Source of the DNA: Cylindrodendrum hubeiense
Lineage: Eukaryota > Ascomycota > Sordariomycetes > Hypocreales > Nectriaceae
Direction: 5' to 3'
Assembly (NCBI GenBank): GCA_014621425.1
Contig: JAANBB010000002.1
Span: 313,001-377,000, forward strand
Length of the DNA stretch: 64,000 nt
The notes below the pieces were generated by a model that was given only the letters and a program-made list of their open reading frames with translations, made no database searches and was not told the DNA's origin. The translations under genes and the position numbers were made by a program. Positions 1 to 64,000 of this stretch are shown piece by piece. Position 1 is the first letter of the stretch. Every line of letters begins with the position of its first letter.

Positions 1-1045
1 AACGGCAACTGGACCGAAATGGAAGTTTTCCTCAACCAACTAATTTCCGATATGAAGGAGAACAACATAATAGACGGAGTTGTGATTGACCTCTGGAATG
101 AACCAGATCTGGGTGGATGTTGGAGTCGATCATGGGATCAATATCTCGAGTATATTGGCCGTTCCCATAAGATTTTCAAGTGAGCTATGAGGCCTTGCGG
201 ACCTGAGAACGTGAAGCTAACTTGTATCACTAGGGCTCAGCTTCCTCAACTGCCAACTAGTGGTCCATCTTCAGCTCACTCACCGCATATTGACAATGAA
301 AAGTGGCACGCCTGGTGCTCCTATGTAAAGAACAACGACGCGATTCTAGGTATCTATTCGTGGCACCAAATTGGAGCATGGGAACGAGAGCCTGACACGA
401 CCATACCTGCACTGAATCAATTACGGGAGCAGTGGGGTTTGCCTCAGCGGCCTGTCCATGTCAATGAATACGCGTGGCCAGATGAGCAACAACCTGCCAC
501 CTCAGCCTTCTATCTCTCCCAACTCGAACGTCACAATATACGTGGTCTTCGTGCCAATTGGGCTGGTGGTTCAGGACTACACGACTTTATGGCGGACCTG
601 ATAGCTCACAACGGCGAGTAACACTACCCGAATGGGGATTGGCGTCTTTACCAGTATTACGGATACATGAAGGGTGAACGAGCCGGAACCACCGCTTCCT
701 CGGATCTTCGCTTTGACGTTTTCGCTGTCAAGGGGGATTTTGTCAAAATTATCGCAGGTGGAAGGATGTCATCTGACGCGTATGATATTCACATCACTGG
801 CCTGACCAGCGTTGGGTTTCCTGAATCCGGGGACATTGGGGTCCGCACCCTGCGTTTCGACTGGGCCGGCAAAACGGGTGAGGTGGGAGGTCCTGTGGAC
901 CTGGGAGTTCAAGTCTACAAGTATAGCAACAACGAGGTAAGTTCGTCGTTTCCAGTACAGTCTTCGAACTTTACTAACGGTTATATAGTTCACAGTGAAC
1001 GTAGTTCCAACCACAGGCGAAACTGCGTTTGCTTTTGAGTTTTAA
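1..1045 (+). pseudogene. GH39-like glycoside hydrolase, 3' part, broken by one in-frame stop
   Basis: This is the C-terminal part of a secreted-type glycoside hydrolase; the 5' end lies outside the window. Exons read 1-179, 234-936 and 989-1045. Intron 1 (180-233) has a GTGAGC donor, a GCTAAC branch and a CACTAG end; intron 2 (937-988) has GTAAGT and TATATAG. WNEPDLGG near base 95 fits the acid/base motif of clan GH-A, and VNEYAW near base 460 is a candidate nucleophile region. After the barrel comes a beta-rich tail ending TAFAFEF. The frame is continuous except for TAA at 619-621, between NGE and HYPNGDW, where CAA is the simplest ancestor (one C-to-T change). Family assignment rests on overall resemblance to fungal GH39-like proteins. 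The stop could also be a sequencing error. Confidence 0.7.
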
Positions 1046-2533
1046 GTCTGGGCTAACTACGCTGAACCGACACTTAAGGGCCTTTTTACTATGACTTAGG
1101 ATGGTGTCAACTCAGGAATGGTCTCTCTTCGTATCAGAATTAAAGCTACTCTAGATAGCAAGATCAGCATCTGACCTCGCAATGGACGAAATACAATTGA
1201 GATCACAGTGAACCATGTCGTGAGATACAAAATATGATTTCTTTCGTATAATCGTTAATTCACATCATTTTTCTTCTTCTATTATTTTAAAGCGAATTTC
1301 GGATATCTAGACATGACGGTGGACTTGAGAATGAGTTCGAGTTTTCGAACACGTTCTCGCTAGCAATGTTCCATTTCCAAACGGGAAGACAGGAACTGCG
1401 GCCACCTTGTACTTATGCAAGGGGCTCTCGAATCGGGAAAGTACATAACAAAAATGCCGATAAGAGAGAGGGCCCCTGAGTGACTCTCGAAAACTCTTGA
1501 ATGAGACTTTTAACATCGCACTGCGTCAGCTTTGCAATCAATCACCTTAGTTTACTACTAGGGGGATGGATGTTCAGCAAGAAGACAAAAAAGAAATTGA
1601 TGCTCACGGATAAGAAGACTCGGCAATTTCTAGGAGCGCGCAAACTGCTCCAGCTGGAGCAACAAGACGGTTTCGCAGTGTTTGATTTTGGATTGGAGAT
1701 GGGTGCTGGCGGTTCCGATACACCTTTTATGAAGGTCAAGGAAGATAAGTGCGGTGAAAGCGATAAAAGACACTGCCAGGTCTACACTCAAGGAAAATGT
1801 GCTATTCCAGTGCATAGCCACCAATCAGAGTTGTGCCCCGGGCGATCTGAATGGGGGTGTGGATCCTCCGATGCACGAGTCGACGTAGACACGATGATTG
1901 AAAATATTCCAAAAAAGTACCTGAAGATCCTTAATGGCAGGGGATAAAGAGCAATGAAACGGCGAGATTGGGATCCCTGACTGTTTTTCCATCGATCTAG
2001 GCTGATACCAGTGACTCTCGTTCCTTTGAACTATTGAAGTATACCTTAAACCTCAATTACGGACGCTTGTTTTCTTTTCGCATAAATGTAGTAAAATATT
2101 ACAATGCCAGTTTCTGGATCAGTTTGGAAACTACGCAGGTAACACAATACTGTAAGTTAATAAATCGTCTACAATATCCCTATATTTCTTATATCACACA
2201 CCTCCCTAGTCAAGTTGTTTGAAATTTCAGCTTTACTTGTGTTGATCTTAGCGTTGTGATACATAGGTGTCAACCACAAATATCAACAGCTAGTATTGGC
2301 TGTCAGCCAAAATGAAGTGATATATTGTGTTTGCTTTTTCCAGCACCTAGCTCATCACTATGACATCAATAGTTGTAATCGATTGCTTTCTTGTAAGTCG
2401 ACATGGCGATCAGGAATCGAGCCCAAGCACTTCCACAGCTGCTAAAAAAGTTACCGAGCTCAATCGATGATACCGGAGCAATCGGCATCCTGCTCTTCAA
2501 TCATATCTGCCACCTTTTTCACTAGTATGCGCC
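1046..2533. other. Intergenic, no convincing gene
   Basis: An open frame of 148 codons (1501-1947, plus) shows no recognisable family or introns, and its codon use does not look selected. The rest is AT-rich spacer. The last 500 bases are the presumed promoter of the phosphoesterase-ATPase gene; I see no clear TATA box. Confidence 0.5.
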
Positions 2534-5500
2534 ATGCTAAGACCTTCGGCCGGCACAGTGCGATGGCTGCTCCTCAGCGATATCCACTTCAAGCACCGTG
2601 ATTTGAACCGGGTGCGGCAGACAGCGGAGTGGATCGTCTCGCAGGCGAGCCAACACCGGGTCCAACGGGTCGTAGTGTGTGGTGACCTGTTAACGAGCCG
2701 GACGATGCAGCCAACGGACGTCCTATCTGCATGCTACCGCTTCGTCGGCCATCTCATCGATGCCGTGCCACGCGTCAACATCTTGCTTGGTAACCATGAT
2801 CTCGCCTATCGTCGAGACTACCAAATTACCGCTCTTGAGGCCCTCAACATCAACCGCCTATCCCCATATGTGTCACTACACAGCGGCATTGGCCATCACG
2901 AGTGGGACGGCCGGCGCGTCTTGCTGCTGCCGTTTCGCGAGGAGCAGGACGAGCTAGTCAACACCATAGCCGCTATAAGTCCCGATGAGGCCAGCAAGAC
3001 GGTTGCTTTTGCACATCTCGCAATTAACAAAGCCATAACCCAGCGATATGTGGCTGGCAGACCCCTTACGGCAAATCCTATAACCTACTCTGGCTTGACG
3101 GGTCCCGATCGCTTTGCCTCGCTGGCACGAACGTTCACGGGACACTTTCACAGTCACCAAATCATCACCCAGAAGCGATCCGGAGACCTGCAGGGCAGCG
3201 TCACGTACCTGGGCTCTCCCTTGCAACTGACCTGGGCTGACCTGTACGACGAGCAGCGGGGCGTCGTCTTGTTCGATCCGGAAACGCTCGAGCACGAAAT
3301 GCTGGTCAACCCGTATGGTGTCGGCTACGTGACGGCTGACCTACAACAAGTTCTTAACGACCAGGTGGACGAGGGTGCTGTGAATGACAAGCATGTCATG
3401 CTCCTCGGCGAACTAAGCCATCTCAAATACATCACGGCTCGCGACAAACTTCTCTCGCTCGGTGTACGAAGCGTGAGAGGCGTGCGAGAATGGAACCCCA
3501 CGGGCCCTGCCTTGAACGCTGACAACCAGTCATTTGGCGGCCTCGGTGTATCGGTGCCGGCGAGTGATGCTGCCGTTCAGCCTTTGGAGCCCATCAATGA
3601 AACAGGTTCAGACACAACGAGTGACGGTATTTCGGGTTCTGACCCTGTAACTGAGACTCGGGTTCGAATACTCGATCTGGCCACCGAAGGCCGCGAGTAT
3701 GTCGAGTCGCTGGAGTTGGAAGAGCCTCTTCTCTCGCGACGAGACGAGTTGGTGCGAGTTGGACAGCGAATAATCCAATTCTCCCGCGAGATGGCAGACC
3801 GAACTCAATTGCCCGACATCAACTACCAAGAGTTTCTCGACAGGCCACATCAAGCTGTCGGTGCAAGTACTGCCATCGAGCTGCCAGCACCCTCGAGCGA
3901 CGTGTTCGTCGCCGAGCCGCGCAAACTCACAATCACCAACTTCCTCGGCGTGCAGGGTACCCTTGCGATCGATTTCCGTCAGGACATCCCGCGCGGATTG
4001 ACCTTCTTGGTCGGCGACAATGGCTCCGGTAAGAGCACGCTCGTCGAAGCCATGGTTTGGTGCCAGTTTGGGCAGTGCATACGAAGCGGGTTAGCGGTCA
4101 AAGACGTCGTCAATGACAATGTGGGGATGAACTGCTCAGTCGTGCTGGAGTTCACCAATGGTTACACCATCGCGCGGTACCGCAAGCATAGAAACTACAG
4201 GAACCGCGTTGTCGTTTTTTTACACGGCGAGCCACAGCTGCAGCTTGAGCACCCGGACGCGCGGGCGACGCAGGCTGCCATCGACGAGCTACTGGGCATC
4301 TCCTACGAGTCGTATGTCAGGACTGTCGTGCTGGACCACGAGGGTGCGTCAAGCTTCCTCAACTCGAAACCAGCAGAGCGGCGCGACCTTATCGAGACAT
4401 CGCTCGGGCTGTCGGTGCTAGATCAGTGCGGGCAGGTGTCGAAGCAGCTGCTCAAGAATCTCGATGAGGACGTAGGTGATCTCGAAAGCAGGCTAGAATT
4501 CTTACATCGGGGCATGGAGGAAATCCAGCGACGGCTACAAGATCTGAACCGGAAACAAAACCGAGTCGAAGCGGAGGCGAAGGAGGCCGTCGCATCTTTG
4601 GAGGCGGCTATTCAAGAGAACACGATTACTGCACAACAAATCGATGGGCAAGGACCTTCTAACGAAGGCTACTCACAGTTTGAGCACAAGCATGCCGAGT
4701 TGGGAATAGATACCGCAAATCTTGAGGGTGAAATATTGACTGCAAGGAAAAGAGTTCAGGCCTTACTGAGACGAGATGAGTCCGCTGAGATTAGCAAGGT
4801 CTTCCACATTAAAATTTCAACGTTACAGAATCACATCAACCTCAAGCAGGGGGATTTGCAACGACTGGAAAGCTCATATGCTCTCATGCAGGAACAGAGG
4901 CAAGCTGAGTCAACGTCGTGGCTTGACCAGTTACAACAGCAACTGAACCAAAAGCTCGAGTGTATGCCTGTGGCTCACCTGATAGGCCTGCGCAAGTTCT
5001 TACATGCTGTCGAGACCTACCTCCTCCGCTTCCGGCTGAAGGCCATCAGGGGCCTCTCGTACATATTTTGGAGACTGGGAAACGGCCTTCCGAGAACCAG
5101 CACTCAAGACCACGACCACGAGGCATGCATCAACAATATCCGTGCAGACATCAAGAGCAGCGTCTCACGGCTTCAAAGCCTGAAGCACGAGGCAGACAAA
5201 ACCGGTTTCGCAAAAAGGCTCACCACCGACGATGCTGGCAGGATAAAGGAGCAGCTCGCGCAAGCTATCCAGGCTCAGGACGCCCTGCAGGATGAGCGCA
5301 ATCGGCAGCGCGAACGACAGCGCGAGAAATCTCGGGTGTTGGAGGCATTTCAGCAAGATTCCACACTCAAGCAACACGAAGCAGCCACGTACAGATGCCT
5401 AATAGAACCGGAGGAGAAGTCTCTACACTCTCAACGCTCAGAATACGACTCCCTGGCCGCCAAACATGAGATGCTTGTCGCCGATCGCGAGCTCTTCGTC

Positions 5501-6145
5501 TTTTGGTCCTCCACCCTGACGAAGCGCCCCCGTGTCGCCTCTTCATCTTCCTCAACAATGTCCTCAGAGGCAGCGAAGCTCACCTTTCGCGGACATGTTC
5601 TTAAGCAGTCGCTCCCTAAGCTCAACGCGCTCCTCGCACAGGCATTGACGGCGCTGTACGATGACACGCGTCACGCACGCGCCATGACAACGGGGATGCT
5701 GCGTTCGTTGTTTGACTCTGATGAGTTCATTACGAATGAATCCCTGTCCTCGGGATCAGTCCTCGAGCCCAGCCTTGCCATCAACTCCTCGCTCGCGTAC
5801 GGCAAACGCTCGGGTGGCGAGCGCAAGCGTCTCAACCTAGCGCTGTACTTTGCGTTACTGCAGCTGTGGCAGGCTGGAAGTGCACACCGCGCGCACTACG
5901 TGCTTGTCGATGAGGTGTTTGACAGCCTGGACGAGGCGGGGCAGGCGGCTGTAGTTAGGTGGTGTGGGCTCATGGCACAGAGGGTGGCCGGCTGGATCGT
6001 CGTCATCACGCACAGCCGATTCTTGATCGAGCGAGATCCGGAGGAAAATATAGATAAGTTCTTAGTTGTAAAGGCAAGTATGGGACCGAGAGGGACGGAA
6101 CTGGTTGTTGATGGACAGAGGATTGGGATTCAAGATGGGGCTTGA
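2534..6145 (+). CDS. Fused Mre11/SbcD-type phosphoesterase and Rad50/SbcC-type ATPase
   Basis: One uninterrupted 1203-codon frame encodes both halves of an SbcCD-like nuclease complex. Residues 10-270 are a calcineurin-like phosphoesterase with all five metal motifs: SDIHF (D16, H18), CGDLL (D51), GNHD (86-89), AHL (H161) and GHFHSH (203-208). A linker (about 320-460) leads to an SMC-type ATPase: Walker A GDNGSGKST (494-502), coiled coil about 640-800 and 865-985, signature SGGE (1093-1096), Walker B VLVDEVFD (D1126, E1127), D-loop SLDE and H-loop His1160. The arms are short and no CxxC zinc hook is present; the apex holds a hydrophobic stretch (about 818-850). The frame is open upstream to 2471 but has no earlier ATG. 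Expected activity is ATP-gated DNA end or hairpin processing. Canonical fungal MRE11 and RAD50 are separate genes, so this would be an additional protein. No mitochondrial presequence is evident. Confidence 0.9.
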   Translation: MLRPSAGTVRWLLLSDIHFKHRDLNRVRQTAEWIVSQASQHRVQRVVVCGDLLTSRTMQPTDVLSACYRFVGHLIDAVPRVNILLGNHDLAYRRDYQITALEALNINRLSPYVSLHSGIGHHEWDGRRVLLLPFREEQDELVNTIAAISPDEASKTVAFAHLAINKAITQRYVAGRPLTANPITYSGLTGPDRFASLARTFTGHFHSHQIITQKRSGDLQGSVTYLGSPLQLTWADLYDEQRGVVLFDPETLEHEMLVNPYGVGYVTADLQQVLNDQVDEGAVNDKHVMLLGELSHLKYITARDKLLSLGVRSVRGVREWNPTGPALNADNQSFGGLGVSVPASDAAVQPLEPINETGSDTTSDGISGSDPVTETRVRILDLATEGREYVESLELEEPLLSRRDELVRVGQRIIQFSREMADRTQLPDINYQEFLDRPHQAVGASTAIELPAPSSDVFVAEPRKLTITNFLGVQGTLAIDFRQDIPRGLTFLVGDNGSGKSTLVEAMVWCQFGQCIRSGLAVKDVVNDNVGMNCSVVLEFTNGYTIARYRKHRNYRNRVVVFLHGEPQLQLEHPDARATQAAIDELLGISYESYVRTVVLDHEGASSFLNSKPAERRDLIETSLGLSVLDQCGQVSKQLLKNLDEDVGDLESRLEFLHRGMEEIQRRLQDLNRKQNRVEAEAKEAVASLEAAIQENTITAQQIDGQGPSNEGYSQFEHKHAELGIDTANLEGEILTARKRVQALLRRDESAEISKVFHIKISTLQNHINLKQGDLQRLESSYALMQEQRQAESTSWLDQLQQQLNQKLECMPVAHLIGLRKFLHAVETYLLRFRLKAIRGLSYIFWRLGNGLPRTSTQDHDHEACINNIRADIKSSVSRLQSLKHEADKTGFAKRLTTDDAGRIKEQLAQAIQAQDALQDERNRQRERQREKSRVLEAFQQDSTLKQHEAATYRCLIEPEEKSLHSQRSEYDSLAAKHEMLVADRELFVFWSSTLTKRPRVASSSSSTMSSEAAKLTFRGHVLKQSLPKLNALLAQALTALYDDTRHARAMTTGMLRSLFDSDEFITNESLSSGSVLEPSLAINSSLAYGKRSGGERKRLNLALYFALLQLWQAGSAHRAHYVLVDEVFDSLDEAGQAAVVRWCGLMAQRVAGWIVVITHSRFLIERDPEENIDKFLVVKASMGPRGTELVVDGQRIGIQDGA

Positions 6146-7304
6146 GGTTAGGAAGATTGCTACGTCGTTCGCCTAGGGAATGGTACGAGTCACTGTAGGA
6201 CTGGTTCTTCTTATATTCAGCGTCGGGTTAATAAGGTTTTATAATCTTCTTAGGGCAGTTTAGCTCAGTTCGATATATTTAACGCGTGGGAAACTACGAG
6301 AAATGATCACGGGCCTTCTGAGAGCCATGTGGCGTGCAGGAGGCTGTTTAGAGTCCCACACACGCTAGAAAAGGCAAACCGTCTAATCAGAGAACGCAGA
6401 TGAAGAAGATAAGCTTAAGATAGGGCATTTCGTGGCAACTGTTTGAGATTTCCACAAGCGGAAATAAATTGTGATTTTTGAGGCGAGCAGGGAATACGAT
6501 CGAGCGCATGGAACCCCCTTGAATGGCCTAGCGCCACTAGACACATTCCCTGTCTGCAACACACATAGTATCTGGCCGAGACTTCGTACCCGGCGTCTAC
6601 GTTTTCGCACTACGAGCCCTGCATTCTGCTCGCCATTCACTAGGTCGATCGAAAGATGATCGTCAGATATCAACCGGCAACAGCGATAGGCCATCGCCCT
6701 GGCGGCTGCTCGGGATTGGCCCGTCATCGGGACCCTCCCACCGGGCACCGACTCCAGAGATCCGGGAGCGGCAACGCTTCACCTAGTTTAGATTACATGG
6801 GTCAGGGTCGTGTAGCACCCTGAGTAGAAGCTTGATGCGCCGGGATGAGTGTTTTCCAGCTCTACGAAAGCCACCTGGGGCCACTAATCAGTGGTGGAAA
6901 TGTACACATATACTAGGTTCTGTGCCACGAGAGAAGGAGACCCTAATTCTTTAGCGCATTAATGACATGAATTATAGCGCCCTCGCAACCTAATGCTCAG
7001 TGCAATTGGCCCTAATGCTCAGCGCACAGATGATCGCTGACCGGGAAGTTCAGGCTATGAGTCTGGGCATCCGCCACCGAAGCTTCTTTGAGTAGGAGGA
7101 GAAAACAATCATCAAACTAATGCACAGACACACGAGTCAGTTGTGATTAAAGACATGCCACACCGGAAATATTCGATCACGGAGCATGGCATGGCGTCTC
7201 AGGAAGCGGCTTGGGGGCGGGTTGAATGGTGGCACGAACAAGGGCGCGGCAATAGATGCTGGAAACAGACAAGAGAGCCAAGCGATTGCGCATATAGTAG
7301 CTAT
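6146..7304. other. Intergenic between convergent genes
   Basis: No gene recognised. A minus-strand open frame of 121 codons (6383-6748) resembles no family. The stretch holds a short direct repeat near 7000, annotated separately. Confidence 0.5.
6989..7026. repeat. Short direct repeat, two 16-base copies
   Basis: The motif cctaatgctcagYgca occurs at 6989-7004 and 7011-7026 with one difference, separated by six bases. Function unknown; it may be a footprint of local slippage. Confidence 0.6.
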
Positions 7305-8354
7305 TTAGGGAACCAACACAAGCCTCTTGTCCCCGACCTCCTTGGATTCCCACACGGACTGGGCGTCGGCCAGGGGGGCGGTAACGACTTCAAACGGCGC
7401 TTTCATCTGGCTTATCATGGCCACCAGCCCAGGCCCCTCCCGTTCGATCTCCTCCGTACTGACGCTCCCCAGGCCGGACCCCATGATCAGGATTGGCTTG
7501 CGATTGATAAGGCGCGCCGGCAGCGTGTGGTTCTCGTAGCCGGCGAGACCGCCGACCTGGATGTACTGCAGGTTCTCCCCGGGCCGAATAACGGCGGCCT
7601 GGAGAAGATCAATGGCGACAGGACCGCCGACGTAATCCAGCACAATGTCGATTGGCCCAACACTAGAAGGCAGAACGAAGGGGTCCGCGAGTACAACATG
7701 CTCGTCCAACCCCTCGACGGCTGCGAGCGACTCCTCGCTGCGCGCCAGGCCAACCACTCGGGAGGCACCCAGAGCGCGTGCCACAGACACAGCAGCTCGG
7801 CCGCTGGCACTCGTGGCACCGAGGATGGCGACAGTGCGACCCTGGCAGCCTCCGATCGCCCGGCGTCGCAATGCTAGCCAGCTGCTCGCCGTGGGATTAG
7901 CAAGGGCAGCCACGGTGACGGCGTCAGCGGCCGCGTCGAGCTTGACGAGCTGGCTGCGGTCGACGTTGACGCGCTCAGCGAGCAGTGGCTCAGACGACGC
8001 GGTGATGAAATAGCGGTCGTTGGTGGCTTCGTCAAGGCCGACTCCGTCGATGCTGGGGTCAAATGGCAGCGACGCACCGAATGCGCTAGGATGCTTACGC
8101 GCCGCGCGGCCTCTAACTACTCGGGGAATGCCCACGGCAAGCACCTTGAGCTGCAGCTGAGATGGCGATGGCGCCGGGAGATCTGGGACGGTAATGTATT
8201 CCGGGGGTGAGCCCCACGAGGTGACGCGAGCGGCCTTCATTGCGACCGGCGAGGTGTGGTGGAAGGTTGCGCGTTGTTGAATAGGGTAACTTGGTGATGT
8301 CGTATATGAACGAACTGACCTGGACAGGCCTTGGACCGGGCGTATGAGTCTCAT
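7305..8354 (-). CDS. MDR-superfamily quinone oxidoreductase-like protein
   Basis: A single-exon gene for a medium-chain dehydrogenase/reductase that probably reduces a carbonyl or quinone with NADPH. The Rossmann part shows AILGATSASG, followed by a conserved-looking helix and LARSEE. The catalytic-zinc cysteines and structural-zinc cluster of alcohol dehydrogenases are absent, so it belongs with zinc-independent reductases. The ATG at 8354 gives 349 residues with an Arg- and Ser-rich leader (MRLIRPVQGLSRSVRS) that looks like a mitochondrial presequence. An internal Met at 8240 (MKAARV) begins the conserved enzyme and would give a cytosolic form of 311 residues. The frame is also open upstream to 8507. 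The substrate cannot be told from sequence. Confidence 0.8.
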   Translation of the reverse strand: MRLIRPVQGLSRSVRSYTTSPSYPIQQRATFHHTSPVAMKAARVTSWGSPPEYITVPDLPAPSPSQLQLKVLAVGIPRVVRGRAARKHPSAFGASLPFDPSIDGVGLDEATNDRYFITASSEPLLAERVNVDRSQLVKLDAAADAVTVAALANPTASSWLALRRRAIGGCQGRTVAILGATSASGRAAVSVARALGASRVVGLARSEESLAAVEGLDEHVVLADPFVLPSSVGPIDIVLDYVGGPVAIDLLQAAVIRPGENLQYIQVGGLAGYENHTLPARLINRKPILIMGSGLGSVSTEEIEREGPGLVAMISQMKAPFEVVTAPLADAQSVWESKEVGDKRLVLVP

Positions 8355-8924
8355 TTGAAGTGCTCTATAGAAGCTGTATCCATTCGCCAAGTCTCGTCTC
8401 CAATGCTCTCTTATAGGGGCGATTCGGGGCGGCGATTGACACTCCAAGTCCGAGCCGCGAGGCAGCAGGATATCTCCTGGTCCACCGGTCAAGCGGCAAT
8501 AAAGCACGCTCCATGTGGCCTGTTCATCTGTCTTAGAATACTACTCTGAACGACGATAAACTACGATGAACACTACCACCTTGTCAGACTCATCACTCCT
8601 CATGCCGGGGACGGCGCTTTCAGCAAAGTGCGGTCCCACATCGGGATGCGCTTTGGTTGCCGGTCCCGGGCGGAGCTGGGCATATGCGTTTTTGACACGG
8701 TACGGACTCGGACATGTCGAGTAGCTGCCGATTCCGACAGGATGCACGTTATTATATTAAATAAATAATTATATAGCCTAAATACGACATATTCAAGTCA
8801 TCATCCGTAAACCAAAACTCGCTGATGCCAATGCTATGCTGCTGAAATCTCACGTGTTTCTGCATCGACCCGATGAGAACTGATCGTAGGGAGCTGCCGG
8901 TGCGCAGGAGACGCATGCACATCG
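8355..8924. other. Intergenic between two minus-strand genes
   Basis: Promoter region of the MDR reductase and 3' flank of the PTH11-like gene. No further gene seen; AT-rich around 8750-8800. Confidence 0.5.
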
Positions 8925-10157
8925 CTAAGTCTTCGCCAAAGTGAAAAAATTGGGGAGATAACGAGACGAAACGGCCTTCAGACATGGCAATGAGGCGCAT
9001 ATCAGTCCAGACCATGACTCAATTAGACTGCAGATTTGTGAGCGATCGTCAAACACAATCATGGTAACGAATGTATTTACCTCCATTTGACACTATCCCC
9101 CCACGCGTACGTCACATCTTCCTCGCTGTCGACTATAATTATAATGACGAGACGATAAATGCTCACTCCGAAGACACTAAGCGGAACAGAGTCAGTAAAG
9201 GGTTGGGTGCTGCCCGCAACACTGGGTTTGGTCACTCACAATCCACCACCCATTAAAATGAGGGCAATTCCAACCTTGCGGGCGAAGGCGACTTTCATGG
9301 GGCGCAAGAGCCAAAACGGCAGGAGCAAGATGGCCGCATCTGTTGCGACGTTGATGGCTGCACAGGTGATATACACCCTGAATACCTGATCGCAGGCCGC
9401 CTTGCTTGTGCAGCTCAAGACCATGGTCGCAGCCACATTGACAATGCCATAGGCAACGACCACAAAGAGGACACCATATGTGACCATGCGATATGTCATG
9501 TCGACAAAGAAACGCAAATAGAACATCAAAACCGATGCCTTGATGAATGACGTGGTAAGGTTATAGAGTGGAACTCCGGCCCAATTCGCTATCTGTAGCT
9601 CTGTTAGCAGCATTCTTCATCTAATACCCAAATGCGCTTCCGGGATGGATATGCTTGTAGTAACAGTTTTAGTCCTTGTGGAGTCATCGTGATGATGTGA
9701 TCGCCCGCACCAAGTCGTGCTTCTTCACGTCGGAACTTTAGCATAATCACTTTGAAGTAGGTGGGGGAATATCTCCTACCGAGAGCGACAGATACTGATT
9801 GCAAGATGGCAAAGATCTGCGGTCATGAATGTTAGCAAATGGTACGGCTTAGCATTGTTCAATCTCTTGCAACATACAGTCGCCAAAACAGTAAGACCTA
9901 TTTAGCGTTAGCATGGCGAAACCCCCATGATCAAAACACGTACTATCATCGACATGCCATTTTTTTGCGATGAACTTGCTTGCCCATAGTCGTAATAAGA
10001 TGATGGGCACGGACACGACTGGGAATAAAACTGCCGTGTAGAATACTACATCGCTGTTTCCACCGGTGTGCGAGAACAAACCCACCGGGTCTCCAATCAC
10101 CGGGGATGGTTGAGGTGTAGCCGCCGGTGGAGTTTGCAAGCTGGTTGTGACGGCCAT
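8925..10157 (-). CDS. PTH11/SAT4-type seven-helix membrane protein (rhodopsin domain)
   Basis: Seven exons (10157-9944, 9897-9878, 9816-9780, 9722-9655, 9592-9240, 9176-9081, 9027-8925) join in frame to about 296 residues. The product follows the fungal SAT4/PTH11-like domain closely: a first helix after the N-terminal loop, the WHVDD motif, then PLYNLTTSFIKASVLMFYLR, a helix ending in MGGG, and the late motif SWSGLICASLPCLK. No CFEM domain precedes the helices, and the tail ends only about a dozen residues after that motif, shorter than in many relatives. Proteins of this family sit in the plasma membrane; some sense surfaces or host cues. Intron 9593-9654 appears to use a GC donor. The exon 3/4 junction (intron 9723-9779) is less certain; reading straight through from 9816 to 9655 also stays in frame. 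Confidence 0.75.
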
Positions 10158-11874
10158 CGTATAAGGATAAATACGGTGTAATTTATGCGAATTTCACACA
10201 GGCAGGCGGTAGACGGCAGATGGCAGGCGAACGAGACGGTCGATAAGAAACTGCTTTGAGCGCAACATATGTCGCACTTATGGTCTTGGTTCCATGATAG
10301 CTGCTGGGTTGAGAAAGCTTCCCTTAGGACGTCGATTGAGATAAGAAAAAGTTTCGCAAGAGCTGAGAGGAGAAACCGCGCTGACGTGATCTATTTAACT
10401 TTGGGGCCTGTCGATCTGGATCCGATAACATGGACCCAGCGGCGTGAATAGACTTCCGAACCAGCTATGCTGTTGCTTTCACCTAGTGCGTCGAGGCCAA
10501 CGCCATGACATATCGCGGGAAGCCTATTTTGAAACAAAATGCTAGTGAATGACTGTGTGCTGTGGCGAGCACCTTCAATAGCACGTGTAGAAAATGCTCG
10601 TACAGCCCTATTGAACTTTACGCAACACACCACCGTCAATTGTTTCAGAACACCATTGCCACACTTTGTATTGTGTCTCAAAGATGCCAGAGGCGCCCAT
10701 GGACCGGGTTCTGGGCTTCTAGCTACGGAGGGCTAGGTCTATAACTTACTTTTCTGTCCAAGTTAGCACGTATGTAAGGGGCTTCCCTGCTCCTTCGGTT
10801 CTTCTAGAAATGGCGTCAGAGGTATTGCGATAATCGTGGCTACGGTAGGAATCGTACTCGTGCACTGGAATCCGAATTTGAAAGACCGCCAACATGTTCG
10901 CTCGCGATCTCAAGCCTCACTGGGACGTCATTGTTATGTACCCCGGACGTCGGGACATGAGAGGCAGAGTGGAAAATGTACTCAACATCGTCCACGGCAG
11001 CCTGGAAAGCTGAAATATCAGTGGGGTCTGTAATTGAAACAGTCTGCAGGACCTCAAGGTGGCTCCAGTAACGAGATTATAATTACTCGATCTGAGCTTC
11101 CTTCCGTACGTTTAGTCCGACGCGGTAACCTAACAAGAGAGCCATAGCGGCAGCCTGCGACCCGATGGAGCCAGCAGCCAGTGAGAAATGTGCAAGAATT
11201 GGACATTGTGATTGTATGTGTTTCTCGTTTCTATTTCCCATGGCGGAATCGAATCATTTAACATTTCCAGAGCCAATTTCCTTCTCTGCACCCACAAACA
11301 AAGTAGTATATCAATGCCATGTAACACGACACCCTTTCATTCTCTAAATTCACTCGATGGCGTAAATAAATTAGCATGTGTTTTGCTATGCATACGAACG
11401 CGGTGCAGTTTCGTAACCGTGCCGACGGTTCGACTCAGTCAAGGGTGAGGTGTCTCACATGTTGGCTTGATTACAGATCAACCGAGTTGAGTTCCCCTCC
11501 CCAGCTGAAATAATCGTTCCGATCAAAGAGGCCTGTGGCACCGATAATCCCGCACTATTTACTATGTATGTTCGCCTTGTATGCACATCTCCGTTCGGGG
11601 GAGTTTGTAATTGTGCCGACTGCTTAACTCAGCTACATGGTTTTTAACATGCTGGTGGCGCTCAATTGCGAGTTGGGCACCCCAACACAAATGTTCACGC
11701 CAATCAATCCAGAATTAGGTACCAAAACGGAGCAGTCCCGGCCTGGTTATATTTGGCTTGTTTCCACTGATCTCGATTGTAAATTGTACATATTGTTACA
11801 CCTCTATCGACCGTCCCAGTTTGAAGTTCAGTATATACAACTATTATCATTCCTATATCTCCTAAAAGATCAAG
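10158..11874. other. Intergenic between divergent genes
   Basis: Shared upstream region of the PTH11-like gene (minus) and the tautomerase (plus). Short open frames on both strands show no family resemblance. A faint, diverged direct repeat lies around 11390-11635. Confidence 0.5.
11387..11634. repeat. Diverged direct repeat
   Basis: Segments around 11387-11441 and 11580-11634 share the order gtatgca/gcatacg, cgttcg-like, gtttNgtaaYYgtgccgac and actcag, with many substitutions. It may be an old duplication of spacer sequence. Alignment by eye only. Confidence 0.3.
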
Positions 11875-12324
11875 ATGCCTCTTTGGCTAGTTTACCACCC
11901 ACCTGCGGCATTCAGTACCGAAGAGGCCAAGAAAAGCTTCGCTGAGGATGTAACGAACGTATACATGTCTTTCCTCGGCCTCCCATCGTTCTACGTCGTT
12001 GTTCAATTCGTCCTGGTTTCTCCAAGTACTCAATTTGTTGGAGCAACAACCAGGGATATTCCCTTCATACGCATTACCATCGACCACGTGGCTGTCCACA
12101 CAAATGACAACGCGGACGCGCATCGAAACCTGACATCACGCATCGATGCTACATTGAAGCCACACATTGAGGATCAGGGCTATGATTGGGAGTACACCGT
12201 TAATGAGACGCCAAGGGGATTGTGGAAGATCAATGGGTTGATTCCTCCCCCTCACAAAAGTGCGGCTGAGCAGCTCTGGGTACGCGAGGATAAGCCAGTT
12301 ATGTATGAAGGTGGGCAGGTGTGA
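11875..12324 (+). CDS. cis-CaaD-like tautomerase superfamily protein
   Basis: A 149-residue, intronless member of the tautomerase superfamily related to cis-3-chloroacrylic acid dehalogenase. It starts Met-Pro, so removal of Met exposes the catalytic N-terminal proline. Conserved blocks include LPSFYVVVQF, PFIRITIDH (with an arginine and His71), YDWEYTVNETPRGLWKING and IPPP. Such proteins are small cytosolic trimers that tautomerise or hydrate small carboxylic acids, and the natural substrate in fungi is usually unknown. The ATG sits shortly downstream of a TATA-like gtatatac (11831-11838). Whole family length is present with no damage. Confidence 0.85.
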   Translation: MPLWLVYHPPAAFSTEEAKKSFAEDVTNVYMSFLGLPSFYVVVQFVLVSPSTQFVGATTRDIPFIRITIDHVAVHTNDNADAHRNLTSRIDATLKPHIEDQGYDWEYTVNETPRGLWKINGLIPPPHKSAAEQLWVREDKPVMYEGGQV

Positions 12325-12560
12325 TCACCTAGTGGTGTGGGTATTTTGGCGAGTTCGACTGCGCAGGCTGGGGGTATGAGGCCATGCAGATGTCCAAGGT
12401 GGGCACTCTTGAGACGGTCGTGGAGGAGGCAATCATGAAACCTGCAGCCGTTTTCCAAGCGGAAAGCTCCCTCCAACGAGCAAAATCTAGATCAGTCATT
12501 GACTTCTATATATATGTGTGCGCCATTAAATTCGTATGGTAAATCTTACGATTTCCTAGT

Positions 12561-13586
12561 CTATGCTCTCACTCTATCCGCCTCTACCTTGCCAGAGATA
12601 AAGCCATTGATATTCTCACACAAGACCCTCTGGTAGTTACTAGTGGTGGCTCCTCCGATCCAAGCCGCATGCGGCGTCGCCACAAGATTCAATCCCTCAG
12701 CATCACTTCCAAGAAGCACACTGGTCTCTGGGCCAGCTGGCTCTATATCAAACACATCCACACCCGCGCCGTGTATCCGGCCGTCTGTCAGAGCCCTGAA
12801 CAACGCACCTTCGTCGACAATACCTCCACGAGAGACATTGACTAAGACAGCATCATTCTGCATCAGATCAAACTCGGGCGCGGCGATCAAGCCCAACGTC
12901 TCTGGCGACCGCGGGCAGCACAAAAAGATGACTGTTGCCGTCTTCAGTGCCTCGTCAAACGTAACCCGGCCTTCCGGTGCCGGCGCGCCCTTCCTCCCTG
13001 AAACAATAACCTTCATACCCAACCCGGTGAGAAGCTTCATAAGGTTTTTGCCTACGTGTCCATACCCGATGATGGCCGCTGTTTCGTCTCGGCACCCCCT
13101 GGGGGGCTTCCCCGCTACGAATGAACCCTTCATCAGTGTGCCGCGGCGCGGCCACTCGCCAGCGCGCAGGTCGCGCATGGTGGGCAAAAGAGTGCGACGC
13201 ACTGCAAAGTATAACGCAAGAGCGTGCTCAGCCACAACGTCCGCGTTGCAATTGGGGCTGCTCATCACGCGGATGCCGCGCGCCGTGCAAGCAGCTAGGT
13301 CGACCGAGTCGGTACCGGCAGCCAGGACGGCGATCAACTTCAGGTTAGGGCATGCCTCAACGGAAAGTGCGTCTGCCCGCAAGGGAATGGCAGTCGTGAT
13401 GAGCACATCGGCGTCCTTGATGCGCTCATGGAGCTCATCCTGGCTGGTCCGCGTGTATTCCGTGAGGGTGAAGGTGTGAGGTGACGGAACGGCCAGTTCG
13501 GGGAGAGGAGTGAAAAAGGTTTCCAGGGCGACAATATTGAAGTTCTTTGCAGAGGCGTCGGATGCCGAAATGCCGGGGTTGGCCAT
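12561..13586 (-). CDS. D-isomer-specific 2-hydroxyacid dehydrogenase
   Basis: A 341-residue NAD(P)-dependent dehydrogenase that interconverts a 2-hydroxyacid and a 2-ketoacid. It has the two-domain layout of the family, with the nucleotide-binding loop GYGHVG (174-179). The catalytic triad is Arg253 in NVSRGGIVDE, Glu282 in VDVFDIEPAG and His306 in ATPHAAWIGG. The ATG at 13586 (MANPGIS) starts just before the conserved domain and was chosen. The frame runs on upstream to 13850, but that 88-residue extension is rich in Ser and Arg and looks non-coding or at best a weak targeting signal. The substrate is not determinable; glyoxylate/hydroxypyruvate-type and phosphoglycerate-type relatives are the nearest classes. 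Confidence 0.88.
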   Translation of the reverse strand: MANPGISASDASAKNFNIVALETFFTPLPELAVPSPHTFTLTEYTRTSQDELHERIKDADVLITTAIPLRADALSVEACPNLKLIAVLAAGTDSVDLAACTARGIRVMSSPNCNADVVAEHALALYFAVRRTLLPTMRDLRAGEWPRRGTLMKGSFVAGKPPRGCRDETAAIIGYGHVGKNLMKLLTGLGMKVIVSGRKGAPAPEGRVTFDEALKTATVIFLCCPRSPETLGLIAAPEFDLMQNDAVLVNVSRGGIVDEGALFRALTDGRIHGAGVDVFDIEPAGPETSVLLGSDAEGLNLVATPHAAWIGGATTSNYQRVLCENINGFISGKVEADRVRA

Positions 13587-14450
13587 GGTGAAGGTTCGTC
13601 TGTCAGAGACTGCGGAACGGCGTTGATTTCTAGATGACGATACTGTTCTAGAAACCCCAGTGGAATTATCTCGGACGGTTGCTAGGATCCTTAGGCCCGA
13701 CGAGTGCCGATTTAACTTTGCACAGACTACCAAAGGTGCCAATTTGGGTGTGTATATCCGTCGAGTACTACGCCAACATATCATAGTGAGGGGGAATTGA
13801 GATGCCGACGACGGGAGGATTAAATATGGCCCAACGCTGATACGAAGCACTGAAGCTATTGCGGGGTGAATCTGCTCCGATAGCCGGTCCGATCGGAGAT
13901 GCCCGACCAGCCAGTTTGCGCTTATGCGGGTTGTTATCTAGATTCGCCAAGACAGCCCTTGGTTACTGGAACAGGTTAGGGTTGGGAGGTGAACCCACAT
14001 TAACACTCACGGCGCCGTCGTTTGTTCAACTTTCATCAGACGAAGCAGTAATTCCAGCCATCGGATGGTAAGATAGGCAGCGAACAGCGTCGAAGTAGAG
14101 AAGTTTGGTAGAGAAAATAGCACAAAGATTGAAACCCGTTATCCGCACATTTCGAGGTGCGCATTGAGCAAGAGCCTATGCTTGATACAGCCAAGTCTCC
14201 AGTTGGCGTGGTGAAAGACGTCCAGTTTATCCAATACTCGTGAGAGGCCGAGAGTAGTATAGGGCAGGTTTGAATGAGGTTGTATCAGATAGCTCGTGAC
14301 ATGCATGGGGCGTGGAGTAGAGCCTTTGCAGGAAAAGCCTTTTAGTTAAGGGAGGGAAGATGTACATTGCTCTTCTAGTCGAATTATTGGTATTCGGGTA
14401 ATATTGTTCTATCTTCTATAATGCAATCGCTAAAATGCAAATCATTTCTT
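13587..14450. other. Intergenic, promoter of the 2-hydroxyacid dehydrogenase
   Basis: Lies between the start of the dehydrogenase and the end of the glycosyltransferase, both minus strand. No gene seen. Confidence 0.5.
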
Positions 14451-15645
14451 CTATATTAATTTTGACACTTTGAACTTGTCAATAACAGCCGGGACCTTTC
14501 TAGAAGCTCCTCTCCAAGCAACGAACAGCGTATAATTGATAAGATATAGGCCAATGACCAGTCCTATTGCCGCCAAGCTGAACCAAGTCCATGGCCGGGT
14601 TCCCAGCCACATTATCGGCTTGGCGTCGCCTTGGTGCCACGTGCAACTTTGGAGGTCGGTGATGTATGGTTTTAATTCGCTTCCATTGATCACCTGGACT
14701 GTTTGGACGTTTATTGAAAGTTGCTCGAGCAAGTACCCCTTTACCACCAAAGTCAAGAAGAACGGTCCTGTCGACATCATGATGGCGGCGTAGGGGAGCA
14801 TTCGAGCCCACAAGCGAGTTTTGGCATAAAAGATGGGTAGTTTGCGAATGGCTGCTGTGAAAGCCGGATGCCCGGCGGATGATATCATAATATCGTTGGT
14901 TACACCAGTAGGTAACGTTGATTTGAATATGGCGTTGTGTTTGAGTGTGCCGGACTCCACTTGGTCTAGAGGGAAGGTTTTGTTGCACACGGTATCCATG
15001 TCGAGATATATTCCACCATAATGCTCGAGAACGAAGTAGCGAATGGAATCTGCGCGCTGAATCGGGAAAGGATAGTTATCCCAGGTCTCCAAGAACCAAG
15101 GGTATTCGGTGGAGATGAAGTCGCGAGCCGAGGCATCAGTCCAGAGCTAGAAAGATTAGCGACCTTGGACACGGCACATGGACACCAGAGCTGGGCTGCG
15201 TCGGTGAACAGGAATAATCGAATAAACATACCTTGTACTCGAAGTCTGAATACACGTCTTTGCAACTCTGTTGCGAATCGACCCACTTCAATGGAACCGT
15301 GTCGTTGGCGCAGGTTTGGTGCAGGATTCGAGGTATGTGGTGTCGGCCACCGACTCGCGGGGTATCGGCGCTGGAGAGATTGACCCGAGGTCCAAACAGC
15401 TCGTCGTTTCGGAGTAGTAGGGTAATGAGCGGCTCGAAGGAATAGAGCAGCACCCAAACGATCATGACGTCGGCCAGGAGGAGGCATAATGCGACCCTTC
15501 TTTGTCGCATGACTAGGCGCAGTTTCTTCAGGCACCGCCAGCCGGATGCGGTTTTGAATGCCAGGCGTTCCTCATCGTATCGTGTGTTGCGGTCCATTGT
15601 TCCAGATCCAGGGGCACGGCGGAGGGAGTGCCAGATGGACGTCAT
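14451..15645 (-). CDS. GT32 glycosyltransferase (MIPC synthase/OCH1-like, DXD)
   Basis: Two exons (15645-15232 and 15146-14451; 85-base intron with GTATGT and TTTCTAG) encode 369 residues. The protein is a type II Golgi-style transferase: a short basic N-terminus, a membrane helix at about 51-77, then a lumenal DXD glycosyltransferase domain with IPRILHQT (104-111), the GGIYLDMDT block (D187, D189 bind metal and sugar nucleotide) and a second helix near 327-350. The pattern matches fungal GT32 enzymes such as the SUR1/CSH1 mannosyl-phosphorylinositol-ceramide synthase subunit and OCH1-like mannosyltransferases; the C-terminal helix favours the SUR1-like group. The likely role is mannose transfer to sphingolipid or glycan. 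The ATG at 15645 is the first in frame. Confidence 0.85.
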
Positions 15646-18600
15646 GCCAAATCGCAGACAGACTCGAGTGGCAGAAAATCAACAAGGGTGCTAGGACACT
15701 GCGGTGGACGGCAAAAGGCCGACGAACCATTGAGACCAAGCCAACTTATTATATCCGAAAATCCAGGATTGCGAAATTGCATGAAACCGCGTCGTTTGAC
15801 ATGTCGTCATGCCCCTGTGCTGGCTGCGCCGCCAGCCCTGCGCCCCAAAGCTTAGCACTATCCCGTCCCCATAATATTATCCCGTAAGACTATCCCGTCC
15901 CCGTAACGTTCGAGACCGCAATCAAAAGCTGTACGCCGTACTCCGTACATCGTACATCGTACAGCGCACCCAACCACTGGCGCGATTATTATGCCCCTTG
16001 CAGGTCGTTAACTTTACGTAGTGTGCTAATTTAGGTGGCATTGTATTATAGCGCCAGGCCAGCATTGGGACTTCTGGGCCACGAGTTAAAGGGATCGATG
16101 CCCCTGCTGGAGAAGAGCCGTAGCCACTCCCTCACTCAGCCTGGCTTACTCGCACTCGTTCTCTCATTCTCAGCTGCACCCTCAAGGGGGGCTTTGTTCC
16201 ATTTCCAGAAATGCCCGACCCCAGCCGCAATTTCCTCTTCCCCACAGCGAGGCGGTGTAATGTACCAATACGAGCGCTACGCGGCTTTGGCCACGGACCT
16301 CGGTCTCGCCAGCAAAATCAGAGGGAAATTAGTAGCATGTTTGACGTCCCTAACAAGCTAGCTCCGTCACAAAACAAAACCGCGCGTTCAACCCGCTAAC
16401 AAGTCACACACCATGCCATGTGCGAGCACTCAACCCTCTGAGTGGCGCTGAAAAGCCCAATAGGGGTACGCCACTCACCTTTTTCCTGGTGTCCAGCGCA
16501 GATTATCGGTCCACGTATTGGCCGGTGGCTGCATTGTAAATCAGGCTGCTGGCCTGTTTGAAAACATTGCTGCCTGAATTTGCGACACGCGTGAGCTAAA
16601 CCGCAGGACAAAATACGAGCGCAGCGGCAAGATTGGTCGCCTTGTTGGAGGCCTGGCCGTGAGCGTGTCGATAATTTCCAACGTGCGGCTGAACCGTGGC
16701 GCAGTGTCTACGCATTTTAGCGATGCGACGCTGAAGGACGGAGCGAACTTCTCCGCCCAAAGGAACAACATTAAATCTGCCTACCAGGCTGCCAGTTAAA
16801 TGAGAACACGAGGAGAACCCGTGCAACAAGGAATTATTTGCGGGAGCTATTAGTTGGAATCCCGATTTCCCAAATCTTCTTTCACCTTCATTTCTTTGAA
16901 GCATAAGACAGAGTCTTTTTGTCTTTGGGCGAAGTCCAAGTCACTCCCCACATCCAATTTCCCCCCGCTACGTTCAGGGCCACTGTACAGACGAGAGGGG
17001 CACGTTGCCGGTTTCCGGGCGGGTTACATCCCGCTTACTCACCAAAGTCCTTTACGCGTACTCAGATACGAAGTGGATGAGATGGGAGAATTTCGTGCAA
17101 TGGTAATATGGGTGTCTCCATGTGCAGCGGAGTCGACAGCTTGCGTTTATCAACCGCCATTGACCCAAAATTAATTATTGGATACCACTGTGCCAAATTG
17201 AGCCGAGTCCTATGCAGGTAGATCGGTAACTTGTGACGGACACATTGCATCGGTGGACGGTGTTTAGACACACAGCGCCACCCCTTTCAAATATCACCAC
17301 TAGCGCCCTATCCGCGAGATGAGTTTAGGTAATGCCAAGTGATTGCTGCATAACCAGCAAATACATGGAAGGGAAATATAATTTAATTAATGTCCCTTAC
17401 TATACTAGTTGGTGCACGTTATTACATACTCAAAATTTCATGACTTCAGTACCCGACTGTGTTGAAATATAAATTAGCTTTATGGTAGTATCTCGTATCT
17501 ACCCACCTTAGAAACTCAGCCCTGGGTCCATGTCACGCCTCTTTGGAAACAATTTTGTACGAGAATCTGACAGGAGTTTGGCAACGTATTTGCATATATA
17601 CCTATTAGACATGTCGTGTTTGTGAATTAGAACGCCATTGCCTCGCTATTGATACATACCCAGGGAGATTTTGTTGGTGGAAGTGACCCTTTAGTGCAGA
17701 CTACCCCTGACTTTTAGGGTAGCAGTTGAAAGGGGAGAAAAGAAGAAGATAGGAAGTTATAAACACAGTGTGAGGGATGGAATGCTGGAAACACTTGATC
17801 GGATGTTTTCTGATGCACCCACAGTGAAGAGAAGGGAAAGTAGTGATAAGAGCTGCTGCGACAGCCTGGTCAGTGGGACTGGAACAGCGCAAAAGGTGTC
17901 ATGTAAATCAGAAGAAGGAAAAAGCGTGTCTTTTCATTGAGCGAGCAGCTTCGACAGCTTTAAGCAGTGAGCAACCAAGCTAGTCATCGGCTCCTACTGT
18001 CATTAAAACTCCAGGCTGTCAGCTAGTCACATCACAACATAGAGACAGGTATCTCTTGTGCCAGTGCCAGAGGAACCATCGTTGCTTGTAGAATGCAGAC
18101 AAAGATGAAAATGGACATGTTCAAGACACGGGTATGAATATACCACAGGTGAATTCGATTATGACGAGTGGTCGAATAAAGGCGATCAAGTGCATCAACA
18201 AGGTGATTCTGGGGGAGATATAGCACACTTTCTATTACTATCTGATATGAAATCAACAACCCATAAGTTAATTAATGATATTGGAAGTAAGGGGCGAAGT
18301 TGAGATGCGCCGAAGGCCTTGATTTCTAGCTACGAAGGAGACCAATTGACATCTTATAGACAAGCTGAGGGACCCAGATCGGTCCCTCGGTTATCTTCAA
18401 GTTCCGGCTCAAACCTTTCTTTCCAATCCTGGATACTGTTCTCTTAGTTCCGGTTTTTGTTTTCCAGGATGCTGTAGATTCGTAAATATTACATTTCTCG
18501 TTTACAGGCCATTCATGTACTCGCCCAGCTAACTCTTTGTTCGAACGCAAATACAACATATATTCTTGTACGCCAGTCACACTTAACAGATTTCAGCACG

Positions 18601-20059
18601 CCTACTCATGCCTAGATATACCACTCGTCACTATTAATACAGCTTAATTACCTCAATCACCATGGCCTTCATGTTATCCTAATTAACTACTATTAGAATT
18701 ACCCTACCTCATAGCTAAGTAATACCCTGAACGAATTACTGACATAAACCTACGGGTCTTCCCTTAGTTATCACAACTATGAATAGGCTGTCGGACTGGG
18801 GCCATAGTTGCTGACAGTGCTTGAGATCTCTGGAACGCCTCAAGAACAGGATGAAGATCTAACCAAGGAGCTGGCTGGCGAAGCGGGGGAAGTTGATGCT
18901 TTGGGCAGGAAAGCCGGAGGAGCGGGACCGTATTGGCGGGCAGATAAAGGGAAGGTCTCCGACCAAAGGGTTGGGGATGCATGAATCAATCAAGCATCTT
19001 CATGAAAGATAGGTTTGTGAAGGAACGAGTTCTGTCTATTCCTTCCAGTCAAACAGCCTCTTTTAATTCCGTATCATTTGTATTACATATGCATTTTCTC
19101 TTGAACTTTTCTTTGCTATTAGGCGCGCCCAAGTCTTTGAGATCGGGATTCTCCTCTCATTGCAATTGGGTTTTAGCGCCTTGCCAACGCGAAGACGGTC
19201 AATTCTTTAGTCAAACATCTGATTAGATGCTTTCTATTTTATTGAACCGTATATCAAGTCCACCCAGCCGATAGCTCCAGTTGTGGCCACACACACTTCC
19301 AACGCAGGGAGACTTGCGGACGACACTTGGTTGGGGATTTTCCGTGGGAGTGCATCTACTTCGGTCTTGTGTTGCGATCTTTTTTCCGTCACTTTCCTGG
19401 TTTGGCCTCTATTTATCGCAGCTAGTCCGCCCTTGACCGCCAGTTCCGTCCTTCTTTGTTGGCTATGCCAGTTCTTATTCCGATGCAGCTCGCCTCTTCA
19501 TTGTCGCACAGCTTGGCAGCATCGGATTAGTGGCTGGTCAAGTTCACCACCAAATTTTACCTACCCTATACCCGTCATCAGCCAGGTTTGAGCACGGCTG
19601 TTACACTGTTGTAGAAAAAGAGAGGACTAGGACCCCTAGTAGTATTCTCATTAAATACAGTTATTATATCCTAGTTCCATATTATAATAAACTCAAGGGC
19701 CTATTAAAATCACTCGCATTAGATCGATCAAGTCATTTACTAACACAGACCCACACACACTCCGACAATCACGGCCGATCAATATGACGCCATCGGGTCT
19801 TTAATGCACATCAGCGAAAAATCCCTATCTATAACAGCTCTAGCACCCCGCTCCAAATAACTACCAATACTCTTGCTCCTCACTTAGGGCCACGAACAGA
19901 GCAGCTTAAATTCTATGCATTAATACCTCTTAAGTTGCCTATCGGAGCAATTTTATTCCAGATCTCGTTATTGCGAGAGCACCGGGGATATCCTATCATC
20001 CTTGACCCAAATAATGGGTGGAAAAATACGCTTCAGCTTATCTACCCAATTCCATTGCC
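15646..20059. other. 4.4-kb gene-poor stretch
   Basis: No gene can be supported. The best candidate is an open frame without ATG, 16578-16799 (plus, 73 codons), whose codon use is GC-rich at third positions and which reads YERSGKIGRLVGGLAVS; it could be a last exon or a relic of unknown identity. Short repeats occur near 15857-15964. The sequence becomes AT-rich from about 17350 to 18750, without transposon ends I can recognise. Confidence 0.4.
15857..15964. repeat. Cluster of short direct repeats
   Basis: actatcccgtccccRtaa occurs at 15857-15874 and 15889-15906 with one difference, with a partial copy (tatcccgtaa) between. It is followed at 15931-15964 by reiterated cgtac units (cgtacatcgtacatcgtaca). 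Confidence 0.6.
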
Positions 20060-22337
20060 ATGGAACCACCACTGCCTCGACGGCAGAGGGTTGATACGGC
20101 TCGTCGCCGCACAGGTTGCCAGACCTGCCGTGGGAGGCGCAAGAAGGTATGTAAGATGTCAACCAGCACACAATAAGATCAACCAAACGTCATACGCTTC
20201 AATTGCTTACCATTTGAGCACCCTTTGACAGTGCGACGAGGCTCGTCCGATATGCATGGCCTGTGTGCACTTTGGGTTGAAATGTGCATATCAACGACCG
20301 CTGGTGTTCAAAGACGTCTCAGGGCGGGCAGCTGAATCAGCCAGAAGATCGGACGCGGGAAGACATGCCACGATCCGAGTGGACATTGAGTCAAAGCACG
20401 AGAGTGGGCAGTCAAACATCCTAAAAGTCTCACACGAAGCAATGAGCTGGTCAGACAGCGGTCTCCATCGCCAAGCCTTTGATGATGCATGCGTCCCTAC
20501 CCCAGCTGCGTCGCCTGTCGCAGTACGCAAAACATTCGGCACATCTTGGTCATCCGAGATCGCCTCATTGCCCTATTCTCTATTCAACCCTTCACCCCTT
20601 CAATTGATACAGGAAGGCGAACACGCTGTAGCACCTGTAGCCACGTACCCGCTGCTCGTTTTCGATGACGTCCGCCTGTCTCTGGACTCAACTGGAGGAG
20701 ATCAATTGGTGAGATATGACAGAAATGATACCAGCACTGGTTCCGTGGGGACCGGCTCCGACCTGGAGGAGAGTGTTTGCACCAGCTGGACCGCGAGTCA
20801 AGACGGCAGCGAGACCGTTTCTACGGGTCTCTATGAAGATGGAACTTCACCGCAGTGTGCGCTAGGCGAGGACCTCTCTCAGTTCTACCGAGTTCACCTG
20901 GCAACAGAGGACGCCTTGGTCCTGAACTTTGAGCAGAACGTACTCCCTCTATTCCCCGCCGACCTCTCCTTCCCGCGCCACTTTCATGAGAACCGATGCT
21001 TCCATGCTGCGGTCTTGACATTGTCCGCTAGCATGCTCAAGGCGGGTCGAGGAGATGGTATCGCTAGCATGCTCAAGGCTGGTAGAGGAGATGGTGTCTC
21101 AATCGGAGCGCCTTCGAAGACAGGCATCGACACGAGCAATTGGGTGCACTATGACACAGCGGTCAAGGACCTGAACGAGCAGCTCAAGCGCTCAGGAAGT
21201 CACGGGCTCGAACAACTTGCCAGCGCCGCCCTGCTGCTTGCGTATCATGACATGGAGGTGGGGACACCTCTTGGTGTGCGGAACCACGCCTGTGGCCTCG
21301 ATGCAATCGCCTCACGGCTAGATTTCTCCGCGACAGTGACGCCTGGGCTGTTCAAGGCGTGGAGAATGTTGCGGTGTGACCGGAAGTTCCTCAGCCTGGC
21401 AACCCGCAAGACCATCGCCATGGTGGACGCATACGACATAAACCGCCTTCCAGAGAGGCAAATCACCATCCGCGAGTTGCTAGTAGGCATATGGAAACTA
21501 CATGGGCGGTACTCAATGGAGGCAACGTTTCAGGCGGAAAAGGGCCGAGGCGACGCCCAAGACAAGGCCGGGGATGCACCCAGCCCTTCGGAGAAGGCAG
21601 GCCAGTGGTTGCGTTCAGTGCTGAACCGGGACTGCGATCGCCACCAGGCGCAGCAGCGAGACTTCCACGAAGACACGTTGACGCCAGACATGCTTCAGCA
21701 GCAGTGCAGCTACTTCGCACGACAGTTGGAGCAGTGGCATGGCGAACTCGCCCATCAGGATATGCCCATCGTCAAGGACGCATCTGACACCGACTTTATT
21801 CCCAACGCCACCTCTTCCGAGTTTCTGGCGACATACCAACTGCCCAGCGCGGACAAAGCCCTGGACCATATCCTGTACCTGCTATCGCGGATGATCTGCA
21901 ACTACCTAGTCTCGCTTTTCCACGACGGTGCCCGGGCTCCCGTCTCGGAAGGGTGGGGTAGACTCATCCTGGGCATCATATGCGGCATGAGCCTCCGTCG
22001 CCAACGCTTTACTCTGTTCCGCCTCGATATGCTGTTGCTCATGACAGTTCTGCTGAGCGAAGGCACCTCTCTCGCCACCATCATCCTCGACCATGTCATA
22101 CCGCGTGTCATGGAGGGGCACGGTTCGGAGCCTGGTTTCTTCACATGGTCGTACCTGAAGAGGGTTCTTCGGCTGATTGTCCGTGAGAGGATCCGCGGTA
22201 GGGTCATTCGCGTGGTCATCGACGATTCCACTCAGGACAGCGAGCAACGGCAGGCAGCCACAAGACACACGGTAGTGGCTTTTGGGGATTACAATGGAAA
22301 GGACCACTTTCGAGATGTGTATAGCATAGACTGCTGA
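20060..22337 (+). CDS. Zn2Cys6 fungal transcription factor
   Basis: Two exons (20060-20146; 20232-22337, intron 85 bases with GTATGT and TTGACAG) encode about 730 residues. The N-terminal binuclear zinc cluster is perfect: Cys20, 23, 30, 37, 40 and 47 in a CX2CX6CX6CX2CX6C layout with the CRGRRKKCDE core. The intron splits the motif just before the third cysteine. The middle and C-terminal regions (from about residue 240) are helical, with YRVHLATEDALV, a LASAALLLAYHDME block and an Arg-rich end, resembling the acidic-trans family of fungal activators (Fungal_trans_2 type). An in-frame 36-base tandem duplication lies within the domain. The gene is upstream of, and co-oriented with, an oligopeptide transporter, a possible but unproven target. 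Confidence 0.87.
21027..21098 (+). repeat. In-frame 36-base tandem duplication
   Basis: Two 36-base copies (21027-21062 and 21063-21098) differ at a few positions and encode ASMLKAGRGDGI and ASMLKAGRGDGV back to back within the transcription factor. It adds 12 residues without breaking the frame. Confidence 0.9.
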
Positions 22338-23407
22338 ATGGCTATCACTATTATGGACTAAGATTTTGCGATGTGTCCTTGCCAATTAATTTAATAATTA
22401 CAACTTGAGCGTATCTTTGAAGATGGCGGATGGTGCGGTGCGCTGCCAAACCTATGGCATTGATCAGAATGGCCAACTGAGAAGAGCCGGTTGGCGGGGC
22501 CGAGTTGTTGGGGAAGCCTGCTGGTATGATGGGGGCTACCGAACTCCGGGGAGAGCAACAGCAGGGTTACGTAGGACTCTGTGATCGTGTAAGCAAGTGA
22601 GATGTCCAAGGTCGTGTATCTGGAGAGGTTTCCACCGTGTCTAGTCTTCTCCACCGTATCGGCCTCCTCCACCGTTCATGCAGCTGAAGTGCATGATGCG
22701 AACTATTTCCAACAGCACGCCATGCAAGTTAGTGGTTGGCTGAGAAGTCCCAGGAGAGGATGATGGGCGGGTTAGTGAGTTCTGCCCACATGGTTGAGCC
22801 TGCTATATAGGTGGTGGCGCCTCTGTCGTAGCCGTTTCGGGACAAAACAATCGCTGCGCGCGCGAGGCTGTTTGATGGCTAGTCACCGCCCGCCTAGGAG
22901 TTCGGCACTCTGCGGGTAGATGCCCAGAATACTACGTAGCGCAGCCCACGGTGAAGTGGGCGGTCTGGTTTTCGCGCCAAGGATGGCGCAATCGCGACTG
23001 GATCTGGTGACAGACGCTCGATTGGTGCGGGCTGCCAGGCCGCTCCCTGGCAATGCCAATCAGGGAAGCGCTGATGAGTTAAACGCAGTAGCTAAAGTCA
23101 GTAGCTAAATCCAGGGACAGGGCCTGGCGATTAAAATTCCCCCTTGGGGTTAGCCGCTCCGGGGCATATTGCATGCGAGCATCTGCCATGGGATGGATTT
23201 GCAGTGGGCGAGCATCGGATGTCATTCCGCGACGGCCTGTGTGTTGTTGCAAACCATTCTCTTCCTTGTCGTCCATGTGGCGAGTGGAATAGCAGCAAAA
23301 CACTATAAGAAGGCTTGGCTGCTGATCGACAATCATGGAGCCTGCAGACCACGCCAGCCCAGTGTTCCATTGCGCCGTGTTGCTCCCGCGGTAACTATCA
23401 CGACACG
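22338..23407. other. Intergenic, promoter region of the OPT transporter
   Basis: No gene seen. The immediate upstream part contains a doubled cagtagctaaa (near 23088-23108) and otherwise unremarkable sequence. Confidence 0.5.
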
Positions 23408-25902
23408 ATGGGTGTCGACTCGAAGCTCGCGCAGGCTCAGCCAGCTGTACTGACCGCGGATGAACCCTTCACTCCAGAAGCTCTGAAGGAGACCGCTACT
23501 GTCAGCGCTCAGCCTGGAGATGCCAATGTCTCAGATGCCGGCTCAGACAAACTCGCCGACCCTGAAGACGCCAGGAACCCCAACGACGCCGACGCCAAGC
23601 TCGTCCAGGGCGCCGTCGTGATCCGCGATGGTAACGACGTTGCCCAGTACGTCGTCAGCCTCCAGGACGACCACGACCCGGCATGCACCTTTCGGTCGCT
23701 CTTCATCGGCTCCGGCCTGACAGCCCTCGCCGCCTGCATCAACCAGATCTACTTCTACAAGCCAGTCGAGGTCTCATTCGCCTCCGTGTTCCTGTGCTTG
23801 ATGGCCTACGTCATCGGTGTTGCGTGGTCCAGGCTACTTCCCCGTCGCGAGCATGTTCTTAAGCATCTGCCCTCCCAGGCGGCATGGCTCGGTCCCGTCG
23901 TGCACTTCATCAACCCAGGGCATTTTGGCCTCAAGGAGCATGCGGTCGCATCCATCCTCTCGACGTCGAGCGCTAACGGAGCGGCCATTGTCCAGGTCTT
24001 TGGAGTCGAGAGGCTGTTCTACGGCCGGACTACCGAGGCCGCCACGGCTATTCTGACCATTCTTTCTGCATCGGTGTTCGGTTACGGCCTGGTCGGACTG
24101 CTCCGATCAGTTATTGTCCATCGTACGTACCTTTCCAAACATATATCTGGGGTTATCTTGAAAGCAGGCACTAACCATGTTTACAGCAAGCGAGATGGTT
24201 TGGTGGCAATGCTTGCCCATGATCTCCATCTATCAGACGCTACACCGAGACCCAAAGGGTTCTAACCGCGACCGGCTCCGCATGTTCGGCTTTACGTCCA
24301 TTGGAATGTTCATCTGGGAACCAATTGCTTCGTACATCTGGCCCTGGCTCAATGGCATCTCGGTCCCGTGCCTCGCATCTATGAACGCCGCCCCGCCCAC
24401 GCGGCAGATCCTCAGAACCGTCTTTGGCGGCATCTCCTCCAATGAAGGGCAAGGATTGTTCAACTTCTCCCTGGACTGGCAATATATCACCTCGAGATAC
24501 ATGTCGCTACCTCTGCTGCAGCAGGCCAATGCCTGGGCCGGTATCCTGATCTCCTACATCATGTGCTTTGCACTGTACTACAGCGGTGCTTGGGGTGCCA
24601 AGAAACTCCCTTTCATGTCTACAGCCTTGTTCGACGGTAGTACTGGTACAGTGTACAACCAGACGGCCATTTTCGGCAAGACGGCTATCCTGGACAAGGA
24701 AGCGCTGGAGCAACAAGGCCTTCCCAGGCTGACCGCTACATACATCTGGGCCAACATGGCTGCCATGGCTGCTATTGGTGGTCTCATAACGCACATCAGT
24801 CTCTTTTACGGTCCCAAGATCAAGAATTCCCTGACCCAGGCGTGGAAAAAAGAGCAGACTGACCCCCACTACAAGGTCATGGAACAGACTTACAAGGACG
24901 TCCCCATCTGGTGGTATGGCACAGTCCTCCTGGTCGGCTTCTTTCTCGGTCTGGGTGCCATTTACGTCGGCGACACGACCCTCGACCCGTGGGCATACGT
25001 GGTGGCAATCCTCCTGGGGTGCATTATCGCGCCCTTCTCACTCTGCCTCTACGGTCTTCTCGGTACCAGTATCTCCACCAACAACCTGTCCAAAATGCTG
25101 TGCGGCGTTCTACAGCCTGGAAAGCCGGTAGCCAACCTCTACTTCTCCATGTTTAGCCACGAGGTCACCGTACTGTCCGTCTTCCTCGCAACCGATCTCA
25201 AAATGGCCCAGTACCTCAAGATCCCCTGGAGGACCATGTTCCTCCTACAGACATACGGAAGCATACTAGGTTCAGCACTAAACTACGTCATTATGGACAG
25301 CATTGTGACGAGCCGGCGCGATATCCTGCTGGACCCCATCGGCAACCAGGTGTGGAGTGGGCAGAAGATCCAATCGCTCAACTCCAACGCCGTGACCTGG
25401 TCAATGGCCAAATACGTCTACGGCTTCGGCGAGGGCGGCTACGGCTGGATCCCGTTGTCTATCCTGTTCGGCGCGGCGATTCCTCTCATCCACTGGCTGG
25501 TCTCGCGCCGGTGGCCCAAGATCCTCGGCTGGGAGGTGCGCAAGCTCGTATCGCCCGTCATCTTCCATAACGCTTCGCTCACCACCGCTGGCACCACGTC
25601 GGTTATCTGGTCACAGATCGCCACGGGTCTCTTCTCTCAGTACTTCATGCGCCTGAAGCACCCCGCCTGGTTCGGAAAGTACAACTACATTGTTGGCGGT
25701 GGGCTGGACGCTGGTGCCAAGGTTATGATGTTCATCTTGACGTTCTCTGTCTTTGGCGGTTCTGGGGATGAAGTGTCGTTCCCAACAGTGAGTTATTTCT
25801 TCCAAATCTGAAAGCTGATCAGCTACTGACATTTATTAGTGGTGGGGAAATCCTGTATCAAGCTTCACACAATACGCCGATTATTGCGGGAATGGTATTT
25901 AA
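23408..25902 (+). CDS. OPT-family oligopeptide transporter
   Basis: Three exons (23408-24122, 24187-25787, 25840-25902; introns 64 and 52 bases) encode about 792 residues. After an acidic cytosolic N-terminus of roughly 95 residues come the many membrane helices of the oligopeptide transporter family. Typical blocks are NQIYFYKPVEVSF, INPGHFGLKEHA (NPG signature), QCLPMISIYQTL, FSLDWQYIT, MFSHEVTVLSVFLATDLK, YLKIPWRTMF (KIPPR-like) and the C-terminal WWGNPV. These proton-coupled plasma-membrane carriers import small peptides, glutathione or metal chelates. The first ATG in frame is 23408; the last small exon supplies the final 20 residues (TQYADYCGNGI). Nothing appears broken. Confidence 0.92.
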
Positions 25903-26263
25903 GTAGCAAGAGCAAATGAGATCGGCTAAGGCTCGTTCATAGAGCTATCAGATGCTCACACGGAACAACCCCCTTTAGTTAACTTGACTGCCTTGAAAGA
26001 TTCATGATAGGACGATAGCTCATTTTTTCATGGATCTTTCATTGTAGATGAAAAGCTGGCAGTGGAGGTTTCCCATGTAGTAAATAATAGGAGGATGATT
26101 TCAATAAACTCAAAGTGTCCATGCAAGACCAAAGAACCAGTAATTTATTCTAATAATATTTCAGTGATAAGACAGCCTGAATTTTCCAGTGGCACACTGG
26201 CAAAGACTCTTAAAGGGGAATCATTAGAGTGAGCCAGCCATTAAGTACTGAATCGCTTCTCCC
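25903..26263. other. Intergenic between convergent genes
   Basis: 3' flanks of the OPT transporter and the adhesin locus. Nothing else seen. Confidence 0.5.
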
Positions 26264-27695
26264 TCATTCACCGTCTGGGACCGGCACTTCGAAAACACTC
26301 GAGTCACATGCCTGGACGAAGTAGCCAGTAGTGTCCACGAGCTTCTGTCCACTTGGCGTTGTAATTTGGAAGTGGCTTCGTCCAACGCCGCCACCATTAG
26401 CCCAGAGCCAAGTGAGAGGGATGGAATATCCCTTGTTCAAGGTAACCGAGTAAGAGCCATCATAATACCCCGCTGCAGTTCTACTCGCCTTATACTTGGC
26501 GTTGCCGTCATTCCACGTGGTGTATGCAGCGTCACCAATCCAGAGGTAACCCCAGTTGTCAATATAGTCGCTAGAAGTCGAGAAGGTGTATGTGCCTGAC
26601 TCTTTTGCGATAAAGAAGCCGTTGAACAGAAGCGCGGCGTACGCTGAGTCGAACGTGGTTCCATCATCAAGAGTAAGCGAATTGCTGCCGGAAGGCCAAG
26701 TAGGGTTATAAAAGTTCAGATTCTGAACGGTACCACTGAAATCTGGGTTTAAATAGTAGAAAAATTATGAAGAGAGGGTGAGGTCTTCGTCATTGGCGTC
26801 GTAAGGATGGTCATATTTGCGATAGGCAATGCCGTTAGACAGAACTGACGTGGCCACAGCGAGTTCAACCTTGGTGGTAGTAGACAGAGTGGTTTCTTTC
26901 TTAGTAAAAGTTTCAGTCGAAGTTTGAGTGCTGGTTACAGTACTAGAAGAGGTCAGAAAGTTTTAACTTGTTTCCTCAGTAGGGTTTCACTTACACGTCT
27001 GCCTTAGGGACAAGTGTGCTGGTAACAGTAACAGTGACTGTCTTTTGGACGAGCGTATTAAACGCCGTGGCTGTAGCGGTAGGAGTTGGAATCGAGAGGC
27101 ACAAGCATGCGGAGGATACTTGACTCTTGACCCAAGTCGCTGGGATAATGGCTGTAGGTGCCTTAAGGCTGTCGCGCTTTTTCTTTGAAGCACCAGAAGT
27201 TGGTGCATAGTAGGCGCTGTTGATGCAGGTAACACTATCGGTGGCTGTATAACTTGTAGAAGTGACAGTTTCGACCTGTCATTGCAATAACGTTAGCGGG
27301 ATATTGTGTGCAGAGTTTATCTTCTCCATACCGAGGTTTCAACGTCTACAGTAGTCTGTGTGACGGTCCATTGGGAAATCTCAGTGTGAACACTAGTCAC
27401 TGGATCCGCAGTCAACGTAGCACTGGCAGTTGTGGTCGAAGGCGAGGGCGTAACGTTGATTGTGGTGGTGCTATACAGTGGTCAGAGTTTGTCTTCAGCA
27501 CAGTCTCATTGGAATGGCTAATCACCTTGTCTGTGTCTGGATGGCCAAGTAGCTCGAACAGTAAGAAGTGGCAGCAGCGTTGCCTTTCAATTCGGAGATG
27601 ATAAATGCATTGATGCTGCAAAAGAGCTTGCTAGGGAGGAGTGAGGCGGACGCTGCCGCGGGTAAGAGGAAAAGGGAGGCGAGCTGGGAACGCAT
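26264..27695 (-). pseudogene. GLEYA-type cell-surface adhesin interrupted by a stop codon
   Basis: Four exons (27695-27526, 27470-27332, 27275-26995, 26942-26264) join in one frame of 422 codons. A signal peptide (MRSQLASLFLLPAAASA) is followed by Thr/Ser-rich stalks full of TVT and TST motifs, a KKKR Kex2-type site, and a C-terminal ligand-binding domain of the GLEYA/PA14-like type: GTYTFSTSSDYIDNWGYLWIG, AGYYDGSYSVTLNKGYSIPL and the terminal NGGGVG. The frame is interrupted once by TAA at 26767-26765, between LTLSS and FFYYLNPDF; CAA to TAA is one simple route. The stop removes the whole binding domain and would leave only a secreted stalk. No good intron removes it. Sequencing error or allelic loss remain possible. 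The family call is by motif resemblance. Confidence 0.72.
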
Positions 27696-28815
27696 TGTTT
27701 CACCGGTCTTGAACAACAATCACTAGCCAAGGGGGATGGAATGAAGAGAACCCAGGGCAATGGGTAGTTGTGAAGCTGGATATTTGTATCCTTCTCTCCA
27801 AGGTGCGAAGCCGCCTGTGCAGTAATCGCGGTAGCCCCAATAGTTCGGACTGGACAAAGCTGTTCAGCCCAGACTCGGTTCTAGACCCCAATATCCACTG
27901 GGAGCTGTTTTTTGGCTGACGCGGCAAAATTCAGCCAGCTTTATTACTGTTCTCCAGAATGTTGCTACTGCGACTAGTCAAATCTATTAGCGCCTAAAAT
28001 GCGACGGAACAGCGCACTATTGATACAAGCACCACTAGTTCAGGCACGACGCAACCTTAAGTGGTAACGGGCGACTGCACTATGTGAACGAATCGTCAGA
28101 GTGGCTCCGTTCCCTCATCACGACGTCAAACGTACCTTGTTTGACCGCCGTGTTGGTCCTCTACTACACTACGCTACGACTGGCAATTCCGGGGTTGAGA
28201 ATAGTATTTCTTTTCTTACTCTCCGTGGTTCCTTTGAAGTCCCCACAAAACCCCAACTTACTCTCCTACTATGACACCAGCAGAGAAACAGTATTGTCGC
28301 AAGACAAAGTATCTCCACATTCATGCCTCCACCCCGGACCAGCTCTATCCCCTCACGGACTGAAGTGCCGAGTCTAGTTGCTCCCTTGGCCGGATATGAA
28401 TGGCTGCCGTGCTTGTGCGCCGTCCGGGATTGTGAATGAGATAATTGCTTTATCCTCGGCTTGAAAACCTCCTTTGGACTAGCGAGTGCTACGCGAGGCT
28501 GGCTGATTCTTTAGTGCTTCTTCTAGTTTGTACGAGTAACTCCTGCGCGGTGTTCTACTTCGGCACTTAGGGACTGCTAATTATTCTTTAGCCAGGGTGG
28601 CTCCACCAATCCGAAGTGATCTAGTACAGGTTAGTCCTACTTCCGGTTTTGCGCCCCGCCTAAGCATAGATCGTGACATGGGCAATCAACCGATGATATG
28701 CAGCGCAATACGGGCAGATGGATGATTAAGGAATGTCACATGAAATATTCCAGTAGGTTCTCGAGGGAGGCGCGAAGGCGATAATATGATTGTACCAATA
28801 GACTTGACCGCAATC
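27696..28815. other. Intergenic with a dispersed repeat
   Basis: Promoter side of the adhesin gene, then spacer. No gene recognised. A repeat shared with 33943-34040 lies at 28493-28605. Confidence 0.5.
28493..28605. repeat. Dispersed repeat, copy A
   Basis: Begins gcgaggctggctgattcttt and shares with copy B the ordered blocks ggctgattcttta, ttctagt, aactcct, tctacYtcggcact and ctcca, at roughly 75-80% by eye with small gaps. No gene or inverted ends recognised; it may be a fragment of a LTR or MITE. Confidence 0.6.
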
Positions 28816-28983
28816 TTACTCATCGACCACGACGGCTGAATCTTTCGTGTATAGGGCTTGGGTATCTCCGTCCTTAATCTCTGGGTTCAGGATCACATTC
28901 TTCGGAAGGCTAAGGTTAATGGCTGATGGACGACCAAAGCCGACCATGTCGCAGTCTCCATCGGCCCGCGTACTGAAGAACAC
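28816..28983 (-). pseudogene. Old Yellow Enzyme (NADH:flavin oxidoreductase) C-terminal relic
   Basis: A 55-codon frame ending in TAA matches the C-terminal end of fungal OYE-family flavoproteins: DGDCDMVGFGRPSAI, SLPKNVILNPEIKD and the tail up to VVVDE. The segment normally preceding it (phosphate-binding GG and Arg of the FMN site) is missing or scrambled, and an in-frame TAG lies directly upstream. More decayed sequence may extend to about 29193. The intact enzyme would have been an NAD(P)H-dependent reductase of activated alkenes. Confidence 0.75.
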
Positions 28984-29248
28984 CTAAGAGGACTCCGACA
29001 GTTTTGAGATTGCCAACAAAGTCAACGTCATCTGAACAACACTCTTGGCTCTTAACCTCTTCCAGACCCTGAGGAAGTCCAGAGAAAGAACCGGAAGTAC
29101 GGGCAAGCTCGTCATTACAAGCTCTGTCGTCCATGAAATGGTGCGTTTCAAAAACTCATGACGTAATTCACAACACTGACAGTTAGAAGGCAAAGCTCAA
29201 AGAACGCCGCGAACCATCGATTTTCTATGCCTTCAACAAAGACCAAAA

Positions 29249-29706
29249 TCGTACCTCACAGATTGATACAACACGCTGAAACTTCTCGAAATATTGATAG
29301 CCTGGTCTCTTGCTACAGTCATGGAAAAGGGTCCTCACATCGTGGAGCCTATGATTCTTAGCGCTTTCAACCCGGGCTTTTGTCATTCAAAACTCAACAA
29401 AGATGTCGGGGTAACTTTCTACCATACGATTGCCAATGTATCAGAACCAGCCCTATCTTGATACTCTAAATCCAGGGAGTCGCCGGATATGTTCTCTCAT
29501 TCGCCAAGACATTGATTGCGAGGACTACAGAGGTTGGTTGGAGGTCGTACCCTCAGCCATGCTGCGGCAGCTGGAGCCGAGGTCATGGGCAGTGCATGAG
29601 CGGATGCAAAGTAAAGGAGCCAAGCGCGTTTAAGAGGAGCAAGGATGAGGCAGAGGCTCAATAACGTGTGCGCAAGGAGCTGTTAAAGATTCTCAAGACA
29701 GGATAG
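29249..29706 (+). pseudogene. Short-chain dehydrogenase relic (retinol dehydrogenase-like)
   Basis: The C-terminal third of a fungal SDR can be followed through frame changes. YNTLKLLEILIAWSLAT stands where the active-site Tyr/Lys helix region ends. FNPGFCHSKLNKDVG is the conserved NPG block after it. LIARTTEVG and CKVKEPSAFKRSKDE are the far C-terminus. A TGA at 29264-29266 stands where relatives usually carry Arg (CGA to TGA), and at least one frameshift lies between 29395 and 29590, with a further stop in the tail. Clearly dead; about 900 bases from the intact SDR but of a different subgroup. Confidence 0.7.
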
Positions 29707-30166
29707 CCGGGGATAACACGGCACATATAATCGAAATTGCGAGATTCCTATGGCGTTTTATAATAGATATTACATGTATTTTTTAACGAAAATCTTGAGT
29801 ATTATATCAACACTCAGCTAACCCCCGCAGAACCTAGTGGCCATAAAAAGCCGGTAGCAACACGTGAGCCGTAGACATAAAACGGGAAAATAAATTTATA
29901 CCTATTTCAAACTAAAGGCGTTACCAAGAGAAGTCTTTATTTGTTATTGATTTAATAAAGAGAAATACGCAGGAGCAACATATGAGAACTATCCAGGAAC
30001 TTCACGCGCATTTGGAGACAATCTGAATAAATGACAAATGTTCTACCGGCGCAAGTTGCGCAGGCATAAGATTCAACGTCGTACGAGATGCAGAGAGTGT
30101 AAGCATCGCCCAATGAGCATCATTCCACCACAACTATCACTCCAAGAAATTGGCAAGTCCTATAGC
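29707..30166. other. Intergenic, AT-rich
   Basis: No gene recognised; notably AT-rich around 29740-29960. Confidence 0.5.
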
Positions 30167-31230
30167 TCAATCACCCAGGGGATAAGCATGCAAGACCTGT
30201 CCGTAGTAGAGCTCCGCATCTTTAGAGGCTAGGAAAACATAAGTGGGTGCAATTTCGCTTGGCTGGCCCACGCGTCCAAGCTGAGACTGCTCCCCAAAGC
30301 CTTCCATCTGCTCTGCTGGCCTGGATGCTGGTTGGAGAGGGGTGTGTACAGGACCAGGCGCGACTGCATTTACCCTAATCCCCTTGGGTATTAGCTGCTT
30401 CGCCAACGACCGAGTGAAAGATGTGATAGCGCCCTTGGTTGCTGCATAGTCGACCATAGCAGCTGTGCCCCGAAAGGCGACTGTGGATGTCGTGTTGATG
30501 ATTCTGACATATCAGCAGGAGCTCGAGAGCAGAAACCCGTCATGGGCAATGAAGTACGTACGAGCCGCCTTTCTCCATATGTTCGAGTGCATACTTTGTC
30601 ACGGCAAACATTTGCAAAATGTTGCTGCGGAAAGTACTCTCGACATCGTCTAGATTGATATCCTTCAGGTCCTCGCACATCAACTGCTTTGAGGCGTTAT
30701 TAACAAGCACATGGATCTTGCCGAATTTGTCGACGTGTTGTTGGACCGCATTGCGGCACGTATCGTTATCCATCAAGTCTCCCGCAATAAGCAAACACTC
30801 TCGGCCTTCATTTTGTACCATCATTTGCGTGTGTTCTGCGTCTTTCTGTTCGTCGGGAAGGTAGACAATACTAAGGTCAGCACCTTCACGAGCAAACAGC
30901 ACAGCCACAGACCGGCCAATACCAGAACTGTACGCGGTTAGGGAATATACCCTAGTTTAGGAAGAAAACTTACTCGCCGCCGGTAATGAGAGCCTTGGTA
31001 CTTGTCAACTTTCCCGCTGCACGGTACTCATGAAACTGGTCCTTGCCCTCCAATTTTGTCGGTTCACTTTGTGGCTTCATGTCTTGCTCCGTCCTGCCAA
31101 ATTATCAGAAATCTGCGACGCTAGCTGAACCGCAGTAAAGGGAAGATTGCTATGACGATTGTGCATACCCTGGAAGGTTTTGGGACTGCTTTTCTTCGAC
31201 GGGCTGGAATTGGCCGTTCTTTCCGGACAT
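30167..31230 (-). CDS. Short-chain dehydrogenase/reductase, YghA-like
   Basis: Four exons (31230-31169, 31093-30974, 30927-30562, 30503-30167; introns 75, 46 and 58 bases) encode 294 residues. The N-terminus with NLPGTEQDMKP precedes the Rossmann fold, as in the bacterial YghA/YhdF group and its fungal relatives. Visible motifs are the cofactor loop TGGDSGIG, the NNAS motif, active-site YAATK and the VAPGPVHTPL loop. The ending is GQVLHAYPLGD, where relatives usually have a glycine-rich VLHPNGG-type end; this is the only oddity. Likely a cytosolic NAD(P)-dependent oxidoreductase of unknown substrate, often stress-induced in fungi. Confidence 0.87.
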
Positions 31231-32203
31231 TGTAGCGAACCTTGGGGATCTGTAGTTATGTGGCCTAAGAAAAGTTCTCAGCACTGTGAATGAACAATTA
31301 CGAGAAACTCGAAGCATAAATGAAATCGATTAGTGAACATCTTCGACTTCAACCAGACTTTTTTATCCAGACAGGCGCACGCTAATATGATTCTATGATT
31401 GGTTAAACAACATCAGCATTGATCGTGCACGTCATACCGGCAACATCACTCCACTGGTCTACGTCATATACGACACATTATTTTGATCAACTTATCACTA
31501 TGACACAATAGTGAAAATACCGTACTGCAAAGGTGCTTCCCAAGCCTATAGTTCAACAGATGCCAACCAATTTCTTGATTTCTGGTGTATACGAACCCAA
31601 TAATTTAATGTTGGATTGTAATTCATCATGTCGTCATCGTAGGGACTCTAAGTGTCATGACTCTGAATTAGCGACTTCGGTGCTTGTCAGCCTATGCAAA
31701 TGAAAATACATAGTTGATTAAGAAAAGTTACATGTAAATTCTTACGAATTTTCGCAGCGGTACTGAGATGAACCTGAATGCGCAATGGATTAAAACAAAC
31801 ACCCACCAATGCGACCAGGTTAAACGGCTCCGTGTCCAGTGTGTTCTGACTAAAGGTTACAGTAGGAGATAGCGATAATCATTTGACAGCACACGTCTTC
31901 AACATTCAATATGCAAAATCCCTTGTCCCAGATATTTCTGTTGGAGAATATCTCAGAGCCTGTGGCCGGCACACCTTGATGATTTTTCAGGCAGGACCCA
32001 TTTTATTCAGCATTTGACGTCGACGATCACCACAAGACAGCCAACAAATGACTGTCGAGTCAACAACGATTAAAATACGTCATTCTCGTAGTCGTCGTCA
32101 TGAAATACGTCATTCATAAGTCGCCAAAAAGATAAATAACAGTGAAGTCACTATATAGCACGAGTTGCAATTATTCACTTCCATCTAACTATCGAATTTG
32201 GCA
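31231..32203. other. Intergenic between divergent genes
   Basis: Shared upstream region of the SDR (minus) and the mannose-6-phosphate isomerase (plus). It contains a repeated tacgtcattc motif near 32075-32115. No gene seen. Confidence 0.5.
32152..32158 (+). promoter_or_regulatory. TATA-like box of the isomerase gene
   Basis: tatatag lies 46 bases before the ATG at 32204. Position is plausible for a short leader, but there is no proof of function. Confidence 0.35.
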
Positions 32204-33463
32204 ATGGCTACTCCAATCGCACCATACTATCAGCTCAAATGCGGTTGCAACCAGTATCCTTGGGGCAAAAAAGGCTCCCAATCTCTAGCAGCTCAATTGT
32301 GCGCAAAAACTCCAGGGTGGGATGGTGATGGCCCTCAGACGGACTTTCAAATAGACGAGGGTAAGCCATACGCCGAGATGTGGATGGGTACCTACCCTAC
32401 TTTGCCGTCCTATGTTGCCAGCACCGGCGAAAACCTTCAGGATATTCTTGATCGAAATTCTAAGGAGCTACTTGGAGATCGTGTTGTCACAAAATTCGGA
32501 CACACGCTGCCATTCCTCCCTAAAATCCTATCTATCGCAAAAGCGCTACCGCTGCAGCTGCATCCCAACAAAAAGCTCGCGAGCCAACTTCACCGGGAGG
32601 ATCCAAGTGCATTCACAGATTCCAACCATAAACCCGAAATTGCACTCGCTTTAACGGAATTCGAAGCATTTTGTGGGTTTAAGCCCCTCGATTCAATTTC
32701 GGCTATACTCAAACTTGCACCGTTCGAGCACTTTTCCGCTGGCATGAATACATATGGCCAAAGGTTCACGGACGAAGGCCTCCGCAAGACTGTCCAGAGC
32801 ATTCTTGAAGCTTCAGATGAGACCATCAAAAGGACGTTCGAAAGCTTGAGAAGCCTCCCCGATTCGGCCTTCACTGGCCGTGACGCTCACATTCCTCAAC
32901 TTGCGTCACGCTTGGCCAGAGACTTCTCGCCAACCGATCCTGGCATCCTAGTTGGCCTCCTAACGATGAACTATGTGGTTCTGGAGCCAGGCGAATGCAT
33001 ATATATCCCGGCTGATGGAATTCACGCATACATCGCTGGAGACATTATTGAGTGTATGGCGCGGTCGAATAATGTCCTCAATACGGGATTTTGCCCCAAA
33101 GCTGAGCGTAATAACGCAAAGCAATTTTGCTCAGTGCTCACTTTTGAGCCGCACGATAAAGAAAAATGCATCCTGAAGCCAGGAAAGACCCAACGGAGCA
33201 AAGAAGGCCGAACAAGGATGTTTGAGACCCCGACGAGAGAGTTCAACTTGTTGGAAACTGCGCTCGGTGCAGGGGAAGACGAGACTTTAGACCCAGGGGG
33301 ACCAGCAATCCTTATTGCCACGAAAGGGAGTGCAATGGTCCAGGTGAATAATGAGGTGTTCAAGCTATCTGAAGGGCATGTATACTTTGTAGCCCACGGC
33401 ATACAGCTATCTCTGAAGGCTGAAGCTTTAGGCCTTCTGATGTATACAGCTTATACTGAGTAG
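32204..33463 (+). CDS. Mannose-6-phosphate isomerase, type I
   Basis: An intronless 419-residue phosphomannose isomerase, which interconverts fructose-6-phosphate and mannose-6-phosphate to feed GDP-mannose and cell-wall or glycan synthesis. The cupin zinc site is intact: Gln118 and His120 in PLQLHPNK, Glu145 in NHKPEIA and His274 in PADGIHAYI. The active-site arginine is in ECMARSNNVLN (Arg287). YPWG near the start and AEMWMGTYP are also family signatures. The first in-frame ATG is 32204. Most ascomycetes have an essential PMI gene, and some have paralogues; the degree of divergence from the housekeeping copy cannot be judged here. Confidence 0.93.
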   Translation: MATPIAPYYQLKCGCNQYPWGKKGSQSLAAQLCAKTPGWDGDGPQTDFQIDEGKPYAEMWMGTYPTLPSYVASTGENLQDILDRNSKELLGDRVVTKFGHTLPFLPKILSIAKALPLQLHPNKKLASQLHREDPSAFTDSNHKPEIALALTEFEAFCGFKPLDSISAILKLAPFEHFSAGMNTYGQRFTDEGLRKTVQSILEASDETIKRTFESLRSLPDSAFTGRDAHIPQLASRLARDFSPTDPGILVGLLTMNYVVLEPGECIYIPADGIHAYIAGDIIECMARSNNVLNTGFCPKAERNNAKQFCSVLTFEPHDKEKCILKPGKTQRSKEGRTRMFETPTREFNLLETALGAGEDETLDPGGPAILIATKGSAMVQVNNEVFKLSEGHVYFVAHGIQLSLKAEALGLLMYTAYTE

Positions 33464-34692
33464 TGAGGGCGGTAATAATGTCCATAATTTATTAAACTTG
33501 TGTCTCCAGTCTGGTGGAAAGACACATAAGACGGTCAGAGACCCAACGACCCACCCACCAGAAGCAGGTGTTATGACTGCTGTGATGCCGGCACAATGTC
33601 GATGCGTCCGCAACGTGGGTAAAGGCGCAGATAAAGGACTCTCAAAGTGAACAAAATGCCATATACACTCGATAAATTCGGACACACTAAGTGGGAACTC
33701 TACTCCATTATTCCACTTTTATCCGTTCAGAACGTCACATCCTATCCAAAGTATTGGCCTGTGGAATTTTAGCGTTATCCGAATTTATCGAGTTCTTACG
33801 GTAGACTAGCCTGACCAATGCTATCGATCGGCATCATCATCTGATCAAACGGGTCACAATACAATGCCGCAAAGATGGGCCAAAAAGAATGTAAATTGAG
33901 CTTGCTAGAAATCATACTAAAGAACACTCAGGACAATGAATACCGAGGTTGGCTGATTCTTTACTGTTTGTTCTAGTGTGTAACTCCTCCGTGGCGGTCT
34001 ACCTCGGCACTAATCATCCTTTTACCAGGCTCCATACCTGACTGTGCATCATCAACGGGTGAGGCGCTAGTATTTAAACACAACATTCTGGTTCGTGGCT
34101 GTAGTTTACAGACCCATTTCTAGAGCTATTTCTGTTGACCCAAATCCTACCTGGACTCATGTGTTGCAATTGCGTGTGTTTAGCTAGCGAAAGGCAGCGA
34201 AAGTGTGTTCTGATGGGATAAGCGTTCAATTGATTGTGGATCTAGAATCCGACTATTGTATTGATGTGGGTGGGATGCCTCCTGTCCATCTTTTCCTCGA
34301 GGGAGCTTTTTGGGTCAATCTAATCCCAACCTCATCAGTGAGCTGGGTGTACCAAGCATCCACGTAGTTTATGATAGCCAGCCTTGACCTTGACGTGCAT
34401 GCCTTGAAGGCGACGCAGTGCGGCGTGACAAATACACGCGTCACGTCTCAAATCATCTCCAACCGGGCTGCGGGGGATATAGTTGACCAGCCTGCCTTGC
34501 TTCCCAGAAACACCGCCGGCGGCGTATGCTGCTCTAGCCATGCCTGCACCCACTGGCAGATATGTATATGTTCATGTCTCACTTACAGATCAGAAGGGGA
34601 GCAAATGCCTAATCCGTGAGCCAGGCTGATATGAAAGACAATCAAGTATTGCAAATAATTTAATACTCGTCCCTGTTCTCAATCATTATCCG
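33464..34692. other. Intergenic between convergent genes, with a dispersed repeat
   Basis: No gene recognised; short minus-strand open frames (34253-34553) show no family. Copy B of the dispersed repeat is at 33943-34040. Confidence 0.5.
33943..34040. repeat. Dispersed repeat, copy B
   Basis: Begins ccgaggttggctgattcttt and runs parallel to copy A at 28493-28605, in the same orientation and with small deletions. Presumed remnant of a mobile element. Confidence 0.6.
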
Positions 34693-37600
34693 TTACCAGT
34701 TGCTGTCCCACACTGGTCCATTCACGTTGTCCATTTCAGGAAACAGTGACTGCCAATTTCCGCTCCACTCCTCTGCGTCGTCCCCATCTGGCCCAACGAC
34801 ATCCGCCACTTCCTCAATCTGGGTCTCAGCAAGCAAAGGATCATCGCCTCGCACCCCACAGTTGCCTAAATTCTGTGGCTGTTGAAGTAAAATCTGGCCT
34901 AGTGACTTAGTTTCTCTCCCCTTTTCAGACGCATCGTTGTCGTCATCAAGATTAGAGTACTCATCAGACCAGCACCTTATGTTATGTGACAAATTACTTT
35001 CGAGCCATATTTTCTCGTCTTCATCTGTCCACTCCTGATGATCTCTAAGCACCGATTCGACAACCGGATTATTTCTTTCTTTCGCAAACCAGATCGACCG
35101 CACATATTGGCGTCGCCGTGTACCAGATGTCTTCAAGCCGTTACAAAGCAAGAATTGGACCATGTCGAGCCTCCCATGCTCCGCAGCACCTTCTAATGCC
35201 GTGCGGCCATTTGCGACTGCGCGTCTGGCGTTGACATCGGCGCCATGGTCAATCAAAAGATTTGCGATTCCCAGGTATCCTTGGATAGCGGCGAGCTGGA
35301 GTGAAGTTGCACCACCATCGTGGTACGGAGGCTCGTCAACCTTGGCACCGGCTTCAAGCAGCATATTGATTAGAGCTAGATTTCCCATCTGCACCGCTTG
35401 CTGGAGTGGAGTCCTACAAGGGAAATAACCTTCAGCTCGAATTCCAGCCGACAAAAGAAGTTGAACCATATCGAGGTGGGCGTTGCAAACTGCCTCAAAA
35501 AGCGGATTGTGTACCCGTCGTCCAAAGAGCGCGCCGGCAGACGGTTGGCTTTCGAGAACCCTCCGCGCTAGCGAGAGGTCGTTATTCTTGGCTGCTTCAA
35601 CCAACGTATACCAATCGAGACCGTAGCCATGGCCACATAACTTTCCAAGTGCAACTTCATCCTTGAGGCGTGCCGCAAGCGCAGGAGGTGAGCTAAAAAG
35701 ACAAGGGGGGTTTCTGAACGATTTCTCAAGATCGGCACGATACATCTCGGTAGGATACATCTCGTCAGGAAAATTCCGAATCGGCGGCTCAGGACCCTCC
35801 AGGACTACTGGAAGAAACGATAATAAAAGATCCAGGTAATTTGATCCACCTAAAACCACTGCTAAGGAGATAGCTGTTGTCTCAAGGCTAGCAGTAATCG
35901 CGCCAACGGATCGATTCCTGAGAAGCCGTTCGACCAAGGACAATGGTGCTCGAAGTGCCAATGCCGTACATAGTGATCTGGCATCGTATAAATCTGAACG
36001 ATAGGCAAATACAGTCTCGATAGCTTCTGCCTCCTGCGAACGTATCGCGGCCTCGAGAGCGGTAAAGCCGTCGCAAATAGTACCACCTAGGCTTGCGCCA
36101 TAGTTCAGAAGGAGTTTGGCTACGGCACAGTTACCGGCGTGAAGGGCCAATATAGCCTCGCTGCCCTTGAGGACTGCCCCAGCAGAAATGAGAGACTCTG
36201 TAATAGTTTCTGCCGCGACTTTGAACTTGCGAGGAAGTGAAGCTGCCCATTCCAGAGCACTGCTGCCACCATATGTTTCGTTTGGGTTGCCATCTGCGGC
36301 CAGCACGGCCGACACGACATCCACACTACCACATCTAATAGCATTTATAACAGCTCCTTTACTCAACCTCGCACCTGCCCGAACCAGACTAGCCAGGCAC
36401 CTTGACCAGCTGGAATGGGGGCTGGCAACATGAGCCCCATACTCGAAAGGGCTGGAAGGAGCCGCACCTTGAAAACTCAACTCAAACAACGCTTCCATAG
36501 GCGACATATTATGCTTCCTATGAAAATCCGTGATGTTAATTTTGACTGCAGTGTGAATATTCGGCCTCCATCCTGGTATTATGTCCAAGGGACTGGGAAA
36601 TATTCTCGCGGCATCCACGTCGGCCCCGTTGTTTATCAGCAAGTCGACAATTCTGTCTTGATTTAATATGGCAGCAAAATGAAGTGCGGAGAAGTAGGTA
36701 GATGGTGAGTTGACTGGCACTTGGTGATCGAGAAGAAACTCGCAAGTTCTGAGATCGCCCGAGAAAGCCGCGGCATGTAAAGTAGTGAAGCCGTAGGCGT
36801 TGGCAGTCGCAATGTCTGATGAGTTTTCGCAGAGAAACTGGAGAGCACAGATATTACCTGCCTCGGCAGCAGAGATGAAAACGTCAGGAGTGATAAGACT
36901 TGAGACGGATATTGACGGGTATCGAGTTTTAAGCGTGTCCAAGATGAATCGCACAAGAGTATCTTCTGGGTTTTTGACCATCCCTAATGTCCCACGCCAA
37001 CTGTGAATTTTCTTCACGGAAGCTGCCTCGCAGAGTGCTGTGGGGGTTTTTGATAACCAACTCTCTGGGAGGTCTCGCAGAAGGTTTGCCCCTTTAAGCA
37101 CCAAGGTCTTGACAAAATCAACACATCCTATGGCGATGGCGTCCCTTAGACCCGTATCAAAATGAGATCGGGGACTATATTGTATTAGAAGATCAACCAG
37201 CATTTTCTCCTCCGGTTCGGCTTCCGTTTCTTCGTACGGTTCCTCGACGCCCTCTGTGAAAATGTCATAGACCTGCAAGGCTTCTTGAAGTGGTGTGTTG
37301 GAGTGTTCGGTATGATCCATAGCACCAGCTTCTAGTAGCATTCGTGTGCAGCGCACTGACTGTATCCTTATACACAATAGAAGTGGTGTCCCTTCTGCAA
37401 ATCGAGTGTTGGGGTCAATGCCGCACATTAGAAGCCATTCGAGCACGGCAGTGACACCTTCGAGATCACAGTCAAACCATTCGTCGCAATCATTTACGTA
37501 ATCGCCCCAAAGTTGAAAGAGATTATCCATGAAGGCCATGGTTGTCCGGTTCCCGATCGAGGCGACGTCAATAGGATGACGAAGGAGCCCAGATTGGCGA

Positions 37601-38573
37601 AGAATGGCCTCCGTATTTTTCCAGTACTTGCATATCTCAGAGTGATCCCAGTTTTTGTTTGATAGACTGTAGACCATCAATGCAAAGTGTTCCTGGAAGA
37701 AGTCCAGACTCGGGCGGCTAATAAGAGCCGAGGCGCGACTCAAATGCTCTCCTATGCATGACTCGGGCATAGATTTCCCAATTTCAGAAGCTAGTTTAGA
37801 TATGCTGATCCGGTCATCATTGGTATTCGAGCCGCAAAAGCCGGTGACTACAGGCAGGAAAAGCTGACGTGGCATTTCAGAGACCTCGTCACCTTTTTCC
37901 GCGTCCCTATATTGTTTGACATAGCCTAGGAACACTGCATCGAGAATCATTAGGCCCAGTGTACGATACAAAGCAAACACAGACTGACAGTTATAGTATT
38001 TAGACTGGAATTGAAACCAGGGTAAGGTTTCTGGCCAGACGAATTCCATCGGTAGAGCCTGAGGCGTGCAAATAGCAATCTCGGTCTCTGGGAGTGATGG
38101 AGGGCTTGGAGCTGAGTGTTCACAGAAATATCAGCCCGTAGGTCACATACTATGAACGTTCTTGGACTCACCGGGTGCGAACGGCGCAAATGGAGCCCTG
38201 TCACGATGGCGCTCTGTCTCGTTCTCAATAGTGGATAGCTTTAGACGCTTGCCATTATAGATGACTTCGCTCTCTCTAGCCTTGCGCTTCTTTAATTGAT
38301 GAGCTACATATAGCCAAGCAGATTCGTCCATATTCTTTTTAAAGTTCCATTTCTTCAATTGGTACTCAAGTTGCGCCTTCCTGTACACAATAGCTATCAG
38401 CGACAACTCATGTCCAAAAGGGCTAGAAAAGCTGACGTAACGGTCAGACCAAGCTCACCAACCTTGGCCACAAGTTCCTTCAAAGTAACGTTGCGAACAA
38501 GGTAGTCCCGTCGGATGTCAGCCTTGCAGCGTAACCACTCGTCCTCGGTTGGCTTTGGTCGGGATCGGGGCAT
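34693..38573 (-). CDS. Clr5-domain ankyrin-repeat protein
   Basis: Three exons (38573-38459, 38393-38172, 38111-34693; introns 65 and 60 bases) encode about 1251 residues. The first 60 residues form a Clr5 domain: EDEWLRCKADIRRDYLV, TLKELVAKV and QLEYQLKKWNFKKN. A basic linker follows. From about residue 330 there are many ankyrin repeats, with clear examples FTTLHAAAFSGDLRTCEFLL, SALHFAAILNQDRIVDLLI, TPLQQAVQMGNLALINMLL, SLQLAAIQGYLGIANLLI and TALEGAAEHGRLDMVQFLL. The C-terminus is acidic and Trp-rich. Clr5-ankyrin proteins are abundant in Pezizomycotina and vary between strains; function is mostly unknown (heterochromatin or recognition roles are suggested by the domain name only). The splice acceptor GATAG of intron 1 was chosen over the downstream TACAG because only it keeps the frame. 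Confidence 0.85.
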
Positions 38574-39356
38574 GGTGGCTGCTTGGTACCGTGGTACGCA
38601 ATAGTGAGATGCAATGAGAAAGGGATGAAGTGTGGGAGAAAGGATGGAGAAGGTGATGGAGCAAAGAAATATGCCCAGTATGAAAGTGCGGTCTGATGGT
38701 GCATTTTAAATACCTGTGGTGTGCAGGTACGGCCTCAGCCGGCAAGTCTTGGGCGCAGCTCGCAGGCTGGTCTCTTCAGGTTTTGTGAGACCTTCTCTCA
38801 AGCGTGATTGGCTCTCAGCGGAATCTGAAGGCATCTGACGCCGTCTTCACGACTCGGAACCTCATTCGCTGGTGTCGGAATCTGAAAAGCGAGCAGAGTG
38901 ACGCTGGGTGAAGGCTGTGCCCAACCGGACAGGGGTTTAGATGCGGTCCAGTGGGTTCTGATGTGAAGCATTGTGACTTCTGGTTGGCCAGGACCAGGTG
39001 TTGAAGTGCCACCGCCATGCAATCCCCGACTTGCTCACTGCTCTCATTTCCGTGGCGTTTGGCATCTCCCCCTTGTTGTTCATTGAGTGTTGGCAAAATC
39101 TGGAAGTCGCCCCGGTCGGACAAGACTTGCCCAGTCTGATTTGCGGTCCCCAGAATCTGAAAGATGCGCATAAGCTCTTCGTCGGTGCAATCTTCGCGTT
39201 GGGCTTGAAAAGCATTGCTTTTAAATCACTCGGGGTTGGCCTTGACTGGTGACCATTGAATCTTCTCGATTCTTGTCATACTCGTCTCAACCCGTATTTT
39301 GCTGCATTCTGTTTTGGTCTGGTCTGCTCACTCCAGTCTGCCCCTAGTAGCCTATA
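38574..39356. other. Intergenic between divergent genes
   Basis: Upstream region of the Clr5-ankyrin gene (minus) and a small putative membrane protein (plus). The open frame 38815-39171 (minus) lacks any recognised family. Confidence 0.45.
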
Positions 39357-39671
39357 ATGAGCTCCGTCGCTATGAATACCTCTACGGTGCACGCCACACC
39401 AACAAATTACGATACATCGAGCGCCGGCATTGACCCGTCTACCATCGTGGGCATCATCTTTGGCGCCCTAGCAACTGTAATTGCGCTCCTTGGACTCGTT
39501 ATCGCATGGCGTCAATTGCAGTTTGCTACCTTCATGTCCCATCTCTCCTTCGCATCTTTGCGTCGTGTAAGAAATTGCCTGGGACATTCTCGGCCAAGTC
39601 TACGTACTAATGATCAAGTGGTAGCACATGATGCCGTCGGCCTCCACTCTCCCGGTCTTGCCACTACATAA
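39357..39671 (+). CDS. Small putative membrane protein, unrecognised
   Basis: A 104-residue frame with a Ser/Thr-rich N-terminus and one strong transmembrane helix (STIVGIIFGALATVIALLGL, then VIAWRQLQ). Many fungal genomes hold first exons of this look, so the gene may continue by splicing after residue 52 rather than read straight to the stop. The portion after the helix (from SFASLRRV) has no visible conservation. No function can be given. Confidence 0.4.
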   Translation: MSSVAMNTSTVHATPTNYDTSSAGIDPSTIVGIIFGALATVIALLGLVIAWRQLQFATFMSHLSFASLRRVRNCLGHSRPSLRTNDQVVAHDAVGLHSPGLATT

Positions 39672-41199
39672 TACAGCACCGTCAGCCCCGACAGTTTCTG
39701 AGGGTAATCGACCGGGTGCGCTTGCATGATGGCGATGAACAAGAATGCCAAGGGCTAAAATACTGGTGGTAACTGAGTGTCTTTCGGGTTTGGCTTGTGT
39801 CTGCGGTGGAATCGTGCAATTCAAGGCGGAGAAACGGGCGACATATCAATCCGGCAAAGGTCAGCGGTAGCATTGCACACATTACAATATACATGAGTGA
39901 GACGTGAAAATCACATACCATTTAGTTGAATATGAGAGCGCTTTTTGGTACTTCTTAGGTATTTTACGCTTAATTGAGACACAAAATCCAAGCTCTACAC
40001 GAGAGGCGCTCGTACAGGTTCCGTGAAAGACATCTCGTAACCAAATCCAAATCTGTTAAATATCCACAACCTCCAATCTCTGCCCAATAAATAGTTTAAG
40101 CATGAATTTTAACAGCTCTATCTCCATACTAACAGATGAACCCCTGCTGTCGATGCGGTTTCGGAACTGTGACTCCATGCGTGCACGCAGTAAGGCTGCG
40201 TCTTCTCTCAAACTGCGTCTCCAACAGCTTTGCCAACGTGGCTTGCCCCTTCAACACAAGCCAGCCAATTATATCTCCTTTGGTAGCATTTTGTATCAGG
40301 GCATTGAACCTCCGTTGATCAATGGGACAAGAAAGCCGAGAAAGCCAGGCGGTTCATCTACGGAATTATATTGCACGTCGCTCGCAGTAGTTGACTAGTC
40401 CTCCCAAGATTATCAGGATTCAGGTTCCAATATCGCTTCCAATTTGAGTCTTCTCGAGCATGTAGAGGTCCTTTGTACGACCTTGAGCCCTGATACGGGC
40501 AAGCATGAGGGAGGGTGCTTTCCGGACACCGAGGAGAGTAGCTTAGGCGCCATTAGCAAGGGAACGACGCATCTTCGTGTGAATATAATCTTGTTTGCCT
40601 CCAATTCTCTACAGGTATCGTCCCAGTGCGGATATCGCCCCGATCTACGATCATCGGCCAGGGGCTCCTAGCTGTCGAGAAATGCGGTGACAAGAGATAT
40701 GTCAACGGCATTCTGCGACGGACCGCCAAATTCATCATTCACAGGACTTGGTTCATCGCCCTTGGCAATTAGTCAGTCAGCGATATCGAGAACTCTGCTT
40801 TCCTAATCGCTGCCAAGCCTTCCCGAGGGCGCGGCACCTATAGCGCCAAGGGCTATTCGAACCCGCAAAGCTCTCATCTCACGTGGAAACATCGCAGAGG
40901 GCTAGAGATCAGAAACATTGCGCGTAAGCCTCTAGCCCATTTCAAACCAGGGCGTAATTCCGGGATAATTATTAGGCCGAATGCTATCAGCACGTGCAGA
41001 CAGAGGAGCACTTAGTTCTCACTATTCAGCCACTTATTGACTGGCAGCCTAGTTTCTTACCAAGATGCACAGCCGTTTGCGGGGCTGACATTGCCCATTT
41101 CGATCTTCCACTTCTATTTTTACTCACGCTTGCTGCCAGCGGGACAAGGGCAGGCTAACACAGCAACCCTCTGCCGCTGACAAGGAGAATACTACTACA
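39672..41199. other. Intergenic, no convincing gene
   Basis: Open frames near 40102-40398 (plus) and 40413-40604 (minus) are short and resemble nothing. A T-arm-like sequence at about 40855-40872 lacks the rest of a tRNA. Confidence 0.45.
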
Positions 41200-41997
41200 A
41201 TGTTTCCGCTACTTAGCCTGCCCATCGAGCTCCGCAACCAGGTCTACCTCATCCTTCTCTTCTCCCCGGGCCCCCGCCCTACAAACCCGGACGTCTGCCG
41301 AAGAACGCACTATGGCATTTCGAACCCGCCGAATGGCAACCTTGGGTACCAGTCGGTTACCTACGTCCCAGCTGATACAACCAGCCGTCGGCTCCTCGCT
41401 GTAAGCAGCCAAGTCCGCTCCGAAGTCTCAGCCCTCGTCGCCGCGCTCGGATTGCAGGATAAGCTTGACTACCATGTCGATCTCATGGTCGAGAATACGG
41501 GCAGGCTCTTTTCCACACCTCGATGCTTCCCTGCACCGGCCGGACATATCCCCATCCTGAGGGCAGATCTCCGTTTCTTCGGAGACTACGACTTGAGTCA
41601 GGGATGCGTAGCGTTGTGGGGTTACAGTCTCACCTCTTTTTTGGACATGTTCCTTTCACGTGGACCCGACTTCATACGGTTATTCAGCCGCTTGAGGCTC
41701 AGGGAGCAGGTTTCTATCGGGACCTTGGCCATCAACATCCTCGACGTGCCCAAGGTGCCTGAATGGATGGTGCGCTGCATGGTCGTCCTTCGGCCAGGGG
41801 AGAAGGCCGAGGACGTCGGGGACGTCGAGTTGGGGATGCGGTTAGTGGAGAGGGAGATTGAGAACATGTTGGATTGTCGACCACAATTAATCAGAGATAA
41901 TCATTCGCTTTACGAGAAAATCCAAGTGGTTGAGGCTTGGGCTGGGGGATGTTTGAGGAGAAAGTGGGTAATGAGTACCTTATCTGCTGAGTCTTGA
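41200..41997 (+). CDS. Fungal F-box-like (LPIELRNQVY) protein
   Basis: A 265-residue, intronless protein opening with LLSLPIELRNQVYLILL, the degenerate F-box-like/2EXR-type start common to a large fungal family. The rest contains SRRLLAVSSQVRSEVSALV, which fits the family's second helix, and no other domain. If it acts as an F-box protein it would recruit a substrate to an SCF ubiquitin ligase; this is inference from the first 20 residues only. The ATG at 41200 immediately precedes the motif. Confidence 0.7.
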   Translation: MFPLLSLPIELRNQVYLILLFSPGPRPTNPDVCRRTHYGISNPPNGNLGYQSVTYVPADTTSRRLLAVSSQVRSEVSALVAALGLQDKLDYHVDLMVENTGRLFSTPRCFPAPAGHIPILRADLRFFGDYDLSQGCVALWGYSLTSFLDMFLSRGPDFIRLFSRLRLREQVSIGTLAINILDVPKVPEWMVRCMVVLRPGEKAEDVGDVELGMRLVEREIENMLDCRPQLIRDNHSLYEKIQVVEAWAGGCLRRKWVMSTLSAES

Positions 41998-42666
41998 TAT
42001 GTTGGATGCAAATCGTAGTGATATTGAGCAGCATCATACTTCTAGTTATAGTATCGAATTGATGATATTTTACCTTGGTATTTAAGGGTGGTGACTTGAA
42101 GGTAAATGAAGAGGGCGGCCAGTTACTCTAGGGTAGGTAAACGGCCCTTCTCATCCCACTTCTCGTGCTTTCCGATCGCCAACAAACACGGACATTCAAT
42201 TTCAACGATTAAATCGAAATTTTTGCTGCATTGATGCGATAAGGTGTTGAGATTTGTGCCCTTCTTTCTATGACAGAACATTTTTCCTCTTCATTTCTGC
42301 CGTTGGATGCTCATACATGTTTCGATTTTATTTTGACAAGCTTCACAATCTTTCCCTTCGGCCAACCCCGCCTTTTCAGGCCCGCGAGGTTAGTGATGGG
42401 CCCAATTCGTTGAAATGGAGATGTATCATGGAAAACATGCGGTTGAGTATATACATTCATTATAAATTGAAATTCTAAGTCCTTTCTATAGAACCAGTCA
42501 CTCCGTGACCTTGTGCTACCAATTGCTCATCGTACACAAAACTCCTCGAAACACCTCGCACTAAATCTATCCGACATAGGGAAAAAATAAACATGAGTCG
42601 TTTCGGCATTCCTGTCTCAGTATACCACCCAATATTTCACACTTGAACCTTGTCAGGCTCCATATT
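41998..42666. other. Intergenic between convergent genes
   Basis: 3' flanks of the F-box-like gene and the calcium pump. Nothing else seen. Confidence 0.5.
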
Positions 42667-45600
42667 CTAGTTGAGAGGAGCACCGGAAATGACGACCGCA
42701 GGGGTGTTGCCTGATTCGTCGTCATTCTGTACCTTCTTCTTCTTCTTGAAAACTCCCATGATCTTTGACCACACAATTGCCAGTGCCTTGTAGACGGCAA
42801 CGAACGGCGTCCCAACCACGCTAACAATCGCAGCAAACCATTCATCGGGAAAGAGTCGGATCAACACGGCCCAAGGCAGGCAAACCAAAGCAATCACGAT
42901 CGAAATCGCCCATTGGGTACCATCTAGACCTCCTGGTGTGATTGAGAAAGCTCGCGAACCGACAAAGATAATGCCGATCTGGAGACCAACCATGAGGCAG
43001 TTGATGAGGATGAAGAGGGGATTTCGGTGAACACCCTCAAAGATGTTGAACTTGTTATCGAGACGACGGTTGTTGAACTCGTTGAAGATTTGCATCCAGA
43101 CGAAAGTGTTGAAGATGACAGTCTCTAGCTCGAGCATCTTGTCCTCATCGTTCTCGTCGTAGCCAAGGATATCCGCACCGGCAAAGTAGAGGACCAGAGT
43201 AACAACGAGTTGGAAAATAGCTTGTCCGGTAATCATCTTCCACATCTGTACGCAAAACGTTAGTTTGAAGCTCTGTGAACACCCAGAATAGTTACTTACG
43301 TTGGTAGTAATCAACGGCTTATCTTTGCCTTGAGGAAGGCGATCCAGGATCTTCTCAGTCGGTGGGTCGGTTGCAAGAGCCAGGGCAGCAAATGTGTCCA
43401 TGATCAGGTTCACCCAAAGAAGTTGCACAGCCTTTAGAACAGACTCCATCTCGTCGTCATAGACGGCAGTGATGAACGCTAAGAGTACGGCGGTGATGTT
43501 GACGGTGATTTGGAACTGTTTTCATTAGCTAGTGTTCAGAAATAGGAACCTGATGTGTGCTGAGACTTACCTGTAAGAACTTTTGGACGGCATCGTTGAC
43601 AGCGCGTCCCCATTTGAGTGCGGTCACGATTGAAGTGAAGTTGTCGTCCATGAGAATGATAGATGAAGCTTCCTTGGCAACCTCTGTGCCGGAAATTCCC
43701 ATGGAAAAGCCGACATCAGCAGCCTTGAGAGCCGGAGCATCATTGGTGCCATCTCCAGTCACGGCAACGGTTTCACCCAGAGCCTTGAGCTTGGTAACCA
43801 GAATTCTCTTGTCCTCTGGCGAGGATCGGGCGAGAACTCGGAGCTTCGGAATCACGGCGTTCATCTCCTCCTCAGACAGCTTTCGGAAAACGGGTCCTTC
43901 CATAACAATGCCCTCATCCTTGTAGATGCCACACTCGGTGGCAATCGCCTGAGCGGTGGTGAGGTTGTCTCCAGTGACCATTCGGACAACGACTCCAGCA
44001 TGCTGAGCTTTGCGAACAGCTTCTGGCACACCGGGTCGCACGGGATCCTGAATGCCGACAACACCGAGGAAGACGAGCTCAGTCAATAGAGACTCAAAAT
44101 CAGGTACGCCATCGTGTAGGGTGGCATGGGATGGAGGCCACTGCTCGAAGTCGCTGTACACTAATCCAATCGTTCGGAGTGACTGATGTGCGTATCGCTC
44201 AATTATTTCTTGCAGTGACTGGCGGCGATTCTCTGTGATGGGCTCTTCCTGGAGAGATTGGGATTGAGCCTCCTTTGTGCAGTAACCGAGCAGAATCTCA
44301 GAGGCACCCTTAACAAGAAGGCGGTAGGAACCAGAGCGTAGCTTGATCACGGCACCCATGCATTTGTTGCTCGAATTGAAAGGCATCATCTGGACCACCT
44401 GTTCGTTGGCACGAGTTTGGGAGAGCGACTGGAGGCCAAGGTGATCCTTGGCGAGCTGAAGCAGAGCCGTCTCAGTCTTGGATCCAATGAAGGTAGCCTG
44501 GCCATCCTCTTCGCCCTCAAAGGCAGTAGAGTTTATAGCAATGGATTGGAGGATGATATCCTTGGAGGCTGCTGTGACGGATGATGCCCAGGATGAAACC
44601 GATTGATCGCCTGACTTTTCTGACTCTGACTTGCCAAAGCCTGCGGACCCAAAAGTACCAGCGACAACGGTCATTTTGTTGGTTGTCTGGAAAGCACAGA
44701 TTAGATTCTAGGTCTTCGAAAAGAGAGGAGTGAAGGCGTAACATACCAAGGTACCTGTCTTGTCGGAGCAAATTGTCGTGGCGTTGCCCATGGTTTCACA
44801 TGCGCGGAGGACTCGAACCAAGTTGTTCTCCTTGAGCATTCGTGTCGTAGCAAAAGCGAGAGCCAGTGTCACTGCGAGCGGCAGACCCTCGGGTACTGCT
44901 ACCACAATAATGGTGATGGCGACAATGAGAATATCCATGAAGACAGAGGCCTTCGACGCTGCATCACGAGTATCGTTGTGCAGACCACCAATGAAACGGA
45001 ACAAGAGCACAAAGAACAACAGACCGGCGGCGGCGCTGCCAAGCTTCGCAATGGCAAGGGCAAGACCTTCGAGTTTCTTTTGCAGTGGCGTTGCCTCCAC
45101 CTCGGTGCGAACGGACATCATGATCTTACCAAAGCTGCTGTTCTCGCCAACCGAAGTGCACAGGAAAGTACCCATACCTAATGTCCAGTTAGAGATCATT
45201 TGAATCCGTGAATGGCATGCGAAATGACTTACCTTCAAGAACTTTGGCACCTGAAATGATGAAAGGATCGAGGTCCTTGATCTGCTGCCCCGACTCCAGT
45301 GCCTGGTAGACGCGGTCGCCACCAGTCTTCTTGAGTGCATCAGACTCTCCTGTTGCGGACGATTCATCGCACTTTAGATCATGGCCCTCGATGAAAATGC
45401 CATCGACGGGAACCAGATCACCAGGCTCAAGATGGAGAACATCTCCGACCAGGATGTCGTAGACGCTAATCATGAAAGAGTTTCCTGACCGAATGACTTT
45501 GACCTCGCGCTCTTCCTTCTTGGCGTTGAGCTTGACGAAGGCGCGTTCCTTCTGCCAGTCGTTCAGTGAGCCCACGAGTGTGACAATAATGATGGCAACA

Positions 45601-46271
45601 CAAATGGCAACACCCTCGATCCAATCGACTGAAGCCGGAGCACCGGGCTCATGTTTGACGCCCAGGGTTTCGTAGAGTCCAAGGGCGAGAGAGATGACGG
45701 CAGCGACCGTGAGGAGAATGAGCACCTGGTCGTTGTAGGCGTTCCACATAAGCTTTAATAGTGAGGTAGCTTTCTTGGCGGGTAGAACGTTTCGCTTGTA
45801 AACTCGAATGCGGTCCTCGAAGGCCTCGGATGTGGTTGAAGGTGTTGATTGCTTGGGCTTGGCTGATGACGACTCGGGCCCGACAGCCTCTGAAAAGGAG
45901 ACATGCTTGGGGACAGTGGTCTCGTCGATGCTGAGACCGGTATGGATATCTGTTTGAAGGCCTCGGGCGATTCCATGGATTCCACCCAATGCTCTGAATG
46001 CGGCAAGCGACTTGGGGTTCAGTAGTTTGTTGAGGTGCCCCGGTGTGAATGCAAAGGGGTTATTGTCGACTTGGAAGTCGGCTTCCGTTCCTGGATCCGG
46101 TCGAAGCGCTGTTTCATGGTCTTCGAGGACAACAGCGGAAGCTGGCCGGGTGGCTACTGGTGTGAGGAAGGGGTCTGTTGTGGCTGACACGATGGTGTCC
46201 GCGGTGGAAGACGCGCGTTGGCGGCCCGTGTCGACCTGGAGCGTCGCGGGAGCGAGGAGGTCGCCCGCCAT
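42667..46271 (-). CDS. PMC1-type P-type Ca2+ ATPase
   Basis: Five exons (46271-45233, 45177-44747, 44686-43571, 43515-43300, 43245-42667; introns 54-60 bases) encode about 1126 residues. This is a type IIB calcium pump that moves Ca2+ from cytosol into the vacuole, as yeast Pmc1 does. Visible motifs are DILVGDVLHLEPGDLVPVDG, the TGES actuator loop, PEGLP in helix 4, the phosphorylation site SDKTGTL (Asp485), KGASEILL in the nucleotide domain, TGDGTNDAPALK at the hinge and LLWVNLIMDTFAALALAT in helix 6. A long N-terminal cytosolic region (about 190 residues) precedes helix 1. The ATG at 46271 starts MAGDLLAP; the frame is open further upstream, but that part looks like leader. Intron 2 lies exactly after the DKTGTL motif. 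Confidence 0.94.
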
Positions 46272-48471
46272 TGTGAAGAGGAACACAGCTCGAGGGGGAA
46301 ATGCTGGTGTCGGTGGAAGCAAATGGCTCAAGGGCGTGCCGATTCGACTTGAGAATGCATTCAGGAGTTTGAAGGATGTGGAAAACAGGTCCAAGGCTGG
46401 TTTGGAGGCATTTGCGTAGAGGTAATGTACTGCTGCAACGAGGCTGAGCAAACGCTACACAGATACAGGTGGAGCAGCTTGGCGGCGGTGGCACCTTTGC
46501 CAAGCAGCCAAGATCCCCCTTAGCAACACGATGGGTCGCAAAGTGATGCGCGTCCCAATCATCGCCACCGAGTGACCTGTCTTCCGGAAAACAGCTCAAG
46601 CCCCCTTGCTCCGTCTCCTGCATCTCCTTCCCCATCGCTCAAAGCTTGTCAATAACCATAATTTAGTGGGGAGCAGCTAGCTCTTTACAGGCTAGTGCCC
46701 CTTGTCCGGGGCAGTGCTTAATTATTACAACATCTTCATCTCTTGTGGCCGCTCGGAGTCTGGCAATCCCGGGCGCGTCCGTAAGTGTGGATACCGTTAA
46801 ATTCGACGATTGGAGGTCACCTTCTACAATAGGCGAAGACGATGGCTCTCGAGGCTCTACCAATCCAGCTTTTGTTTTGTTCGTGATGATTCCAAGCGGC
46901 TTCTCTTCTCTTGGAAGTCGCCGACCTGGCGGGCTGTACACCTGCACACCGTCGTGTAATGTATCTGTCCTCCGTTGTAGACTAAGATTGGGCTCCATAA
47001 TGACGTCTCCACGTTCAAGTCCTTGCCACCTAAAGTGCTCAGCCCCCTTCAAACGTGCTTTGATACGTGACGTTATCCTATCGCCCCGAGATTATCCCCC
47101 TTCGAGCTAGACCAGCCCCACGAGCCTAGCTAGCAAAATTGCCCGCTCGCTCTGCCAAGCGGGAGGCAGCCCGGATCGGTGTCTTCGGATGCGGTCAACT
47201 GGCAAATACCAGCAGAAGCCGAGAGGGAATTCAAGGCAGTTCGACAATGAGGGTCAAGTTGCCAAGTTGCCAAGTCATTAAGCCCGGCTGTGCAATTGTA
47301 CTGCGTGGGTCTTTTCTGTTATTGACCAATCGGCTTGGGAGGCAAATGACATGCAAGCATCATCCGCCCGTAAAATTACGCGTCCTAAAGCGGTACGAGT
47401 CCAAAATTTTGCACAACGGCCATGTTAAATACACTTCATTTCAGCCAGCATGTCACTACCCCGCTCCGACTCCTCAGAAAAATGCATATGGATACGCGTG
47501 TAAAACCTTGCCACCTCTGTGCTGGAGTCTATGCTGGAGTCTAGTGCCGGCTGTGTTCTGCTGGGTTGAGCAGACAGCTCCACCATGTTATACTTCGTAG
47601 TTCTACGTACAAGCAGACTCCGAATGAGCCGGCGCCGCTAACAAGTCTTTCGGAAACAAGATAATCGCGGGATGAAACTCGAGCTGACGTTTGAACAGGA
47701 TGCGATGACATTCATTACCTCATTACTCATCTTGGCAATGCTGGGGTTGCCGCCGTCCCCACAATGCTGTGAGGCTGTGCAAGCAAATCTAGCCTATCGG
47801 ACAAGAACCCTGATCAGTCTTTATGTTTGATTGCCCTGTGAGCGGAAATATGAACCCGCTCTTTGTCATATCAGCAATCCTACAGTTGTATCCTGGAGGT
47901 ATGTCTAAGAGCGACTAGAGCAGCGATTGCGGTGGAAAATTACCATGTCTGGATAGAGATGCTGGGCAATAGACTTCATTTACCTCCACGGCATCCCCTA
48001 TTGCGTGACCTGGCAGGTGGTCACTTGGCATTGCTGTTCAGAGATTACCCGAGGCACATTCAATCTCTCCGCATGACCTTGGCTGTTGCGTATGAGCCAG
48101 CTTTGTCGTACGTCATCCGCTGCGGCAGTGAAAGCTCAGCCCATAGTCTATATGATTGGAGAGGGAGCAATCACGAGCGTTCTTCTCAGAGCTCTCATGA
48201 GTTGCATGGCTTCTCATGTTGCTAGCACTTCTTGAAGACCAACAATCCCAATCTAGGTCAAGGTAGCCCATTCAAGAGGTTATGACGAGTATATATCAGC
48301 TGCTTTGATGGGGTGCAATGAAAGAAAAAGAAATCCCGATCGGGATACACGATTTACATTTCCGTTTCTGAGTAGGAGGAAACATTGTATTTAACTAGGC
48401 CCAATAAAGCCTTAAAAGAGTAGACCACAACCACTGCGAATCAGATCCACGCGATAACATTTGGGACATTG
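46272..48471. other. Long upstream region of the calcium pump
   Basis: No gene supported. Several open frames of 100-150 codons (46745-47110, 47139-47600 and 47863-48225, plus) lack family resemblance. A gttgccaa doublet lies near 47260. The sequence runs up to the transposon's left end. Confidence 0.45.
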
Positions 48472-48517
48472 TAAGGTGGGGACCCACCTTACCGCGCACC
48501 CCCCCTTTCCGCGCACT
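48472..48517 (+). repeat. Left terminal inverted repeat, 46 bases
   Basis: Identical over 46/46 positions to the reverse complement of 50285-50330. The outer 20 bases (taaggtgggg/acccacctta) are themselves an almost perfect palindrome, followed by a GC-rich block with a run of seven C. Confidence 0.95.
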
Positions 48518-48603
48518 GATAGCCTACGCGATCACATAACGCGCTGAATATAACTCCTCTATAACATTATCAATTCTAGACCAATTCCACCTAAACTTTT
48601 ATC

Positions 48604-50200
48604 ATGAGTACTTAGAAACTTGACCGTGAGATCCTGCTAACCGAAATTCTTGAGAAGGTCTTGGAAGGTGGTGTAATTTGCACTCTCATAAAGTAATATA
48701 ATATCCCTGAGTCTACAATTCGAGGATGAAGAGATGGCGCGAAAAATATATATTCCGGGCAAGAGAAAGCACAGAGATTATTATTAATTCAAGAGTAGCT
48801 ATTAGTCTGTTATATACTCTAAGAAGAAGTTACTAGAAGGGTGTTATTATAGTATAATATATGTGATATGGTGTATAAAATTATTAACCTAGAGAATGAA
48901 GATAATTCTATTGGTAAATATTAGGTCAAGTACTTCCTTAAGTATAACCCTGAGATTAAAATAAAGGGATCTATATCTGTTAAAGCTATCTGATTAAATA
49001 ATATTATTCTTAAAATAATCTGACTATTCTATAAGATATTAGAGTAAGAAGTTATTAATAAAGATATTCTATTATCCTGGATATTTAATATAGATAAATA
49101 TGATATTACTGAGGGCTCTATTAAGGTAGATAAAGTGGTTAGAAGTTCCCTCACTTATTAGGTGATTATTATGGAGAGTGATTACCGTAAATAGGTCTCT
49201 ATTATAGAGGTAGTTAATATTATAGGGAAATATATCAAGCCCTATATTATTTTTACTAGAAATAATATATAAGGATAGTGGTTTTTTAAGGCTTTTCCTG
49301 ACTAAACTTATAACTACTTGCTAATAGACTAGTCTAATACCCAGATCTATAAGAAATAGCTTAAGGATATATTTTTACTAGCTATAAGACTAAATGATCT
49401 TACTCTTTAGAGGATTCTGGTCCTTAATAATTTCTCTCCTTATATCTCACCCCGATTTCACTTCCAAGTATTATTTTATTATATTTAGTTACTTTATTTA
49501 TCCCCCTATTTATTATATATTATATAATTACTTAATATTAGTATATTTAGCTTATTAAAATTAGCTTTTTAGTAATATATAAGATAATATATATTATTCT
49601 TAACTACTATCCCAATTTAAAAATAGCACTTCCTATAAATATATAAAGAGATATTTAAGGAAGTCCTAAGTCAGAGAAATATCCAAGGTGGTTTTTCAAG
49701 TATAGGAATCTAGTCTATTAATATAGAAAAGCTATTAGTATATATTATTATTACTAACTAACTCTCTACTACTAGAACACTATTATAGATATTAAAACAT
49801 TATAAGGTTCTAAAGTTTTCTAAGGATTATATTCTATATATACCTAAGAATAGGGTTGAGCTTAAAACCTAGCTAAATTAGATATAGGAGGGCATTAATA
49901 ATATTAGCTAGCTAGTTTATAATATTAGAAATTATACTAGAAATAATATTAAGTAGCTCCACACCGATAACACTACTTTAAAGAGGAAATATATATATCT
50001 AAAAGACTATCTAGAATTATAGAAGGCTATAGACTATAAGATAATCACTTATAATATTAAGGTTTTATTTCCTATAGCTAAAGAGATTGCCAAAGCCCAT
50101 CTAATACCCAAGATCAATTTAATATCGAAAATCCCACACAAATAGCACAAGATTGAGCCCGCGCAAAAAAGACCTAGTTATTTAATAATAGATAGCATAA
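48604..50200 (+). pseudogene. Pogo/Fot1 transposase relic destroyed by RIP-like mutation
   Basis: The plus-strand frame can still be followed through many stops. It shows an N-terminal helix-turn-helix trace (IPESTIRG), a CENP-B-like second segment (GKY-stop-VKYFLKYNPEIK), the DDE domain trace (WIFNIDKYDI where relatives have WNMDE) and RK-stop-VSIIEVVNIIGK before IFTRNNI. A later block (EVLSQRNIQGGFSSIGI) matches the family's ending. Stops often stand where the family has Trp (TGG to TAG, which is C-to-T in a CpA context on the other strand), the hallmark of RIP. No functional protein remains. Confidence 0.8.
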
Positions 50201-50284
50201 TAAATAGTTTCTAGACATAGCGAATTAATTTATATTTATTTCGTGGAGGAATGCGATGTTAAAGTCACAGCTATATCTCGTCTA

Positions 50285-50330
50285 AGTGCGCGGAAAGGGG
50301 GGGTGCGCGGTAAGGTGGGTCCCCACCTTA
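50285..50330 (-). repeat. Right terminal inverted repeat, 46 bases
   Basis: Perfect inverted match to the left end. It is followed directly by another ta, so the target duplication could be counted as either of two adjacent TA dinucleotides. Confidence 0.95.
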
Positions 50331-50486
50331 TAGATGCATTCAGCTAACCGCTTGTAGCTGGTAGGAACTCGCTATACAGCCGTAGTGCGCCACATTTTAC
50401 TGTATGCGAGACATCGCCCGCACAGCCGATCCTCACTTTCAACGCGGAGGCCTCATCATCCCGCGTGACACCAGAACTCATGAATC

Positions 50487-51517
50487 ATGATGGCGGTGGC
50501 CGCTAAGCCACAGGCCACTGCGCCCCGAATTTCAGACTTGGTCATCGACTCCAAGATTGAGGCAACCTGGGATCCCAGTACCAATCAGACCAAGCAAATC
50601 CGTAGGGCCATTGGCGTCTCCGCTCGGAACCGGAGGGTCAAGAGAGATGAGACATGGGAAAGGAAGCACATTCTCGGAAGCGGCACGTTTGGGATTGTTT
50701 GGCTTGAGGAATGCATCGCCAGTTCTGAGCCGAATCATGATAGTTCAAGGCTCCGAGCCGTAAAGGAGATCCGCAAGCCCCACAATGTATCAGCATCCTC
50801 GTTCCACCGTGAGCTCGAGGCGATGGCTAAGTTCTCGCAAGAGAGGTTCGAGCATTATTTTGTACACTCATTTGGGTGGTTTGAGGACGAGACAAAGCTG
50901 TTCATTACCATGGAGTATCTAAAACACGGAGGATCTGCAGCAATATCTCACGAAGCGATTCCCTGAAGCTGAAGCAAGACAGATTATATTGCAGGTGGGA
51001 GAAGCCTTGCAGTTAATATACGAAAGTGGCTTTGTACATAGGGATCTCAAACCAGGAATCATACTAGTTTTTCAGAAAACCCCATCATGATGGGTCAAGG
51101 TTGGCGACTTCGGGGGATCAACAGAACATCTTACGGAGACTGGCACAAGAGCTTTCATGGCCCCCGAGATGCTCGGACTACGTCGCCCACATTCATCTGA
51201 TGGGGTACCCGAGGCTCATGAACCTCCACACAATACTTCGGTACACACCTCTGTTATCGATCTGTGGGCGGGCAGTGGGGGAGATCGCATACATGATGTT
51301 GACACATAAAGCCACCGACTAGACATCAGGCCCAGCCCATCGAATTCCTGTATGGGTTGAAGACCATTCCGCGGCTAATAAGGATGCAAAACCGTCAGAG
51401 GTCGCTCAGCTGAGGAAAAATATTAGCCAACACACTACCCTAGAGGATTGGAGTGGAGCAGCGGAACAAACCCTCTTGGCAGAGGGAAGATCCTACAGCA
51501 AAAGGTCGGACGATTAG
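50487..51517 (+). pseudogene. Ser/Thr protein kinase pseudogene
   Basis: A complete kinase layout is visible across shifted frames. The ATP loop is GSGTFGIVW, followed by the VKEIRK lysine, HRDLKP at about 51037-51054, DFG at 51105 and MAPEM near 51157, then DLWAVGEIAYMM. It is broken by an apparent extra base near 50930 (the frame shifts before LQQYLTKRFPEAEARQ), TGA at 51088-51090 just before the DFG segment, a second extra base near 51270 and TAG at about 51320. In addition the usual Asn of the catalytic loop appears altered (KPGIILV). It lies 157 bases from the transposon. The ATG at 50487 is the first plausible start. Confidence 0.82.
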
Positions 51518-51763
51518 TCACTGAGTCTTACGTCTTCTGTAAACCAGTATTTCTGCCCTGATCATTCTTGTTTATCGCAATCATGCCAGAGTGCCTAAAC
51601 CATTAGTACGTAGGCTTGGCCCAGATGCTGATCCGCATGGAGACGTTTAGAAGGCTATTCTTTGACCCTGCATATGGACTTGCCATCAGTCTGATTGAGA
51701 AATTCTTACCGCTTGGAATGACCATGACTCCAGTTGATACAACTACGGAGTCCTTCTCTAAAA

Positions 51764-52480
51764 ATGACACTTGCCATTACAGAACTAGGAGTGCTTGAGC
51801 GCTGGATATCTATCGAGAAATGGCAAAATCCCGGCGTGTGGACTCTACAAAGGACTCGGGGATACAACTTCGAATGGAACACCGTTTCTTATACAGTACA
51901 CCCCACTTATTCTGCCACTGGCATGAGAACTAAAGAAAGTTTTCAGGTTGAACATGCACAGGGCGATTCTCTCACACGCTTTGAAGGACTAAAAAACAGA
52001 AGATTGGTTAACACGTTCAGGTGGTGGGCTAGTCGAACTGACCAAGCTAAATGTGGCAGATTCTTAATAGTTGCTGGATTTCTGAGCCTTGAAGAACTGA
52101 AGGCGTGTATCCTCAGATCAAAAGAGAGGAAATTTCACGTGAACCCAACAAGCGACGATAATGGGCCTGACAGTTGGACACTAGTATATCTACGGACAAA
52201 TATGGTGGTGTATTTCTTGGCTAGCGCAGGGCCAACACACGTTAGCTTCTGTGAGATCGATGGCCGTAGTAAAACAGCACTGGCGTTGCTGTGTAGTTCC
52301 GGACCTCGAGACGATGCAAGCGGCAAAGGACTCATTGGCCCTGCAGAGTCTACTGGTCACCGTGTCAATGCTAGCCTGCAGAGCTCCCAGGTTTACTACA
52401 AGGAGGATGTAGTGATACTGCAGAGGATAGAAATCGCGGATGAAAATGAGATGGGCGAAATTGAAGTATTACTGAGCTAA
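51764..52480 (+). CDS. Hypothetical protein downstream of the kinase relic
   Basis: A 238-residue open frame from MTLAITELG to EIEVLLS. Composition and length suggest it once was, or still is, coding, with ordered hydrophobic patterns such as CGRFLIVAGFLSLEELKACI and TLVYLRTNMVVYFLA. No known domain is recognised. It may be the C-terminal part of the same broken locus as the kinase, since in-frame fragments continue between 51517 and 51764, or an independent gene. The start is uncertain. Confidence 0.45.
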   Translation: MTLAITELGVLERWISIEKWQNPGVWTLQRTRGYNFEWNTVSYTVHPTYSATGMRTKESFQVEHAQGDSLTRFEGLKNRRLVNTFRWWASRTDQAKCGRFLIVAGFLSLEELKACILRSKERKFHVNPTSDDNGPDSWTLVYLRTNMVVYFLASAGPTHVSFCEIDGRSKTALALLCSSGPRDDASGKGLIGPAESTGHRVNASLQSSQVYYKEDVVILQRIEIADENEMGEIEVLLS

Positions 52481-53390
52481 TTAGGAAACATGTTAGGGAC
52501 TCGCCTAGGATGCAAGCTGAAAATGTTCTGCAGTCATAGAAGACATTCATAGAAGAGAAGGAAAACCATAGTAGAGAATGGGTATTTCCGTATTGCGTTT
52601 ACTCTTTTAATGCACAATTTAGTGGATAGGACTTTTTTTAATAGTTAAATGATCGATGCTGTCTTGTAAAGACCAAACCAAGTACTGGGAATGGCTTTGG
52701 GAAGAGCGTGATATTAAAGGCAAGGTCTGCAAACATACCCACATGAACTCGAGGAGTGCCCGAGGCCCACGGTTGCATTACGCGGGGAAGATGATGCGGG
52801 GTACAGCACAAATGACTTGATTCGCGCTATATTAAACCGAGAAAGATGACGTTCCGACCTTGATGGCTGCCAAAAGAATGCATTGCACCGAGTTGTGCCG
52901 AGGTACGTCATGTTTCGTTCCATACTCTGAGCATCCCTGGCTTTCCAGCAGGGCCTCAATTGAACGCTACAAATGCAAGTAATCCTTGGCATGAGAGAAA
53001 GCGAAGTTAAGATTGGGTGTGCATAGTCTAGTGCGAATAGGAACGTCGGCAGGAATAGCTACTCGGTCTGGGTCATACCGAGGAGCAGGTGCCACGAATC
53101 TACATTCCGCACGCAGTGACCGAGGGTAAAGAAGGCAGTCTATTTAATCCAGTATCCAGTAATCTCCAGCAGTAATAGACAGCATTTGAATATATTTACA
53201 AGGATGGCTACTGAACAATAACCCATATCTGTGGTCTCAAATTCTCTTTTTACCTCCAAGTAGAAAGTCTCCTCTCATTATGATCTTCTTTAATGATCTT
53301 GTACCGTTTGAATTAACCCTAGCAACAAAGCCAATGCACGTTGAGTGCGGCAGACCAAATCAGGAAGCAGACAAGCAGACCAGGGGAGAT

Positions 53391-53474
53391 GGGAAGTGGG
53401 CTGGGAAGTGGGCTGGGAAGTGGACTGGAAAGTGGTCCCGGAGGTGGGCCGGAAGGTGGACTGGGCAGTTGATT
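53391..53474. repeat. 12-base minisatellite, seven units
   Basis: Seven head-to-tail units starting from gggaagtgggct; units 1 and 2 are identical and the following ones drift (gggaagtggact, ggaaagtggtcc, cggaggtgggcc, ggaaggtggact, gggcagttgatt). On the plus strand they read G-K-W-A/T repeats within a short open frame. Confidence 0.85.
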
Positions 53475-54083
53475 GGAGAATGAGAAGATCAGGTGGTGGG
53501 CTCGTGTTCATGTCTCCCTGAGACGCCCTGAGATGAGTGACTGTAACATTTTTACCCGCTGTGCCAAATGCTCTTCATGATGACATCTTCCCCAACCATT
53601 CAAATGCCCATGGTAAGCAATTGCATGTTACCGTGTTGCCGCTGCATTTCTGTCCCAGAAGTGGCGATGATGTGACTACAATAATTACTCAGCCATGTGC
53701 ATTGTAGTTACGTGACATTCACGGCCCCATTGGTCTTGGCAGGGAGACTAGTGGACGGAGAAATTGCTGAGGAGGCATATCATACTACCACTAAAATACG
53801 ACAAAATTGGGGGGCTCATGAAGCAAAGGGATGCTTTGCGTCGACAACATCCCCCACTTTCCGGTAGCGAGTTAAGCGACCTGATGCAAATCTTTCGCAG
53901 CTCTGGTCAGGACGCCTTGCACGGGCTCTCCACACCATAAACGCGGGGCCCCGGATATTGAGATGCACGATTGGTGATAGTGGCAGGTTGACTCGGGGCA
54001 TGACAACCCGAGAACCCATAATGGCTAAACAATGCCTCGATTCAGCAAAGAGACTACCGGTCCGATATACTGTTTGAATGAGG

Positions 54084-54090
54084 TATATAA
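54084..54090 (+). promoter_or_regulatory. TATA box of the GH5 gene
   Basis: tatataa followed by gcc, 112 bases before the ATG. The clearest TATA match among the promoters in the window. Confidence 0.5.
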
Positions 54091-54201
54091 GCCCATTGTT
54101 CATGATTGCGAAAAAGAAGATATCATTCTCAAGCTAATTAGCATTTCAAGATTCTTTCTCACAACATTCTCTACAACACATTCCTCTCCTGCCCAGTTAC
54201 C

Positions 54202-55368
54202 ATGTTGCTCGCCACTGCAGCAGCTCTATTTCTGTTCGTTAGCCAAACTGCCTTTGCAGCACCGGCGACTAGCTATCTCGATTGGAATACATTCGAGGCT
54301 AAAGGTGTCAACCTGGGAGGTTGGCTTCACCAAGAAGCCGTCATCGACCCGGTATTTTGGGCAACTTACGGTGGCAATACATTGGATGAATGGGACTTTT
54401 GTGCCAATCTCGGATCCCGCTGCGGTCCAGTTCTCGAGCAAAGATACGCAACCTTCATCACTACCAGTGATATTGACAAGCTCGCGGCAGCCGGCATCAA
54501 TGTGCTTCGCATTCCCACGGGATACAATGCGTGGGTGAAAGTGCCGGGTTCTCAACTGTATACCGGTCGGCAAGTGGAGTTCCTCAAGGCCATTTCCAAA
54601 TATGCCATCGTCAAATATGGCATGCATATCATCGTCGACATTCACTCGCTACCTGGAGGTCTCAACGGCATGGGGCTTGGTGGAAAGGAGGGCGGTTTCG
54701 ACTGGTTTCAGAATCAGACTGCATTGAGCTACTCTTATAAGGCAGTCGATGCCGCCATTGCCTTCATCCAAAGCTCCGATCACCCACAATCTTACACTCT
54801 CGCTCCTATTAATGAGCCTGTTGACAACAGAGACATGTCTACCTTTGGCACTCCCGCTTCTCTGAGCGCTCAAGGCGCCGCCTGGGTTCTGGCGTACTTC
54901 AAGGGTGTGATTGCCCGGGTTCAGGCCGTGAATCCTCAGATCCCAATTATGCTCCAGGGTGGCTTCAAAGGCGAGGAATTCTGGTCACCTCAATTTGCTA
55001 AGGAAACAAAGATTGTCTTTGACCTTCACCACTACTTCTTTGCTGGGCGCCCGGCCACTTCGGACAATATCCCCCAATTCATCTGTGCAGATGCTCAATC
55101 TTCTGCTGGGGATGGGAAGTTTCCAATTTTTGTTGGCGAGTGGTCCATCCAGTCTACAACGGATAACACTTTCTCAAGCCGCGCCGTCAATCTGAACACA
55201 GGTCTGAAAACCTGGGCGCGGTATGCTCGAGGCAGCGCCTATTGGACCTATAAGTTTTCCGGCAACGTTCAAGTCGACGGGGAAGGAGTGCAAGGCGATT
55301 ACTGGAGCTACGAGAAGTTCATTAATATGGGAATTATTAACCCTTCGACTGGAATCGAATGCGATTAA
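54202..55368 (+). CDS. GH5 exo-beta-1,3-glucanase, secreted
   Basis: A 388-residue, intronless secreted glucanase. The signal peptide (LLATAAALFLFVSQTAFA, cleavage about residue 19) leads to a GH5 subfamily 9-like barrel: GVNLGGWL near the start, GINVLRIPTGYNAW, HIIVDIHSLPGGLNG, the acid/base Glu205 in APINEPVDN, the catalytic His in FDLHHYFF and the nucleophile Glu313 in VGEWS. YWTYKFS closes the active site. The enzyme releases glucose from the non-reducing ends of beta-1,3-glucan, in wall remodelling or in attack on other fungi or plant callose. Length is typical, with no GPI signal or extra module. Confidence 0.93.
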   Translation: MLLATAAALFLFVSQTAFAAPATSYLDWNTFEAKGVNLGGWLHQEAVIDPVFWATYGGNTLDEWDFCANLGSRCGPVLEQRYATFITTSDIDKLAAAGINVLRIPTGYNAWVKVPGSQLYTGRQVEFLKAISKYAIVKYGMHIIVDIHSLPGGLNGMGLGGKEGGFDWFQNQTALSYSYKAVDAAIAFIQSSDHPQSYTLAPINEPVDNRDMSTFGTPASLSAQGAAWVLAYFKGVIARVQAVNPQIPIMLQGGFKGEEFWSPQFAKETKIVFDLHHYFFAGRPATSDNIPQFICADAQSSAGDGKFPIFVGEWSIQSTTDNTFSSRAVNLNTGLKTWARYARGSAYWTYKFSGNVQVDGEGVQGDYWSYEKFINMGIINPSTGIECD

Positions 55369-56041
55369 TTTGATGGCCGGCTGTCGGTTCATTGCCTATT
55401 GGCAAGGCGTATTGGTTTCGTTTCCCTACCCGGGGACGGCCACGATGACGATACTTGCTTGGGGAAGTAACCGTTGGAAAATTGTCAAATATTTGTCCAG
55501 CTAGCGATACAGATTACACATCTTTCCGGCCCCAGCGGGAGTGATTTATGCATGAGCCAGGTTACCTGTCCTGATGTTCTGTATAGAACAATCCGCATTC
55601 TCGGTACAAAGTGAATCGACGTGCTTTCAACGGTATAATGACGGCCCCGTAACTATTTCTGAGGATTTTGGGCTTTTAACCAGGGAAACTGCAGGGTAGA
55701 AAGCAATGGGCTCCGAGCAGAAAAGTCATATATGGTGCGGGCTGCAATTCAGTACGTCCACTATCATTGCCGAGGCTTCTATTGCAATCGTATCCCGATG
55801 TCGCAAAATTCTTATTCATTTAATCGTTGACGGAGACATGACTCACATCAACTGCAGGGTCGTGCGAGAAATAAAATCGTTAAATTTCGTAAAGATTATT
55901 CTAATCCCATCATTCCTTCATTCAAACCAATGACTCGTATTAATTATTACATCTAGCGTGGCAGGCAACCCCAGTCAAATGTGGGTGACTAGACCTGGCC
56001 ACTCAACAATGAGCATGCATCGAAATATTCCGCTACTTTTG
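55369..56041. other. Intergenic between convergent genes
   Basis: 3' flanks of the GH5 gene and the GPCR gene. No gene seen. Confidence 0.5.
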
Positions 56042-57455
56042 TCATCGGCCGAATGTCCTCCTGGTTTTGATAACCGCAGGAGTCAAGTACATTACTTTCA
56101 ACCTATCTCTCAAGTGGTGATTAAATCCGTAGGTCAGAGCGTTTGCAACTCCGATAAACTGGGTCGAAACCTGCAGAGCAGCCATAGTAGTGGGTGATGG
56201 TGGGTTGTTGGATGCTTCCATGAGTCTGTTGACAAGCCCTGGAATCCACAACAAAACGTACATGAGAGGGTATCCATTGAGCAGCATCATCCGCTTGATC
56301 TCGCGCTCAACTTGACTCGTCTGCCGACGCATTGGAAACTCGCTGTGGTTGCTTTGCATTACGTCATTCTGTGCAACCTTGCGATATTGAGGTGTTTGCA
56401 GGTGCGCAGTATCGGGATGAGCGATTGATGGGGTTGCCGACTGCAACTCTCGCACAACAACGCTGGAAGAATTTTTGGTGTGTGCATGAAGATTGCCGTT
56501 CTTTTCGTCGCCCTGCTCCCTGGCTTCGATGTCGGGGCTGTTGCTCTCGGTCCGGATATCATCCACTGATCTATCCCGCTGGATTTCGACAGGACGGGGG
56601 CCTTCAATCATTGGACCCCTTGATGCTCTTGGCACACCGGCTTTCGAAGATGCCCGCTCCAAGTCATGCAGCTCGGCATCTTCATCATCTACGGCATTGA
56701 AACCTGTTCTTTTCCCAAAACATGAGTACCCAGAGTTGGTTGTGCAGACCGTGGGCAGGTATGATGATGTATGAACCTCACCATGGCTTGACCACAGATG
56801 TTTCCGCAAGTAAGCCCAGATGTAGAAGTAGATGGCGATGGTCGAGAAGATGACAAAGAAGCGCCAACCGTGGGTTAGGGAATATCGTAGGTCTTGGCGA
56901 CTGGCAGAGATCCAGCACCAGTTCCCACCAACTGGCGTCATCTCTCCCATGGCAGTCGCCACGATACTTGTTGTGGCCGGGATAATCCATATCGTAAGAC
57001 ACAAGAGAAGCTGTTTGGTCGTCGATAGGGTTGGTGTGTAAACCACTCGTGTTACGGTGAGAAGGGTAACAAGAGCAATGGCGAGAATAGAGAAATCGGC
57101 TGCTTGCACAGAAAGCTGCCCTACCAATCCATTGACTACACATGCGGCGCCTGGCCTCAATTCGCGTGCGCCAACGAAGATTCCACCCGAGATGGAGTTG
57201 TTTAATGAGTTGATAAACTCTGGGTCCACAATCAGCATGCTACAGTCACAAACGGACGAGGAGCTTACCGGCTACCGTGAGGTTCAAGACGAGCACATGG
57301 CGGAAATTGTGCAATTGTCGACGGTAAATAGAGAAGGAGAGAAGAACAAAAGCTGTCGCGAGACAGGAGAGAAGACTGCCCACCAGGGTGACAGAGGCAA
57401 CCACTTCGTCGACGTTCACAGTCATCGTGTCCCCATCGCGAGTCGTATTACTCAC
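56042..57455 (-). CDS. Git3/cAMP-receptor-like G-protein-coupled receptor
   Basis: Two exons (57455-57269 and 57219-56042; intron 49 bases with GTAAGC and ACCCAG) encode 454 residues with seven predicted helices. Typical blocks are FRHVLVLNLTVA joined to FINSLNNSISGG across the intron, GLVGQLSVQAADFSILAIALV in helix 3, and GGNWCWIS in the second extracellular loop. YPLMYVLLWIPGLVNRL (helix 6) and ALTYGFNHHLRDRL (end of helix 7) complete the core. A long, charged third cytosolic loop (about 140 residues) lies between helices 5 and 6. This is a plasma-membrane receptor expected to signal through a G-alpha/cAMP route for nutrients or other cues. The choice between the Git3/Gpr1 class and the cAMP-receptor-like class is not secure. 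Confidence 0.87.
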
Positions 57456-58481
57456 TTCAGCTGATCCAGTCCAGACTTTCTTTCACTCGCGAGGACATGA
57501 AGAAGACACGGACACCCTACGTTTTAATGATTTCAAGCGGGTCTGCACCACCAATACGCCGCGGGGTTCGGATGCTCCGTGTAAGAAGCCCCTACGAGTG
57601 GGGACCATGACCCCTTATCCAATCTAGGGTACCCACAGTCGCCCAGCATAGGAGATGACAGCCAGGGTTCATTAGCGGTTGCCACATACCAGATCTCACA
57701 AACTCTGGATCGGTTCCAATGCAATGGTTTCAAGGAATTGCTTCTAATGAATTGGTCTCAAGTAGTTGGTCTCAAGTAATTGATCATGTGAGTTGCAGGA
57801 TGCAGGGCTTTTATCATCATTTGGCCCCCGCGTGTTATGAACAAACGAGCAGTGCATCCATTGGCAAAGACACGACATGTATGAATACCCACACAACAAG
57901 GGTTCCAAGTAATTACGCGTCTACTTTTTGGCGATTCGAGACACCAATGATCAAGGATGAGCTTGAAGATAGAGTTTTCTGCACCGAGCCTTGTCAATTA
58001 GCGAGTTTGAGGTTTACAAGGCTGCGCGAACGCATGAACGGAATCGACGGAAAAATGTACACACGCAGCGGCCCCCCCGGAGCGGCTAGCCTGTTCTGTC
58101 TGCCAAGCGATTCGAATCCTTGTATTGGCGGCCAAGACTCGGGTTTGGTGCCGCGACTCTTATTCCTGGAACCTATTGCCCGATTAATTAACGGTTGTGC
58201 AACACATGATGTTCTATCTTCATCTTATCGCGAGGCCAGGTTTTAATCGTGCTGGTTACACCCTTGTCTAAATATTCCCCGTGACGAATTGTCCAGGATG
58301 TTGCATCCTTGTGTCACCTCAGCACTGAACTTGGAGTGATCCAGGCTATCTCGCTTTGCTTCGTCGGTATATCGTTGAGCGGCCAACACGGATGTGTGTG
58401 GCGATAGTAGAGCAGTGGATACCCTTCTCTTGTGACCGTCCGAACTCTCAGTCTCGTGGCCGCTAGCAAATTAAGCTACAT
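57456..58481. other. Intergenic, promoter side of the GPCR
   Basis: A 175-codon open frame (57719-58246, plus) has no recognisable family and is probably chance. The tail of the WD40 relic may reach in from the right. Confidence 0.45.
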
Positions 58482-58884
58482 TTACTGTCTTGGCCACCGG
58501 GACAGCTGGGAGAATTTGGTCAGGAGATCTACCACGACACTACTCCAGTCGACCTCAAAATTGTGCACACTTTGTCCACTGACAATACTCCAGGCTCTTG
58601 GGCATGTCTTCGAAGTAACCATAACCAGCTCCGAGTCCGGTGAGAGGGCAATGGATGTAGCGGAATAATTTTGCACGTAAAACTCATATAAACACTCATG
58701 AGCTTATCGTCTCCAAACACTTGAACAAGCTCACCATTGCCAACTCTGTAGCGAAATAGGCCACGATTAAAAGGCGAAGCCACGAATTATCGTCAGGGAG
58801 AAGAGCAATTTGCGTAACATTACGGTTGCCTTCAAGTTGATATAAGCACTTGCCATGATCAACGCGCTAAATCCACAGTTTGGT
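58482..58884 (-). pseudogene. WD40-repeat relic
   Basis: Minus-strand fragments keep WD40 grammar: TKLW followed by a stop and RVDHGKCLYQLEGN (a blade end and start), then in another frame TSIALSPDSELVMVTS and WSIVSGQSVHNFEV. Stops and frame changes separate them. Such blades are common at the end of fungal NACHT/NLR-type and other regulatory proteins; nothing of an N-terminal domain is left here. Confidence 0.6.
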
Positions 58885-59240
58885 GTCGACTACGCCCAAT
58901 CCAAAATGCTTTGAGGGCTAATTGAGATTATGGATATTGATCTGCGTTACCCGTACCCTCGGTGGCTACAGGGGCAAAAAGCCTGTCTTGGTGTTGATGA
59001 TCGCCGTTGCTAGTTGCCTTATATCTTAGGCGTAAATCGAGACGCCGCTTGAACGTGGGTCTGACACGCGGATCACAAGTCGCCTCGGCAAAAGACAGCT
59101 CCGCACGCAAGTATCGGGTATTCCGGACTGCACCAGTCTCATTGTACCGGGTATTCCGACTACACCATTTTTAATACACACTCGCCCTCTCCCATCTCAC
59201 CATTACACTACACACGTATCACTCACAGCTGACTGCAATT
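58885..59240. other. Promoter region of the esterase gene
   Basis: No gene seen. The last 60 bases before the ATG are rich in C and T/A, as in many fungal leaders. Confidence 0.5.
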
Positions 59241-60179
59241 ATGTCGGGACACGGCTTCTTTCAATATATCCGACTCAAGGTTATTGCAACCGTCCTCCGG
59301 TTCTTGATCCCATACATAGGAGGCCCTGGAAGTCAAAAAGATTTGGCTAGATCTGAACATCGGCGCAAGCTTGTGTACATACCATCGCGCGATGCAGGCC
59401 GATCTATCAAGGCCTGGCTGTATTCACCACCCGACTCCGACGCCTCATCCCAAACCAAGAAATCAATCCTGATCAACTGGCATGGAAGCGGCTTTATCCT
59501 GCCCAGTCTCGGTCAAGACGTTGCATTCTGTAGCCAGGTTGCGCGCGAGACTGGAACTGTGGTTCTTGATGCCGATTATCGCAAGAGTCCAGAGAATCCG
59601 TTCCCTGCAGCTATCCACGATGTAGAGGATACACTCAAATGGGTGGCAAGCCAGCCAGAAAAGTTCGACCTTGACCACGTCGCTGTTTCTGGATTCAGTG
59701 CTGGGGGCAACCTGGCTTTAGTTGCGGCTTCATCCCTGAGGAAGCAGTTGACACAGATCAAAATACCAATCGTCATTGCTATTTATCCCCCAACAGATAT
59801 AGCAGCCGACCCTACTACAAAGAAGGTTCCCAATCCTATTAAGACAATCCCTCATCACGTGGTTACCACCTTCAACGACTGCTATGTGCCAGACGTCGCG
59901 TTGCGAACAGACCCCCGGGTTTCTCCTCTTTTCGCTGAGCCTTCGTTGTTCCCAGCAACGGTCGCAATTTTCACTGGAGAAGGAGATATACTGGCCCCGG
60001 AAGGCATCGCTCTGGCCGAGAAGTTGAACGATGGACAACGAAAGCTTCTCAACATAAATCTAAAGGGGATGCATCACGGATTTGACAAAGGGTGTGATCC
60101 AGGGACAAGCGAGTGGGAGCAACGAGAGTACATGCACAAGCTATCGATTCAAAATCTGAAGGAGGCATTTGACGTATAG
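59241..60179 (+). CDS. HSL-type alpha/beta-hydrolase (esterase/lipase)
   Basis: A 312-residue, intronless alpha/beta hydrolase of the hormone-sensitive-lipase group. The oxyanion-hole motif is HGSGF (81-85), a variant of HGGGF. The nucleophile elbow is GFSAGG with Ser153, the acid is Asp249 in GEGDILAPE, and the base is His278 or His279 in GMHHGFD. DADYRKSPENPFPAAIHD is the usual second signature. A hydrophobic N-terminal stretch (RLKVIATVLRFLIPYI) could anchor it to membranes. Likely hydrolyses short acyl esters, with the substrate unknown. Confidence 0.9.
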   Translation: MSGHGFFQYIRLKVIATVLRFLIPYIGGPGSQKDLARSEHRRKLVYIPSRDAGRSIKAWLYSPPDSDASSQTKKSILINWHGSGFILPSLGQDVAFCSQVARETGTVVLDADYRKSPENPFPAAIHDVEDTLKWVASQPEKFDLDHVAVSGFSAGGNLALVAASSLRKQLTQIKIPIVIAIYPPTDIAADPTTKKVPNPIKTIPHHVVTTFNDCYVPDVALRTDPRVSPLFAEPSLFPATVAIFTGEGDILAPEGIALAEKLNDGQRKLLNINLKGMHHGFDKGCDPGTSEWEQREYMHKLSIQNLKEAFDV

Positions 60180-60457
60180 GCTCTTACAACTGTGGGTCAT
60201 TTTCGAGTATAATACACATAGCCACACATCATCAGACGCACTGTGGAAGTACAAGAGATGTTGATTCAAGTTGGTGAGATACGGCCACGTGAAGATATAT
60301 ATGCGAGACGGGTTGTCGAATGAGAAGTACAGAGATATCGACGAATCTTTTTGATTCAGTGATGCGAAGCGTCAGAACATGTAATCCCATTTCGAACTCC
60401 TCATAATGCTGCGATATGATCAAGTTGTCTGCTATTTGAGCCCTCAGCTTAGATCAC

Positions 60458-60991
60458 TCAAGATGAGATAATCTCCGAGTAGCACCAAAGAGGACGAAAC
60501 CCATCGATATGGGCAAGCACTCCCATTGTGTTCTCCAAAAATCTCAAGGCATGACCTCCATACTCGCATACTGCAACCGCCTCATTATCATTCCTGATGA
60601 CATGATAGTCACATTTGACACCATAGAGCTGAGAGCAGGTGTCCTTGCCTTCGCCATCAGGAAGAGCTTCAAAGAGTAATTTGTCTCCATTCAAGTAGCC
60701 TTGTTGAATGAGAAACTTCCCGCCACTGTGATCAACAGCATCACCTGAGCCACATCCGTCGCACTCGACATCATACCAATGTGTATTGCTTGCCCAGAAG
60801 TTGTATACATCGGCACCGCTCTGCACATCTCCTCCAGTGAGGAGTGGGTAGTCCCAGGAATCAACACCCACGCCTCCATCGACGTCTGGAGCGGTAGCAG
60901 TCTCCTGGACTCTCCACACCCCAAAGTCTGCCTGGACTTGGGCAATGAGGAGAGCCATCGATCCGCAAGAGGTGAGAATAGATGAACGCAT
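60458..60991 (-). CDS. Small secreted protein with six cysteines
   Basis: The Met at 60991 starts a 177-residue protein with a good signal peptide (MRSSILTSCGSMALLIAQVQA, cleavage about residue 21). The mature part is acidic, with WDYPLLTGG, NFWASNTHWYDVECDGCGSG, then DTCSQLYGVKCDYHVI, AVCEYGGHALRFL and a final WC: six cysteines in all, which could form three disulfides. The frame extends upstream to 61102, but that extension looks like leader. No known domain; size and secretion fit an effector-like or extracellular antimicrobial-type protein. A TATA-like, AT-rich stretch lies at 61131-61150. Confidence 0.72.
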   Translation of the reverse strand: MRSSILTSCGSMALLIAQVQADFGVWRVQETATAPDVDGGVGVDSWDYPLLTGGDVQSGADVYNFWASNTHWYDVECDGCGSGDAVDHSGGKFLIQQGYLNGDKLLFEALPDGEGKDTCSQLYGVKCDYHVIRNDNEAVAVCEYGGHALRFLENTMGVLAHIDGFRPLWCYSEIISS

Positions 60992-63406
60992 AATGAGTAT
61001 AGTGCAGAAGGCGTGTAGATTAAAAGGGCATAAAGATGAAGAAAACGAGGTTGGTATAACGTGGCTGTATTGTAGTAGAGTAATTGATTGTATCTTAAAC
61101 AAGATTGAGCCTGGGACTCGAGGGTGCTGAAGGTTTATACTTATATTTATGTTTGTACAAGCTTAATATTAGAATTCTGCCTCGTAAAAGGTAGCCTAGT
61201 GGGGTATCCCCTCATTCACAACTGACTTAATATTGAGTCCTGATCCTTTGCTATTTTTACCTCAGATTAGACAAGATAGTCCACATTCCCCTCCTGTGAG
61301 ATCTTCTACTACCCGGAGGACTCATCCGAATTTATTACACGATGACAATGTAGAAAATAGACCTGTAAGAAGACCTTTGAGTAGGGACACCAGGAAGGTC
61401 CTACTGATAGCACAAATGGCCTACCTAGCCTGTGAACAAGACAGAGAGCTCCTGAGACTGAAAGGTCGGGCAGGGGGGGAGACAAAGCAGCTCGCGCTGA
61501 AATGAAGCGCTCTGAGGTCACTGAGCAGGTCAATATGCAGACTTTCTCCCGCCGAGTCCCCTGAGGTATGAGTTGTCCTCTGCTGAGGTGCGCTGGCTAG
61601 GCTGTCACGCGCCCCACTGATCGACATTGGTAGGCTCTCATGTCAGTTCTTTGAGCACAAGCAGGGCTTTCAAACGCATCCGATGCAGTAACTAATGGGA
61701 TTGAGGCAACAAAGTGAATAAATGGAAATATATAACAGTCGATAAACGGATGTGGAGAGCGTGGCTGAGTAGCGGGTCTTGTCGATAGCGGCGTGGGATG
61801 GCCGATTTCCATCAACAATGCGAGAAAGCCTCACAGGATCGTAAGGTGGGGGAAAAGGCCCAGGTAGCGTCCATCGGACAAAGTAGGATCAACACCGTTT
61901 GCGGCTATTAGTATTCGATGTAAGGTAGAACCCTTTATAATATATGGATATGAAGGCAGATACGAAGCTAGTTGGAATTAGAGCCATTGAATGCAGTTGG
62001 GTTGTGACCTGAATACTTCCTTCTATGATCCTGTTAGTGACCAGGGTGTTACATGCATGTTCGAGTCGCGCCCCATTTAGTCTTGAATGTAAGGCAACTA
62101 GCGACACAGCCAATCTCTCTCGCTTTAGCTAACAATAACACAGTGCAATAACCACATTCTCATGCAATTTAAGAAAGGGAATGGCTTTAATCGAGTCTAC
62201 GTTGTCCAGAGAACCCACGTTGTTAGCCTGTTCTAGATCGATCTGCCTTGCGGGACGATCCATGATCCCTGAACAAAAAGTGCTGCACTCGCATCCACTA
62301 TTGAAACACTAGTTCGAGCTCGACGTTTTCTTAGCTTCATATGGTGTCGCTGGAAGCCTTGGAATTTATTACTAGGGGCACTAGGAACAAGTAAGGCAGA
62401 TAATGAATGTGTGAGGCTCTCTGCCTAGGGTTGTTTATCGCATTATCATGATAAATCTCTCCGAGATACGGTGCATTTGAGAAACTTCAGTAAGAAGGTG
62501 GATCTTCCAACTGCTCGATTTAGAATGCAGCGTGGATCAATGGGGCAACGTCCCTTCCGACGAGAAGAAAGAGGAAGTGACAGAATGAAAGGAGGATCCA
62601 GAAAGACAGTAGAAGTAATAATTTGCAAAAGATTTCGGAGTCTGAGCCCGACTTTAGAGCTTCAATATCCCTGATTCGACTCCCAAAGATTTTGTTCGCT
62701 TCGTCAGATACATGGACACTGAATATTTACCCTCAAGGTGGAACCATAGGAAGCGTAGGCCTGTATGTAGCATCATGATACTAGAAAACTATCGTAATCT
62801 TTTTTAAAGCTTTCTCAAGGGCAGATCAAAAGATGCGGCCTGCTGAGGTATCTCGTCCCAATTAAGTACAGACACAGCTACTCATTACATTAGAATACAA
62901 AACAACTACCAGACGGTGCCAAGGACATATAATCCAGCGAACCCTGGAAACAGGCGCCCATCAGCGGCTTATCAATTAGCCTTAGGATTCCCTGGGGTCA
63001 TTATACCAAAATACGTTATCCCAATATCTGCGATGCCTTTTGTGTAGTTGTGACTTCATTACTCGGATTTCACAACTTTCCAGAGATTATTAGCCTACAG
63101 CACTTGGTGTTGGTGGATGTAGTTGGTTTGGTCCAGTGTGCACATTCGGTTCATCTCAATGAATAGTCGCAGTAGATTATTACTCACCGTCCGTCTAGTC
63201 GGCAATATTAGTCATGAATGTACTCATACAGTAACATTCTACTCTAGTCGCATGCGTATGTCACCTCCAGGTCAAGATAATGGCACGCACACTAGCTTCT
63301 CTTGAGATACGGGAGCGTAATTTGCAAGCAATAGAATAGTAGCTTGATTTAACTTTATAATTTATACTTAATCCAACCTCGTGCCGGAAATTTGCCCAAG
63401 TCCCAT
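60992..63406. other. 2.4-kb gene-poor stretch
   Basis: No gene supported. A 90-codon frame (61233-61505, plus) reads TRKVLLIAQMAYLACEQDREL, possibly a fragment of something transposon-derived, but no match can be named. The remainder is AT-rich spacer. Confidence 0.4.
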
Positions 63407-63928
63407 TTAGTAGTCCATTGAGTCGTGTCGGCGTTGTTGGTTGCTACATAAATTAGAATTGTTTCTTCTATTTCACCGTTGTGGATTTCTCTGCTGTGAC
63501 TTACGGGTCATACTCGTCGTATTGGGAGTACTGCTGGTCATAGAGATGTTCGGCCTGCTTCTTGGCGTGGTGCTTGGTCTTCTCCCGGTCAATGAAGTCG
63601 AGTCCCTTGGTCTCGAACAGCTTGTCGACTTCGGCACCAGCGAGGCCAGCAAGGACCTCCTTGGCGAATCCGTGGTTGACGGTCTCGCCTATACGAGTTA
63701 GTCAAGGCAACGAGGTGAGATGGAGTGTAAACTTACCCTTCTTTCGCTGGCTGTCCTCGAACAGCTTCATGGCCTCAAAGGCGGCACCGCCACCGACGAG
63801 CTCATGGCTGAAGTGGCTCTGGTGCTCGCCATTGTACACCTCGTCGCGCTTCTCACGGCCTTCGTCTACGCTTTGTTAGTCTGCGTTGAAGTAGAAATGG
63901 GGGAGAGATGCTGACCAAATCCGAACAT
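63407..63928 (-). CDS. CipC-like stress/antibiotic-response protein
   Basis: Four exons (63928-63916, 63865-63737, 63688-63505, 63443-63407; introns 50, 48 and 61 bases) encode 120 residues. The sequence follows fungal CipC (concanamycin-induced protein C)/DUF3759 proteins: MFGFGDEG start, SHELVGGGAAFEAMKLFED, FAKEVLAGLAGAEVDKLFET and KGLDFIDREKTKHHAKKQAE, then a Tyr/Gln/Asp-rich tail (YDQQYSQYDEYDP). The first exon is only 13 bases. It is a small cytosolic protein of unknown biochemistry, often abundant under stress or during interaction. The promoter runs off the window end. Confidence 0.88.
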
Positions 63929-64000
63929 GTTGATGAGTGAATGGGTGGTGAATTGGGATGGATTGGGAGATTGTTGATGAAGAGTTCAAGGGCTGGAGGA

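Follow-up and report, generated by a model that had tools for sequence, protein, structure and literature searches.

A single-chain SbcD-SbcC (Mre11-Rad50-type) fusion gene of ascomycetes, with probable gp47/gp46-type affinity and a coil apex lacking the zinc hook

Inspection of the window, meaning the whole stretch of 64,000 nucleotides analysed here, revealed a single intact reading frame running from an ATG at 2534 to a TGA ending at 6145, with 1203 codons and no internal stop. The frame stays open across 1224 codons, an event with a chance probability of about 3e-26 by our own arithmetic, which assumes equal codon use. It encodes a SbcD-SbcC (Mre11-Rad50-type) fusion with the layout given in Table 1. 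Ordinary fungal-type genes surround it within a contig of 550 kb.

Table 1. Features of the fusion gene, in window coordinates
Feature	Residues	Position	Strand	Remarks
SbcD-SbcC (Mre11-Rad50-type) fusion gene	1203 aa	2534..6145	+	homologues span 95-100% of query
Calcineurin-like phosphoesterase and capping region	8-320	2555..3493	+
Disordered linker	316-377	3479..3664	+	pLDDT <50
Helices, position presumably like the Mre11 C-terminal helix-loop-helix	382-420	3677..3793	+	predicted structure
Inter-half linker	421-457	3794..3904	+	438-455 pLDDT <50
ABC ATPase N-lobe	458-625	3905..4408	+	Walker A at 4013-4036
Outgoing coiled coil	628-703	4415..4642	+	predicted structure
Coil apex, without CxxC zinc hook	704-857	4643..5104	+	hydrophobic-amphipathic helix 819-848 (4988-5077)
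Returning coiled coil	858-995	5105..5518	+	predicted structure
ABC ATPase C-lobe	1018-1197	5585..6124	+	signature SGGE, Walker B LVDE, D-loop, H-loop

An earlier note on this DNA had claimed that one frame carries the phosphoesterase metal motifs followed by a complete ATPase, and both residue sets were indeed found. The phosphoesterase residues are D16/H18, D51, N87/H88, H161 and H204/H206, with T54 at the position where GDxx[DH] normally ends in D or H. In the ATPase, Walker A (GDNGSGKS) spans residues 494-501 and the signature SGGE 1093-1096, Walker B ends in D1126-E1127, and the D-loop and H-loop residues are D1133 and H1160. A Pfam search called the ATPase (AAA_23, 7e-16) and returned no match to PF00149 or PF04152. 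The N-terminal half matched NCBIfam SbcD at 4.5e-6 with 26 bits, well under the cut-off of 450 for that family, and the SbcD-like PHROG_100 at 4e-26; PHROG_77 and PHROG_100 were the top family-level matches of the protein. Both folds, the phosphoesterase and the ATPase with its coil, are predicted in the one frame (AF2 model, pTM 0.46). The model also has a region of Cap or helix-loop-helix size (helices 382-420) and a linker (421-457) apparently long enough to reach the ATPase; in Mre11, the C-terminal helix-loop-helix binds the root of the Rad50 coil, according to the accessible part of Yoshida et al. 2011 (PMC3175470). A BFVD fold search aligned long viral proteins over about 1250-1550 columns with TM-scores of 0.2-0.4. 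Proteins from Tupanvirus, Catovirus, Pyramimonas orientalis virus and Listeria phage LMTA-57 are among the matches.

The earlier note held that SbcD/SbcC and Mre11/Rad50 come as separate proteins. This is contradicted by the 13 fusions that Yoshida et al. described in 2011 from Mimivirus, a phage, bacteria and plasmids, slime moulds, a moss and algae (PMC3175470). As far as the accessible part of that paper goes, fungi are absent from the list, the fusions are not monophyletic, and, with a single exception, every cellular host has canonical genes as well as the fusion. No described fungal Mre11/Rad50 fusion was found in the open-access literature searched, in agreement with the same note, which knew of no such fungal system. 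The window protein resembles fusions of the Mimivirus R555 type, as portrayed there, in being one chain with the phosphoesterase first and the ATPase and coil second, in having the metal-binding residues DxH, GD, GNHD, H and HxH, and in sharing the cell with separate canonical genes; it also falls outside the canonical rows of our trees. It differs in ending the GDxxD motif with T54. Because the founding member R555 likewise lacks the last D of this motif, having H instead (PMC3175470), this residue was not treated as defining. A possible further difference is that the fungal family is without a zinc hook.

Canonical MRE11 and RAD50, which the earlier note expected in this fungus and whose absence it had named as speaking against its reading, are both present as separate genes, MRE11 on C49 and RAD50 on C17. 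They share their folds with the fusion (by family) but are two genes and stand distant from it on the tree, on a long branch. This MRE11 has the Mre11_DNA_bind domain (PF04152), whereas the fusion protein is without it, and the coil of this RAD50 contains a CxxC. The genome also holds a second copy of the fusion gene, a broken relic. Since DNA similarity between window and relic starts at window position 2527 and stops at 4443, and a DNA search showed the flanks of the fusion gene to be single copy, no mobile element was recognised. An association with HET genes was suspected by eye near the relic and in the Colletotrichum model P0072 (Pfam HET). It was dropped because Pfam gave nothing for the ORF next to the relic.

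Conservation was assessed in 105 near-full-length proteins (1040-1350 aa, window protein included) among 120 homologues. Of these, 91 have all 8 phosphoesterase residues, 99 have all 10 ATPase residues and 87 have both sets, which points to purifying selection and rules out that the whole family is nuclease-dead. Members that keep their active sites are roughly 42-70% identical to the window protein. The 14 phosphoesterase misses comprise 8 alignment gaps and 6 substitutions, and the Fusarium proteins P0099 and P0105 show losses in both halves. Because of these losses and the substituted catalytic residues in 6/105, some copies cannot be active nucleases. The coil sequence diverges fast within the family, and a basic cluster, a candidate nuclear signal, occurs in 60/105. 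Divergent copies were found under one species name in Discula destructiva, Fusarium poae and Fusarium lateritium, where the assemblies may differ. Trichoderma and Chaetomium are represented in the family. Extra domains in P0004, P0068 and P0072 (P450, glycoside hydrolase and FAS1+HET, respectively) are read as gene models running into their neighbours.

At the coil apex, a CxxC zinc hook is missing from all 105 family proteins. Four contain a CAxC, which aligns near window residue 967, in the returning coil towards the head (position checked in two of the four). Among non-fungal rows, a CxxC lies between the ATPase lobes in 31/33 of one set and in 78/78 phage fusions of another. The fungal apex instead carries a hydrophobic patch, as judged by hydropathy over equal 60-residue stretches for apex and controls; on this measure the window protein is milder (0.98, against a family median of 1.28). 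An apex membrane anchor was considered and rejected: on a hydropathy scale over 19 residues, 11/105 proteins attain 1.6, and a transmembrane helix is therefore not claimed.

T4-type gp47/gp46 and related phage and plasmid pairs give the best family profiles and are nearest on the trees, and the fusion shares with T4 gp46 a Walker B of the LDEVFD kind. They differ from the fungal gene in consisting of two genes, and the T4 pair and the 22 viral pairs used have the CxxC hook that the fungal family lacks. Single-ORF fusions of the same domain order also exist in phages, e.g. Microcystis phage Mel-JY01 (WWT39521.1). Frames were read at 37 of 79 viral loci, five of which have such fusions (L083, L095, L062, L067 and L086); in L062, L067 and L086 this is the same frame of 1051 aa, in which both motifs occur. 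When phage fusions were searched for specifically, 78 of 80 loci had one. These 78 are comparable in length to the fungal protein (1015-1066 aa; the separate L083 reaches 1146 aa) but differ from it in having a CxxC in every case. The 12 phage fusions placed in trees group together in a clade separate from the fungal one.

Searches for closer relatives gave little. The window protein alone had four pattern matches in viral contigs, none of them a relative, and the family alignment had 73 in genome contigs, none confirmed, so that this alignment search yielded no prokaryotic chromosomal relative. A tblastn search matched 2672 phage and 915 plasmid records, with no single place covering >80% of the query; among the 30 phage and 15 plasmid matches listed, most were separate-gene pairs and one record was unannotated. 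The phage fusion P0132 as query likewise gave no place >80%.

In the trees, built without R555 and the published eukaryotic and giant-virus fusions, the ascomycete fusions form one clade. The grouping of this clade with T4-like gp47/gp46 pairs is supported, within the limits set by long branches, by AU tests (p 0.0045-0.032) against grouping with phage fusions, bacterial SbcDC or the fungus's own MRE11/RAD50, the AU value for the last being weak. Composition differs in many rows, the T4 gp47 row is only partial in the stretch used, and the viral rows were found via fungal patterns, a choice that favours near rows. The first two trees included 22 unfused viral rows, and in one of them an archaeal plasmid row stands beside the fungal clade on a long branch. 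The third excluded the long rows bac_Mono, vir_L093, vir_L051 and vir_L076, and arc_Halorh, which has no phosphoesterase half. The fourth excluded arc_Halorh and 12 rows (the same four long rows, three further viral and five fungal) and added 8 phage fusions. For this fourth tree, the tool warned of two long branches that meet, namely those of the plasmid row and of the fungal clade. The fungal family probably came from phage-like genes, a direction of transfer that we infer.

Within the fungi, the tree of 65 family proteins conflicts with the fungal orders, and a Dothideomycete copy is nested within Diaporthales. On a subset of 30 of these proteins, with clades named after the tree had been viewed, AU tests rejected single clades of 8 Sordariales (p 0.0001), of 11 Hypocreales (p 0.0008) and of three Diaporthales without Phyllosticta (p 0.014). 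The fusion gene thus seems to move between fungi, as far as gene trees can tell.

The reading we prefer, and hold to be reasonably probable, is a single-chain, ATP-controlled DNA nuclease of the SbcDC type in ascomycetes, which would have originated from a phage or plasmid pair, would have a hookless apex and would have spread beside MRE11/RAD50. Judged from sequence, it is most likely a DNA-end or hairpin nuclease. We infer its dimer, cutting, substrate and role as follows. Two fused chains would probably pair via their phosphoesterase and ATPase heads into a 2+2 head as in SbcCD or MR. ATP would keep the nuclease head closed and inactive until a bound DNA end or hairpin, together with hydrolysis, positions the phosphoesterase to cut. 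Through its hydrophobic patch, the coil apex may attach to other coils or to a surface. The gp47/gp46-like pair would have fused independently of the sampled phage fusions, and the fused gene would then have spread and turned over among fungi. Organellar DNA appears the least likely target, because metal motif I starts at residue 16, leaving little space for a targeting peptide.

Alternatively, the protein could be a back-up repair nuclease that deals with breaks and hairpins alongside MRX and has been passed on mostly by vertical descent, with frequent duplication and loss, a possibility we take seriously without favouring it. Its folds and active sites are the same as those of SbcCD/MR, and canonical genes beside a fusion are the rule in the cellular hosts covered by the accessible text of PMC3175470, with one exception; the order-level conflict of the gene tree and the fast divergence of the coil argue against it. 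The same conflict, with the rejected clades, would suit a conflict gene, here a nuclease that fungi exchange horizontally, that is directed against foreign or extrachromosomal DNA and that is maintained through repeated gain and loss. Divergent copies under one species name, the relic, the catalytic residues lost in some copies and ATPase matches to LmuB and other defence profiles are consistent with this. However, these profile matches concern the ATPase only and look generic for SMC/Rad50, a scan of the 14 other frames in the window showed no defence-like neighbour, the clades were chosen after seeing the tree, and ancient duplication and loss could equally yield the conflict, so that we consider this unlikely. 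Somewhat less likely still is a more specific version, in which a phage-type pair fused inside ascomycetes gave a hookless, hydrophobic-apex nuclease that crosses orders and classes and defends against foreign or extrachromosomal DNA.

The relic and the degenerate copies elsewhere might also suggest a decaying passenger gene, functionless in this fungus. This is improbable, as the copy in the window has its full length and every residue listed above, and active sites persist in most of the family despite its divergence. Contamination or an assembly artefact, to which the phage and bacterial nature of the best family-level profile matches could point, deserves hardly any weight given the fungal-type genes on the contig, the single-copy flanks and near relatives in many named ascomycete records.

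Single-chain fusions as such are already known; what is new is the ascomycete clade, its gp47/gp46-type affinity, its hookless hydrophobic apex and its order-conflicting tree. The sporadic Mre11/Rad50 fusions now extend to a fungal family that has apparently not been described before and has members in Trichoderma and Chaetomium, among other genera. Because this family dispenses with the zinc hook and has a hydrophobic patch instead, it offers a natural test of the purpose of the hook, and a single-chain version could ease structural work on MR complexes. Furthermore, a gene tree that crosses orders makes the fusion a candidate fungal system of DNA processing or defence that moves horizontally; if the defence reading is true, it would correspond, in eukaryotes, to the SMC/Rad50-type defence systems of bacteria.

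The earlier note described the fusion as one frame, and the window sequence agrees, with 1203 codons uninterrupted by a stop (Table). The window corresponds to bases 313001-377000 of contig C112, in a genome of 47.5 Mb in 798 contigs. MRE11 is located on contig C49 (PF04152 match; exons with DNHVG and GDLFHDN) and RAD50 on C17 (an exon carrying Walker A; in the joined protein, a CxxC near residue 686); as far as they were read, the frames of both are open. Since both are present, the fusion is additional to the canonical pair, as had been proposed.

Three protein searches gave 252, 277 and 229 matches at E≤0.001, with about 8000 candidates scored in each. All organism-named proteins among the best 120 per search were from ascomycetes, and more distant proteins may occur among the lower-ranked matches. 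Many ascomycete proteins align with the window protein end to end, the closest among the best matches listed being copies from Ilyonectria and Neonectria (67–70% identity). The orders represented in the best 120 were Hypocreales, Sordariales, Magnaporthales, Diaporthales, Ophiostomatales, Glomerellales and Xylariales; Phyllosticta (Dothideomycetes) is a member outside Sordariomycetes among the named proteins listed. In P0099 (Fusarium poae) and P0105 (F. sambucinum), loss of catalytic residues affects the phosphoesterase and the ATPase alike.

The architecture itself, although the earlier note took Mre11/Rad50 and SbcD/SbcC to be encoded as separate proteins, has been known since 2011. Mimivirus R555 was shown by Yoshida, Claverie and Ogata (2011, PMC3175470) to join Mre11 and Rad50 in one chain, in the order that the window protein also has. 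They give twelve further fusions, from two slime moulds, a moss, a diatom, two prasinophytes, five bacterial strains (plasmid-borne in the two C. kluyveri and in Deferribacter) and a Bacillus phage, and propose repeated fusion within a viral gene pool and lateral spread; their list contains no fungi. SbcC and SbcD are described as practically universal in jumbo phages in a review of these phages (PMC7824862). We found single-ORF fusions in 5 of the 37 loci examined from a scan of viral contigs, in 78 of 80 loci among the matches listed from a scan directed at phage fusions, and as an annotated CDS in Microcystis phage Mel-JY01. A literature search, mainly of open-access papers, showed no description of a fungal member among the papers listed. 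Although the fungal fusion is genuine and belongs to a known kind, it apparently represents a lineage without earlier description, with two unusual traits: hook loss with a hydrophobic apex, and apparent mobility.

Family profiles favoured phage gp46/gp47 for the window protein. The fungal rows formed one clade in every tree (ATPase lobes, phosphoesterase, and two of both joined), grouping with T4-like phage pairs of unfused genes and with a plasmid pair from Acinetobacter; among these are the separate trees of the two halves that the earlier note had suggested. The phage fusions formed a separate clade, and their grouping with the fungal rows was rejected by AU tests (p 0.0045 and 0.0196). 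Grouping with the fungi's own MRE11/RAD50 (p 0.032) or with E. coli/Ilyobacter SbcDC (p 0.0135) was also rejected. Because of this placement and these rejections, the fungal fusion looks to have arisen independently of the phage fusions sampled. The placement is limited by long branches, composition differences among rows and the way of collecting viral rows; in one joined tree the plasmid row and the fungal clade are two long branches meeting, as flagged by the tree program, and the trees cover fungal and phage fusions, without those of giant viruses or other eukaryotes.

Coordinates of the fusion gene and of other features in the window and at further loci
Location	Coordinates	Strand	Feature
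Window	187-621		Short ORF, glycoside hydrolase fragment by eye; no Pfam match
Window	2534-6145	+	SbcD-SbcC fusion
Window	34696-38130	-	Frame of 1145 codons, rich in ankyrin repeats
Window	48001-50000		AT-rich, RIP-like (GC 0.33, TA/AT 1.17)
L004 (C457:142289-142763, window genome)	4790-5264		Broken second copy
L104 (uncultured 484-kb phage)	1441-5663		Phosphoesterase motif and ATPase in separate ORFs, a CxxC-rich 305-aa ORF in between
L105 (Monoglobus)	2992-6231		Phosphoesterase/ATPase gene pair; ATPase coil with strongly hydrophobic, membrane-like segment (2.77), no CxxC

None of the 105 near-full-length fungal proteins has CxxC at the coil apex, whereas CxxC lies between the lobes in 31 of 33 non-fungal rows and is found in all 78 phage fusions among the matches listed. 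Four of the 105 carry a CAxC; in the two whose position was checked it aligns near window residue 967, in the part of the returning coil towards the head. Hydropathy along the coil was compared by the most hydrophobic 19 residues of each stretch, all stretches being 60 residues long. The median was 1.28 at window residues 810–869 (87 of 101 proteins reach 1.0 or more; the window protein reaches 0.98), 0.91 at 780–839, and at most 0.48 in the nine remaining stretches; the most hydrophobic stretch was centred between 800 and 860 in 98 of 105. The contrast across families is weaker, with a fungal median of 1.22 against 0.39 in 33 non-fungal rows, six of which, E. coli SbcC included, reach 1.0; stretch lengths differ in this comparison.

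A gene tree built from 65 fungal proteins requires 12 label changes, against a possible minimum of 7. Sordariales and Colletotrichum are placed among Hypocreales, and the copies from Phyllosticta are nested within Diaporthales, together with one from Discula destructiva. P0129, P0130 and P0134 of Phyllosticta are 73% identical to that copy (P0139), another Discula protein being 42% identical to the Phyllosticta protein. On a 30-row subset, with clades chosen after the 65-protein tree was known, AU tests rejected single clades of 8 Sordariales (p 0.0001), 11 Hypocreales (p 0.0008) and the three relevant Diaporthales (p 0.014). This conflict would be explained best by horizontal transfer accompanied by gain and loss, but ancient duplications followed by loss may also have caused it. 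In the relic on C457, the phosphoesterase start adjoins a piece of the ATPase that contains a frame break and lacks a large internal part. The relic is closer to copies of other species than to the window gene: its longest piece (110 residues) shares 83% identity with a Conoideocrella protein and 78% with the Ilyonectria protein, but 66% with the window gene.

Besides the fusion, Pfam was run on 14 frames of the window: 13 out of 26 that have at least 150 codons, and a shorter one. It identified 2-hydroxyacid dehydrogenase, glycosyltransferase, OPT transporter, phosphomannose isomerase, P-type ATPase, cellulase and others, with a weak match to a zinc-type dehydrogenase and some frames without a match. 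The genes identified are, judging by these predicted domains, ordinary, and no partner gene was seen among the 14. From its conserved sites, the fusion would most naturally be taken for a nuclease under ATP control that acts on ends or hairpins; its biological role may be in repair or in defence.
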